Source: Eunapius fragilis (Eukaryota > Porifera > Demospongiae > Spongillida > Spongillidae). Taken from it: a stretch of 64,000 nucleotides of DNA. Where the stretch lies: contig OY811971.1 of assembly GCA_963681505.1 (NCBI GenBank), forward strand, positions 13,863,232 to 13,927,231, written 5' to 3'. Both the position numbers and the translations under genes were made by a program. The notes below the pieces were generated by a model. It made no database searches. It had not been told where the DNA came from and worked only from the letters and a program-made list of their open reading frames with translations. Below are positions 1 to 64,000 of the stretch, one piece after another; within the stretch, counting starts at the first letter, position 1, and every line of letters starts with the position of its first letter.

Positions 1-120
1 ATGATGATGACCCTTATGTTGCTGACCCACATGCTTGTAAGTTCTGTGGTTTTTGTTTTGCAATTGCGGGTAAAGATGCAGTTGCATGATACTAATTATA
101 AAACAATAATTTTAATTATT

Positions 121-376
121 ATATGGGACAGTGTCCAGCAGAATCACCCTTGTGGTACTTTATCGAGTTTTCCAGAACAATCAAAAGAAAACGAACACTC
201 ATTGAAATGTGTTGCTATTAAGAAATTCAGTGTTTAATAACTTTATGAGGGATAGTCCAATTTAAGATGCGTAAGGACCATTTTATAGAATTGCTTCGGA
301 GTTCATGGAAAACCAAAAAATTTGAAAAATTAAAAAACTAGCCAGAAGGGTGATTTTGTTGGACACCGTCCCATAT
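121..376. mobile_element. MITE with about 31-bp terminal inverted repeats
   Basis: The two ends are inverted copies of each other: the left begins ATATGGGACAGTGTCC and the reverse complement of the right begins ATATGGGACGGTGTCC. The match runs on for about 31 bases with roughly three mismatches. The 256-bp interior is AT-rich and has no transposase, so this is a non-autonomous DNA element. The ends are palindromic around TATA, so a TA target duplication is possible but cannot be separated from the element itself. Confidence 0.75.
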
Positions 377-579
377 CATGATAACATGTTTTAATTATAT
401 ATAGAACACTGCATGTACTTGTAGTTATTAAACATTACAACTTCAGTAAAAATTAATGCATGTATATATAGGACCATGACAATAAAGCTTTTCAAATCAG
501 GATTTTGTGTGTGCTTGCTGGCATACAGATTGAAGAACGTATTTACCCCACATGTTTGTTTTTATTTTGAACCCCCTAG

Positions 580-1386
580 CTGCATATATGCCTGAACCCA
601 ATGTGGACTGGCCTCAAGCAATTAGTGAGGACATGTCTCAACCAATTAGTCTGGAAACCAGTGACAGCACAATTGGTAGGACTGAAAAGCATATAACTTA
701 ATATGTTTAAACTTTAATGATTCCTTTGTAGTGTCCACATGTAAGGTCACCAGCTCCAGGCCAGTATGTACGTATGGATCTGAATATTTATCATTACTAT
801 GTGTTACTATGTGTTACTTTGAAGGTGAGAACTTGTGTCAAGCTAAATCTCCAAATGCTACACTGAGCCCTTCCACCTGCATTGAACAACTTAGGTAAAT
901 GCGCATGCATGACACAAACAATGGCAGGAAGTAGTGTAACACATGCATTCATGCATTTAGGGAGGTTACAGTATCCCATTCGCCAAGCAGAAAGAGATCA
1001 CTTTCAGTCACCACAACAAGGCAATGTAGATCACTATCAAGACGACTTCATTTAACTCTGAATTCTGAAGGTATAACCCAGAAACAAATAAAGCTTTTGA
1101 TTTATAACTGAATTGTCTTTATGCATGCATAGATTTTGTGAATCAGTTTGTTGCAGAAGACAAAACAGAAGGTTTGTGAAATCTTTTAAAATTATTAGCT
1201 CCAAATTTCACTAATATTTCACTTAGTTTGGCATTGTGCTGTGTGTTTGGAACTGGAATGCTGTGATGATGGATGGTGGATCCAGTGTGATTGATGCTTG
1301 TGTGGATGCATGGAGAGTGTGTTGCACTGGCTAAACGTGTACAAAGGAAGAAGTGGTATTGTCCTCACTGCATTCAATTCATCTAA
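580..1386 (+). pseudogene. 3' end of a PHD-finger gene, finger broken
   Basis: A chain of exons with AG/GT borders can be read: about 580-675, 732-763, 825-894, 961-1070, a 15-base microexon 1157-1171, and a last exon 1227-1386. Reading phase is kept from 825 onward; the join between 763 and 825 is unresolved. The upstream exons encode a Ser/Arg-rich stretch. The last exon encodes a PHD zinc finger: CAVC, then CCDDGWWIQCD, a C, then WMHGEC, and finally WYCPHC just before the stop, which gives the C4-H-C3 ligand order. Between the third and fifth ligands there is an in-frame TGA and a one-base deletion, so the finger cannot be translated as it stands. PHD fingers usually read histone H3 tails. 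The gene could be a pseudogene or a TE-derived gene, or the two breaks could be sequencing errors. Confidence 0.6.
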
Positions 1387-1624
1387 ACAAATGTTGTCAA
1401 TATTTGCAATCATATGTGATGTGTGATTTTGTGATTGTGGTTATTATGTCAGTTTTTAATACATGCTATTAAACTTTGATAAAGTAACCAATCTATACAT
1501 GGACCTTTTTCCTGCGCGGGCATATAAACATACAAGCATCACGTGCGCGTATATACGTACTGGTACATGCATGTATGACATCTATACGATAAAGATTGCA
1601 CTGACACATGTTCTTCCGTACACA

Positions 1625-2195
1625 TGGTGGTTTCATACGCATGCATGGTATGGCTCATTTATTAGACTTTGTGAGTAATATTTCTTCACGTGAATGTTTC
1701 ATACGCATGCTATGGCTCATATAATATACTCTGTGAAGAATTTTTCTTCACGTGAATGTTTCATACGCATGCTATGGCTCTATATACTCTGTGAAGAATT
1801 TTTCTTCACGTGACTGTTTCATACGCATGCTATGGCTCTATATACTCTGTGAAGAATTTTTCTTCACGTGAATGTTTCATACGCATGCTATGGCTCATAT
1901 AATATACTCTGTGAAGAATTTTTCTTCACGTGAATGTTTCATACGCATGCTATGGCTCTATATACTCTGTGAAGAATTTTTCTTCACGTGAATGTTTCAT
2001 ACGCATGCTATGGCTCTATGAAGAATTTTTCTTCACGTGAATGTTTCATACGCATGCTATGGCTCTATATACTCTGTGAAGAATTTTTCTTCACGTGAAT
2101 GTTTCATACGCATGCTATGACTCGTATAATATACTCTGTGAAGAATTTTTCTTCACGTGAATGTTTCATACGCATGCTATGGCTCATATCATATA
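1625..2195. repeat. Tandem repeat, about 60-bp unit, 9-10 copies
   Basis: Units contain TTTCATACGCATGCTATGGC followed by an AT-rich part and GAAGAATTTTTCTTCACGTGA. The last part can fold on itself (GAAGAA against TTCTTC), so each unit carries a small hairpin ending in the palindrome CACGTG. Unit length varies from about 48 to 67 because of small AT-rich indels. No coding potential is evident. Confidence 0.9.
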
Positions 2196-2269
2196 CTTAT
2201 TCTTAATTCAAGTGAAGTTTATATACGCATTCTATGTCAGCCTGGAAAATCTCTTTAATTCTTTGTCGA

Positions 2270-2326
2270 AGCGTGTACATTTACATGTACATTTACATGT
2301 ACATTTACATGTACATTTACATGTAC
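2270..2326. repeat. 12-bp tandem repeat (ACATTTACATGT)
   Basis: Four or more head-to-tail copies of TACATTTACATG form a short self-complementary array. The following 700 bases, to about 3070, show no gene or repeat that I can support. Confidence 0.9.
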
Positions 2327-3075
2327 ATGCTTGCATAAAAATATGCAGCTTTGATTCACGCCCTTGTTTAGTAACGTATGAGCGTTTTATTCACGTGAAT
2401 ACTCACAAAAATAGTTCTTTGTTAAACCCCTTCGCAAATCGTGCATACTATCCTTGATTTTACCGTGAGAATCAATAATTTTTTTTCACTGTGCCACAGC
2501 AAGAAAAGTGCATCATGCAAATCAATATTCTTGATTTTGAATTGATTCGTAACTTACATTTAGGTACATATTGTCAACAGTTTTACCAGGTATGTAAACA
2601 TTTATTTGTACCAGAATGTAAGTGACAAATCAATTAAAACTCAAGACGCGTTATTTTTGCTCTGTCCATCTCTCCTCTGACCTAGCTAGCTGCCTTTAAA
2701 ACCAATCACTACACTCATTGACTGCCGCGTAGTTATAGAACAAACTGGGCATCACAGTGTTGACAGTATTCGCTCCTACAAGTACCGGCGTGAGAAATAA
2801 AATGCAATACATTAATTCAACACGTGCTTTAGTGAGTATTATAATGTAAACGCTATAGACCTTATGCACCAAACCATGAACTCATTTATTTACTTTAAAT
2901 TGGAATAGCATTAACAGTATTCTTTCAGAAGCATACATTTCAAATGGTTTAGGTTGCTATGCATGTAGCTAATTTATATTGAGCGATAATTAATTGGTTA
3001 CTAGTACTTGCTACGAACGCGACGCTGCCACTCAGTGCCTAATTATAAATTGTGGTCAGACACGCTCGGGAAAGA

Positions 3076-3608
3076 CCTGTCGAAAAAATTCCACCGGAAT
3101 TTCGACATTTTTAGGAAGTTTCTAATTTCACAAAATGCCAGCATTTCCAATTATTTACACATCGCATCTACCGACAACGGTCAGTAAACCACTAAACTAA
3201 CGGATGCAGAAATATACGGTTTATCACTATTATGGCGATCAACGAGGTCATATCGTCCTAATAAGTCAGAAAAAGACAATCGATGACACGGCCAGACCCA
3301 AGGTCACTGTAGCAGCAGGCATCGCTAACTTGCATGGCTGATTCGTTGTCGTCTCAGTTTTGCAATCCAGAGCGTACGGCCCATGCAGTACGCCGGGGTG
3401 TAGCACTCGAACATCTTGCGTCTTCTTTACTTCCAATTTGTGTGTCTGGCCTTTCCTCATCTTCCGCCGCTTCCTTGTGCGTTGGACCAAATTAAACTAT
3501 CGTGACGGCTAAAAAGATAACCGGCATTTTTTGGTGGAATTTGGAGAGCATTTCAGTTTTGCAATATTACGGTCGGAATTTTTGTGTGGCATTTTTTTCG
3601 ACAGGCCT
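3076..3608. mobile_element. Putative non-autonomous element with inverted ends
   Basis: The left end CCTGTCGAAAAAATTCCAC matches the reverse complement of the right end, CCTGTCGAAAAAAATGCCAC, with few differences. The roughly 530-bp interior has no recognisable transposase. A basic 74-codon minus-strand ORF (3266-3490) has no recognisable family and is probably chance. I could not find a clean target-site duplication. From 3610 to about 4200 I see nothing further. Confidence 0.5.
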
Positions 3609-4239
3609 ACTTCGGGATCGACGTGATTTAGAATTATAATCCTCTCATACGTTTCTACCGCAAGCCGAAACTAAATTATATTAAGATCGCTTTGTAATTG
3701 TAATCTGACATCCCAACATGTTTGCAAGTATTTGGCTGCGTCCATGCCTTCTTGTCCTGAATCCGTTCCGAAAGACGCCCGTTCATCGAAGCAAGAGATC
3801 ATATACGTATGACCCCGGGCCACTTTACATGGCCGTAGTCAATCAGGTGGGCTGATTAATATATTCATGAGTCTTAATGACTGCATGTAGCGAAAGACTT
3901 TCCACAAGGCAATAATCGTCGAAGAGATTGTTTTTGGCAGCATTTGAAACTTGATTTATATACTCTGCATTCGAATTCGATGTTTATAAAATCATGATGT
4001 AAATTGTGCGAACGCACACGTACATTCGCCTACACTCGTACCGCGTATAAGTGCATGTGAATATCTTTTTAGACAACGGAAGGTATTAAAGCTTAGCGCT
4101 ACCAGCAATAAGGTTACTAGTTTGCTTAAACGGTTCACTGACACTGTAAATATCTTTTGCAAGACATGTCAATTACCACACCCACTGATGAATAATTAAT
4201 TTCAGCCTCCCCCCCCCGCTATTTGAACCGTTCCTATAC

Positions 4240-5073
4240 GCCACTGCTGAATGTATGAGTTTTGGTTTTTACGCATTTATTTGCTGCAAGGTCTTAATCT
4301 TAGTCAACTTAGCGAAAATGCGACTGCATCATGATCATTGCCTCATAATCGTGGATTTACTATACAAATCATCTCGAGGCTAGGCCCAGGGTAGGGGGGG
4401 GAGGCATCTTCGTCGCATCTTTTTTGCCATTTAATATATATCATTACATTGTTGAGTATTTCCTGAGTCATGGACCTTAGGTGTATGTTTTAATCCTTCT
4501 TGGAGTAGGAAAGGACCGTTCTGCTGTTGCTGTTGCTATAGGAACTGTAAAATATATTTTTATGAGCTTCACTACCTCTGAAAACAGTTCGTGATAACTC
4601 TCAGTGACCCATTCATGTTCCAGGAGACGGAGTGTTTTCAAATTAGTTATCTCTTTGAAGCATTTATACTCATCCATTTGGCCAAAATTAAACATTAACT
4701 ATAGAGGCTGGCATCCCAACATAGACAACATAGACAATATTATTGTAGAGTAATACTGATTACCATTGTGGTGCCGCAAGCGTTATTTGTACAATGCACG
4801 ATGCCAAGTGCTGGCTACGATAGAAAACCAACCTTTGGACTTCTTTTGAAAATATGTTAGGACAGATGGATAATCACTTTCTTTGAGTTTCCGCTTTGTC
4901 ATTGTCGCCATGGTCTCGCTTCTTGAATCAGTTATAACCGATCGTAATAAAATTTCATACGGGCACAAAATGTGAAGGGGCTGACCCCCCCCCCCCCCCC
5001 TTCACCGTCCAAGATCGGGGGCTATCGCCCCCGCTGCCCCCCCCACCCCTTGCTTCCTACGTCTGTGAATTCA
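4240..5073 (-). mobile_element. hAT transposon remnant, internally deleted
   Basis: On the minus strand, 4968-4783 encodes an N-terminal stretch (MATMTKRKLKESDYPSVL followed by YFQKK) like the starts of ZMYM1/TTF-type hAT transposases. 4695-4477 encodes the C-terminal hAT dimerisation region (LIKIYFTVPIATATAERSF). The catalytic core between them is missing. The dimerisation motif runs into a damaged tail (PTPRRIKTYT then stop, where family members usually have STLRRIKTYL). Sequences reading TACGCCACTG near 4240 and CCTACGTCTGTG near 5062 resemble hAT right ends. The true boundaries are uncertain, and both could belong to overlapping elements. Confidence 0.65.
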
Positions 5074-5106
5074 GTTGTTTCTAATTACCGTGATCATTTC
5101 ATTGCA

Positions 5107-5970
5107 GAACATTGGGGACGAAGGGGTGAAAGGGAGGGGAGGGAAGGTAGGAGAGTGGAGGGAAGGGGGGAGGGAGGGGGAGGGGAGGGAGGGGGAGGGG
5201 AAGGAGGGGGAGGGGAGGGAGGAGGAGGGGAGGGAGGGGGAGGGGAGGGAGGAGGAGGGGAGGGAGGGGGAGGGGTGGAGGGGAGGGAGGGGGAGGGGGT
5301 AGAGGGGAGGGAGGAGGAGGGGGTTAAGGGGAGGGAGGGGAGGGGTGGAGGAAAGGGAGGGGGAGGGGTTGGAGGGGGTGGAGGGGAGGGAGGGGGTGGA
5401 GGGGAGGGAGGGGGTGGAGGCAGGGGAGGGGGTGGAGGCAGGGGAGGGGGTGGAGGCAGGGGAGGGGGTGGAGGCAGGGGAGGGGGTGGAGGCAGGGGAG
5501 GGGGTGGAGGCAGGGGAGGGGGTGGAGGCAGGGGAGGGGGTGGAGGCAGGGGAGGGGGTGGAGGCAGGGGAGGGGGTGGACTGGAGAGAGGGGTGGAGGT
5601 GGGGGAGGGGATGGAGGGGAGGGAGGGGTGAGGGGGAGGGAGGGGTGAGGGGGAGGGAGGGGGAGGGGGTAGAGAGGGGGGAGGGGAGGGAGGGGGAGGG
5701 GGTGGAGAGGGGGAGGGGTTGGAGATGGGGAGGTGAGGGAGGGGGTGGAAGGGAGGCAAGGTGAAGGGGGTAGGGGTGGAGGGAAGGGAGGGGGTAGGGG
5801 TAGAGGCGAGGGAGGGGATGGAAGGGAGGGAGGGGGTGGAGGGGATGGAGGGGGAGGGGTGGAGGGGATGGAGGGGGGATTAAGGAGGTTTGGGGGAGGG
5901 AGGGGGGTGGGGGGAGGGAAAGGAGGGAGGATTGAAGGAGGAAGAGGAGGGGGAGGAGGAAGAGGAGCTT
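5107..5970. repeat. G-rich minisatellite (polypurine on + strand)
   Basis: Nearly pure GGGAGGGAGGGG-type sequence, including a regular block of 18-bp units (GGTGGAGGCAGGGGAGGG) at about 5400-5580. It is open in several frames only because it lacks T-containing stops; the 219- and 221-codon frames are not genes. The array is bracketed by an imperfect direct repeat: 5058-5106 and 5971-6044 both hold CTTCCTACG, then GAATTCAGTTGTTT, then TCATTTCATTGCAGAA. Confidence 0.95.
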
Positions 5971-6191
5971 CCTACGCCTATGTACATTCCGAATCGTTTT
6001 ACTGAATTCAGTTGTTTTTAATTACCGTATTCATTTCATTGCAGAATAAAAAGTCAACAGTGTGTGTAATACGTACATATTATGACCATACACGTACACA
6101 CAAGGCAACCATGTTGCATGTCATTTTGAATCATTACTTAATGTAGATAATAAGCAAACATACATATACAATAGTAAACAAGTCCCCAGGC

Positions 6192-6283
6192 TCAGGCTAC
6201 AGCTCCATCTGATAGGTCGCTAGTGGAGATGTGGTCATCTGGATCTCTGATGGCTTCCTCTGTTGCATACGTCTTAGTATATT
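6192..6283 (-). CDS. UBE2H: UBE2H last exon
   Basis: Last coding exon of the E2 ubiquitin-conjugating enzyme UBE2H, read on the minus strand. It encodes the tail YTKTYATEEAIRDPDDHIST and then an acidic/serine end before TGA. The YxxKYATEEA block matches the UBE2H C-terminal helix. The acceptor is at 6284-6285 and the phase (1) fits the donor after 6665. UBE2H carries ubiquitin on its catalytic cysteine, which lies in an exon not found here. The acidic tail is shorter than in vertebrates. Confidence 0.85.
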
Positions 6284-6540
6284 CTGAGTTAGACAGATGG
6301 GGGGAGGAACCCCACAGGGGGCAGGGGGGGATGATGGGATAGTGGTCAATGATGTCTATCTAGCAGGTGTGTGTGCACAACATCTAAGGAGCACAGGTGT
6401 TGGGTGGTCAGAGGAGATGACCAAATAGCCATGTAGCCTACTGGACATGTCAAGTCTTTATGGAGGTCACAAGGATCCCTAACTGTGTCACGTATCTCCT
6501 CCTCCTCCCCTCCTACCCCTTACATGAGTTGTTCTACCAC

Positions 6541-6645
6541 CACACACACATACAACAGACACACACAAGCACACACACATACTAAAGCAAACACACATGC
6601 ACACATGCATGTCACATACACACACACACACACACACAAACCCCT
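6541..6645. repeat. CA-rich microsatellite
   Basis: Interrupted (CA)n/(ACAC)n tract with CATGCA interruptions, lying in the UBE2H intron between the last two coding exons. Confidence 0.9.
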
Positions 6646-6664
6646 ACACTCCTACACTATATAC

Positions 6665-6788
6665 CTATGACTTTTCTCTTGTACTCCTCAGGTTTGTGGA
6701 GGTAGAGGGCAGCAGCGTCTCCATTGAGGGGGTCCGTGGGGTTGGGGTAGGTGAGCAGCTGTGGTAGGAAGGACTCAAAGATGTTTGA
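6665..6788 (-). CDS. UBE2H: UBE2H penultimate exon, 5' side cut by a G-rich array
   Basis: Encodes [20 protein letters not shown] and then [20 protein letters not shown], an almost residue-for-residue match to the UBE2H region after the active site. The donor is a good GT at 6664-6663. Upstream in the gene, the homology stops at the Asn codon (6783-6785), where the G-rich minisatellite begins. No acceptor AG precedes the match, and the codons normally just before it (TWTALYDLT in other animals) are absent. Either the exon has been eaten into by the array or the assembly has collapsed here. Confidence 0.85.
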
Positions 6789-7841
6789 AGGAAGGAGGGG
6801 AGGGAGGGGTAGAGAGGAGGGAAGGTGGAGGGGAGGGAGGGAGGGGGTGGAGGGGAGGGAAGGAGGGGTGGAGGGGAGGGAAGGAGGGGTGGAGGGGTCG
6901 GAGGGAGGGGTGGAGGGGAGGGAGGGAGGGTGGAGGGAAGGGTGGGAGGGGTGGAGGGGAGGGAGGGAGGGGCGGAGGGGATAGAGGGAGGGGTGGAGGG
7001 ATGGAGGGGAGAGGAGGAGTGGGAGGGAGGGAGGTGTGGAAGGTAAGGAGGGAGGGGTAGAGGGTATGGAGGGAGTGGTGGAGGGGTGGAGGGTAGGGAG
7101 GGGTGGAGGGGAGGGAGGGAGGGGTGGAGGGGAGGGAGGGAGGGGTGGAGGGGAAGGAGGGAGGGGTGGAGGGGAGGGAGGGAGGGGTGGAGGGGAGGGA
7201 GGGAGGGGTGGAGGGGAGGGAGGGAGGGGTGGAGGGGAGGGAGGGAGGGGTGGAGGGGAGGGAGGGAGGGGTGGAGGGGAGGGAGGGAGGGGTGGAGGGG
7301 AGGGAGGGAGGGGTGGAGGGGAGGGAGGGAGGGGTGGAGGGGAGGGAGGGAGGGGTGGAGGGGAGGGAGGGAGGGGTGGAGGGGAGGGAGGGAGGGGTGG
7401 AGGGGAGGGAGGGAGGGGTGGAGGGGAGGGAGGGAGGGGTGGAGGGGAGGGAGGGGTGGAGGGGAGGGGTGGAGGGGAGGGAGGGAGGGGAGGGAAGGAG
7501 GGGTGGAGGGGAGGGAGGGAGGGGTAGAGTGGAGGGAGGGAGGGTGGAGGGGAGGGAGGGAGGGGTGGAGGGGAGGGAGGGAGGGGCGGAGGGGAGGGAG
7601 GGAGGGGCGGAGGGGAGGGAGGGAGGGGTGGAGGGGAGGGGGGAGGGGTGGAGGGGAGGGCGGGAGGGGTGGAGGGGAGGGAGGGAGGGGTGGAGGGGAG
7701 GGAGGTAGGGGTGGAGGGGAGAGAGGGAGGGGTGGACGGGAGGTAGGGGTGGAGGGGAGGGAGGGGTGGAGGGGAGGGGGGGAGGGGTGGAGGGGAGAGT
7801 GGGAGGGGTAGAGGGGAGGGAGGGACGGGTGGAGGGGAGGG
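6783..7841. repeat. G-rich 21-bp minisatellite, left half
   Basis: Head-to-tail units of GGTGGAGGGGAGGGAGGGAG(G), with variants at the edges and a regular core at about 7085-7440. It lies in the UBE2H gene. Runs of three to four G at short spacing give strong G-quadruplex potential on the + strand. The long frames on both strands (up to 415 codons) are repeat artefacts. Its continuation is at 10159-10955, beyond an inserted transposon. Confidence 0.95.
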
Positions 7842-7883
7842 CAGGGTTTCCGATAAAGAGCAATAAGTGCTCTAAACAAAATG

Positions 7884-8138
7884 TCAGAACATGAACAAAA
7901 TTGACCAGACATTGTTCAGACATGATTCGATGAAGATTTTTACAAGTTGTGCTGATATGTAGTATGGGTTCATATGTGCTATGCTAGTGGTACCATCCCT
8001 GTGTTCATATGTAGCACCATCCCTATGTGTTAGGGTAGTACATGCTTCAGATGCTTGAAAATATGTTTTTGTTGGTGCACTGACGTTCACGATACTAGTG
8101 ATCATTTCAGTTTCAGCATCAAGATTTTGGATCAACAA
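7884..8138 (-). CDS. Unrecognised 84-codon ORF in the hAT-like element
   Basis: Open minus-strand frame starting MLIQNLDAETEMITSIVNVS, with an internal near-repeat (HRDGATYEHRDGTTS). There is no family match that I can name. It sits just inside the left terminus and could be a remnant of the element's own gene or a chance frame. Confidence 0.25.
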   Translation of the reverse strand: MLIQNLDAETEMITSIVNVSAPTKTYFQASEACTTLTHRDGATYEHRDGTTSIAHMNPYYISAQLVKIFIESCLNNVWSILFMF

Positions 8139-8740
8139 TATAATCGGTGGACTGATGCTGGCATTACTCGGCCCAGCTTGCTTCTTTTAAAAAACATCAT
8201 TGCACGCGTGTGCATCTCATGATCTTTTTATAAAACTCGTAATACGCAGATTAGGTGTTTCATCAATTAGCGTACTATACGAAAGTTGCGCATTCTAACC
8301 AGCCTTGCTTCTAACTCTACGCAAGCCACGCATCGCAATAACCCAACCATGTCTCGTCCATCTTAATTTCACATACTTCAGCCAAGCGACATATCTAAAG
8401 CCTTGTCATTTTCTGCCACCTACTTTTCTACAGTTTTAACCATCACTGACCGCTTTTTTGGTGCAGAAATGCCATCCTCTATCACCTTCCTCCCTAACAA
8501 GCGCACGTTTTTTTTGTCCTGACATTTTGTCCGAACGTAATTAATTATGTTCGGACATAGATAATAGAGTAGGGGATTGGAAACACTAGCAATTAACACC
8601 TTATCTCACGGGCAATGCGAGTAAAACCACGAAACAATGTAAGCGCTGGTACTAGGCTGAACACTCAATGACTTTATAATTGTTTCATGCATTTAAACAA
8701 ATCATAATGTCAAAGCACATAAGAACAAGACACATAAGAA

Positions 8741-9424
8741 CAAAAATTTTAATGGAATCAGATCTGTTTTCGAAGAGGTTTAGCTTTTTGTAGAGTCTTT
8801 TCGTAGCTCCTTTATACCGTTCTATCCATGCACTGGTCAGTTAAAAAACCCTCACCGTAACCCACAGCTCTACAATCATAGTCATCAACTTTGCAGCCAC
8901 TTCATCATCCCACGTTGCTGCTATCAAGGACCAGCGAAACAAAACATCCTCACTCTGCTGTAGTTCAGATCTTACTACACCTAGTTCCTGTCCGGCATGA
9001 ATATGACTGCGGACCTCATACTCAAGTGCAACAAAAAAGTCAAATAGGTTGTTGATCACTAGAAACCTCTATTCTACACAGAATCAGTGGTAGATGAGAA
9101 GTAATAACCCACGGGAGTGACACTGTAAAGCGTGGACACACGGGATGTAAGTTGCTGAAGAGATCTGACATGGCTGTTGACAAATGTGGAAAGGGGCAAC
9201 GACACAGTGAGATGTGGGTCATCAGCAGGTTGTTCTTCCGAGCACAAAGAAAGAGGACCAACACAAGGTGACATATAGAGCCCAGTAGAAGCTTGCACAG
9301 TAACAAGGGAACGTGGGATGGAGACCATGAGTGTCACAGGCTTTCTCTTTTGCTGGTCTGTATATTTTCTAACTCTTCCAAGTCGAAACTTTGACCCACC
9401 CATGCCTGATCTCTGCTGAAACAA
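8741..9424 (-). pseudogene. Decayed TE-associated ORF (ELWVTVR-type C-terminus)
   Basis: Two minus-strand segments, 9424-9074 (116 codons) and 9059-8841 (72 codons), look like consecutive parts of one protein. The second contains LFRWSLIAATWDDEVAAKL and then ELWVTVR, followed after a stop by SAWIERYKGATKR and, with one more frameshift, KAKPLRKQ. A tail with this pattern (ELWVTIRGF, then a Lys-rich end) is known to me from uncharacterised transposon-linked proteins of aquatic animals, but I cannot name the family. At least two frameshifts or stops are present. Confidence 0.4.
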
Positions 9425-10158
9425 AAGAAATTTGTATTGGAATATGCATAGGTATTGAACTAGTCCTATTTTATCTCTGACCTAACAAAATCAAGTTTAG
9501 GTATCACTTTCAAACGCGCGTATAGTAACCGCGCAACGCACTTGGGGCTATCCCTGTGTGCCAAGCCACAGTTCAGGGCTAGTAGTATTGGAAAAAGCAT
9601 ATGAAGGAAAGTCTTGTCGTGCAACCGACCGTCGAAACATCCCGGGCAAACAAATCGGTTAAAAAACACATAACAATATCCTACTCGAGCAAGGATTAGT
9701 TTTAAAGCTTAAAACTTTCATCAAACCACAATACTACATCCGTAAGATACTTATAGCGTAAAGAATAGGCTAAAGCTTTATCAGATACTGAGCGGTTACC
9801 CGGGCAAAAAAACATTCTTTCTTTCACTACTTTCAAGCGAAAAACTAACGGATATAAATTAGGCAACCGCAATTAGAATTCATACATCAAAAGAGAATTT
9901 ATAGAACTATTTGTTGGCTGCATACTTGTAACATTTAGGCTTACTTTCTTAGAGATTCCAACGAAAATCAGACCTTCTCCAAAAAATCCACCCCTTTTCA
10001 CACTTTTAGAGGTGTGATTACCACTACCTCGGATGTCCCGCACATAAGGTATAGCTCACGTGATGTGTTTCCAATCCCCTACTCTATTATCTATGGTTCG
10101 GACAAATGGCTTAATTGATCGGAAAATGGCATGTGTCCGAATGTTATCGGAAACCCTG

Positions 10159-10955
10159 GGAGGGAGGGGTGGAGAGGGAGGGGGGAATGGAGGGATGGAG
10201 GGGTGGAGGGGAGAGAGGGGTGGAGGGGAGGGAGGGAGGGGTGGAGGGGAGGGAGGGAGGGGTGGAGGGGAGGGAGGGAGGGGTGGAGGGGAGGGAGGGA
10301 GGGGTGGAGGGGAGGGAGGGAGGGGTGGAGGGGAGGGAGGGAGGGGTGGAGGGGAGGGAGGGAGGGGTGGAGGGGAGGGAGGGAGGGGTGGAGGGGAGGG
10401 AGGGAGGGGTGGAGGGGAGGGAGGGAGGGGTGGAGGGGAGGGAGGGAGGGGTGGAGGGGAGGGAGGGAGGGGTGGAGGGGAGGGAGGGAGGGGTGGAGGG
10501 GAGGGAGGGAGGGGTGGAGGGGAGGGAGGGAGGGGTGGAGGGGAGGGAGGGAGGGGTGGAGGGGAGGGAGGGAGGGGTGGAGGGGAGGGAGGGAGGGGTG
10601 GAGGGGAGGGAGGGAGGGGTGGAGGGGAGGGAGGGAGGGGTGGAGGGGAGGGAGGGAGGGGTGGAGGGGAGGGAGGGAGGGGTGGAGGGGAGGGAGGGAG
10701 GGGTGGAGGGGAGGGAGGGAGGGAGGGGTGGAGGGGAGGGAGGGAGGGGTGGAGGGGAGGGAGGGAGGGGTGGAGGGGAGGGAGGGAGGGGTGGAGGGGA
10801 GGGAGGGAGGGGTGGAGGGGAGGGAGGGAGGGGTGGAGGGGAGGGAGGGAGGGGTGGAGGGGAGGGAGGGAGGGGTGGAGGGAAAGGAGGGGTGGAGGGG
10901 AGGGTGAGAGGTTGAGGGGAGGGAAGGAGGGTTGGAGGGCAGGGAGGGAGGAGGA
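10159..10955. repeat. G-rich 21-bp minisatellite, right half
   Basis: About 30 very regular copies of the 21-bp GGTGGAGGGGAGGGAGGGAG(G) unit, with one 4-bp phase slip near 10721. Same unit and strand as 6783-7841. Copies are more uniform than in the left half, which suggests recent expansion. Open frames here are artefacts. Confidence 0.95.
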
Positions 10956-10993
10956 GCCACACACCATAAAGTGCTGTCCATGCTACTACCTAC

Positions 10994-11072
10994 TTCCCGC
11001 TGGTCCAAAAAACTTAACAGAGAACTCATTCAGCCCTCCCAAGATGGTAATCTCGTGTTTGATGACTATGGT
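10994..11072 (-). CDS. UBE2H: UBE2H N-terminal-region exon
   Basis: Minus strand, encodes [20 protein letters not shown] and then PAG before a GT donor at 10993-10992 (phase 1). It matches the first beta-strands of UBE2H ([20 protein letters not shown] in other animals). The next exons, which should carry TPYEGG, the HPN motif and the catalytic cysteine (about 55 residues), are not in the 4.2 kb between this exon and 6788; that space is minisatellite plus transposon. The 5' limit is approximate. Confidence 0.8.
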
Positions 11073-11403
11073 GATTTGACACCACTTGTCAAGGCCTGTC
11101 ATGAATGGACAAACAACACACACACATTTAAAACACCATCTATCACAAAGTGACAACACTTATTACTAAGTTCAGACTGCATTCCTTCCACATGCACAAA
11201 GATGGGACAAGAGAGGGAGACACCACACGAATGTGATACAACAAGGAGGCGTGGGTAGTGTGTGTGTGTACAGGCAGAGCACCCCGTGTGACCACGTGCC
11301 CAAATGGCTATAGGTAGCTAAGTGAGGCAAGAGCCGACCACCATACCCTAGGCTAGCAGATAGCCATGGTAGGGTGAATGGGGTGCAGGCTGTATGCGTA
11401 GCC

Positions 11404-12955
11404 TTAGGTAAGGTGCTGACCGCCATGCCCTAGGTTGTGTGACCATTGTGGGGCAGATGGGGTGCGAGCCGTAGTACAATAGTCATGTGTGAAATGAAAT
11501 AATGGGGTGCCTGGTTTGGCATGACAGCATTTCAAGTAGGACTTCATGGTTAGAACTGGACAGCAAACTTCGCCCGTGAGTCCCATTGAAATGCTGGACC
11601 CGTTCCCCAGCTGATCGGTCTTCGAGTACTTGATGTTCAGCTTCAGCTCATCAGGTGTAAGTAGGACGTCCTTCCTGGTTAAAAAACGCCCCCTTGTCAT
11701 GACTTTCCTGTTTGTTGTAAACTTGCTGACTCTGAGAAAGTCAAAGAAGGCTACTGACAAGGCTGCCTGCATCATGAGCCGATAAGCGACTTCTATGAAT
11801 GCAGGGATTTGGACAGATCCTTGAGCATCTTCATGGTTAGTGGATGTCTCTTTGCCGACCCATGACCCAGCAGCCTGTTTTCTTCGGATGTGATCCTCAC
11901 CCTCAAGTGCAGGCTTTGGCTGAGTGATCTCCCCCACAGCCCGCATTCCAACATTTGTGTGCAAAGGAGCACTGGGACCCCTTGATGCACTTGTCCAAGT
12001 TGAACTTTCTGCAGATCTCCTGCCCGGTGGAGGTGTGGGTAATTCTACCACTTGGGGTAGAGGGAGGTCCTGTAACTCTTGAATCTGCCTGGCCTGCAGG
12101 TTGGAATTTATAGGGCCAAAAGGGCTGCCTGGTTGTGCACCACACCAATATGTCTTCTTTGAGGTGGTCCCAGGCAATCAACTTAGACTTGTCCCTGGCT
12201 GCAGGTTGTCTAAAGAGTGAATCATATTTGAGGCAGGCAGCTGCTGAGTATGCTGTGAACAGATGGCATATTTATGGCCTGGTATTTTACCAATTGAAGG
12301 GCCTCTCGAGGATGTGATTGGACACGTACTGCCAGGAATATATTCCAAGCCTTGAGCCAAGAAGCCAGGTCGTGAACCTGTCTCTTAGCTGGGCGTTGCC
12401 TCTTGTTACCAGTACCCAGTCTCTCACGCCCCCCAAACACCAACTCGTCATGCACAGGTAGTAATTTATCGAATGTGATAAACTTACCGAGCCTGATGTG
12501 ACGTATGAGGTGCTTGGGTGGAGTAGTGATGTATGTGATGAAGGGGGAGACTGCTGATGGACCAGTGTTGTGCCAACCAGAAGGGGTTGACTGCTGCTAC
12601 TGCTGCTGCTGCTACTGCTGCTGGTTTTTATGAGATCGTTTGCTAACTGAGTGACGCCTGTGAGGTCATTCCGAGCTGACGGAGCAAGCCATCGAAGCAG
12701 GGCATGTCACCTTGGTCCACCTAGCCGGGGGTCACCACCGGCCTGATAGCATAGGCGTGGCTGTGAGACTCTTCACTGGAGGAATGGGGGTCTCCAGAAG
12801 ACGATGCTTCCTCGTTGTATCGGGTAGTGCCTCGTTTTCAGTACCACCTTGGTCATCACCGCTCCTCGCATCCGAAGCCATATCGCTGGTAATGATGCCG
12901 TTTTCCAACATCCTATCGACCAGTGTCTTCTTCGAGCCAAGGTTGGCCTGATTGA
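11404..12955 (-). mobile_element. DIRS-like retroelement remnant: gag plus tyrosine recombinase
   Basis: Read on the minus strand. 12951-12720 encodes a gag-like N-terminus (KKTLVDRMLENGIITSDMA). 12455-12222 encodes RQVHDLASWLKAWNIFLAV and then HPREALQLVKYQ, the gag core typical of tyrosine-recombinase retroelements. 12181-11903 encodes a cysteine-rich finger (CRKFNLDKC, CSFAHKCWNAGC, HSAKAC). From about 11990 to 11404 the frames encode a tyrosine recombinase with LTMKMLKDL, then AFFDFLRVSKF (with the first catalytic Arg) and LNIKYSKTDQ. The parts sit in different frames, and the reverse transcriptase/RNase H expected between gag and recombinase is missing. It is a dead, internally deleted copy. 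Confidence 0.65.
12594..12627. repeat. CTG/CTA trinucleotide repeat
   Basis: Run of TGCTGCTACTGCTGCTGC-type triplets within the gag-like part of the DIRS remnant (polyglutamine-type if read on the minus strand). Confidence 0.85.
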
Positions 12956-13339
12956 GATAGAGGTGCAGGACCTCGCATCTGATACATGTATGTCTCGTTA
13001 TCAGAACTCATAACTACTTTGAGAAGTTCTTCTAACTGAACTGAGTGAAGCATGTTGTTGATGAGCTTATATACAGGTATACCCCAGGGCAGGTCTATGT
13101 AGGTTTTATGCAGGTCTACATGCATGTACATGCATGCCCAGGCAGGTCTGTGCAGGTCAACATGCAGGCTTGTGCAAGTGTGTTGATACAGGATTGATGT
13201 AGTTTGACACCTTAGTGAGGCTCTTGCTAAGTTCACATTAAACACTGTTTCTATCAAACAGTACATTATGTAATGACATACTGTATGGTGTACATGTAAT
13301 CACGTGATCATGTGATGTGTTCTACAGGAGATACACATC

Positions 13340-13506
13340 TCCAAAATCATCACCCCCTCCACAATCACCTCTCCCCCGACACCCCTCCCCCATCACCTAT
13401 CCCCCTACATCCCTCCCCATCACCTCACCCCCTACATCCCTCCACCATCACCTCTCCCCTACACCCCTCCCCCATCACCTCTCCCCCTACACCCCTCCAC
13501 CATCAC
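13340..13506. repeat. C-rich minisatellite next to the UBE2N exon
   Basis: Units of CCCCTCCACCATCACCTCT-type sequence (about 18-20 bp) on the + strand. They abut the GT donor of the UBE2N exon, so they form the start of the following intron. The same array with the same border is duplicated at 16375-16508. Confidence 0.85.
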
Positions 13507-13647
13507 CTCTCTCTATGGCTTTGGCCTCATTTGTCTTCCACTCCTCAGCTACGTCGTTGGCCAGAGGGTCATCAGGGTTAGGGGCACTGAGGAGGGCCTG
13601 GATGGACAGGAGGACTGTCCTTATTTGGAAGGCGGGGCTCCACTTGT
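13507..13647 (-). CDS. UBE2N: UBE2N (Ubc13) exon
   Basis: Minus-strand exon encoding [20 protein letters not shown], then [20 protein letters not shown], then EAKAIE. This is an almost exact match to the C-terminal half of UBE2N/Ubc13, the E2 that pairs with UEV proteins to build Lys63-linked ubiquitin chains. The acceptor at 13649-13648 and donor at 13506-13505 are canonical, and the phase (1) matches the preceding exon. The last short exon (ARAWTRLYAMNN in other animals) was not found. Confidence 0.9.
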
Positions 13648-13742
13648 CTGCGGGACCAGGGAGGAGGTGAAAGGTAAAACACGGGCGCCATGGTTACACA
13701 CAGCCACTTGTGACCACTAACTGCCAGTTGACAGAGGTGTAC

Positions 13743-13821
13743 CTTTCAAGATGTCTAGGCAGATCCTCCCAAGTTTGTCAACGTTAGGGTGGTATATCTT
13801 GGTCATGAAGCGTGCCTTAGG
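13743..13821 (-). CDS. UBE2N: UBE2N exon carrying HPN motif and active-site Cys
   Basis: Encodes [20 protein letters not shown] and then CLDILK before a GT donor. It contains the E2 HPN tripeptide and the catalytic cysteine (GRICLD). The splice phase joins in frame to 13507-13647. Upstream exons (MAGLPRRI to EEYPMAAP in other animals) are not visible before the coiled-coil gene at 14240, so the gene seems fragmentary here. The 5' border is approximate (acceptor probably CTAAG at about 13816-13820). Confidence 0.85.
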
Positions 13822-14239
13822 AGTTACGCTTCATGGCCATTTACAGTAGACAGCTGTAGAGTAGTAACACTAATTAATGCCCACCTCCACACTAAAATGC
13901 CAACCTCCATACCAATGGCCCCCATCTAATACCCACCACCACATGTACAAAAATACGAATCTCCCCTTATTTAATGCTCACCTGTTCTAATGCCACTCCC
14001 ATCTAATGCCCACCCCACTCCATCTAGTGCACATCTCAATATCAATGTCCATCTAAAGCCCACCTCTCATAGAGATAGTTGATGGAAAGCTTCAGTATGG
14101 CCATAAGCAGCAGTAGTTGGATGATCCATCCGTTCCACACACAGTACATGTACACCTGGAGGGAGTAGGCGGAGTCATGGTCATCACCATGGCAATCACC
14201 CTGGTACTGGTTACCAAGAACACTTCAAACCTTTCTGAC

Positions 14240-14465
14240 TTAGTCACCACAAAGGTGATGTTCACAGCACTGTAGCCGTTGGCAGGATGCATCAGATGTG
14301 CTGGTGGAGGTGGGCAATGTGCTGTCCTCAGACATGGCGTCACACATGAGGTCTCCTATGGCACCCTCCTGGGTAACGACATCTGGAGACCCTTCGTAGC
14401 AACCTCCTGGGTGAAGGAAAGGACTCACAATGGAGGTGATGTGTGTGGGGCATGCTGTCAGGTGG

Positions 14466-14505
<40 letters not shown>

Positions 14506-15626
14506 TAAAGGTTTGAATACAGGAAGGAGGGGAAACCCCCACCAGGATGAGTGAGGTTAGCCTTAATCTGTAATAAGTACATGTGTGTGTGTGCATGTGT
14601 TCATGTGAGCATACACACATGCACATTTGCTAGTGCAAGTAATGAAAACACCAATGCCATCTGTCCTCACCTGCTCCACTGCTGGGAGGCTCTGCAGGAG
14701 GACCAAGGCCTGGTCTAATGGACTCCACACCTCTGGTAGGGGACGTGGTTATGAAAACACCTGTGTTGGGATCATTGCAATAAAAAGGAACATAGCATTA
14801 CATTATTTACAAAGTCATCGTGGTTGACATATACCATATTGAAATGTGCACATAGAAATTCAAGCTAATGTAACTCCAAGGTCCAAACTAGTGTGTACGA
14901 AAGAAGTTGTAGAGGATCCATTATCTTACAATACAAATAACGAACACAACATGCGGTTTTTAAATCCCAACAGCAAGCAACAAACATTAACTTATTGACC
15001 TGTCTGTAATGGTTATGGACTGAGGCCCAGATCCGCCATTGTGCTGAGATCGCAGTCTCTCCTTTAGCTCCTCATTCTCTCTGGCCATCTTCTCCAGCTC
15101 CTTCTTCTGGGCCTGGTACTGCTTCTCGCCTTTCCTGTCGTCCTCCAGTTCTTTGAATCGACGATGTACACTAGTCCAGTAGAGAACGCACGTGATCTCA
15201 GTCTGTATAATGAAATTAATTACATTGCAGTTCCATTTCCTTTATCATCAAGGCCTCCAGCTGTTCTTGAAGCTGTCCTAACTGCTCCTCGTACACTTTG
15301 CGCTCATCCTGAGCGCTGCGCCCTTTGGCAGGTGTGTCGGCGCCCTGTGGGGGGTCAGTTCGTCTTTGCTCACCGTAAGGAGGCGTCTCCAAACTATTTC
15401 CCACAACCTTCGATATCAATGACGTTATCAGGGGGGGGGGGGGGGGGGGGGGTTATAATGAAACGTCAAAATGACGTTAACTTTTCCAAATAGTTTGGAG
15501 ACGCCCCCTAATATGGACTCAGGGAGCGTGTTGGAGTTTTCGTCCTCTGTGCTCGGCGCATGTTCGGTCTCTTGAGGACCTTCCACGTCCGCGGTATAAT
15601 GCCGTCCACTCCTCAGTACTGATCTC
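14240..15626 (-). CDS. Coiled-coil protein gene, 3' part (about 5 exons)
   Basis: Minus-strand exons with plausible splice sites: about 15626-15517 (TADVEGPQETEHAPSTEDEN), 15344-15224 (KVYEEQLGQLQEQLEALM), 15170-15000 (RRFKELEDDRKGEKQYQAQK, then ELEKMARENEELKERL), 14732-14671 (GVESIRPGLGPPAEPPSSGA) and 14406-14240 (DVVTQEGAIGDLMCDAMSED to a stop). Leu and charged residues in a heptad pattern mark a coiled coil of roughly 90 residues. The phase between 15224 and 15170 does not close with the sites I picked, so one border is wrong or the gene is damaged. I do not recognise the family. It lies between UBE2N and a Ginger-type integrase gene, all on the minus strand. Confidence 0.5.
14466..14503. 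repeat. (TG)n microsatellite
   Basis: About 19 uninterrupted TG dinucleotides in an intron of the coiled-coil gene. Confidence 0.95.
15376..15513. mobile_element. MITE, about 138 bp, with a poly-G centre
   Basis: The ends are inverted copies sharing GGCGTCTCCAAACTATTT; beyond this the halves also share weaker AACGTCATT/AATGACGTT similarity. The centre holds about 22 consecutive G. Lying in the coiled-coil gene, it abuts or overlaps an exon edge. A TA or TTA target duplication is possible but ambiguous. Confidence 0.75.
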
Positions 15627-16292
15627 GTTCATAGTACATAAGGATGGTTATAAATAATTCTGTAACTACAATAGATTACGGATTTTACGTGCGCTTTAAT
15701 TCCGTAATCAGAGCGTTGCAGTTATTGTAATGCACTTTTATGTATTGAAAGGTTTAAAAAAAGATGAACATACCAACAATCTACACATTACTCCAAAAGA
15801 CAATAATGGATTAATAACCGGTGACCTCTCTTAGTCCCTCACAATGTGGCTGTCCAGACACATCATTACAAGCCAGAGTGGTATTACGATGACTATTATG
15901 ATGAGAGGGAGAGAGACTATGTTATTGGGATGCCACCCTCAGACAAGTGGTTAAGACAAATGTATGAGTGAGTGTTAATGTATTGATAGTTATGATTGGT
16001 CATGTGAAGTGGGGCATTGATGGTTACCAGGGGAGCATGTGTGAGTGAGTGTGCCGATGTGAGAGTGGTGGTGTGAGTGTGCTGGTGTGGGTGTGCTGGT
16101 GTGTGTGCTGGTGTGTGTGCATTACTTCAGACTTGTGCTGCAAGCTGTCTAGTCCACTGGCGAGCTGAAGGGGAAAGAAGAGTGAGTTTACACCATAAAC
16201 ATATGAACAGGGCACTGTGTGCATACCTTCTTAGGTACAGAGACCTTAAGCTCATTACTGTGGTTTGATGTTTTTTAATTTTTATTTTACTA

Positions 16293-16580
16293 GTGTTATG
16301 TAATGACATATGATGTACATGTAATCATGTCATCATGTGATGTGTTCTACAGGAGATACACATCTCCAAAATCATCACCACACCCCTCCCCCATCTCCCC
16401 ACACCATCACCTCTCCCCTACCACCCCTCCACCATCACCTCTCCCCCATCACCCCTCCACCATCACCTTTCCCCCTCAACACCTCCCCCTATACCCCTAC
16501 ACCATCACCTCTCTCTATGGCTTTGGCCTCGTTTGTCTTCCACTCCTCAGTTACGTCGTTGGCCAGATCGTCTTCTACAG
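16293..16580 (-). pseudogene. UBE2N: Partial duplicate of the UBE2N exon and its 3' flank
   Basis: 16509-16570 encodes [18 protein letters not shown] on the minus strand, the second half of the UBE2N exon at 13507-13647. The match continues through the C-rich intron array and about 70 bases beyond it (shared GTGTTCTACAGGAGATACAC at about 13318 and 16342), so this is a DNA-level duplication of about 280 bp and not a processed copy. The first half of the exon is missing and is replaced by the 3' end of the Ginger-type integrase ORF. Confidence 0.85.
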
Positions 16581-16585
16581 GACCA

Positions 16586-18930
16586 TCACTGTTCTTCCTT
16601 ATCAAAATGGCATTGTGATGAGGTTGGTGAAAGGTATGGTTTAAGGTGAACACCGTTTACACTCTTAGTAACCTTTTTGGGGCTTTCAACTGATGCGAGA
16701 GAGTATAGACCTTTCCCAAGACTCTTTGTTATGATAAATGGTCCCACATACTTGCAATCCATCTTTCCACCTTTTCTCTTCTTTCTTGTAAAATCCTTCT
16801 CTAGAACTTTGGTTCCTATTTGATAGGCTTTAGGATTTGCATGTCTCCTATCATAATTTTGCTTTTGTTTGATTTGCGCTTTCTCAATATTCTCCTTCAC
16901 TTGTTTTACAACACTGCATCTTTGCTTGGTTATTTCTTCAATGTCCAATACATTATCTTGGAAAAACAGACCATGATTACCAACTACTTCTACCTGCTCC
17001 ATCTTTAAGTCGATGGGAAGAGTCACTTTTCTTCCAAACATGATTTCGAAAGGAGTATACAGCGTAGATTCATGGCATGAAGTGTTGTAAGCAAAAATAC
17101 AACCATCTAACACCATGTCCCAATTGTCTTTCTTTGAAGCACAAAATTTTACAACCATTGTTTGCAAAGTCTGATTGAACCGCTCTACCAATCCATTGGC
17201 CTATAAGGGGACATGATTGTGGTTTATAAATCACATGCTCAATGCAACATGTTCATGAACTGTAAATTATATTCATACTTATGTTACAGTGTGTCCTGCA
17301 ATAAAAAAAAACTTGGTTATAAGTTTAGATCATAAGTAAGATATACCAGCTTATTTAATTCATAACACCACACTTAACACGGTCAGCAGTTTTCCTGTTT
17401 AGACATATAGTTAATATTCAAAACTCACTCATGTTATTATGGTTTTTTTTCTCCCAATTTTCCTTCATTGTGAGACACCGTGTATATATGCCAAATCATA
17501 CACTACTTTCCTCCGAGAAAATCAAGCACCCATTCAAATCACTAAACGTACATCTCATCAAGGCCTTTTGAGGTATTGATTACTCATGTCTATGAAAACT
17601 TGAACTTTCTATGATTAAAAATAAAAAGCTTGCTCCTTCAATTGCATGTACATTGTAGAATGAATCAGTTAAAGACAATGCCTAGTACAATAAGATGCAA
17701 CAGCTAATTTTTGGTGTACAGAAAGCTAGCGTATGTATGAAGCAATGAATCATCAAACCTGAGGATGATATGCTGTTGTAAATCTCTGCTCAATCCCCAG
17801 TAGCTCCATTAGGTGTTTGTTGAGGTCATTTTTGAATTCCGTTCCATTATCAGTTGTGATTACTTTAGGCAAGCCCATCCTCATAAAAATCTGTGTAATT
17901 GAATATATGCATGTGTCACACAATGAATAAAACATGAACCTGAAAGTTTTCAGTATCTACTACTGAGCACACAATATTTCACATAGAAACAGAACTGAGA
18001 TATTGATTGACCTACATGCATATGTTCAAATACATGTGTTCTAATTTCCACATCAATATTTTATCACACTTATTTCTATGCATGCGTTATACCCCACCAC
18101 TGTTAATCCTACAGGTACCAAGCTCTCCCGATTTATATATTACTATAATGTTTCCAGCACACCCTAACAACAGCAACTGAATACATCTCATTCTTTGATA
18201 CCTTGAATAGTGCATGTGCAACTCCAACAGCATGTTTTGAAGGGAGAGGAACAGCTTCAACCCACTTGGAAAAATAATCGCAAACTGTTAAGATGTACAG
18301 ATTTCCTGATTTTGACTCCAAAACGGGTCCCACAAAATCAACTCCTATGTGATGCCATGGGGACCTGACCGGAACAGGATGGAGCTCGGGAGCAGTGTGG
18401 ACAAGCTTCCTATTTGCACGTTGACAGATGTCACATCTAGCAACCTACATGCAAGAGGAGCGTTAAATATAAAAACAGTGAATATCTAACACAATACTAC
18501 ATGCCTACCATGTTTGTCACGTCTTTTACCATTCCAGGCCATCTAAATCGCTCATTAATCTTTTTCAACGTACGCTTCACTCCCATGTGCCCTGCTGTTA
18601 GATCATTATGACATCCATGAAGAATTCGTTGTTGTTCTTCTGTGTTTACAACATATCGTATCTCACTCCCCTAGAGCCGAATTAAAAACAAAACCATGTC
18701 GATCAACAAAGAAAGCAGCAGTTCAAAGCACTTTGTCCTAGCCTCACCTTTCCTTTGCTCATCTTTTTGAAAAATAGTTCTCCATTCTTTAAGACAAATT
18801 TCGCTGCTTTTCTTCTGATGCATCGCTTTCGCCCTTCACTTGCGCCAGCTGGGTAACTTTTCCTCCTCAGGTACTGGTAAGCCTCTTCAACCAAGTTTTC
18901 CTTCACTTCATCCTCGTCAGTACTCGACAT
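16586..18930 (-). CDS. Intron-containing Ginger-type integrase (DDE), apparently intact
   Basis: Five minus-strand exons: 18930-18748, 18670-18509, 18444-18202, 17890-17759 and 17200-16586. Every exon length is a multiple of three and every intron is phase 0 with AG/GT borders, giving 444 codons. Start MSSTDEDEV. Domains in order: a Lys/Arg-rich N-terminal module (residues 10-55); the HHCC zinc site (HGCHNDLTAGH then CDICQ, residues 79-120); the RNase-H-like core with GVDFVGP, TTDNGTEF and ANGLVERFN, where the second Asp and the Glu are separated by exactly 35 residues; and a GPY/F module (CKYVGPFIITKSLGKGLYSL). The fold matches Ty3/Gypsy integrases, but there is no gag, protease or reverse transcriptase, as in Ginger DNA transposons and domesticated integrases such as GIN1 or KRBA2. 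The last 15 residues are encoded by sequence at the UBE2N duplication junction. Confidence 0.8.
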
Positions 18931-19015
18931 TTTGCTCGCAAGGTTCTTCCACGTGTTTGAGGCGATAACACTACCAATACGCACGCGCGGACTGGTTTTA
19001 GTCATACCGGACAAT

Positions 19016-19109
19016 TATTGGCACCAAAATTAGTCCGGCCGGACTAATTTTGGCGACCTAAATTGGTCCGGCCGGACCAATTTTTTCCCGGACCGAAATT
19101 TTCGTGACA
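19016..19109. mobile_element. Ginger-like terminus with GTCCGGCCGGAC palindromes
   Basis: Upstream of the integrase start lie two copies of the palindrome TAGTCCGGCCGGACTA / TGGTCCGGCCGGACCA within repeats of CCAATTT and CCAAAATT. The block ends at TTTTCGTGACA (19109), which fits the YNACA-3' terminus of Ginger elements. Closely related blocks occur at 28130-28242 and, in looser form, at 51166-51250. I could not find the partner terminus beyond the 3' end of the integrase gene. Confidence 0.5.
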
Positions 19110-19139
19110 TGTCCTCCGCGTCCACGTGCACCTCCCCAT

Positions 19140-19408
19140 CTTAGTCTTACATCACCTTCTCCGCCACCGTCTTCCCTAGCACCGCCGTCTCCCCTTGGGC
19201 CACCGTCTCCCCTTGCACCGCCGTCTCCCCCTGCACCGCCGTCTCCCCTTGCATCACCTTCTCCCCTTGCATCACCGTCTTCCCTTGGACCACCGTCTCC
19301 CCCTGCATCGCCGTCTCCCCTTGCACCGCTGTCTCCCCCTGCATCGCCGTCTTCCCTTGCACCGCCGTCTCCCCTTGCACCGCCGTCTTCTCCTGCATCA
19401 CTATCTTG
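19140..19408. repeat. 15-bp minisatellite (CCGTCTCCCCTTGCA)
   Basis: About 17 copies of a 15-bp unit, CCGTCTCCCCTTGCA, with TCA/CCA variants. On the minus strand the frame 19480-19058 reads as an Asp/Gly/Ala/Arg-rich repeat (GARGDGGA type) starting MDLSEHDLRQMEVDQDSDAG. This could be a real low-complexity N-terminal exon, but the repeat alone explains its openness. Confidence 0.8.
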
Positions 19409-19529
19409 ATCTACCTCCATCTGTCTCAAATCATGTTCTGATAAATCCATTACATGTACTTTGCAAAGTGATGTGAGCATAGTTTTAGAAATGCTTTTAT
19501 AGGCCTCACGAAGCTGGTGAAGAGGCTGG

Positions 19530-19745
19530 ACTTGATGCCTTTGAAGTGAATAAATTGCTTGTGTCGAAAATCTTGTTCGCTAGGAAGGCTGGACTTAACC
19601 TTCTTTGAAGTGTATGAATTGCTTGTGTCGAATAATGTAGTTCGCTAGGAAGGCTGGACTTAACCTTCTTTGAAGTGTATTAATTGCTTGTGTCGAATAA
19701 TCTAGTTCGCTAGGAAGGCTGGACTTAACCTTCTTTGAAGTGGAA
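19530..19745. repeat. Tandem repeat, about 70-bp unit, three copies
   Basis: Repeats of GGAAGGCTGGACTTAACCTT, then TGAAGTGTATGAATTGCTTG and GTCGAATAATCTAGTTCGC. The first copy diverges most. Confidence 0.85.
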
Positions 19746-19869
19746 AATGGGTGCTATAATGTTCATAGACGATGCTGTTGTCATCCCAGGAAGGTTCGCA
19801 GTTTCGGTGACATGCTTTTGATGTTTACGTACTATTATTGCGTCATTATGGATGAATAATTACAACGTT

Positions 19870-22800
19870 ACTGCCTCTCCTCATCATCCCTCTCCTCATC
19901 ATCCCTCTACATGCACAAGGTAAAATATGCATAGCATGACAGCTTCATTCAAACTGTAATGGCTGCAGTGAATACGGGAATGATAGAGATTCTGTATGAA
20001 AATTGAAAGGGGGAAGGTAGGATGGGGTAGAGACATTTGATCAACATAATTTCATGTTCATTGTCCTCATCTTAAAATCCCTCTTCTCATTATCCCTCTC
20101 CTCATCATCCCTCTGATCATCATCCCTCTCCTCATCATCCCTCTCCTCATCATCCCTCTCCTCATCATCCCTCTCCTCATCATCCCTCTCCTCATCATCC
20201 CTCTCCTCATCATCCCGCTCCTCATCATCCCTCTCCTCATCATCCCTCTCCTCATCATCCCTCTCCTCATCATCCCTCTCCTCCTCATCCCTCTCCTCAT
20301 CATCCCTCTCCTCATCCTCCCTCTCCTCATCATCCCTATCCTCATCATCCCTCTCCTCATCATCCCTCACCTCATCATCCCTCTCCTCATCATCCCTCTC
20401 CCCTCATCATCCCTATCCTCATCATCCCTCTCCTCATCATCCCTCTCCTCATCATCACTCTCCTCATCATCCTTCTCCTCATCATCCATTTCCTCGTCGT
20501 CCCTCTCCTCCTCATCCCTCTCCTCCTCATCCCTCTCCTCCTCATCCCTCTCCTCCTCATCCCTCTCCTCCTCATCCCTCTCCTCACATCATCCCTCTAC
20601 TCATCATCCCTCTCCTCATCATCCCTCTCCTCATCATCCCTCTCCTCATCATCCCTCTCCTCATCATCCCTCTCCTCATCGTCCCTCTCCTCATCGTCCC
20701 TCTCCTCATCATCCCTCTCCTCATCATCCCTCTCCTCATCGTCCCTCTCCTCATCATCCCTCTCCTCATCATCCCTCTCCTCATCGTCCCTCTCCTCATC
20801 ATCCCTCTCCTCATCATCCCTCTCCTCATCATCCCTCTCCTCATCATCCCTCTCCTCATCATCCCTCTCCTCATCATCCCTCTCCTCATCATCCCTCTCC
20901 TCATCATCCATTTCCTCGTCGTCCCTCTCCTCCTTGTCCCTCTCCTCCTCATCCCTCTCCTCACATCATCCCTCTCCTCATCATCCCTCTCCTCATCATC
21001 CCTCTCCTCATCATCCCTCTCCTCATCATCCCTCTCCTCATCATCCCTCTCCTCATCATCCCTCTCCTCATCATCCCTCTCCTCATCATCCCTCTCCTCA
21101 TCATCCCTCTCCTCATCATCCCTCTCCCCATCATCCCTCTCCTCATCATCCCTCTCCTCATCATTCCTCTCCTCATCATCCCTCTCCTCATCATCCCTCT
21201 CCTCATCATCCCTCTCCTCATCATCCCTCTCCTCATCATCCCTCTCCTCATCATCCCTCTCCTCATCATCCCTCTCCTCATCATCCCTCTCCTCATCATC
21301 CCTCTCCTCCTCATCCCTCTCCTCCTCATCCCTCTCCTCCTCATCCCTCTCCTCACATCATCCCTCTCCTCATCATCCCTCTCCTCATCATCCCTCTCCT
21401 CATCATCCCTCTCCTCATCATCCCTCTCCTCATCATCCCTCTTCTCATCATCCCTCTCCTCATCATCCCTCTCCTCATCATCCCTCTCCTCATCATCCCT
21501 CTCCTCATCATCCCTCTCCTCATCATCCCTCTCCTCATCATCCCTCTCCTCATCATCCCTCTCCTCATCATCCCTCTCCTCATCGTCCCTCTCCCCATCA
21601 TCCCTCTCCTCATCATCCCTCTCCTCATCATCCCTCTCCTCATCGTCCCTCTCCTCATCATCCCTCTCCTCATCATCCCTCTCCTCATCATCCCTCTCCT
21701 CATCATCTCTCTCCTCATCATCCCTCTCCTCATCGTCCCTCTCCTCATCATCCCTCTCCTCATCATCCCTCTCCTCATCGTCCCTCTCCTCATCATCCCT
21801 CTCCTCATCATCCCTCTCCTCATCATCCTTCTCCTCATCATCCCTCTCCTCATCATCCTTCTCCTCATCATCCCTCTCCTCATCATCCATTTCCTCGTCG
21901 TCCCTCTCCTCCTCGTCCCTCTCCTCCTCATCCCTCTCCTCATCATCCCTCTTCTCACATCATCCCTCTCCTCATCATCACTCTCCTCATCATCCCTCTC
22001 CTCATCATCCCTTACCTCATCATCCCTCTCCTCATCATCCCTCTCCTCATCATCCCTCTCCTCATCATCCCTCTCCTCATCATCCCTCTCCTCATCATCC
22101 CTCTCCCCATCATCCCTCTCCTCAGCATCCCTCTCCTCATCATCCCTCTCCTCATCATCCCTCTCCTCATCATCCCTCTCCTCATCATCCCTCTCCTCAT
22201 CATCCCTCTCCTCATCATCCCTCTCCTCCTCATCCCTCTCCTCCTCATGCCTCTCCTCCTCATCCCTCTCCTCACATCATCCCTCTCCTCATCATCCCTC
22301 TCCTCATCATCCCTCTCCTCATCATCCCTCTCCTCATCATCCCTCTCCTCATCATCCCTCTCCTCATCATCCCTCTCCTCATCATACCTCTCCTCATCAT
22401 CCCTCTCCTCATCATCCCTCTCCTCATCATCCCTCTCCTCATCATCCCTCTCCTCATCATCCCTCTCTTCATCATCCCTCTCCTCATCATCCCTCTCCTC
22501 ATCATCCCTCTCCTCATCATCCCTCTCCTCATCATCCATTTCCTCGTCGTCCCTCTCCTCCTCATCCCTCTCCTCCTCATCCCTCTCCTCCTCATGCCTC
22601 TCCTCACATCATCCCTCTCCTCATCATCCCTCTCCTCATCATCCCTCTCCTCATCATCCCTCTCCTCATCATCCCTCTCCTCATCATCCCTCTCCTCATC
22701 ATCCCTCTCCCCATCATCCCTCTCCTCATCATCCCTCTCCTCATCATCCCTCTCCTCATCATCCCTCTCCTCATCATCCCTCTCCTCATCATCCCTCTCC

Positions 22801-23706
22801 TCATCATCCCTCTCCTCATCATCCCTCTCCTCATCATCCCTCTCCTCATCATCCCTCTCCTCATCATCCCTCTCCTCATCATCCCTCTCCTCATCATCCC
22901 TCTCCTCATCATCCCTCTCCTCATCATCCCTCTCCTCATCATACCTCTCCTCATCATCCCTCTCCTCATCATCCCTCTCCTCATCATCCCTCTCCTCATC
23001 ATCCCTCTCCTCATCATCCCTCTCCTCATCATCCCTCTCCTCATCATCCCTCTCCTCATCATCCCTCTCCTCATCATCCCTATCCTCATCATCCCTCTCC
23101 TCATCATCCCTCTCCTCATCATCCCTCTCCTCGTCATCCCTCTCCTCGTCATCCCTCTCCTGATCATCCCTCTCCTCATCATCCCTCTCCTCCTCATCTC
23201 TCTCCTCGTCATCCCTCTCCTCGTCATCCCTCTCCTCGTCATCCCTCTCCTCGTCATCCCTCTCCTTGTCATCCCTCTCCTCCTCATCCCTCTCCTCCTC
23301 ATCCCTGTCCTCATCATCCCTTTCCTTATCATCCTTCTCCTCATCATCCCTCTCCTCATCATCCCTCTCCTCATCATCCCTCTCCTCATCATCCTTCTCC
23401 TCATCATCCCTCTCCTCATCATCCCTCTCCTCATCATCCCTCTCCTCATCATCCTTCTCCTCATCATCCCTCTCCTCATCATCCCTCTCCTCATCATCCC
23501 TCTCCTCATCATCCCTCTCCCCATCATCCCTCTCCTCATCATCCCTCTCCTCATCGTCCCTCTCCTCATCATATATCCCTCTCCTCATCATCCCTCTCCT
23601 CATCATCTCTCTCCTCATCATCTCTCTCCTCATCATCCCTCTCCTCATCATCCCTCTCCTCATCACCCCTCTTCTCATCATCCCTCTCTTCATCATCCCT
23701 CTCCTC
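19870..23706. repeat. 15-bp CTCATCATCCCTCTC minisatellite, long array
   Basis: About 240 copies of a 15-bp pyrimidine-rich unit on the + strand. It starts at 19870-19908, is interrupted at 19909-20069 by receptor intron sequence, and continues from 20070 to 23706. Variants (CTCATCGTC, CTCCTCATC, CATTTCCTCGTCGTC) form a higher-order pattern: a block of CTCCTCATC units ending in CTCACATCATC recurs near 20585, 20962, 21354, 21956, 22273 and 22605. All frames on both strands stay open; the 930-, 509- and 474-codon frames are artefacts. The array fills intron 1 of the truncated receptor copy. Confidence 0.97.
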
Positions 23707-25187
23707 TCCTTATCTTTATTTTCTAAACTTCATCTTCTCATTGTCACCCTTCTTACCACTCTTTCATATAGTGTGACAAGGAGTGTGAAAATGAGAGGGA
23801 CGATGAGGATAAAGTTAAGATGAGGAGGGTGGAGATAGACAAAATCTGATAATTTTAGAGTGAATGTAAAACCCCACAGATATAATAGCTCATTATTGTG
23901 GTAGTCAATTAAATCAGTGTAGCCACATTGAATTCAACACATGCCCTGTTGGCCGAGGTCAACTCACTGTTTTTTTAATGCTCTGTGATGCCAAAAATGA
24001 AGTTCTGATTAGAAAAGTGCTCTTTTGCAGAAACTGAAAAACTAGTACCAAACATGGCCCTACACAACATTTTTGAATAATGGAGAAAAATTTAACATCA
24101 GGAAAATTGGGTAAGTGTTTACTGGAATCAAAAGTCTTCATCTTTTGCATGCATGTAGATGTAGATGGAACAAAATTGCATAGACAGATAAGGTAAATTA
24201 ACGGAGAAATTATGTATCTGTGCTATCGTAAAGTGGTTTAGATTTTAAAATGTAGTAGTCTTGTGCAATGCACACTTATAGTATGTAATAGATTGGTCAC
24301 ATTTTCTTGCAGTGGATATTCAAGTGACATTTGTTCTCAACCCTAGCAATACCCTTCACGATCTTGAGATATCCTGGATCCCATGGCCAGTAGTAATCAC
24401 TCATATCTAGGTATCTTAATTACCTACAATAAGAAGTTCCCTTTATCTATTACAGGTAGGCAATGTGACTATATCCACTGTGAGAGTTGTTGGTTCTGAT
24501 AACTCTGTTGGTCAAGGTTGTACTGTATGTACCTCTTCACCATGTCTCTATCTATGTCCACCACGTCACACAAGAGGCTAATAATTACAGCATCTTTGTG
24601 ACTTCCATAAATAGAAATGGAACTTCAGGCTCACAAATTAGCACTGCCATATATGGTATATTCAAGATATACAGTAATCCATCATCCCATGAATTGTGCA
24701 CTGTGCATTGTATGATGTGGTGCATGAAATGGGACGGTGCAATTATGCATGAAACCCATCATAATCTTTTGATTTATGGTGGTGTCTTGCAGGTCCTACC
24801 AATGCTCTCTTTCATAATGCCTCATTTTTGAGCTACAATAACTCTGTTGCTTATTCATTTCTGAACAACCAATCCCTCTACTGTTTGGTGTGCTGCAGTA
24901 CTGATCCCTCTGTTCCTCCTGACTCAAGTGTGTACAACATCTCCTCTACCAGAAGCACAGAAGTCACTGTCTCCCTACAAGGCCTAACTAGTGGTCAGAT
25001 GTACTACTGCAAGGCAGCAGCTACCAGCACTAACTTTGCACACTGCACTGATCCAGTGGTTGGAGATGTGAAGATGTACTTCAGCTTTGTGACAAGTCTC
25101 ATTTCCATATCTCCTCCCACATCATGTTGGTATAGGGTACATTCCCATAACTCATCCCACTACGTACATGTTGGTATAGGGTAGCAA
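19909..25187 (+). pseudogene. Receptor copy A, exon 1 missing, frameshifted
   Basis: Homologous to the intact receptor at 33755-38128. The match begins at the exon-1 donor (CACAAGGTAAAATATGCATA at about 19917), so the large first exon with the signal peptide is lost. Exons 2 (24313-24392), 3 (24456-24655) and 4 (24793 to about 25100) remain. Exon 3 is 200 bases against 196 in the intact gene because of a 4-base CTAT insertion, which shifts the frame after CTSSPCLYL. Exon 4 is intact and encodes the FN3-like segment with CCSTDPSVPPDSSVYN and TSGQMYYCKAAATS. The transmembrane exon survives only as a degenerate piece in the module at 25320-26240. Confidence 0.8.
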
Positions 25188-25319
25188 CAGCTTTTTGTAA
25201 GTTTTTCTATTATTTATGCTTCAACCATAGAAACCTAAGTAAAGTAATGCATCATTGGATGCTTCTTGTTTGCATACATGTAGCTACACAACCACTAGCA
25301 CTGTTGAGTATCCGATTGT

Positions 25320-26240
25320 TGTGACCCTTGTCAGACATAGAAAGCTCCGATATGCTTGTATACTATATAGCCTCAGGTGTTTTTTATCCTGTAACAACTA
25401 TTGGCATTTCATTGGTTTTGGTCGTACATGTACATTGTTTCTCTGATGGTAGCTTTTATTCCTTTGAACAGCTTGTGTTCTATATCCGTATAACTGAGAT
25501 GGTCTTTATAATGTATGCTCACCAATGACATCAAGAAAATGATTAGCATTGACAAACTTATTCAAAAACTTGCAACCACCTTCTTCAAAATTCCAAGATC
25601 TGCATGTGAGTGAATCATGTTTGACTGCATGTATGCAAGCATACAAAACAATAATGGGATGATATCATACAAGTTTGACCAGCATGGTGCTGAATACACC
25701 TCATTTTCTGCCATGCATGCATAATGCAGTGTATGATAAACACTGTGTCTAAAAAGTAAGAATGCAAAATCCTAACAAATTTTTTATCTTTTTGTCTCCA
25801 TTTACCATGCCAGCCCAACAACCTGAATGCATTTCACAGCGCCTTTTGTATTCCTGTTGGGTTTTTGGCTACAGCACCCACTTCTGAATATACAGCAATT
25901 TCAGTAGGCAACAAATGTTGGATCCATGCGGCAGAGCAAGGCTAGGAATGGTGCCATAAAGCACGGCACTGGTGGGTGGAAAGTTGGATTTGCTATGAAT
26001 GAACTATTTGTATAGTGTAATGTGTTAGTAAATATTTTGCGTATGAGACATTCGCTTTAATAAGGTTCATATTTACTATAGCGGAAATGTCACATGCATC
26101 ACATTTACTAAAATATTTACACTACATTTGACCATTACTAAATCCACCTTTTTCCCTAGTGCAGGCGTTTGCATTTGCTTACCTGCAATGAAACAGTTGC
26201 CTGCTTCAACTTCCATCATCAATGTACATAGCATGGCTGT
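25320..26240 (+). repeat. Degenerate receptor 3' module, copy 1 of 3
   Basis: Contains a decayed transmembrane exon (about 25355-25445, GVFYPVTTIGISLVLVV), then CCGTATAACTGAGATGGT (25487), then a decayed cytoplasmic-tail piece (CAGCCCAACAACCTGAATGC, 25812) and a palindromic MITE at about 26010-26136. The same parts recur at 30355-31270 and 39420-40250, so this is a dispersed low-copy module derived from the receptor 3' end. Confidence 0.7.
26010..26136. mobile_element. Palindromic MITE, copy 1
   Basis: A fold-back of about 115-127 bp with ends related to AAATGTAGCGTAAATGTGAG, and inner arms containing CCGCTTTAA and TATAGCGGA. This is the most diverged of three copies (others at 31097-31208 and 40068-40187). 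Confidence 0.6.
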
Positions 26241-26286
26241 AGTCATTTTGGGGTGTACATGTATAATTAGATAGCTTGTATGACGT

Positions 26287-27850
26287 ATTTACGGTACTTC
26301 AGATCAAGTAAAGAGAATAGCCGCTGAACACGAGCGGTATCAAGCAGAGCCAGAAAAGAAACGGTCTGCTAAACACGAAAGCTGTCAAGCAGATCCAGAA
26401 AAGAAGCAGACCGCAAAACGCGAGTGATATCAAGCAGAGTCAGAAAAGAAACGGTCCGCTACATGTAAAAGGCAACGTTATTGCATGGGAATATGAATAT
26501 GGTGGCGTTGTGTGGTGAGGCCACTCTCCAACATCTTAGTGCTAGCAAACAACATATGGAAGAGCATTATTATGCTGATAATCACTTAAGTGATGTTCAA
26601 GATGATGGCAATCCGCTTTATGCGTGGAAGTGTGTGACATATACATTAGAAGGCTGTAAAAGTGAAAGCTTAAATGTCTATGGTCATAAAAGTACTCAAA
26701 TGGATGACCTTGCATTTGTATTGGAGTCTTCCAAGCATATCACAGGACCTGAATTGCCAAATCCCCTTAGTGAGATGGTTACAAGTACTCCAACTTTAAG
26801 TGGAGGATATTTTACGCCAATGGAAGATGGAAACTTATCTCCAATACCAGTTTGTAATGTGCTGAGCCACTATAAGAAGAGCTGTATTCAACCTGCACTT
26901 TCCACCACTGCCTCTATCCCAAACCCCACATCCTCGCCTGCTTGTCCATCACAGGTTCCTCAATCTAGCAGCTGTCCACAGAGAGATTTTCCAAAGAGTC
27001 CAAATTCACAAATGCAATTAAAAATTGTTATCACAAAGGATAAATGTCACTTGAAAAGCAAACACCATAAGAGCCACGGTGAAAAACTTGTAGTGATTCC
27101 TAGTGAAGAAAGTAAGTGATTGTGATTATATTCAATTTTATAAAAATCATGCATTTGTTTATTTCCACAGAACAAAAGAAATCTCAAGGGTTACAAGTTT
27201 GGATACCACGACTGAACCTACTAGCTGAAGACAACCAGGCCATTAAAGAAGGAAAATGGTTATCAGATTGTGTTATAAATGCTGCACAGGAACTACTGAA
27301 ATCCATCAGTACTTACATTGGCGAGCTACAAATGTTACATGTTTCGGGGAATCACTGGATTACAATAGCAAATAATGGATGCACAGGTGGAGAGATAAAG
27401 GTTTATGATAGCATGGGGCATTCAGATCTTCCAGAGGAGACTAAACAGCAAGTAGCTGCGTTGATTTTTACCTCAGTCAATAAGATCACACTGACATTTC
27501 AGACTGTTCAAGGGCAACAAGATAGCAGTGGTTGTGGTCTATTTGCGGTTGCTTTTGCTACATCTCTTTGTTTTGGATCAGATCCAAGTACCTTAATGTA
27601 TGATTCGGCAACCCTAAGGTCCCATCTTAAGCATTGTTTTGTATCAGGAATCATGGAGCCTTTCCCAGCAAGGAAATAAAGGCTCGAAGGCCATTTAGCC
27701 ATGTACAATATGATAAATTTTGCAGTTGCAGGCTGACAAAAGGAAAGGAAAAGATGGCCAGATGTGACAATTGTCTGGAATGGTTCCACAAATCATGTGA
27801 AAAATTCTTGGTTGTGTGTTCTCTAAGAGCCAGAAGTGGTTTTGCCACTC
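26287..27850 (+). pseudogene. Ulp1-type cysteine protease plus PHD finger, frameshifted
   Basis: 26287-26470 encodes degenerate repeats of the YQADPEKKRSAKRE type, with a stop. The exon 26481-27111 (Ser/Pro-rich, no known domain) joins in frame to 27171-27679 across a 59-base intron with a perfect GTAAGT donor. The second exon encodes a C48/Ulp1-like peptidase with catalytic His in NHWIT, Asp in VYDSMG, and Gln and Cys in QGQQDSSGCGLF, all present. The reading frame then breaks near 27675. In the next frame 27700-27810 encodes PHD ligands (CSCRLTKGKEKMARCDNC, EWFHKSC), and after a second shift come KWFCHSCNSS and a stop. Ulp1-family enzymes cleave SUMO-like tags. Ulp1 and PHD domains have been reported in Ginger1-type transposon proteins, and a Ginger-like terminus lies at 28242, so I read this as a transposon-borne gene, now dead at its PHD end. 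Confidence 0.65.
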
Positions 27851-28099
27851 TTGTAACTCCTCAACATAAATGCATTTTTAATTCGCCATTTATTGCATGC
27901 ACATGCAGCATGCATGTTTTTTGCTTATATATACATCATTCACTAACCATTTACTGTGCATGCACTATGTATTTATTCCATTCATGTATTACGCTTACGT
28001 ATGTGTACATGTGCAAGGCGCCGGCCTCTACTACAGTGTATGTACCCCAGATATTGTATAGATTGAACAATCAAGCCTGCTAGGACAGGCTTTGCGTGT

Positions 28100-28242
28100 T
28101 TTGTTAAGTACGAACTCATTGGACGAAAAGCGGACCGTTTTTGGCAAGGTAGGACCATTTGTGGCGGACAGATATGGTCCACTTTTGGCGACCAAAATCA
28201 GTCCGGCCGGACCACATAGGTAGGACCACTTTTGCCATGACA
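28100..28242. mobile_element. Ginger-like terminus downstream of the Ulp1/PHD gene
   Basis: Contains GTCCGGCCGGACCA and repeats of GGTAGGACCA and CACTTTTGGCGACCAAAA, ending TTTTGCCATGACA at 28242 (YNACA-3' form). It is clearly related to the block at 19016-19109. The opposite end was not found. Confidence 0.5.
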
Positions 28243-28251
28243 CACGTTACA

Positions 28252-28462
28252 TGAAGGCATTTCTTAGAAAGACAACTTCTCTAGCTAAAGTAACGTTAAA
28301 CTGCGATTGGAGCACCAAATAAATTTGCGCAGGTTGGAGCGCGTTTATACTGCCAAACATTATTATGTAAAATTAATTCCTCTGCAATACTTGCTACTTT
28401 TTGGTAGATGTGATATGCGTCTAAATGAACTTAAGGGGCACCGTGCCGCAGTAAATTTCGAA
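28252..28462 (-). repeat. Left arm of a 210-bp inverted repeat
   Basis: Reverse complement of 29988-30202 with roughly 85-90 percent identity by eye; for example CTAGCTAAAGTAACGTTAAA here and TTTAACGTTACTTTAGCTAG there. In the other arm the sequence leads directly into an ATG (30192), so the repeat looks like the 5' flank of a gene present in two opposite copies. Confidence 0.85.
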
Positions 28463-28464
28463 GC

Positions 28465-28600
28465 GCCCAACAACCTGAACCCATATACATGTAGAATGAC
28501 ATTAATCATACGATTGCACGCAAGATAATTATTTGGAAGGCTGCATGGGTTTCTGCCTTGTTGAAGGCAGCAATGCATGTTTGTATACATGTAATACCTG
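28465..28600 (+). pseudogene. Receptor tail/3'-UTR fragment
   Basis: GCGCCCAACAACCTGAACCC, then a TATACATGTAGAATGACAT stretch, corresponds to the end of the intact receptor (GCCCAAGAACCTGAATACATG, then the stop and 3' UTR at 38098-38210). It lies inside the inverted repeat arms. Confidence 0.6.
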
Positions 28601-28914
28601 TAATACGCATTTTATGTTCTAATTGATCATTGATACAGTATAGGCAATACCATATACACACAGTTTAGGCTTGCACATGCATTGGTGTGTACATATAAAG
28701 TGGCATGCAATAATGGGCGGATTGGTATGCATGCACTTACCTGACTGAGCAAGGAATGGTGCTACATTGTATGAGCATCTATATTGCATGGGGACTAGAA
28801 AAGTTTTATTCTTGTGATTATGCGTACATGTATCTACTGCATAACTATGGAGTAACAGATCCATCATATAATTCGTTGATAGTGTTGAAAACCTTACTAG
28901 TGCAGTTGTCAAAC

Positions 28915-29235
28915 TCACTGCAGACTCTCAGGATCAATGACAGTGGGGATGGTTATGCGATCCTTGACACTGTGTAAAAATTTATACACAACGTATAACA
29001 TGCGTAATGGGACTGTATACACACACTCCAATACGCATGTTATACGCTGTGTATAGCATTTTTTTTTTACACAGTGTGAAGAACAGACGCATACAATGCA
29101 ATAGTTAATTGTGTTGACAGCTGCTATTGACTGTTGTGTTGTGCTCATCAGTTGCTCGTAACCAGCTGGGGTAGAGTCTCCAAGTTCTGGAGGAGTTATG
29201 GGGTCTACATGAGCCGTCAAAAGTTGACTTTTCAT
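28915..29235 (-). other. Exon-like minus-strand segment, unrecognised
   Basis: 29220-29100 encodes KLTAHVDPITPPELGDSTPA and then GYEQLMSTTQQSIAAVNT with coding-like composition. No family is recognised and the splice borders are unclear. From 29240 to 29985 I see only short open frames (for example 29578-29823 on the + strand) with no recognisable domain. Confidence 0.25.
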
Positions 29236-29987
29236 GCTTATTTGTATGCATTCTGTCGGGCATGTTCAGAATGACAACTCATGACAATTATACAAAACAT
29301 TCCCTATGAGAAAGTTGCTGGTATCAGGATTTGAAGGCAATGCATGTGGTGTAAAAAGTAATAAGGAAACAAGGCAAGGCTTCTAGCTGTCTATTTTAAA
29401 TGGAATAAGGTGCCTGGACAGTTGCACACTTTACCAGTATCCTCCCAGGGCCTCCGCATGGATGATAAACAAATCACATAGCACGTGCATGGATGGAATG
29501 TGGATTCGCTTGGCACGCATGCACGGGCTCTGTTGTCGTTTTAGTGCTGGTCGCCAATTCCGCCATGGAATGACATTTTGCACAGGGCTGCATTGTCTTC
29601 TGGCAATGTTCCTTCTCGGCTAGTACCCACTGGTCTTGATTGTGCACATGGTAACATCCAGATGGAATCACCATGTTTCTTTGGTCGAATGGCCGATAAT
29701 TGGTTTGGGATGCAACCTAACTGTACGCACAAATTATTTGCTGTGGTGTATGACACGCCCCGGGGCATCTATCCATCACAGCCGCTGCAGGAACAAACCG
29801 GGCGGATCAGGCGACAACACTAAGATTTACGTTTACATGCTAGTATTACGTCATAAAACTATGCGCTTCTAGATAAACAAAGAACGTGTTTCTCGTGCCC
29901 ACGCCAAAAAAAATTTGGTCATCGTCGTCGTCTTCTTCCTTAGAAAGGTACATAACTCGAGCTACGAACGGTTTTTGAAGAACAATA

Positions 29988-30202
29988 GTTACCAATCGCT
30001 TCGAAATTTACCGGCACAGTGCCCCTTAAGTTCATTTAGACGCATATTACATCTACCAAACAGTAGCAAGTATTACAGAGGAATTAATTTTAAACAATAA
30101 TGTTTGGCAGTATAAACCAACCTGCGCAAATTTATTTGGTGTTCCAATCGCAGTTTAACGTTACTTTAGCTAGAGAAGTTGTCTTTCTAAGAATGCCTTC
30201 GT
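29988..30202 (+). repeat. Right arm of the 210-bp inverted repeat
   Basis: Partner of 28252-28462. About 1.5 kb of sequence separates the arms. The arm ends at the start codon of the decayed exon at 30192. Confidence 0.85.
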
Positions 30203-30356
30203 GTAATCGAAAGAAGAGATCCAAGCAACGAGCGGAATACCTCTAAAAGCAAGACGATATTTTTATCAGACGAAAACAAGGCTAAAGCCCGAGCGCTCTA
30301 AGGCCGATCCCAGAAAGAAGAAGGCCCCTGTACGCGACAGCTACAATTACGCATGT
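30192..30356 (+). pseudogene. Decayed first exon of the ADPEKK-repeat family
   Basis: ATG at 30192 starts MPSCNRKKRSKQRAEY and then meets TAA. Further on, in another frame, ERSKADPRKKKAPVRDSYNY is readable. This is the same repeat type as at 26287-26470, upstream of the Ulp1 gene, so this is probably the start of a second, dead copy of that gene. Confidence 0.5.
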
Positions 30357-31270
30357 ACATGTATATCCGTATAACTGAGATGGTATTTACAATGTATGCT
30401 CACCAATGACATCAAGAAAATTGTTAGCAATGACGAAATCATTCAAATCTTGCAACCACCTTTTTCATAAATCCAAGATCTGCATGTGAGTGAATCATGT
30501 TTCACTGTATATAAGCATACAAAACAATAATGGAATGATATCATACAAGTTTGACTACCATGGTGCTGAATACACATCGTCTTCTGCCGTGCATGCAAAA
30601 TGCAGTGTATGTTAAACACTGTGTCTAAAAAGTAAGAATGCAAAACTCCTAACAAATTTTTTAATCTTTTTGTCTCAATTTATCTTGTAACAATAGCCTC
30701 GGGTGTTTTTTATCCTGCAATAACCATTGGTTGTTTTGTTCATTCTCTGAGAGTGATGGCGGTCTTGTGCACGTGTATCTGTTGTGGTCCACGGTCACTA
30801 ATCACCATTCTACCATGCATGAAACCATCAGCATGTTAATTAGATGATGGGAGTAGATCCAAGGCGATTGCAATTGAGGTGGAGACTCATTCTGCATATG
30901 GATTTGCAGCCCAACAAACTGAATGCATTTTACAGCGCCTTTTTGGTTTTTGGCTACAGTACCCACGTCTGTATGTACAGTAATTTCATTAAATGGCAGG
31001 CAACAAATGGTGGATCCATGTGGCAGAGAAAGGCTAGGAATGGCGCCATAAAGCACGGCACTGGGTGGACAGTTGGATTTGCTATGAATGTACTATCAAA
31101 TGTAGCGTAAATGTGAGACATTTCCGCTTTAACCATAAGGTTCATATTTACTATAGCGGATATGTCACATGCATCATATTTACTAAAATATTTACGCTAC
31201 ATTTGACCATTACATTTTTCCCTAGTGCGTGCGTTTGCATTTACATGGTCGTAGTCATCTTGTGTTGCTT
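30355..31270 (+). repeat. Degenerate receptor 3' module, copy 2 of 3
   Basis: CCGTATAACTGAGATGGT (30367), a decayed transmembrane exon at 30690-30780 (GVFYPAITIGCFVHSLRVMA) and a decayed tail near 30885-30935 (ETHSAYGFAAQQTEC, compare ETNSAYGSAAQEPEYMYM in the intact gene). A palindromic MITE follows at 31097-31208. Confidence 0.7.
31097..31208. mobile_element. Palindromic MITE, copy 2
   Basis: The ends AAATGTAGCGTAAATGTGAG and (reverse complement of the right end) AAATGTAGCGTAAATATTTT are inverted copies; inner arms CCGCTTTAACC and ACTATAGCGGA. Best preserved of three copies. The element is too small to code for a protein. Confidence 0.75.
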
Positions 31271-31429
31271 CTTTAACACACAATTTATAGCGAGAAAGTT
31301 GGTGGGCATATAAGATTGACAATGGTATTGTAAACAGAATGGAAACAAGTGTGGCAGAAATTAAAATTGAAATCAGCCTATATTTACATGTAACCCATTT
31401 CTCAGGCGTGCGCTGCTAAAATGTGAGTA

Positions 31430-31870
31430 GGCTTAATATAGACCTATTAAATTCCTGCTAAATTTGATAGAACCGATGTTTATATTATTCATTTCACCAT
31501 CTCATCTACATGCAAGAGATGAAACTCTAAGAAATATTGGATTCCAGTAAACACTTATCCAATTTCCTGATATTAGAGTGTACTATGTTTATCCATTATC
31601 CAATTAAGCAGCGCACTGTAGGTACATGTACACACCTGTATGGTATGGTGTTTCAGGTGCTGCATCATCCTAAGTTGCTACTGAGCACTTTTATATGTTT
31701 TATCCTCTTTCACAAAGCATGGAGGACACAGTGAAGTGACGCCCACAGGACATGTGCTGAAGTTGATGCGACTTCACTGATTTAATTAAGACCCCCAGTT
31801 TTTATTTCTGTGGGGCTTTTGAACATTAAATTTTTGTGATGGTGTATATGTTTTTCCCCATATCCACTTC
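31430..31870 (-). repeat. Inverted fragment of receptor intron 1
   Basis: Sequence such as GATTCCAGTAAACACTTATC (31540) and CTTCACTGATTTAATTAAGA (31770) is the reverse complement of parts of intron 1 of copies A and B (about 23920-24130 and 36170-36420). It indicates another truncated receptor copy in opposite orientation. From 31870 to 32660 I see no supportable gene. Confidence 0.55.
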
Positions 31871-32664
31871 TGTCGTAACGCCTTTTCAGGAAGAGCATGC
31901 AAGAAAACAGATGCCACCACAACAGGTCTCTATTTAGAGGGTACACCAGGAAGGCATTATTTTATTGAACACTTTAACCACATCAAAAAATATACCTCTA
32001 CTGCTGAGGATACTGACGAGCCTTTTGACTTCACGGTTGCCTCTGACGGTCCAGAGGCAGACACGTCCATAGGTACGTGTGACACTCTGACGAAGCCAAA
32101 TGCTTATCATCGTTCTGCAGTGCAGTGTCTCGTTGGGGTCAACAACTGCATTTAACGACTCGGTTCCTGGCGTCGCCGTGAATCCACAAAGATGTTCATG
32201 CATGGCTCTCTTTTGTGGCCTCATGAGGTGTCTGAAATCTCGCGGCAAGGGACAAGCGCCCTTTCCCTAAGCCTTTCCCTCTAGTGGGTTTGGCTGGTTG
32301 CGAATCTAGATTATATCGTGTGCCAGCACATTATAATACACAAGACATAATATAAATTTTGACCAAACATCATTAATAACTGCCCTGAATTTATTACTGT
32401 GGTCACTGTATAGCAGCACTAGTACAAGTGTCTGCTCTTTGTATTGTGTTTGGATTGCAGAGTTTTTTTTCTCATACTGCTCAGCATGCAGGGTTGACGT
32501 AACTAGATTCCACATCGAGTGACGAATTTTCATCACAATTAAGGTGGATCATTTTGTTTGTCAATCCCTGTTTGTTTGTGTGGGATGTTCTCATTAAAAA
32601 TACAGGTATGAAAAATTGGTGATGCGGGTATTGATCACTCACTTTCTTTTCCAGAAAGTCTCTG

Positions 32665-33754
32665 AGGATGTCATCCCTACATCAACAACTATAGAAATCA
32701 TTATATAAGCTTTGCTAGGTTAATTATTTTTGCGGTGTTGTCCAGATAGACAAAATGTACAGTTACTCCCGAACCCTACACCATAATGGCCTCGAACACA
32801 TATTTTTGTGCGTGAACTTTTCTGCTGCATCTAATCTAAGCATGCAGCTTTTTCAAACTAGCTAACACGCTAGGGGAGTTATGGTTGTGCGAATAGCCCG
32901 CCCAAATGTAAAAGTTCTGCAACATTGACGAATATAGCTTGTCAGAATGCACACGCTTTGAGCTATTTATTCTTCAATCGGCTGTAAGAAATCTCTCAAC
33001 TTACTTTCACTTATTTTCAACTTTCATCTTTCAATACGTTTGTCTCTAGAGGGGCGACACCTGTAAGTAATTAACAAACTCACAGAGCTGTGTGGCTCAC
33101 GTGCGCGCCGTTTCCAATCCCGCTCTCTTGGTCAAACAAACGCTAAACTGCTCATTTTTGACTTTTTGTTCCAAACGAGACGAAGCTAAGCGTCACACTA
33201 GTAGGCGTAGCGCGTATTTTTAATGACATTCATAGTCAGAGTGAACTCCGATATGGGGTTTCTAGCGAAACTTCCTATTCAAGCTGCACAAAATTCACTG
33301 TGCAAATGCGGTGAATTCAGTTTTACATAACATGGAACCCCCCCTCCCTTGTTCCCTATGCCATTACCACCCTATTGACATTATAATCTTTAATGTCTCA
33401 GGCAATACTAATCTGTCCAGGCCCGAACACATATCATGGACAAAAAATGCATGAACTTCGATGAAGCGTTGTGGTACTGAACACTTTGTAACATTGCTTC
33501 ATAGGCTTGTGAGTGGTTCAATGCCCCAGGTCTCCGCCATACACGTATCCTAACTTATTTATTTTAGATTTAACAAATAGACTGACGAAAAGCCTAAAAG
33601 AAATATAGGGAGAGAGCTGGGGCATCGAACCGCAAGCCTATAACGGAAGTGTACCACATTGCGTCATCGGTGTTCATCCATTTGTGGTCAAGCATGCACT
33701 GCATGTACATGAACATATAACGCTAGTACACATGACTCTTGAAACAGATTAATT
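32665..33754 (+). promoter_or_regulatory. Receptor gene 5' flank, duplicated in inverse at 62963-63790
   Basis: About 800-1,000 bases upstream of the intact receptor are conserved, in opposite orientation, upstream of copy C (for example AACTGTACATT blocks, CTCCCCTAGCGTGTTAGCTA-type sequence and GCGCACAAAAATATGTGTTC). Conservation across the flank fits a segmental duplication that carried promoter and gene together. No TATA box can be assigned with confidence. Confidence 0.5.
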
Positions 33755-36700
33755 ATGGCATTGTCGTCTATGGCTATGAGACACTTCACAATTTTCCTTT
33801 TGAACATGGCGGTGGTTAGCTCTACTTCTCCATTTCTAACAAACACACCAGGGCGGGAGTGGAGACAGGTCGGCTATCTGGATATGACCGATCCAACGCA
33901 GCAATGTCCCGACTCGTGGCAAAAGTTAACATCACCTATATCATCGTGTGGAAAGAAAAGCACGGAACGAGGTTGCGACTCTTTGAAAATACCCACTAAT
34001 GGAGCCAGTTACCAAAAGGTGTGCGGACGGTTCCGAGGTTATCAAGTGGGATCGACTGACGCTTTCGGTTATAAAACCCAGTTAGACATCGAAACAGCCT
34101 ACATGGATGGAATCTCAATCACATACGGGTCGCCTGGAAACAGACATCACGTGTATACATATACCGCTGGTTTATTTGAATTTCGCAGCAGTGGTGATGA
34201 CTGTCCTTGCAATACGAACGACAATCTCTCGCTTTTGGATTCTAACTACTATTGCGAGTCAGGCAACCCTGGACCGGACGTGGACATTACGAAGTTCTAT
34301 TCCTCGGACGTTCTATGGGACGGACTTCAGTGTGGTGGAGTGGAGAGCAGGTGCTGCAATGCAACAGACCTCCCGTGGTTCTGTAGGACGTTTGAAACTC
34401 CCATCACTGCAGACTTGGAAGTTCGAATTTGCACGAATGAACCTCGTGACAATGAGAACGTGGCGATTGAGTCATTTGAGCTGTATGTACAAGGTAAAAT
34501 ATGCATAGCATGACAGCTTCATTCAAACTGCAATGGCTGCAGTGAATACGGGAATGCTTAAAATCCCTCTCTTCATTATCCCTTACCTCATCATCCCTCT
34601 CCTCATCATCCCTCTCCTCATCAACCCTCTCCTCATCATCCCTTTCCTCATCATCCCTCTCCTCATCATCCCTCTCCTCATCATCCCTCTCCTCATCATC
34701 CCTCTCCTCTTCATCCCTCTCCTCATCATCCCTCTCCTCATCATCCCTCTCCTCATCATCCCTCTCCTCTTCATCCCTCTCCTCATCATCCCTCTCCTCA
34801 TCATCCCTCTCCTCATCATCCCTCTCCTCATCATCCCTCTCCTCATCATCCCTCTCCTCATCATCCCTCTCCTCATCATCCCTCTCCTCATCATCCCTCT
34901 CCTCATCAACCCTCTCCTCATCATCCCTCTCCTCATCATCCCTCTCCTCATCATCCCTCTCCTCATCATCCCTCTCCTCATCATCCCTCTCCTCATCATC
35001 CCTCTCCTCATCATCCCTCTCCTCATCATCCCTCTCCTCATCATCCCTCTCCTCATCAACCCTCTCCTCACATCCCTCTCCTCATCATCCCTCTCCTCAT
35101 CATCCCTCTCCTCATCATCCCTCTCCTCATCATCCCTCTCCTCATCATCCCTCTCCTCATCATCCCTCTCCTCATCATCCCTCTCCTCATCATCCCTCTC
35201 CTCATCATCCCTCTCCTCATCATCCCTCTCCTCATCATCCCTCTCCTCATCATCCCTCTCCTCATCATCCCTCTCCTCATCATCCCTCTCCTCATCATCC
35301 CTCTCCTCATCATCCCTCTCCTCATCATCCCTCTCCTCATCATCCCTCTCCTCATCATCCCTCTCCTCATCATCCCTCTCCTCATCATCCCTCTCCTCAT
35401 CATCCCTCTCCTCATCATCCCTCTCCTCATCATCCCTCTCCTCATCATCCCTCTCCTCATCATCCCTCTCCTCATCATCCCTCTCCTCATCATCCCTCTC
35501 CTCATCATCACTCTCCTCATCATCCCTCTCCTCATCATCCCTCTCCTCATCATCCCTCTCCTCATCATCCCTCTCCTCATCATCCCTCTCCTCATCATCC
35601 CTCTCCTCATCATCCCTCTCCTCATCATCCCTCTCCTCATCATCCCTCTCCTCATCATCCCTCTCCTCATCATCCCTCTCCTCATCATCCCTCTCCTCAT
35701 CATCCCTCTCCTCATCATCCCTCTCCTCATCATCCCTCTCCTCATCATCCCTCTCCTCATCATCCCTCTCCCCATCATCCCTCTCCCCATCATCCCTCTC
35801 CTCATCATCCCTCTCCTCATCATCCCTCTCCTCATCATCCCTCTCCACACCATCCCTCTCCTCATCTCCACCTCCCAAATTTTATATCCTCATCTTCAAT
35901 CTTCTCACCCATCCCTCTCACACTATAACCAATATTCTACACACCCCACACATCATAGTCAACATTCTACACACCCCACACATCATAATCAACATTCTAC
36001 ACACAGCACGCACTCAGACTTGAGTGGTGTTGCATTTACACAACGTGAGTGTTAGCTTCAATCTTCTCACCCATTCCTCACCTAATTAGTGCATACATTA
36101 CAATAGTCAACCAACTTAGCGTGTTGAAAAAACCACAGATAAAAGATATTGTGGTAGTCAATTAAATTAGTGAAGCCACATTAAATTCAACGCATGCCCT
36201 GTTGGCCGAGGTCAACTCACTGTTTTTTTTTTAATGCTCTGTGATGCCAAAAAAAGTTCTGATTAGAAAGTGCTCTGTTGCAACTTTGAATTACGTGTAT
36301 GCAAAAACTTATAAACTAGTACCAAACAGGTGTGAACATGACCGTACACAGCATTTTTGAATAATGGAGAAAAGTTTAACATTAGGAGAATTTGATAAGT
36401 GCTTACTGGAATCAAATGTCTTCATCTTTTGCATGCATGTAGATGTAAATGGAACAAAATTGCATAGACAGATAAGGTAAATTAACGGACACATTAAGTA
36501 TCTGTGCTATCGTAAAGTGGTTAATATAAGACTGATTTTAATGTATAGTAGTCTTGTGCAATGCACACTAACAGTATGTAATGGATTGGTCATATTTTCT
36601 TGCAGTGAATATTCAAGTGACATATGTTCTCAACCCTAACAATACCCTTCACGATCTTGAGATATCCTGGATCCCATGGCCAGTGGTAATTATTCATATC

Positions 36701-38128
36701 TAGGTATCTTAATTGCCTACAATAAGAAGTTCCCTTTATCTATTACAGGTAGGCAATGTGACTATATCCACTGTGAGAGTTGTTGGTTCTGATAACTCTG
36801 TTAGTCAAGGTTGTACTGTATGTACCTCTTCACCATGTCTCTATGTCCACCACATCACACAAGAGGCTAATAATTACAGCATCTTTGTGACTTCCATGAA
36901 TAGAAATGGAACTTCTGGCTCACAATTTAGCACTGCCATATATGGTATGTTCAAGATATACAGTAATCCATCATCCTATTAATTGTACATTGTGCACTGT
37001 ATGTTATGTAGCATGAAATGGGACGGTGCTATTATGCATGAAACCCATCATAAGCTTTTGATTCATGGTGGTGTCTTGCAGGTCCTACCAATGCTCTCTT
37101 TCAAAATGTCTCATTTTTGAGCTACAATAACTCCATTGCTTGTTCATTCTTGAACAACCAATCCCTCTACTGTATGGTGTGCTGCAGTACTGATCCCTCT
37201 GTCCCTCCTGACTCAAGTGTGTACAACATCTCCTCCACCAGAAGCACAGAAGTCACTGTCTCCCTACAAGGCCTAACTAGTGGTCAGATGTACTACTGCA
37301 AGGCAGCTGCGACAAGCACTAACTCTCCATTCTGCACTGGTCCAGTGGTTGGAGATGTGAAGATGTACTTCAGCTTTGTGACAAGTCTCATTTCCATATC
37401 TCCTCCCACTTCATGTTGGTATAGGGTAGCAAAAGCTTATTTTATATATGCTTCAACCATAGAAACCTGAGTAAAGTAATCATCATTGGATACTTCTTGT
37501 TTGCATACATGTAGCTATACAATGAACATTATCAGCTAGTTGTACACAACTGAGATTTTGAAAATCCTTTCCACACACCACACACTCCCCACCAAATGAA
37601 TGATCAGTAATGAAACATTAATTGTGGCTCTTATGAGGGAATTTTAGAAATGTTTCTCATGATCCATGTTGAACTGATATTCACGGAAATCATGCAAAAA
37701 CACTGTATTCAACTGTATACAAGCATTTTTAGTCATGTCAGACAGGTTTGATCAACTGTGCTGAGCATGCATGATGCAGTGCATGAGATATACTAATTTA
37801 ACATCAGTGAGGGAAATAGTGTTATAACATCTAAAAATCTTTTTTGTCTCCAGCAACCATGTCCACCTTGTCCTCAGCCTTTGACTCTTATGCTGTTATT
37901 GGAATAACCATTGGCACCTCATTTGTTGTGTTCTTCTCTCTGGGAGTGATGGTGGCCTCGTGTATTTGTGTGGTGAAAATGAGGTCCAAAGTCACTCATC
38001 ATCATTCTACAATGGAACCATCAAAACACGAGATGACAAACACCAATCAGAAGGTCACTGCGCTTGTATTGGAGACTAATTCTGCCTACGGAAGTGCAGC
38101 CCAAGAACCTGAATACATGTACATGTAG
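33755..38128 (+). CDS. Single-pass cell-surface receptor (copy B), intact
   Basis: Five exons: 33755-34493, 36606-36685, 36749-36944, 37082 to about 37384, and 37854-38128, giving 530 codons with all phases closing. A signal peptide (MALSSMAMRHFTIFLLNMAV) is followed by a cysteine-rich ectodomain of about 210 residues (CPDSWQKL, VCGRFRGYQ, YMDGISITYGSPGNRHHVYT, YYCESGNPGPD, LWDGLQCGG, CCNATDLPWFCR, LEVRICTNEP). This domain is known to me from many uncharacterised sponge and cnidarian proteins. Then come two FN3-like segments (VTYVLNPNNTLHDLEISWIP; SFLNNQSLYCMVCCSTDPSV to TSGQMYYC), a transmembrane helix (YAVIGITIGTSFVVFFSLGV), and a tail of about 60 residues ending NSAYGSAAQEPEYMYM. The tail holds YxxM at its very end, the consensus for the PI3-kinase SH2 domain. 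The exon-4 donor (ACAA then GTCTCA) is weak and is the least certain border. Confidence 0.8.
34561..35870. repeat. 15-bp CTCATCATCCCTCTC minisatellite in receptor intron 1
   Basis: About 87 very uniform copies of the same unit as in copy A, in the same orientation relative to the gene, starting about 65 bases after the exon-1 donor. Occasional variants are CTCATCAAC and CTCTTCATC. The 496- and 431-codon frames here are artefacts; intron 1 spans 34494-36605. Confidence 0.97.
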
Positions 38129-38268
38129 AAGGACATGAACAATTGCATGCAATATAACTATTTAGAAGGCTGAGTTTAGTGCCTTGTCGAAGCACCAGTA
38201 CCTGTAACGTACATTAACTTTTTAATTGGTTGACTTCATGTAACTGTTAACATTTGCCATTGAATGTA

Positions 38269-39087
38269 CTCAGGGCAGTTAAGGCTGCCTCACAAGAAAA
38301 ATCATGTTAACATGCTGTCAACATTCATGTTTGTAATTACATCATTATGACGTTATGTCATTCAATACGTTTTGGTCTTCATTTAGCGCAAGGACGCTAT
38401 TTCAGTATCGTATTCATACACTGTTGCTACGTTGTAGTGATCTAGAGCAAAACGTACACAAAATGGAAAAAAACGCACAATGGACTAGCGAAAAGAGCGT
38501 GCAGCTGCCCAGCAATACAAATTTGGCGGGTGGTTATATTTTAATAACCACTGTACTTTGTATGGAAATATCGGAGATTCAAAACGCGGGGATGAAAGCG
38601 CAGCTCTCAGGTAAATTTATTCGGCTAGGCAAGCTCCTCTTGGGTTCTAGTTATTCACTGCGACTGGATATTTCGATAACTGCATAGGGTATCGAACATG
38701 TATCGTATTTCGTACAAGTCGACGGCCATTTTGACCCTTGTTAACGTTTGTTGTGATAACACCAAGCAAAGAATTTCCTGCATCCAGTCGATTTAGTGTG
38801 TGAGAGCATAAAGAGATTGTTTGTAGCCAATTAGCTTATTAAAATTTGTATCGCAACATCCCCGCCTACAGCCGTATTTGTTTACATAGCCATTTTCCAA
38901 ACAGTTACGTACGATAGGTGTGTTAAAGAGCATACAACATAGCTATTAGAAGTAGCAGTATTTAACACACATATTCACATCACGTTTTAAGCAAGTGGAT
39001 GGTCCTTGCGTGAAATATAACTTTTTGGTACTAGCCGCCATTTTGTATGACGTAAAATTATTTGGTGGCAGCCTTAACTACCCTGAG
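38269..39087. mobile_element. TA-flanked non-autonomous DNA transposon (819 bp)
   Basis: Termini are CTCAGGGCAGTTAAGGCTGC on the left and, reverse-complemented, CTCAGGGTAGTTAAGGCTGC on the right, with TA directly flanking both ends (38267-38268 and 39088-39089). The TA duplication points to the Tc1/mariner group or a relative. The interior has a 110-codon frame (38355-38687) with no transposase motif, so this is probably non-autonomous. It lies 140 bases past the receptor stop, probably in or near its 3' UTR. Confidence 0.8.
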
Positions 39088-39419
39088 TAGAAGCCTTTGT
39101 TTATAGTATGTAATGCCACTTCAAACTTACGAAAGCAATGGGGAGGCAACAATTATAACGAATTTACTACTTCAAGGTGGCAGCTACCAACATTAAGTCT
39201 TAAAACTGAAATTATCTACTGGTTAGAGGTGTAAAGATGTACTTCAGAGTTGCTAAGACTTTAGCTTCTTCCACTACATTAAAGTGTCATAGTAGAAATG
39301 GAATGACATAGTAACTCTTGGTGTAAATATGCATGTGTATGAATCTGGATGTCTTCTCAAGTTATTCAACATTACTGCGTTATTTCTCGTGCCCAGGCCA
39401 TACACAACCATTAGCAAAG

Positions 39420-40250
39420 CTCCGATATAAACTATTTAGCTTCAGGTGTTTTTTATACTGTAATAACCATTGGCATCTCATTCGTTTTGGTCGTACATTG
39501 TTTTTCTGATGGGTAGCTTTTATTTCTTTGAACAGCTTGTGTGCTATATCCGTATAACTGAGATGGTCTTTATAAGGTATGCTCACCAATGATATCAAGA
39601 AAATGATTAGCATTGACGAACTTATTCAAAATCTTGCAACCACCTTTTTTATCACTTTTATTCCAAGATCTGCATCATGTTTCGCTGTATGCAAGCATAC
39701 AAAACAATAATGAGATGATATCATAAAGTTTGACCACCATGGTGCTGAATACACATCATCTTCTGCCGTGCATGCAAAATGCAGTGTATGATAAACACTG
39801 TGTCTAAAAGTAAGAATGCAAAACTCCTAACAAATTTTTTATCTTTTTGTATCGATTTACTTTGTCAGCCCAACAACCAGCTGAATGCATTTCACAGTGC
39901 CTTTTGTATTCCTGTTGGGTTTTTGGCTACAGTATCTAATTCTGTATGTACAGTAATTTCATTAAATGACAGGCAAAAAATGGTGGATCCATGTGGCAGA
40001 GAAAGGCTAGGAATGGTGCCATAAAGCACGGCACTGGGTGGAAAATTGGATTTGCTATGAAGGTACTATCAAATGTAGCGTTAATGTGTATTGTGTATGA
40101 GACATTTCCACTTTAACCATAAGGTTCATTTTTACTATTGCGGATATGTCACATGCATCGCTTTTTACACTACATTTGACCATTACATTTTTCCCTAGTG
40201 CATGCATTGCATTTGCATGGTCGTAGTCATCAGGTGTTGCTTCTTAGCAC
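39420..40250 (+). repeat. Degenerate receptor 3' module, copy 3 of 3
   Basis: A decayed transmembrane exon at 39440-39510, CCGTATAACTGAGATGGT at 39549, a tail-like piece at 39868 and the palindromic MITE at 40068-40187, in the same order as copy 1. From 40250 to 42940 I find no supportable gene, only microsatellites. Confidence 0.65.
40068..40187. mobile_element. Palindromic MITE, copy 3
   Basis: Left end AAATGTAGCGTTAATGTG, centre TATTGCGGATATGTCACATG; right arm shortened relative to copy 2. Confidence 0.6.
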
Positions 40251-41387
40251 AAGAAATAAAGCCTATATTACGCCAATTCTATTAAACGCAACCTCATGGC
40301 AGGACAATGTTTGAACCAATCCAACTTCTCAAGGTCTGTGTGCATATCATGCTTGCCAAAAGAATGGTGATACTCAATAATCTTCATAAATGGTGGTTGT
40401 TGAGTGCTAGGTTTGGCTTGCAAAAATATGTAAATGAATAATTCACTGAGTGTGCATTTTTTTTGGAAGCCCTTAAGCAATTCAAGTTTTTGTTGTTGTT
40501 ACTTTCAAGTTGGTAGTGCAAGTATGAGAATGAGCTCTACTATGTTATGTCGTTGACAAAATTTACTTCACCAGCGGCATATATCTATGTTTTCTAACAG
40601 CACCCCTAGCTGGTAAGAGTTTGCCTCACACCTCCATTGATTGAACCCTCAGCACTCAGAAGAACCCTACATTTGCTCTTGCAAGTAGTGTCAACAAAGA
40701 ATTAAAAGACATAACTATATATAGAAACCTCTACCATGCAATCCTAGTGGTACGTTGTTGGAGGCTAAGTAAAGAAAATGACAACAGAAAGAAACTGGAG
40801 CATCTGCTGAACTTTGCATCATCCTCACTCAAAATTACTCCTTTCCAATCTGGATTTAGTTCTACCTAATAAGCACAGGGATGGTAAGCAATTCTAATGT
40901 TGCATTGTAAAAAAACAGCCATCAAGTTGAAATGTTGCTCACAAGCTGTTAGATCTCATCACATAACCTCTTCTTTAATGAACAATGCACATCATAATGT
41001 GGAGTGGGTACACGGTCTTAGGGTTACATGATTTGCTCTGCTGTGTTCAAACTTCCTTTACTTGATAGGACCGTGGTGTTGCAGGTAGAATCATGGACAG
41101 TTAGTTGTATCGCTGACGTTGAAATCCATTCATAAGATACAATGCCTGTGTGAAACAGCACATAAGATAAATAAAATTATAAACTTAATAGAAATTACAG
41201 TATGCTGGTTTCACCAAGTCTGAAATATTATGAACTAGATTAGGACTTGTACTGATGTGTGTATGAGTGTGTGTATGTGTGTACAGTGTATGTGTGGACT
41301 ACACATACTGGTGGGAGGGACCTAACATCATCTTACTTTATAAAAACTTACATCTAGTCATCAGTGTACATTTCCATGTGTCAGGTG

Positions 41388-41452
41388 TATGCGTGTATGT
41401 GTGTGAGTGTGTCAGTGTGTGTGTGTGTGTATGTGTGTATGTGTGTGTGTGT
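41388..41452. repeat. (TG)n-rich microsatellite
   Basis: Interrupted GTGTGTATGTGTGTGTG tract; a related block lies at 41257-41290. Confidence 0.9.
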
Positions 41453-41863
41453 GCTGGCACATTATTTGTGGAAGGAACCTAACATTAAATAAATGCTGAT
41501 GTTTGATTAAAACTGACATCTGTATCAGTCATCAGTGTACATTTGCATGTGTGAGTGTCAGGTGTATCAGGTGTATGTGTCAGTGTGTGCAGATTGATGC
41601 GTGTGTCAGTAGTACATGTAACTGTTTTCCATCCTTCAAGAAGATTTTGTCTACAGTGTAGGCATCTGATAAACAACTGTATAAACTTACCACTGACCCT
41701 GACCTAGCAACTCAGATAATTTGTCCTTCCTAGTACAGTGTATTTTTGTGTGGTTCTGATTAAATTATCAAAGAAATGCCAGGAAACTTAATTTTAGTAA
41801 TCAGAACTACCTGACATGTTACAAGTCCATTGCAACATTACAACATGTGGTAACACACGACTA

Positions 41864-41867
<4 letters not shown>

Positions 41868-41929
<62 letters not shown>

Positions 41930-41940
41930 GTGTACACACA
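41868..41940. repeat. (CA)n microsatellite
   Basis: About 24 uninterrupted CA repeats followed by a broken tail. A short C-run plus CA tract is at 42221-42243. Confidence 0.95.
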
Positions 41941-42436
41941 CACATCCACTACCACCACAACCTGCTATTTACAAGCATTATGTGCACACATGCAGATTAT
42001 GTAGTCAGGGCCGTAGCCTCCAGTCCAGTTCTACAGTTTTAACTGGATCACTTTCCCCCCTCCCATCCGAAGGAAAATCTTGCATTCATGACATAATTGT
42101 TAACCCACATTGGACACACATTCAGGATCTAGAACTCTTAGGAGCGTATCCATAGCTGCCTGTATTTGGCCTATCACAATAAGGGAAACCATATTGGCCT
42201 ACCGCAAGGGGGACTCACCCCCCCCCCCCACACACACACACACTCATAGTGCACAGAATTATAGCCTAACCACTTACTATAGCGTGGCTATGACTCTGCT
42301 GTAGTTGCTATGCTTTACAGTACCTTGCCCTCACACTGTCTGCCATAGCCATCACAGTACAACCAAGTGGCCCAGTTACTATCACTACTGGTAAACCTAT
42401 ACACAGTTCCAACAACATGCATTTACGCAACCCACA

Positions 42437-42437
42437 A

Positions 42438-42469
<32 letters not shown>

Positions 42470-42480
42470 GTGTGTGTGTA
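42437..42480. repeat. (TG)n microsatellite
   Basis: About 20 TG repeats with a single C interruption, followed by CA-rich sequence that could pair with it. Confidence 0.95.
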
Positions 42481-42946
42481 CACAAGCACACACAAAAGTA
42501 CCCACTATACACAAGCATACAAGCACACATTTATACACAAGCACACACATACAACACAACACTATAAAAATACACATCTATTCACAAGTCCACACATTTT
42601 GGATGTGTGGCTTTTGTCAGTATGTGTGCGTGTGCGCTCGTGTGCATGCACATATACGTGTGCATGTACGTGTGCATGTATGTGTACGTGTGCATTTGTA
42701 CACATAGGCAACACACAAAGATGCAGATTGAAGCCTACACCATAGATCTATGCTTACACTATGCGTGTAATCCATCACACAGCAGTAAAAACGGCCCTAC
42801 GTTTATCAAAGATCACTTACAGGATGTAATATGTAGGTCTACTCCAATCTTCTGAATCGAACAGCGAGCACACAGTAGCTAGTCTCGTGCCCAGACCCTA
42901 TGCATCGCAGCTGCGGGTGAATTACAGCAGCTTGCAATGACAAAGC

Positions 42947-43198
42947 TGTTACAACCCGAGTGGACAGAATACACGCGATGCGACGCGGCTAGGCAGAACG
43001 ACAACCGACAATTGCATAAAAGATCTGATCAACAGAGCGTGTGTGTACACATATATAATAAACATTGACCAATCACTAAAGGCCACATATAACTGGCCAA
43101 TGCAATAACAGTAGATAAGGATCTGCACTGTCATTACGTAGCGCTAATGCCTGCTCTGGCAGGCTTGTATTGTAAACAGATCACCTCCGGATACCACA
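42947..43198 (-). repeat. Gypsy 3' LTR (252 bp)
   Basis: Begins TGTTACAACCC and ends GGATACCACA on the + strand (TG...CA form). Same length and, by eye, same sequence as 47211-47462. Confidence 0.97.
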
Positions 43199-43210
43199 TT
43201 TCCTCCTTCC

Positions 43211-46200
43211 TTAAATTTCTTCCTCATTGAACCTCACTGGGGGTCTCCTGGTCCGTCCCGATCGTCTCAGTTCAGGTCCCTCTGCAGATTCAAGTAGAGC
43301 TGGAGGTTGTGGTTCAGTTTCTATTGCAGGTTGAAGGTCAGGACCCATAACAGGTAATAAGTCACTCCATGTGCTGTTGTCCGCTGTCACAGTAGTCTGT
43401 GCTTCCTCCGTCACTATGGGTGCAGCTCTTGCACGTATCTGATCGTAGTGCCTTTTCACTTTACCCCCATCTGACAATTCCACCCAGACAGACACAGGAC
43501 CCCTGATTCCTGAAATCACACCACTCAGCCACTTTGGTCCACTTCTGTGGTTGAGAGCCCAAACATGATCTCCAACCTTGAATGTCCGTTCCTTTGCCCC
43601 TCTGTTGTGGTACTTACTCTGCTTTTCTTGGGTAGCCTTCACCCTCTCCTCCACACCAGGATGCAACAATGATAAGTGGGAGCGCAGCCGTCGTCCCATC
43701 AGGAGCTCTGCTGGTGATACACCGGTAGTGGTGTGAGGAGTGATTCTATACTGAAACAGGAACTGCAACAGGCGGCTCTCCACTGACTTCCTCTTGTCTG
43801 CTGTTTTCTTAAGAGCCAACTTCATGGTTTGTACTGCCCGCTCCACTAGCCCGTTAGAGGCAGGATGGTACGGGGAAGTTGTAACATGCTTGACGCCATT
43901 ACCCTGCAGAAATTTCTCAAACTCCTGGCTGGTGAAAGCACTGCCATTGTCAGTTACAACTGTTACAGGCAAACCATGACACGAGAAAGATGCTTCCAGC
44001 TTCTGTATAGTCACTGCTGAGGTAGCAGACTCTACCACGTGAACATCCAACCATTTGCTGTGTGCATCGATGATCAAAAGGAACATCTTGCCTTGGAAGG
44101 GGCCTGCATAATCAAGGTGTAGTCGACACCATGGCATTACAGGCCATTCCCATGGGTGCAAGGGCGCTGGTGCCGGAACCTTTAGGTGGACTTGACAGAT
44201 CTCACACCTCTTGGCTCTGTCCTCTAGGTCTGCATCCAACTTAGGCCACCACACGAAGCTCCTGGCAAGACTCTTCATCCTAGAGATACCTTGATGCCCA
44301 GCGTGAAGTTCCTCCACCACCAACTTATGACCTGGTTCCGGTACTATCACTCTCGGTCCCCACAAAATGCATCCATCTTGTAAGCTCAGTTCATCTTTCC
44401 TTTGCCGGTATGGTCGGAGTTCCTCTTCACGTTCCTTCTCTGGCCATCCTTCTGCGAGCCATTTCTTCACCTTTGACAGGACAGGATCCTTCTCAGTCCA
44501 CTCTGCTATTTGCTTAGCATTGACAGGGGAGGCTTCCAGTGTTTCCAGCAGCAGAACTGTCTCTCCTGGTAGTGGGACTTCTGAAGGACACTCTGGAAGT
44601 GGTAAGCGGCTCAAGACATCAGCATTAGCATTTTCTTTTCCAGGCTTATGGACAATTCTATATTGGTAAGCACTCAGGATCAATGCCCAACGCTGCAGTC
44701 TAGCAGAAGCCAGGGGAGGAATTGCTTTGTCTTCCCCAAACAGGTGCTTCAAGGGCTTGTGGTCTGTGAAGATTGTGAACTGGTGACCCAGCAGGAAATT
44801 GTGGAACTTCTTTACTCCAAAAATGATAGCTAGTCCCTCCTTATCAAGTTGCGAGTAGTTCCTTTCAGCAGGTGCTAAGGTCCTCGAAGCAAAAGCTATT
44901 GGTCGCTCACTGCCATCTGGAAAACGGTGTGCTAGGACTGCCCCAACTCCATATGGTGATGCGTCACAGGACAAGATCACCTCCTTCTTGCTGTCAAAGT
45001 GTGTGAGTACTTTAGAAGAGATCAGCAGGAGTTTTGCACAATCAAATGCCTTCTGATGAACATCCAACCACTGCCAAGGCTTGCCGTTTTCAAGGAGCGA
45101 ATGCAATGGAGCCAATTTGGAAGATAGGTTAGGGAGAAACTTGCCGTAATAGTTCACCAACCCTAAAAATGACCTCAACTGCTGTACATCAGTGGGTACT
45201 GGAGCATTTTTGATGGCTGTGACTTTTGCCGAAGTAGGAAAAATCCCTTCCTTTGAGATGCAATGTCCCAGGTATTCCACTTCTGCCATCATAAACTTGC
45301 ACTTCTCTGCCTTCAGTCTTAGCCCTGCTGCCTCCAGTCTCTTCAACACTTCGTCCAGGTTCTTCAGGTGCTCCTGCTCTGACTCTCCCGTGATGAGGAT
45401 GTCATCAATATATGCCACCACACGCTGAATCCCTTGTAGCAGACTCTCTATCGTCCTCTGGAAAACAGCCGGAGCTGATGCCACTCCGAATGGTAGCCTA
45501 TTGTACCTGAAGAGACCCTTGTGTGTGTTAATTGTGACATAGTCCCTTGACTTATCTTCTAAAGGTAGCTGGAGATAGGCATTCGCTAAGTCCAACTTTG
45601 TGAAGGCTTGACCACCTGATAGGGCTGCAAATAGGTCCTCGATGCGTGGTAACGGGTATTTCTCAGTCTTGGCAAACTTGTTCACCGTCACCTTGTAATC
45701 CCCGCATATCCTGACCGATCCATTCTCCTTAAACACTGGAACAATGGGAGCTGCCCACTCAGAGAACTGCACCGGTTCTATGACTTTTTCCTCTACCAAC
45801 TTCTCCAATTCCTTCTCCACCCTTGCTCTCAAGGCCAAGGGTACTGTCCGCGGTTGGAAAAACTGTGGCTGTGCTCCAGGTTCCATGTGGATTTTGACTT
45901 CCATTCCTTTTATTTTCCCTAGTCCCTCTTTGAAGACATCGTCGTGCCTCTGCAACACTTCTTTCAGTGTCAAGGTAGCAGCACTGTTTAGGTGAAATAG
46001 TTCTCCCCAGTTCAGCTTCAGTTGCTTCAGCCAATCTCGGCCTAGGAGACTCGGTCCTTTTCCTGTCACCACCAGTAAGCTTAGTCTCATCTCCTGATCA
46101 CCATACTCCACAGTCACATTTAGTTCTCCCAATACTTTGATGACTTCTCCTGAATAGGATCGCAGTGTCACATTGGTTGGGCCTAGCTTAGGAGTCTTGT

Positions 46201-47188
46201 CTGTCCACAACTTCTTGAACGTTGCTTCACTGATCAGGGATACTGAGGCACCTGTGTCCACCTCCATCTGCAGTGAATACTTGCCCTCTACTTTTACTGT
46301 GACCAGTAATGGCATAGTACTTGCTTCTCTCCCTCCTCTCAGTTTGAAGGTAGTGTGGACTGTGAGACTATCGTCAATCACCACTGTGTTGGCTTTGTGT
46401 GGTTTCTGTCCACCAGATTTCTGTGTTTTACATCCTCCTGACCTGCCAGTGCCAGCAGATGTCTTTGCCTTCCGGCATACCCGAGCCGTGTGACCCTTCT
46501 TTCCGCACGAGAAACACTCTGCATCCTTGAACTTGCAGACTGGAGCCAGATGTTTGCCTCCACATCTATAGCAAGTTGGATTACCTTTCCCTTTTGCGTG
46601 TTCTTTACTGGTATCTTTCCCTCCCTCTATGGAATGTACCAGCACTGCCTGGGCTGACTGCAGATCTGCTGCGCCACGATCCGCCGTTTCCAGAGCCTGG
46701 GCTATTTCCGTTGCTTTCTTCAGGGTCAGGTTCGGTTCAGCCAAGAGCCTCCGCTGTATGTTAGGGTCGTTTACCCCAATTACGATACGGTCGCGTAGCA
46801 TCTCTTCAAGGCTATTTCCGAAATCGCACTTCGTAGCCAACTGGCGCAACTCCGAGATGAACATGGCTACGTTTTCACTGGACTGCCGCACTCTCGAATT
46901 GAACTTGAATCTGCTAACGGTTATGGCTGGAGCCGGATTAAAATGGTTGGTTAACGTCTCCACCAGTTGCGCATACGTTTTGTCCGTCGGTTTCTGAGGG
47001 GATACGAGACTTTTTACCAGCTTGTACGTTCTGGGCCCACAAACACTGAGTAAAATAGCTCTCTGCTTCGCGGCATCCTCCACATCGTTAGCAATGAAGT
47101 ACTGGCTCAGTCTTTCTTCATATGCTTGCCACTCCTCGGTAGCGCTGTCGAATTCTGCCATTCCTCCGTGGATCGCCATGACAGCCAA
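43211..47188 (-). CDS. Gypsy gag-pol polyprotein, 1325 codons, intact
   Basis: A single frame with the classical Ty3/Gypsy order. Gag region about 1-200; two CCHC-type knuckles near 210-240 (CYRCGGKHLAPVC, CFSCGKKGHTARVC); aspartic protease with DTGASVSLIS near 320; reverse transcriptase with YIDDILITG near 590; RNase H with CDASPYGVGAVL near 750; integrase with the HHCC site (HAGHQGISR, CEIC near 970), DDE residues in LDYAGPFQG, VVTDNGSAF and NGLVERAV, and a C-terminal RSGPKWLSGVISGIRGPVSV module. Gag and pol are fused without a frameshift. The start ATG at 47188 lies 23 bases inside the 5' LTR border. The protein copies the element's RNA and inserts the DNA. All catalytic motifs are present. 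Confidence 0.97.
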   Translation of the reverse strand: MAVMAIHGGMAEFDSATEEWQAYEERLSQYFIANDVEDAAKQRAILLSVCGPRTYKLVKSLVSPQKPTDKTYAQLVETLTNHFNPAPAITVSRFKFNSRVRQSSENVAMFISELRQLATKCDFGNSLEEMLRDRIVIGVNDPNIQRRLLAEPNLTLKKATEIAQALETADRGAADLQSAQAVLVHSIEGGKDTSKEHAKGKGNPTCYRCGGKHLAPVCKFKDAECFSCGKKGHTARVCRKAKTSAGTGRSGGCKTQKSGGQKPHKANTVVIDDSLTVHTTFKLRGGREASTMPLLVTVKVEGKYSLQMEVDTGASVSLISEATFKKLWTDKTPKLGPTNVTLRSYSGEVIKVLGELNVTVEYGDQEMRLSLLVVTGKGPSLLGRDWLKQLKLNWGELFHLNSAATLTLKEVLQRHDDVFKEGLGKIKGMEVKIHMEPGAQPQFFQPRTVPLALRARVEKELEKLVEEKVIEPVQFSEWAAPIVPVFKENGSVRICGDYKVTVNKFAKTEKYPLPRIEDLFAALSGGQAFTKLDLANAYLQLPLEDKSRDYVTINTHKGLFRYNRLPFGVASAPAVFQRTIESLLQGIQRVVAYIDDILITGESEQEHLKNLDEVLKRLEAAGLRLKAEKCKFMMAEVEYLGHCISKEGIFPTSAKVTAIKNAPVPTDVQQLRSFLGLVNYYGKFLPNLSSKLAPLHSLLENGKPWQWLDVHQKAFDCAKLLLISSKVLTHFDSKKEVILSCDASPYGVGAVLAHRFPDGSERPIAFASRTLAPAERNYSQLDKEGLAIIFGVKKFHNFLLGHQFTIFTDHKPLKHLFGEDKAIPPLASARLQRWALILSAYQYRIVHKPGKENANADVLSRLPLPECPSEVPLPGETVLLLETLEASPVNAKQIAEWTEKDPVLSKVKKWLAEGWPEKEREEELRPYRQRKDELSLQDGCILWGPRVIVPEPGHKLVVEELHAGHQGISRMKSLARSFVWWPKLDADLEDRAKRCEICQVHLKVPAPAPLHPWEWPVMPWCRLHLDYAGPFQGKMFLLIIDAHSKWLDVHVVESATSAVTIQKLEASFSCHGLPVTVVTDNGSAFTSQEFEKFLQGNGVKHVTTSPYHPASNGLVERAVQTMKLALKKTADKRKSVESRLLQFLFQYRITPHTTTGVSPAELLMGRRLRSHLSLLHPGVEERVKATQEKQSKYHNRGAKERTFKVGDHVWALNHRSGPKWLSGVISGIRGPVSVWVELSDGGKVKRHYDQIRARAAPIVTEEAQTTVTADNSTWSDLLPVMGPDLQPAIETEPQPPALLESAEGPELRRSGRTRRPPVRFNEEEI

Positions 47189-47210
47189 AGTTGACCCTCG
47201 TCGCCAAGTT

Positions 47211-47462
47211 TGTTACAACCCGAGTGGACAGAATACACGCGATGCGACGCGGCTAGGCAGAACGACAACCGACAATTGCATAAAAGATCTGATCAACAGA
47301 GCGTGTGTGTACACATATATAATAAACATTGACCAATCACTAAAGGCCACATATAACTGGCCAATGCAATAACAGTAGATAAGGATCTGCACTGTCATTA
47401 CGTAGCGCTAATGCCTGCTCTGGCAGGCTTGTATTGTAAACAGATCACCTCCGGATACCACA
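47211..47462 (-). repeat. Gypsy 5' LTR (252 bp)
   Basis: Carries the promoter of the element, which is transcribed leftward. TATATATAATAAAC in the middle may serve as TATA or polyadenylation sequence. Confidence 0.97.
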
Positions 47463-47548
47463 AAAGCCACGAAAGAATTTACTACCAGTACTATCGCCTG
47501 AAAGCAGCCATTAGCAGAGATTCTGGTCTTCAGTGACATCAACAAAAC

Positions 47549-47603
47549 CTTGCCATCGCGCCTCTCGATGAGGGGCATTATCAAGTGTGACGACGTCAGC
47601 CAT
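47549..47603 (-). CDS. Possible first coding exon of an unknown gene
   Basis: ATG at 47603 opens MADVVTLDNAPHREARWQ, followed by a GT donor (CAAG then GTTTTG) after 55 bases. It has no continuation that I can recognise; the Gypsy element is inserted 86 bases downstream, in what would be its first intron. From 47610 to 48570 I see no further gene. Confidence 0.3.
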
Positions 47604-48573
47604 TACTTACAATAGTCCGCGCTTGTATAACTGTATTCAATTGGTCACGTGCCAGACCCTAGCGGTGATGATTTGGTCTGGGCACGAAACCTAACTTGCT
47701 GTACATGTAAGCTGTGAACATTAATTTTAATAAACGATCACCATATAAACAATGCATATCCGGAAAAATATATATTTTGACTATGTTAAAATATAAAGAG
47801 GTACATTGTCTCTGATTCCCAAGGCCGACCTAATCATTATCCAATTTGAGCTAAGAATTATGAGTGATTGAATACCATTATTAGGTATGAAAAAGGGCTT
47901 TTTGTGTACTTCTCTATGGAAAGTGCTGTTTTGTCAAAAGGAAAGAAATATTTCAATATAAAGATATTCATTTGTTTTATATACTTCTAAATCAAGATCT
48001 TACATTTTGAAGCAATATTGACCCCGACCTAATCGAGAAGATTGTAGTTAGCTATTAAAAATCAAATTGTTAAAACGCTATTCATTTTCTATGGAAGTTT
48101 TACGGGAATATACGTGAATGTACAAACCGCAACTTGAGTCAATTCCTTTTGACCGGGCATTTCTCCATATGACGATGAATATTCGTTTCTGGAGAAACTT
48201 GAATCCATAATGACATTATCTGCAATTTCACATTCATTTGCCTGTCGATCATTGGCCTGCTACTGCTGATCAGGAGTTGCTGACTTTCTCTGCCACTGTC
48301 CTGTCTCAAAAGAGTAGAATTGTCGCCTTAGTATGCAGAACGACTAAGACGAACACCGCAATGGGGGCAAAGCTTTCTTTTGGTAGGTCCATGCACTTGA
48401 AACATTTTTGAATTTTTAAAAACACAAAACAAAAGTGATCTGATGTATAACTTGCGCTTGTGCGGAAACCCATGCGCGCGCAGCTAAATCATGCAGCTGC
48501 ATTATGCATTGCACTGATTTCGCAGCTGCAGATTTAGCTGAAGGCGATACGCGATATGGCTGGATCGTTTTAT

Positions 48574-49204
48574 CAGTGGCGGATCCAGGGGGGGGGGGGG
48601 GGGGGGGTGTCTAAGTGGTCTAAAGACCCCCCCCCCCCCCCCCCTCGGCCCGACCAGTTATGAATAAATTAACTTATGAATTACATGATTGACGAGTTCT
48701 AAAGCCAAGGCCCTCCAAGCGTGCAGTGTTTAATTAGTATTGTTGCTGCGCGATGGAATGGTGCGAGCAAGAAGTAAGCGATCAAAAGAAGATAGTTTAC
48801 CTCAGGAAACAGGTAGAGCTAAATCAAGTAGGTATATAATACTATTAAAGGTAAAACGTGTGTGTCTTTAGACCAGAATACGGTCACAATGGCTTTGCGT
48901 AGAGTTTTCTATTCGCTATCCTTATCCACATTGACTCACTGACGCAGGCTTCTATATTAATCAATTTCAATATTGCGCTTGCTAGCTATCCATATTGAAT
49001 ACATGCTTTTTTTCATGCTAAATGAACCCAAAGTGAAAAAACGCCTGGGGCTTTGCCCCAGGCCCCACTGGGGGAGCTTGCAGCGCTCCCCCAGACTTCC
49101 TAACTGTTACGGGAGGGGCACGCCCCCTCCAGTACCCACCCCCGCTTGTGAATATAGTTATTAGACCCCCCCCCCCCCTTCCAGAAATCCTGGATCCGCC
49201 GCTG
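48574..49204. mobile_element. Non-autonomous hAT element (about 631 bp)
   Basis: Ends CAGTGGCGGATCCAGG and CCTGGATCCGCCGCTG are inverted copies typical of one large hAT family. GTTTTAT flanks both ends (48567-48573 and 49204-49210, the latter overlapping the last base). Subterminal poly-G and poly-C runs (48588-48607, 48627-48644, 49166-49178) are complementary and could form a strong stem. A 38-codon frame at about 48760 is not a transposase. Confidence 0.8.
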
Positions 49205-49512
49205 TTTTATGGTTTCATTAGTACTCCTAGCAGAATTGTCGCCAGGCCGAAAGGCAGAACAATTCAGCTAACACCGCCAGTCCCTGTGCCTGTAGTCTCA
49301 TTCTCTGGGGCTGACGACGACGCTAGCAACCAGCAGCTGCAGCCTTCCGTAATAGAGTTATTGAAGGTCATGGAGGCTCAACAGAAAGAAATTGAAAAGC
49401 TTTAAAAGCTATCAGAAGAACAAAACGAGAAACTTGCTATGTTTTCAAATACACCAGAAGACAGGAGCAAAGCAGTTCCGAAGGATGCGCTGGTAAGAGA
49501 CTTGTATTTATA
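49205..49512 (+). other. Exon-like segment with a heptad stretch, one in-frame stop
   Basis: Encodes PSVIELLKVMEAQQKEIEKL, then TAA, then KLSEEQNEKLAMFSNTPEDR, followed by a GT donor (CTG then GTAAGA at about 49493). The continuity on both sides of the stop suggests a single nonsense mutation in a coiled-coil exon. The family is unknown. Confidence 0.4.
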
Positions 49513-49582
49513 CAGCGGCGGATGCAGGATTTCTGGAAGGGGGGGTCTAATAACTATATTCACAAGCGGGGGTGGGTACTGG
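49513..49582. mobile_element. Truncated second copy of the hAT end
   Basis: CAGCGGCGGATGCAGGATTT and the following 50 bases match the right part of 48574-49204 in reverse orientation. The copy stops abruptly at TACTGGAG, where the Gmr1-like retroelement begins. Confidence 0.75.
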
Positions 49583-51148
49583 AGAGTACCAGGTGGACAT
49601 GAGCAACAAACGGAAGAGACACAGAGTGTTCCATGTCAACATGCTGCGTCAATGGCATGATCAGCAGCCAACCGACTCGAGTCTCTGGGTGGATGACACA
49701 GAAGAGGCGGAAGATGAGATACCAGTTTGGGGAAAAGACGACACCTGTGTACAATGGAACCTGCCACCCCATCTGGATGAAATGCAGAAAAGTAGTCTTC
49801 AGGGCCTATTGAAAGAATTCGAGGACACCCTGAAAAGCAAACCAGGAAGGACCAGAATGATAGAACACAGCATCGACACAGGGTCAGCACAAGCGATCAG
49901 GCTCCCTCCGTATCGATTGCCATATGCCTGCAGAGATGTGATTACCAAGGAACTCAAGGAAATGCTGGAAGATGGAGTTATCTCAAGATCCACTAGTGAA
50001 TGGGCTGCCCCGGTGGTGCTGATCACAAAGAAAAATGGGGAAATCCGTTTTTGCCTAGACTATAGGCGACTCAACTCCATCTCCAGAACGGACAGCTATC
50101 CAATGCCCAGAGTGGACGAGCTTATAGACAGACTGGGATCTGCCAACAGAACTACATTTCAACTCTAGACCTTTCACAGGGATACTGGCAGGTCCCAATG
50201 TCAGCACAGTCAAGGGCAAAGACAGCTTTCGTCACCTCGTACGGATTGTTTGAATTCAACATCATGCCCTTTGGACTCCAAGGAGCACCCTCAACCTTCC
50301 AGAGAATGATGGACCAGCTTCTCCGAGGGTTGGAGGACTGTGCTGCTGCCTACCTCGATGACCTAGTGATACATAACGCAACATGGCCGGAACACTTGGT
50401 GTCTCTGAGGAAGGTGCTGGAGAGACTGAGAACAGCGGGACTGACAGCAAAACCGTTCAAGTGTCACTTTGCAATGAAGGAGTGCACCTACCTAGGGCAC
50501 ATTGTAGGGAACGGTCAGGTACGACCAGAAATAGGGAAGTTGGCGGCAGTAGAAGACTTTCCTGTACCCAAAACAAAGAAGGAAGTCAGGACATTCCTGG
50601 GGCTCACAGGCTATTACAGGAAGTTTGTGCCATGTTACGCCTCACTGGCCGCACCGCTGACCGAACTGACCAGGAGTAATGCTCCTACCATTGTCAAATG
50701 GACCACTTCATGCAACACAGCCTTTATGGACCTGAAGCGGCTTCTATGCTCGTCACCAGTGCTGCAATGCCCCGATTTTAGCCGACCGTTCATACTGCAG
50801 ACTGATGCATCAGACTGGGGTGTTGGAGGAGTACTGAGCCAGCTCGACCAGGAAGGTCTCGACCATCCCGTGGCCTACTTTAGTCGAAAACTGCTGCCTC
50901 GGGAGAGAAGATACGCCACTGTAGAAAAAGAATGCCTCGCAATCAAGCTGGCCATACAAGCCTTCAGGGTGTACATACTAGGCAAACCGTTCAGAATTGT
51001 TACCGACCATCATGCCCTGGAATGGCTAGACCGGCTCAAAACCGATAACACCAGTCTGACATGGTGGAGCTTGACCCTCCAACCCTACCATTTCACTGTG
51101 ACCTACAGGCCAGGGAAGTGTAATGGAAATGCTGATGCTTTGTCCCGG
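49583..51148 (+). pseudogene. INT (C-terminus)-RT-RNase H fragment, one frameshift
   Basis: The first frame runs to 50168 with RT block 1 (RLPPYRLPYACRDVITKELK, GVISRSTSEWAAPVVLITKK, RFCLDYRRLNS). A one-base shift near 50150 moves the continuation (STLDLSQGYWQVPMSAQSR) to the next frame. 50198 onward has the RT catalytic AAYLDDLVIH, the thumb (TFLGLTGYYRKFVP), and RNase H (QTDASDWGVGGVLSQ, EKECLAIKLAIQAF, VTDHHALEWL, NADALSR). The frame ends at the Ginger insertion; downstream residues up to 51175 are from the inserted element. Confidence 0.85.
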
Positions 51149-51799
51149 TGTAGTAGGATACCCTGTCCCCCCTAAAAATTGTCCAGCCGGACAACGTATC
51201 CTAGGCTACGTTGTTCGCCGGACAACGTAGCCTAGGATACGTTGTCCTCCCTAGGACAATTATTCCTAGGATTATCGGTCCGCTTTAGGATTTGCTGTCC
51301 CCTTCCTTTTTGCCAGCAACGCTTAAAACCATTCGATAGAATATTAGTACATGCTGTTGCACTCGCCTTAAGAACTTCGAGTGTTGATAATTTTGATGAT
51401 ATTAGCTATTTTTTAATCCTCCTTGCTCCTCCGGGTGTGCTGCATGCATGCTTCATTGATGCATATCTAATCTCATACATTTACATGCAAACTAATTAAT
51501 ACAGCAATGACACAAAATGATGTTCATTTCTTGGTGCACAGCCTGCACTTCCAAGAGGAACCCAATTCCTTCCTTGTTACGTTTCACACTTCCTATGATA
51601 CCATTCATTGCAACAGCAACACTGAATCATTCTACCAACTCGTGGCATTCGGCAGTTACAGGAGATCTGGATTGTCTGTTGTGCCACCACTGAACATGTT
51701 GAAACGTTCCTATACGGATGCTCATCCCAATCATCCTGTTCAGGATTGAGATACTTCACAATAGCTTTGGTCACTGTCTGATTCATCCTCTCGTCAAGG

Positions 51800-52967
51800 C
51801 AGGGTTGCCGAAGGCCAGCCCGGCCTGCCAGGTCGGCCTGCCAGGCCGGACTATAAGCTTGGCCTGCATGGCTGGTCGGGACCCTGACCTGACAGGCCTG
51901 CAGGCCCGGATCCACCCACTAAATACAAAAGCAAATGGATGATTTTAATTTAATTGTTACAGTTGATATCAGCAATGCAGGCAGTTGCTAGATACTTGTA
52001 ATTAACAATTCGAGTCTTTTTCGCTTTGAGAATAGTCGTAAGCAATGGGGGAATCGCTTTGACAGCTTGGCTTGGACAGCTGCTCTTTATGATGACGTTG
52101 TAGATGCCGCAGAAGAACGAGTGCTTGCTGACATAGGGCTTGTGGCAATAATCACATCATGCTTTAATTGTCAGCAAATGCAGCGCATTTCTTTTCCTTA
52201 TAGGCATGGAGTCTGTGCATCTTGAAATGCGCCCACACAACGAAGGTAGAGTTAGGCCAAGCAAACTTGATTATTAGTTTCTCGTCCCCGCCCGCATCAT
52301 TTATTGGAGCCCCGCACCAAACTTCATTATTTATTATTCATGCACTCATCACGTGACAGTATAGCCAAGCCGCTGATTAATGTGACCGTTTCAGGGGCTT
52401 ACAAGACCCATGTACCATATCAAAAGAAGGAAGTCTACTGTTCGATGACTGCATGGCCATGAATGTTTTGTGCATGCATGTCTTTTTTGCACGTGCACAA
52501 ACTTCTAGCTATAGCATCCAATGTAAAATAATGAACTAATGAATAATGAATAATTACCGCCCGCCCGCATCCTTTCCTGAAAACAGGCGGACGAGAAACT
52601 AATAATCAATTTTGCATGGCCTTACTAATTTGTTTTCAACGTTGTGAGAACCTTACGAGTTCATCTGCATAACATTAGGGTTGGAGGGAAGCTCAGCTGA
52701 TAAAAGGGGAGTAGTTCAAGTTGATGCGCAGCACAAATTTGAAGAAGCATTCAAAGCTCATTCGTGGCGCCCGGCGATCTATTGTAAATTATTAATCTCT
52801 TGGTTATTTAACTATGAATATGCGTATTTAATTTAATTTTCCGACCTGGCAGGCCGACCTGACGTGACAGACAGGCCGGGCCTGTCAGGTCGGCAGGCTG
52901 CCCTGACAGGCCGGGGCTGTCAGGTCGGCCGGTCACAGGCCGGACCCCGGCCTGACTTTCAACCCTG
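51800..52967. mobile_element. hAT element nested in the Ginger integrase gene
   Basis: Starts CAGGGTTGCC and ends CAACCCTG, flanked by a perfect 8-bp duplication CGTCAAGG (51792-51799 and 52968-52975), the hAT signature. Both ends carry GC-rich subterminal repeats of GGCCTGCCAGGTCGGCCTG type. The centre has a short frame (NRFDSLAWTAALYDDVVDAA, about 52040-52140) that may be a transposase scrap. Length 1,168 bp including a nested MITE. Confidence 0.9.
52255..52621. mobile_element. PIF/Harbinger-type MITE nested in the hAT element
   Basis: Ends GGCCAAGCAAACTTGATTAT and, reverse-complemented, GGCCATGCAAAATTGATTAT, extending through AGTTTCTCGTCC, with a TTA duplication on both sides (52252-52254 and 52622-52624). 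The 3-bp TWA duplication is typical of PIF/Harbinger. 367 bp, AT-rich, non-coding. Confidence 0.85.
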
Positions 52968-53784
52968 CGTCAAGGCCATTAGTTTGAGAGTGATAAGCAC
53001 AAGTACTCGGTGATCAATACCTGCCATTTCAAAAAGTTTCTCATTGAGAGCATTGACATGCAAATTCACGACCTTGGTCAGATATGCAGACACTGAAGCA
53101 TCCAACTTAATAAGTGAGAGAAGAAAATGCATGAGCTACAGCCTTAGCTGCTTGCGCATGCATATCATCAACTAAAAAACTCACCTAGCTTCCCATCGTG
53201 GCAAGATAAGATCACCTTCATTTGATCCTCTTTATTCACAGTCCATTGCTTTTCTGTCATGTCGGCCGTATATTACTTTTGAGATAGAGCAAGCCTTCCT
53301 TCATCACGAAACTGTGTACTCTTCTGCAAATCGCCCGCTTTTCAGATTTACTAGCATCCACCCGATACTCGCCGTGTTTCAGATACCTAAAAATATCGTT
53401 GTGCAGTGCATGGTACTTCCTGATCTTCATCGCTCATTCTTATAGAACCATGCAATGGAACAATTTTGTCACACACTTCCGACGTCGACTCAGAGATAAT
53501 ATATATTATCTCTGGTCGACTGGCGTTTGAGAACACGTGGCGTATAGGTGTTATATGGTATACTGTGCGTGAAATCCAGAAATGTATATATCTAAGTATA
53601 ACGCATCGATCCGAACGGTCAACCAACTGAACCAAGACATCGAAGTTGCAAAGGGGGACAAGCTATCCTAAAGGCGGACAACGTATCCTAGGATAGGGTG
53701 TCCGTAGGGGGACAGCCTGTCCGGGGGGACAAGATATACTGTTACACCGGCGAACTAGTTCGCCGCTGGAGAACGTTGAGGGAG

Positions 53785-54010
53785 TGTAAGGGTCCGGGAC
53801 CGAGGACATGTCGACAACTTACATTACGTAATGAACATTGACTTACAAGTATCTACCGCTGGAGGAAAAGAACGATCCTACCTCGGACCACTTCGGGCGA
53901 GTTATGTTCCGGACCCCCACGGACGCAGGATAAAGAAAACTTTTTAAACGGGTGGCTAATGTGTATGAGAGAGGCTTATACGTGTACTCAAGTGTATATT
54001 TCAAAATACA
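53785..54010 (+). repeat. Probable 3' LTR of the Gmr1-like element
   Basis: Starts TGTAAGGGTCC straight after the purine run TTGAGGGAG; the pol stop codon overlaps its first bases. It ends AAAATACA before TCCTTGACGGG. No second copy is present in the window, so the borders are inferred only from the TG...CA form. Confidence 0.5.
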
Positions 54011-54069
54011 TCCTTGACGGGTGCGCAAGCCCAGGCGTTACGCGTTAAAGCTAACGGTGAACCCTAACA

Positions 54070-54443
54070 AAGAGGTTCATCCGTGCAAATTCGAACTTCC
54101 AAGTCCTCAGAGATGGGTGTTGCGAACGTCCTACAGAACCACGGGAGATCAGTTGGATTGCAGCACATGCTCTCGGCTCCACCACACTGAAGTCCGTCCC
54201 ACAGAACGTCCGAGGTGTACCATGTCATGTTCCAGCCCGGTCCAGGGTTGCCTGACTCGCAATAGTAATTAGAACCTACAAGCGAGGGAGCGCCGTTCGT
54301 TGCGCAAGGACAGGAATCATGTTCTTTGACACCAGCGGCATACGTATATACGTGATGTCTGTTTCCAGGCGACCCGTACGTGATTGAGACTCCATCCGCA
54401 TAAACAGCTTCGATGTCTAACAGGTAACCGAAAGCGTCCAGTG
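54070..54443 (-). pseudogene. Receptor copy D, fragment of exon 1
   Basis: Minus strand, encodes the second half of the cysteine-rich ectodomain: DAFGYLLDIEAVYADGVSIT, YYCESGNPGPGW, LWDGLQCGGAESMCCNPTDL and LEVRICTDEP. It is open throughout but cut on both sides: by sequence next to the retroelement LTR at about 54070 and by the 29-bp minisatellite at 54443. More diverged from copy B than copy C is. Confidence 0.85.
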
Positions 54444-55030
54444 TGCTGTAGGTCACCCACATGTTCACAGTGTGCTGTAGGTCACCCATATGCTCACAGT
54501 GTGCTGTGGGTCACCCATATGCTCACAGTGTACTGTGGGTCACCCACATGTTCACAGTGTGCTGTAGGTCACCCACATGCTCACAGTGTGCTGTAGGCCA
54601 CCCACATGCTCACAGTGTGCTGTAGGTCACCCACATGCTCACAGTGTGCTGTAGGCCACCCACATGCTCACAGTGTGCTGTAGGTCACCCACATGTTCAC
54701 AGTGTGCTGTAGGTCACCCATATGCTCACAGTGTGCTGTGGGTCACCCATATGCTCACAGTGTACTGTGGGTCACCCACATGTTCACAGTGTGCTGTAGG
54801 TCACCCACATGCTCACAGTGTGCTGAAGGTCACCCACAAGCTCACAGTGTGCTGTAGGTCACCGACATGTTCACAGTGTGCTGTAGGTCACCCACATGCT
54901 CACAGTGTGCTGTAGGTCACCCACATGTTCACAGTGTTCTGTAGGTCACCCATATGCTCACAGTGTGCTGTAGGTAACCCACATGCTCACAGTGTGCTGT
55001 GGGTCACCCACATGCTCACAGTGTGTAAAG
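54443..55030. repeat. 29-bp minisatellite, block 1
   Basis: About 20 copies of GTGTGCTGTAGGTCACCCAC plus ATGCTCACA, with GGGTCACC and TGTTCACA variants. Open frames reading CRSPTCSQCAVGHPHAHSVL are artefacts. Confidence 0.95.
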
Positions 55031-55136
55031 TTAGGTATCATCCAATGATCACCCTCTACACTGCTGGGTTGGTTGGACATGCAGAGGGACTCTAAAAACA
55101 CTGATGTCTACCACTAAAGCTCATTTGTGGGTATTC

Positions 55137-55880
55137 CTAGGGTCCTCTATCACATGTTCCATAAAAGGGAATGTTAGGCCAACTGTACCCTGTATTCCAA
55201 TAGGGGTAAAAGATATTGTACCTACCATAAGATAACCAACGTGTGTTTCTCAACACTCTTCTCTGCCTAGCATCATAATTATAACACGATGGAGGTACAT
55301 GAATGGGTTGGTTGGTGCTAAAGGGTCCCTGAGTATTCCTATGTGGACCATGTCTGGTAGGGGGAGGATTGTCACTGGGTTTGGATAGTGGAGGTATAGA
55401 TCTCGGTGGAATGCTACATGTCTGGTTACTCTGACTCACGTTTTGGACTGTAACTTTAGGGCCAGGCTTTTCTGCATTTTTCCCTAAGGTTGCTGCTCCA
55501 TTTCTGTGATAGTTTTCAGCAACGTTAGTCTCACCTGTAACTACATGGCCCTTTTCTACTCCCTGTTCCACCCTTCCTTTTTTATTCAGGGTAGTCTCTA
55601 CAGGTGAACGTTCTACCAGGCAGCTTTCTGTGAAAATTCTACCTTCATTGTGTACTGTTATAACCCTCTTTACTTTTTTCTTTCTTGTTTCACAAAGCAT
55701 TTTATTTCTCACTTCATTCATTTTCATTGCCTCACACTCTCTCATCTCCCATTTAATTCTGTCCTCTCCTTTCAAATGTTCATCTCTCACTCTCAAACCT
55801 GCTAATTCTTTTTTCAAACGTCCTTCTGTTCTGCGATAATGCCTTCTACACAGAGCTAAAGAGGTATAGAGAGGTAGCAT
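55137..55880 (-). CDS. Unrecognised basic protein, 247 codons
   Basis: An uninterrupted minus-strand frame sits between two minisatellite blocks. The N-terminal third is rich in Lys, Arg and Glu (RRTEGRLKKELAGLRVRDEH, EMRECEAMKMNEVRNKML), probably helical. The middle is Ser/Pro/Asn-rich (SIPPRSIPPLSKPSDNPPPT). The C-terminus is rich in Tyr and Trp (YGRYNIFYPYWNTGYSWPNI). Just upstream (about 55965-55915) another frame reads CVPPRPEDVCTMCG, which might be part of the same gene. It resembles no family that I know. It may belong to a mobile element, but its codon content looks like protein rather than repeat. Confidence 0.5.
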   Translation of the reverse strand: MLPLYTSLALCRRHYRRTEGRLKKELAGLRVRDEHLKGEDRIKWEMRECEAMKMNEVRNKMLCETRKKKVKRVITVHNEGRIFTESCLVERSPVETTLNKKGRVEQGVEKGHVVTGETNVAENYHRNGAATLGKNAEKPGPKVTVQNVSQSNQTCSIPPRSIPPLSKPSDNPPPTRHGPHRNTQGPFSTNQPIHVPPSCYNYDARQRRVLRNTRWLSYGRYNIFYPYWNTGYSWPNIPFYGTCDRGP

Positions 55881-55984
55881 GCAGGATTTTTTTTCCAGTC
55901 GTTCTTCAGGGCATTATCACTTTTGAATACCGCACATGGTACATACGTCTTCAGGTCTAGGGGGTACACATTCTCCATTAGATA

Positions 55985-56745
55985 AGTCACCCACATGCTC
56001 ACAGTCACCACATGTGCACAGTGTGCTGTAGGTCACCTACATGTTCACAGTGTGCTGTGGGTCACCCACATGCTCGCAGTGTGCTTTAGGTCACCCACAT
56101 GCTCACAGTGTGCTATAGGTCACCCATATGCTCACAGTGTGCTGTAGGTCACCCACATGCTCACAGTGTGCTGTAGGTCACCCACATGCTCGCAGTGTGC
56201 TTTAGGTCACCCACATGCTCACAGTGTGCTATAGGTCACCCATATGCTCACAGTGTGCTGTAGGTCACCCATATGCTCACAGTGTGCTGTAGGTCACCCA
56301 CATGCTCACAGTGTGCTGTAGGTCACCCACATGTGCACAGTGTGCTGTAGGTCACCCACATGCTCACAGTGTACTATAGGTCACCTGCATGCTCACAGTG
56401 TGCTGAAGGTCACCCACATGCTCACAGTGTGCTGTAGGTCACCCACATGCTCACAGTGTGCTGTAGGTCACCCACATGTTCGCAGTGTGCTGTGGGTCAC
56501 CCACATGCTCACAGTGTACTGTAGGTCACCCACATGCTGACAGTGTGCTGTAGGTCACCCACTTGCTCACAGTCACCCACATGCTCACAGTGTGCTGTAG
56601 GTCACCCACATGTTCACAGTGTGCTGTAGGTCACCTACATGCTCACAGTGTGCTGTGGGTCACCTACATGCTCACAGTGTACTGTAGGTCACCCACATGC
56701 CCACAGTGTGCTGTGGGTCACCCACACGCTCACAGTGTGCTTGCT
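55985..56745. repeat. 29-bp minisatellite, block 2
   Basis: About 26 copies of the same unit and orientation as block 1, with point variants (GCTCGCAGTG, GCTATAGGTC) and a few short units (CACAGTCACCCACATG). Confidence 0.95.
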
Positions 56746-57009
56746 CCCACCATAAAAGTGAATTCCATTTAAAAATGGATCTGTATTAAACTTTTCTTTT
56801 AGTTTATTATTCAAAATTATCAGTGTGCTTTCATCAACGTGACACCCACCTAATGGACGCTGATGGGTTCCACCAAGAAAAATGTATCATATTTGTAATC
56901 AGGGTTGTAAACATGAGCTTGTACTGAATTAAGCCAATATTTCAGGTTCATTTCAGTTCATCAAAATTTAGCTGCTGCAAATTGCATACAATTGCTCGAT
57001 GTGATACAG

Positions 57010-57292
57010 CACATTGTGAGCATGTGGGTGACCCACAGTTCACTGGGTGACCCTCAGGACACTGCTAGCATGTGGGTGACCCACAGTACACTGTGAGCAT
57101 GTGGGTGACTGTGAGCATGTAGGCAACTGTGAGCATATGGGTGACCTACAGCACATTGTGAGCATGTGGGTGACCTACAGCACACTGTGAACATGTGGGT
57201 GACCTACAGCACATTGTGAGCATGTGGGTGACCTACAGCACACTGTGAACATGGGTCACCCACATGCTCACAGTTGCCTACATGCTCACAGT
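57010..57292. repeat. 29-bp minisatellite, block 3, inverted
   Basis: About nine units in the reverse orientation (GTGAGCATGTGGGTGACCTA), switching back to the forward orientation at about 57252. With blocks 1 and 2 it can form a large hairpin. Confidence 0.9.
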
Positions 57293-57479
57293 ATCATTGG
57301 GTCAGTGCATAGGTAAGGTATCATGACCTGTTGAAATAGTAATAAATTTTGTGCATGAGCAAATGCATTATATATGCATGACAAAAACCATACTATGAAC
57401 TATGAATCTAAAGGTATCATCGCTAGGAAATACGTGTTCTAAGCAATGATCATCTAGATGACCACTATATTTCTTGATG

Positions 57480-58080
57480 CATCACTGCTTGCTGTTTCTT
57501 GTATCACTGTTATTACCTCCTCTATGTACTAATATCATTCATCTATCTCCTATATTTCTTGTTATATATCACCACTGATAGTCCTTTGGCTGATCTTGGT
57601 AGCTCCTTCAATGGAGACTTTACCAATGACCCTTGCTGTATTAGCACTGGTAGTCCTTCTGCTGTTCCTGGTAGCTCCTTGTATGGAAAAATCACCAACG
57701 ATCCTTGCTGTATCACCACCAGAAACCTCTTTTGGTTTTATTATGGTTACTTTACTACCACTAGTCAATGCCTTATTATCACTAAAAGTATTGTGATACG
57801 TAACCTTTTTTCAGCATTGATACCTCTTGCAGCATCATTGCAGGTAGCTTATGTGCTGGCGCCAATAGTCTTTATCTTAGCACCAGTAGATCTTTTAATA
57901 TCATAATCAGCAGTCTTTTCTGTATCATCACCACTGATTTTCATACCACCACTGCTTGTTGCTCTTCTACAGCTACTTAATAGCCTTGCTAGATCAACAC
58001 TGATACTTCCTACATCACAATCAGTAATTGCAATCCCATCATGGGTGATACGTATTGTATCACCACCACAGGTCATTTTT
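57480..58080. repeat. Degenerate CT/CA-rich tandem repeat
   Basis: Repeats of ACTGGTAGTCCTTCTGCTGT- and CCTTGCTGTATCACCACCAG-type sequence, roughly 60-75 bp apart, becoming more diverged to the right. Frames such as 57499-57906 are open by repeat structure; no domain is recognised. Confidence 0.5.
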
Positions 58081-58190
58081 GCTGAAACTTATTAAAGAAT
58101 CACTTTTGGTGATTTTGAATGATACATCACCAGAAGTTTTCCACTACCAGGCATTGCTTGAGTTTTATGTTAAAATATTGATTATTACAG

Positions 58191-59220
58191 GGAGACACTG
58201 CTTTACATGTAGCACAGAGAAAAGCCAGTTTTGATGCTGCTGCTATTCTTATTAGGAAATTTAAGGGTTCACTCTCTACCATAGGAAACAAGGTATGCTT
58301 CTATAATACAGGAAATCTCAATTTCTTATATCTACACTCACTTCTTACGTGTACATGTATTATAGAAAGACTAATAACTTTTTTTCATTTTGTTGCAGAA
58401 AGGTCAAACTGCAGATGATATTGAACCTGAAGAAGGTATAGTAGCTCTTATTAGAATGATATTCCTTTGAATATGTCTAATCCCACCTGAAATCCTCAAG
58501 AGAAGCCCTGAGGCAGTGCATATATTTTGTAAAGCTCTAAAGGATGGTAAACAAAAAATCCTTGAAGTCTAGCTTTTGGTTCTAGGAGTTGGAAAAACCA
58601 GCCTGATTCGTAGCCTGTTTGGAAAGCGATTTAGTCTCAATCAAAAATTTACACGTGGTATTGAAAACCAAAGCATTAGCACTCTTATCAATCCCACTCA
58701 GGAACCAACTCTAAGTTTTGAAAATAGATGTATCAACTCTAGTGACTGGGCTATCATTAGTGAGGATGACAAGATTAAACATGATAGTCAGAGTTTTATA
58801 AAAGGACTAGTTTCTGTGATTAAGGAAGAGAAACCTGAGTTGCTAAAAGATATAGACAAATGTTCTGTTGAAGCTCAGAGTGGCTTGAACTATATGGAAC
58901 TTAATGAAGATGAGCTGCTGAAGGAAATTGAAAAGCAGCCACTTCTTATCATCAGTCAGCAAGAAAAAAAAGTCAGGTTTGATGAGGGCACTCATGGATC
59001 TGACGACAATGATGTAGCTAGCATGAAAGGAGCTTTCACAATAAAGCAGCCCAGCGAACCTCAGCCTCAAGCACACCAAAGTAAAAACCCTCCATCTCGT
59101 CAAAGTCAACCTCCTTCTTCTCTGTCTTCTTCTCTTTCATCTACATCTCATTCTTCTCCTCTGTCTTCTCTGCATCCTTCATCTCCAAATCATTCTTCTC
59201 CTTCTTCTGCCCTGGCTAGG
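58191..59220 (+). pseudogene. Ankyrin-Roc (Roco-type) GTPase fragment, two stops and broken P-loop
   Basis: Exon 58191-58292 encodes an ankyrin-repeat start (GDTALHVAQRKASFDAAAIL) and joins in phase 0 to 58399-59220 (KGQTADDIEPEEG, then LIPPEILKRSPEAVHIFCKA, LKDGKQKI). It then reaches the start of a Roc-type GTPase (LLVLGVGKTSLIRSLFGKRF). In-frame stops at 58468 (TGA) and 58570 (TAG) break it, and the P-loop has lost about three residues between LVLG and VGKTS, so no Walker A motif remains. The rest is a Glu/Lys-rich linker and a Ser/Pro-rich stretch. A good donor (AGG then GTGAGT) closes the exon at 59220; later exons are not present before the inverted receptor copy. Confidence 0.75.
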
Positions 59221-59538
59221 GTGAGTATTGGACGTGGCAATGTAAAAATTGTTTTCAAAAAATCTGACCTCCATTGCAAGGAAGAGTGGTAACAATAGTT
59301 AATGTGCAACAATATTTTAGCCTTTGCTGGACAACAGCTCTACCATCCCATGCACCATTGCTTCATGCCACATCGAGCAATGTACATTATTGCATGCAAT
59401 TTGCAGCAGCTAAATTTTGATGAACTGAAATATTGGCTTAATTCAGTACAATTTAAATGCAAGTACATCGTGCTTCGACAAGGCACTAAACTCAGCCTTC
59501 TAAGTAATTATATTGCATGTGCAATTGTTCATGTCCTT

Positions 59539-62500
59539 CTACATGTACATGTATTCAGGTTCTTGAGCTGCACTTCCATAGGTAGAATTAGTCTCCACTA
59601 CAAGTGCAGTGACCTTCTGAGTGGTTCTTGTCATCTCATGTTTTGATGATTCCGTTGTAGAATGATGATGAATAACTTTGGACTTCATTTTCACCACACA
59701 ACAAATACACGAGGCCACCATCACTCCCAGAGAGAAGAACACAACAAATGAGGTGCCAATGGTTATTCCAATAACAGAATAAGTGTCAAAGGCTGAGGAC
59801 AAGGTGGACATGGTTGCTGGAGACAAAAAGATTTTTAGATGTTATAACACTATTTCACTCACTAATGTTAGATTAGTATTTCTCATGCATGGCAGGGATG
59901 TGATACATGCTCAACACAACTGATCAAACTTTTCTGACATGACTAAAAATGCTTGTATACAGCTGAATACAGTTTTTGCATGATTTCCGTGAATATCAGC
60001 TCAACATGGATCTTGAAAAACCTTTCTAAAATTCCCTGATAAGAGCCACAATTAATGTTTCATTACTGATCATGCATTTGGTGAGGTGTGTTGTGTGTGG
60101 AAAGGGTTTTGTTTGAATCAAAATCTCAGTTGTGTACAACTAGCTGATGATGTTCATAGGATAGCTACATGTATGCAAACAAGAAGCATCCAATGATGAT
60201 TACTTTACTTAGGTTTCTATGGTTGAAGCATAAATAATAGAAAAACTTAACCCTATACAAATATGTATACATGTGGAATGAGTTATGGGAATGTACCCTA
60301 TACCAACATGATGTGGGAGGAGTTATGAGAATATACCCTATACCAACATGTAGTGAGAGGAGACATGGAAATGAGACTTGTCACAAAGCTGAAGTACATC
60401 TTCAAATCTCCAACCACTGGACCAGTTCAGTATGAAGAGTTAGTGCTGGTAGCTGCTGCCTTGGCAGAAGTACGTCTGACCACTGGTGAGGCCTTGTAGG
60501 GAGACAGTGACTTCTGTGTGTCTGGTAGAGGAGCTGTTGTACACACTTGAGTCAGGAGGGACAGAGGGATCAGTACTGCAGCACACCATACAGTAGAGGG
60601 ATTGGTTGTTCAAGAATGAACAAGCAACAGAGTTATTGTAGCTCAAAAATGAGACATTTTGAAAGAGAGCATTGGTAGGACCTGCAAGACACCACCATGA
60701 ATCAAAAGGTTATGATGGGTTTCATGCATAATAGCACCGTCCCATTTCATGCTACATAACATACAGTGCACAATGTACAATTAATAGGATGATGGATTAC
60801 TGTATATCTTGAACATACCATATATGGCAGTGCTAAATTGTGAGCCAGAAGTTCCATTTCTATTCATGGAAGTCACAAAGATGCTGTAATTATTAGCTTT
60901 TTGTGTGACATGGTGGACATGGAGACATAGTGAAGAGGTACGTATACAGTACAACCTTGACCAATAGAGTTATCAGAGCCAGCAACTCTCACAGTGGATA
61001 TAGTCACATTGCCTATCTGTAATAGAGAAAGGGAACTTCTTATTTTAGGCAATTAGAATACCTAGATTTGAATTATTACCACTGGCCATGGGATCCAGGA
61101 TATCTCAAGATCGTGAAGGGTATTGTTAGGGTTGAGAACATATGTCACTTGAATATCCACTGCAAGAAAATGTGACCAATCCATTACATGCTGTGCATTG
61201 CACAAGACTACTAAAATGAGAGGGACGATGAGGAGAGGGACGATGAGGAGAGAAAAGAGGGACGATGAGGAGAGGGACGATGAGGAGAGGGACGATGAGG
61301 AGAGGGATGATGAGGAGAGGGACGATGAGGAGAGGGACGATGAGGAGAGGGACGATGAAGAGAGGGACGATGAGGAGAGGGACGATGAGGAGAGGGACGA
61401 TGAGGAGAGGGACGATGAGGAGAGGGACGATGAGGAGAGGGACGATGAGGAGAGGGACGATGAGGAGAGGGACGATGAGGAGAGGGACGATGAGGAGAGG
61501 GACGATGAAGAGAGGGACGATGAGGAGAGGGACGATGAGGAGAGGGACGATGAGGAGAGGGACGATGAGGAGAGGGACGATGAGGAGAGGGACGATGAGG
61601 AGAGGGACGATGAGGAGAGGGACGATGAGAGAGGGACGATGAGGAGAGGGACGATGAGGAGAGGGACGATGAGGAGAGGGACGATGAGGAGAGGGATGAT
61701 GAGGAGAGGGATGATGAGGAGAGGGATGATGAGGAGAGGGATGAAGGAGAGGGATGATGAGGAGAGGGATGATGAGGAGAGGGATGATGAGGAGAGGGAC
61801 GATGAGGAGAGGGACGATGAGGAGACGGATGATGAGGAGAGGGATAATGAGGAGAGGGATGATGAGGAGAGGCATGATGAGGAGAGGCATGATGAGGAGA
61901 GGGATGATGGGGAGAGGGGTGATGAGGAGAGGGATGATGAGGAGAGGGATGATGAGGAGAGGGATGATGAGGAGAAGGATGATGAGGAGAGGGATGATGA
62001 GGAGAGGGATGATGAGGAGAGGGATGATGAGGTAAAGGGATGATGAGGAGAGCGATGATGAGGAGAGGGATGGTGAGGAGAAGGATGATGAGGCGAAGAT
62101 GAGGACAATTATGTTGATCAAATGTCTCCACCCCATCCTACCTTCCCCCTTTCAATTTTCATACAGAATCTCTATCATTCCGTATTCACTGCAGCCATTG
62201 CAGTTTGAACGAAGTTGTCATGCTATGCATATTTTACCTTGTACATACAGCTCAAATGACTCAATCGCCACGTTCTCATTGTCAAGAGGTTCATTCGTGC
62301 AAATTCGAACTTCCAAGTCCTCAGTGATGGGAGTTTCAAACGTCCTACAGAACCACGGGAGGTCTGTTGCATTGCAGCACCTGCTCTCCACTCCACCACA
62401 CTGAAGTCCGTCCCATAGAACGTCAGAGGAATAGAACTTCGTAATGTTCACGTCCGGTCCAGGGTTGCCTGACTCGCAATAGTAATTTGAATCCAAAAGC

Positions 62501-62962
62501 GATAGATTGCCGTTCTTTGTGCAAATTAAGACAGGCATCACCACCCGCTCTCAATTCATGAAAACCTGCGGCATATGTATACACGTGATGTCTGTTTCCA
62601 GGCGATCCGTACGTGATTGAGACTCCATCCATGTAGGCAGTTTCGATGTCTAACTGGGTTTTATGACTGAAAGCGTCAGGCGATCCCACTTGATAACCTC
62701 GGAACATTCCGCACACCTTTTGGTAGCTGGCTCCATTAGTGGGTATTTTCAAAGAGTCACAAGGTGCCGTGCTTTTCTTTCCACACGATGATATAGGTGA
62801 TGCAAAATTTTGCCACGAGTCGGGACATTGCTGTGTGGGATCCGTCATATCCAGATAGCCGACCTGTCTCCACTCCCGGCCTGGTGTGTTTGTTAGAAGT
62901 GGAGAAGTAGAGCTAACCACCGCCATGTTCCAAAGGAAAATTGCGAAGTGTCTCATAGCCAT
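59539..62962 (-). pseudogene. Receptor copy C, inverted and frameshifted
   Basis: Minus-strand copy of the gene at 33755-38128 with the same five exons: 62962-62238, 61159-61080, 61016-60819, about 60660-60350, and 59816-59539. Relative to copy B, exon 1 has a 4-base insertion near 62530 (after GGDACL), exon 3 has 2 extra bases (GTATACGTACC) and exon 4 has 1 extra base (TTCTGCCAAGG). The frame is therefore lost three times. The last exon is still open, with the transmembrane helix and the tail NSTYGSAAQEPEYMYM; one residue is inserted (CICCVV). The upstream start is shifted by a one-base loss, leaving MAMRHFAIFLWNMAVV as the probable N-terminus. Confidence 0.85.
61212..62092. repeat. 15-bp minisatellite in intron 1 of receptor copy C
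   Basis: About 58 copies of GAGGGACGATGAGGA / GAGGGATGATGAGGA, the reverse complement of the arrays in copies A and B, so the orientation relative to the gene is the same. The exon-2 side (61212-61690) is mostly the GACGATGAG variant and the exon-1 side (61690-62092) the GATGATGAG variant. Confidence 0.97.
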
Positions 62963-63790
62963 AGACGCAATGCCATAATTTATAGTTTCAGGAGTCGTGT
63001 GTACTAGCGTTATATATTTATGTACAGTGCATACTTGACCACGAATGGATGAACATCGATGACGCAATGTGGTACACTTCCGTTATATGCTTGTGGTTCG
63101 ATGCCCCAGCTCTCTCCCTATACTTTTTAATCTTTATAATGTCAATAGGGTCGTAATGTCATAGGGACGAGGGGGTGGGGGCCCATGTTGTTTAAAACTG
63201 GCATTTGCACAGTGAATTTTGTGCAGCTTGAATTGGAAGTTTCTATAGTTCACCCTGACTATGAATGTATTTAAAAACACGCGTTACGCCTACTTGTGAC
63301 GCTTAGCTTCGTCTCGTTTCGAACAAGAAGTCGAAAATGAGCAGTTTAGTGTTTGTTTGATCATAAGTAGCGGGATTGGAAACGGCACGCACGTGAGCCA
63401 CAGAGCCTCTTTGAGGTTGTTACTTACCTGTAGGTTGTCGCCCCTACTTATTGAAGAATGAAAGTTGATAATAAGTGAAAGTAAGTTGAAAGATTTCTAC
63501 TAGCCGATTGAAGAATAAAATAGCTCAAAGCGTGTGCATTCTGACAAGCTTTTCGTCAATGTTGCATAGATATATTAGGGCGGGCTATTCGCACAACATA
63601 ACTCCCCTAGCGTGTTAGCTAAAAAGCTGCTTAGATTATATGCAGCACAAAAGTTAACGCACAAAAATATGTGTTCGAGGCTATTATGTTGTAGGGTTCG
63701 GGAGTAACTGTACATTGTGTCTATCTGGACAACACCGCAAAAATAATTAACCAAGCAACGCTTTTAATGATTTCTATAGTTGTTGCTTGT
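62963..63790 (-). promoter_or_regulatory. 5' flank of receptor copy C, inverse of 32665-33754
   Basis: Runs antiparallel to the flank of copy B with long matching stretches up to about 63790, where the match ends. From 63800 to 64000 I see nothing else. Confidence 0.5.
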
Positions 63791-64000
63791 AGGTACATCA
63801 ATTTTACATACGGTAAGCAAAAAAATGTATTTGTTAGTTTATAATATAAAAGTCTTGCATGACGGCGATCGAGACGGGTGGCGGTACGTGTAGAATGTGG
63901 TGTGTACTCATTCACACACAAACACTATTGTCCAGGAGTTCTCCATTTGAACCGGTATAAGAAGGATCGAGATCGAAAACTTAAAACGAAGTGGACGCCA

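Follow-up and report, generated by a model that had tools for sequence, protein, structure and literature searches.

A spliced Gypsy-type integrase gene of the sponge Eunapius fragilis as the probable front half of a truncated Ginger1-like DNA transposon

According to Bao et al. 2010 (PMC2836005), Ginger1 DNA transposons are bounded by terminal inverted repeats of about 40-270 bp with a 5' TGTNR end, produce 4-bp target duplications, and encode a protein in which a YPYY motif precedes the H2C2 zinc finger, a GPY/F motif follows the Gypsy-type DDE core, and the C-terminus has an OTU or Ulp1 protease domain, in some cases together with a PHD finger. The published target is CCGG in 75% and CCGT or ACGG in 24% of the cases (PMC2836005). 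In Table 1 of the same study, the layouts nearest to the one described here are those of Ginger1-9_HM (Ulp1 and PHD, 2 introns) and Ginger1-5_HM (Ulp1, 4 introns). GIN1, GIN2, and Imagin are described as host genes derived from Ginger1 (PMC2836005, PMC3424704, PMC12863088). No Ginger1 element of a sponge was found among the titles and abstract openings of a partial literature collection.

The window analyzed in this study, a stretch of 64,000 nucleotides of the Eunapius fragilis genome, contains a gene that the initial annotation described as an intact Gypsy-type integrase gene without retroelement partners, representing either an active Ginger or a host gene under selection. Comparison with related sequences of the same genome indicates that this locus very probably is a copy of a Ginger1-like DNA transposon that inserted recently and has lost its 3' part. 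In its complete form, this transposon is predicted to encode a single spliced integrase-protease-PHD protein. Most likely, the copy in the window does not represent a host gene, nor is it a mobile element in complete form.

Gene structure and truncation in the window

The gene occupies positions 18930-16586 of the minus strand and consists of five exons with 61+54+81+44+204 = 444 codons (Table 1). Its four introns of 77, 64, 311, and 558 bp are all in phase 0, are bounded by GT...AG, and each contain an in-frame stop codon. Joining the frame exon by exon across these GT-AG borders confirmed the proposed five exons, the exclusive use of phase-0 introns, and the 444 uninterrupted codons. The introns are further supported by a sister element (L043), since its GT/AG positions agree with those of the window gene at the level of codons. 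This element shares 57-84% protein identity with the window copy when compared piece by piece, and the same codons are used for both borders of introns 3 and 4. For introns 1 and 2 this applies to one border each, the donor of the first and the acceptor of the second, and their opposite borders were not located in L043.

Table 1. Positions of the element remnant and of its exons in the 64-kb window.
Feature	Position	Strand	Remarks
Surviving element part	16567..19109	minus	2,543 bp; element positions 1-2545 of 4,231
Element 5' terminus	18931..19109	minus	TGTCACG..., first base 19109; palindromes 19032-19045 and 19065-19078
Presumed remaining half of target duplication, partner lost	19110..19113		GACA on element strand, outside 5' end
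Truncation junction	16567..16568	no strand	L039 match stops at 16567; local repeat beyond
Exon 1	18930-18748	minus	61 codons; YPYY-type motif Y26-P27...F45...F53/F54
Exon 2	18670-18509	minus	54 codons; first half of H2C2 zinc site, H82 and H89
Exon 3	18444-18202	minus	81 codons; C119, C122, first catalytic Asp D151
Exon 4	17890-17759	minus	44 codons; second catalytic Asp D210
Exon 5	17200-16586	minus	204 codons and stop; catalytic Glu E246, GPF 393-395

The domain assignment of the initial annotation was borne out in all parts. The protein matched the Pfam families Integrase_H2C2 (9.1e-21) and rve (2.8e-12), and its best relative of solved structure is Ty3 Gag-Pol (2e-33, residues 66-430). Script-based checks located the HHCC zinc site at H82/H89/C119/C122, the catalytic triad at D151/D210/E246 with the proposed D-35-E spacing of 35 residues between D210 and E246, and the GPY/F module as G393-P394-F395. 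A Y-P...F...F pattern at residues 26-54 (Y26-P27...F45...F53/F54) was recognized by eye rather than by a motif profile, and the same pattern is present in L043 and in three further elements (L016-L018). It corresponds to the motif that Bao et al. 2010 term YPYY (PMC2836005).

A complete sibling of the window copy, L039, delimits what is preserved. From 19109 to 16567, including the 5' terminus and all introns, both sequences share 98.9% identity over 2,545 bp. Near the end of the frame the window copy lacks 2 bp that are present in L039, and this deletion creates its stop codon (16588-16586); the DNA match continues beyond it to 16567. The term intact thus holds for the integrase half only, and the open frame ends at a lesion. 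At 16567 a local repeat begins that also occurs at 13269-13573. Judged from this alignment, the 444 codons are what is left of the first part of a gene of 910 codons. The protease part, the PHD-like finger, and the 3' terminus are missing, and a search of the 64-kb window revealed no 3' end of this subfamily. A 3' end at 28242 was considered as the missing terminus and rejected, because it belongs to the sister subfamily. With the second half of the protein and the 3' terminus gone, the window copy would no longer be able to move as a unit, and the proposed active Ginger can be dismissed for this locus.

The rejected 3' end (TTTTGCCATGACA, flanked by CACG) terminates a 5'-truncated back half of a sister element at 26517-28242 on the plus strand, which shares 95-97% DNA identity with the protease/PHD region of L043. 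The window hence contains the front half of one subfamily and the back half of a different one. Two repeat arrays were also observed, an 18-bp GC-rich tandem array directly adjoining the 5' end of the element (19110-19443) and a long array of units of about 12 bp at 20050-23780.

Complete sibling, copies, and insertion sites

The element L039 is 4,231 bp in length, has the ends TGTCACG...GGGACA, and is flanked on both sides by a 4-bp duplication, GGCC. Its ends form imperfect inverted repeats, with an alignment that contains mismatches and extends to about 102 bp; the local score is 69, compared with at most 27 in 200 shuffles. Joining both flanks closes a Gypsy-type integrase reading frame with Integrase_H2C2 and rve matches, which provides one empty-site reading. 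A neighboring frame upstream of this host frame appeared RNase H-like by eye.

L039 encodes 910 amino acids without an interrupting stop, in the order integrase, acidic repeat stretch, Cys-rich stretch, Ulp1-like protease, and PHD-like finger. The H2C2 zinc finger and the DDE core of the Gypsy type were recognized here by Pfam as well. The match to Peptidase_C48 (22.1 bits) exceeds the cut-off of 20.7, and the PHD match (20.2 bits) is below the Pfam cut-off of 24, with PDB PHD chains matching down to 3.7e-6. The Cys-rich stretch gave no Pfam match up to E = 1.

The protein search covered the 219-Mb genome, and the best 95 of 4,581 first-look candidates were scored, so that all counts are lower bounds. 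Among the matches listed were copies on C1 (one at 8.07 Mb, multi-exon, 96% over residues 240-443), C4 (two, 92% over residues 240-409), and C12 (one, 97% over residues 240-356), as well as more distant relatives at 42-70% and, at 30-40%, OTU-type elements mixed with retroelement integrases. In the DNA around six matched loci, similarity extends through the introns and the 5' end. The search for further copies by the terminus, as suggested in the initial annotation, was productive. The 5' terminus matched at least 81 genome positions, at least 16 of them close (at least 91% identity over at least 139 of 179 bases, 40 candidates scored), which gives at least 15 close 5' ends besides that of the window. 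For the 3' terminus there were at least 73 matches, at least 12 of them close (at least 85% over all 223 bases, 40 candidates scored). Among the matches listed, each of the 12 close 3' ends has a close 5' end as its partner, in elements of 1,295-4,478 bp, and four close 5' ends, including that of the window copy, are unpaired. Copies with identical flanks (four on C9, two on C4) were counted as one site each, resulting in 12 sites. Shared flanks and duplications were observed for L040/L041, L043/L044, and the C9 set L047, L054, L055, and L058; such sets are attributed to segmental duplication or to duplicates in the assembly, and not to independent insertion.

When the sister subfamily was included and duplicates were counted once, matched 4-bp duplications were present at 12 of the 15 sites readable at both ends. 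These were GGCC, GTCC, GTCC, GGAT, GTTC, GGAC, GTAC, GGCA, TGCC, GGTA, GACC, and GACC. Three sites were unmatched (C8 5.66 Mb, C1 7.59 Mb, C4 2.30 Mb) and two more were unreadable (C8 7.36 Mb, C12 0.88 Mb). The pattern GNNC fits 8 of the 12 matched duplications, and none of the 12 is CCGG, CCGT, or ACGG.

These features suggest how the complete element may move. Its Gypsy-type integrase with YPYY, H2C2, DDE, and GPY/F parts would act as the transposase. It would bind the palindrome-rich termini, presumably excise the element, and catalyze the joining of the TGT...ACA ends to target DNA, the strands of which would be cut 4 bp apart. The 4-bp duplication would then arise by repair. The Ulp1-like protease and the PHD-like finger may have roles in this process. 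In the window, the 5' end and the integrase half have been kept, the 2-bp deletion has generated the present stop codon, and a deletion or rearrangement at 16567 has removed the remainder of the copy.

Four derivatives (L049, L053, L059, L060) share an exon-1 insertion and a deletion from element position 441 to 3329, by which the integrase core is gone. Three of these are located at sites with different matched duplications (GTTC, GGAC, GTCC). Their dispersal thus indicates that the derivatives moved as such and were mobilized in trans. Through the deletion, the acceptor of intron 1 has come to adjoin the protease part in phase; a new split protein with exon 1 fused to the protease part was nevertheless dropped as an explanation, because the shared exon-1 insertion shifts the frame in all four examined derivatives. 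In L040-L042 the middle of the element is missing instead. Inside L053 (C4 12.93 Mb) a RecQ-type helicase-like stretch was noticed by eye.

Such mobilization by some source in trans, together with the intact catalytic residues of the window copy, would fit an expressed integrase-only copy which, without being a host gene, is still able to join the ends of elements and helps in trans to move derivatives lacking the integrase, or else disturbs the complete transposase. As the complete L039 is a simpler source of transposase and half of the domain set is missing from the window copy, we regard this as quite improbable. Equally improbable appears a Ginger1-like family with an altered, loose GNNC target that splits its functions, with open and catalytically complete integrase-half copies like that of the window acting in trans on elements without integrase, and others carrying the protease/PHD half only.

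Divergence and the host gene alternative

When the window copy is compared with L039, exons and introns show 12 substitutions each, in 1,335 bases (0.9%) and 1,010 bases (1.2%), respectively, and a single one is located in the 178 bases that precede the start codon. The coding changes are 9 nonsynonymous and 3 synonymous, with a ratio of about 0.8 that derives from 12 changes only. Between these copies no sign of coding constraint is apparent, although an N:S comparison of 12 changes would also be compatible with weak constraint. Because 5.1% of all single changes would create a stop codon, 12 random substitutions keep the frame open with a probability of about 0.53. The open frame of the window copy therefore is weak evidence for selection.

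These figures bear on the second proposed alternative, a host gene domesticated from a Ginger1-like transposase and kept under selection in an integrase-only form, similar to GIN1/GIN2 or Imagin. The 444 open codons and the intact splice sites, zinc residues, and catalytic residues are in agreement with domestication, and known domesticated genes of such origin have introns (PMC2836005, PMC12863088). However, a complete mobile sibling differs by only about 1%, exons have diverged about as much as introns with 9 nonsynonymous to 3 synonymous changes, and the stop codon results from a 2-bp deletion. A domesticated gene would be expected in single copy and without terminal repeats, whereas here the 5' repeat is still attached and at least 16 close 5' ends exist in the genome. 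Many degenerate copies, one part of the refuting condition named in the initial annotation, were found as well. Domestication is accordingly disfavored and considered highly improbable.

Some observations also stand against the truncated Ginger1-like transposon copy as explanation. The integrase half is open and retains all catalytic and zinc residues, by which a protein might still be produced. Moreover, 3 of 15 sites are unmatched, the targets are not those of Ginger1, the PHD match is below the cut-off, and the terminal repeats are imperfect.

Relation to retroelement integrases, Ginger1, and domesticated genes

A tree of 18 chosen integrase sequences from this genome only, rooted at the midpoint, placed the window copy, L039, L043, L013, and L014 in one group (99/99). 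This group, the OTU-type sequences, and L021 were split with 100/99 from eight sequences taken for retroelements. L021 is on a long branch with unsure placement, and the order within the ten non-retroelement sequences is unresolved in the tree. The eight include L029, and the domain check covered the other seven. Of these, four encode a reverse transcriptase in the same frame (L023, L027, L030, L035), and L022, L024, and L026 have only gag- or protease-type domains in a neighboring frame. L023 and L030 show the domain order SCAN, zinc knuckle, protease, integrase, reverse transcriptase, and RNase H, with the integrase before the reverse transcriptase. This arrangement of integrase before reverse transcriptase is that of Gmr1-like Gypsy elements.

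The domain set H2C2-rve-GPF and the best PDB match, Ty3, could be taken to indicate that the locus is the integrase remnant of a Gypsy LTR retrotransposon. This has next to no probability, as the sibling with its 910-amino-acid protein is spliced, has inverted ends, gave no match when searched for reverse transcriptase or RNase H families, and falls apart from the eight retroelement integrases of the genome (100/99, midpoint root). For L039 the remnant is refuted by the inverted ends and the missing reverse transcriptase. The statement that the gene is without retroelement partners proved correct, because the complete element never had a reverse transcriptase.

Three further integrase genes, L016, L017, and L018 (C21 2.23-2.25 Mb, C6 2.20 Mb), are 36-37% identical to that of the window, have an intronless integrase part, and carry the YPYY-type motif. 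In L016 the frame continues beyond the integrase and there matches OTU weakly (18.6 bits against a cut-off of 23.3). By these similarities, L016-L018 are probably Ginger1 elements of the OTU type that share the genome with the family described here.

The locus itself is ordinary: the DNA transposon is present in multiple copies, and this one is young and truncated. It provides a clean example that an open spliced integrase frame alone is no sign of domestication, because introns are found in such transposons as well and the frame of a copy that is still young remains open by chance. If confirmed, the combination of an Ulp1-plus-PHD tail, four introns, and a non-CCGG target would widen the knowledge of Ginger1-like elements. 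These family-level points are of modest interest, for transposon specialists.

With Gypsy/Ty3 integrases the gene shares the H2C2, DDE, and GPY/F parts and the Ty3 match over residues 66-430. In contrast, the full element is spliced, lacks reverse transcriptase, RNase H, and gag, and has an Ulp1-like and PHD-like tail. GIN1/GIN2 and Imagin resemble the window copy as spliced integrase-like genes without the C-terminal protease of the transposon and with H2C2 and YPYY motifs (for Imagin according to PMC12863088). However, these genes are conserved in place across species, whereas the window copy is multi-copy, differs by about 1% from a sibling that is mobile, and shows no sign of constraint. 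The DDE triad, lost in Imagin, has been kept in the window copy.

The proposed link to Ginger held, and both of the specific alternatives offered with it failed. By comparison with the published descriptions, the family resembles Ginger1 in a single transposase with YPYY, H2C2, DDE, and GPY/F parts, in its introns, and in its low copy number. L039 adds the C-terminal Ulp1-like protease and PHD-like finger, and the TGTNR 5' end, inverted ends, and 4-bp duplications are found in L039 and the family, the window copy retaining the 5' end only. Differences from Ginger1 are the loose duplications (8 of 12 GNNC, 0 of 12 CCGG/CCGT/ACGG), the imperfect terminal repeats, and, for the window copy, the absence of the C-terminal half and the 3' end. 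Because the target differs from that of published Ginger1, the element is named Ginger1-like.
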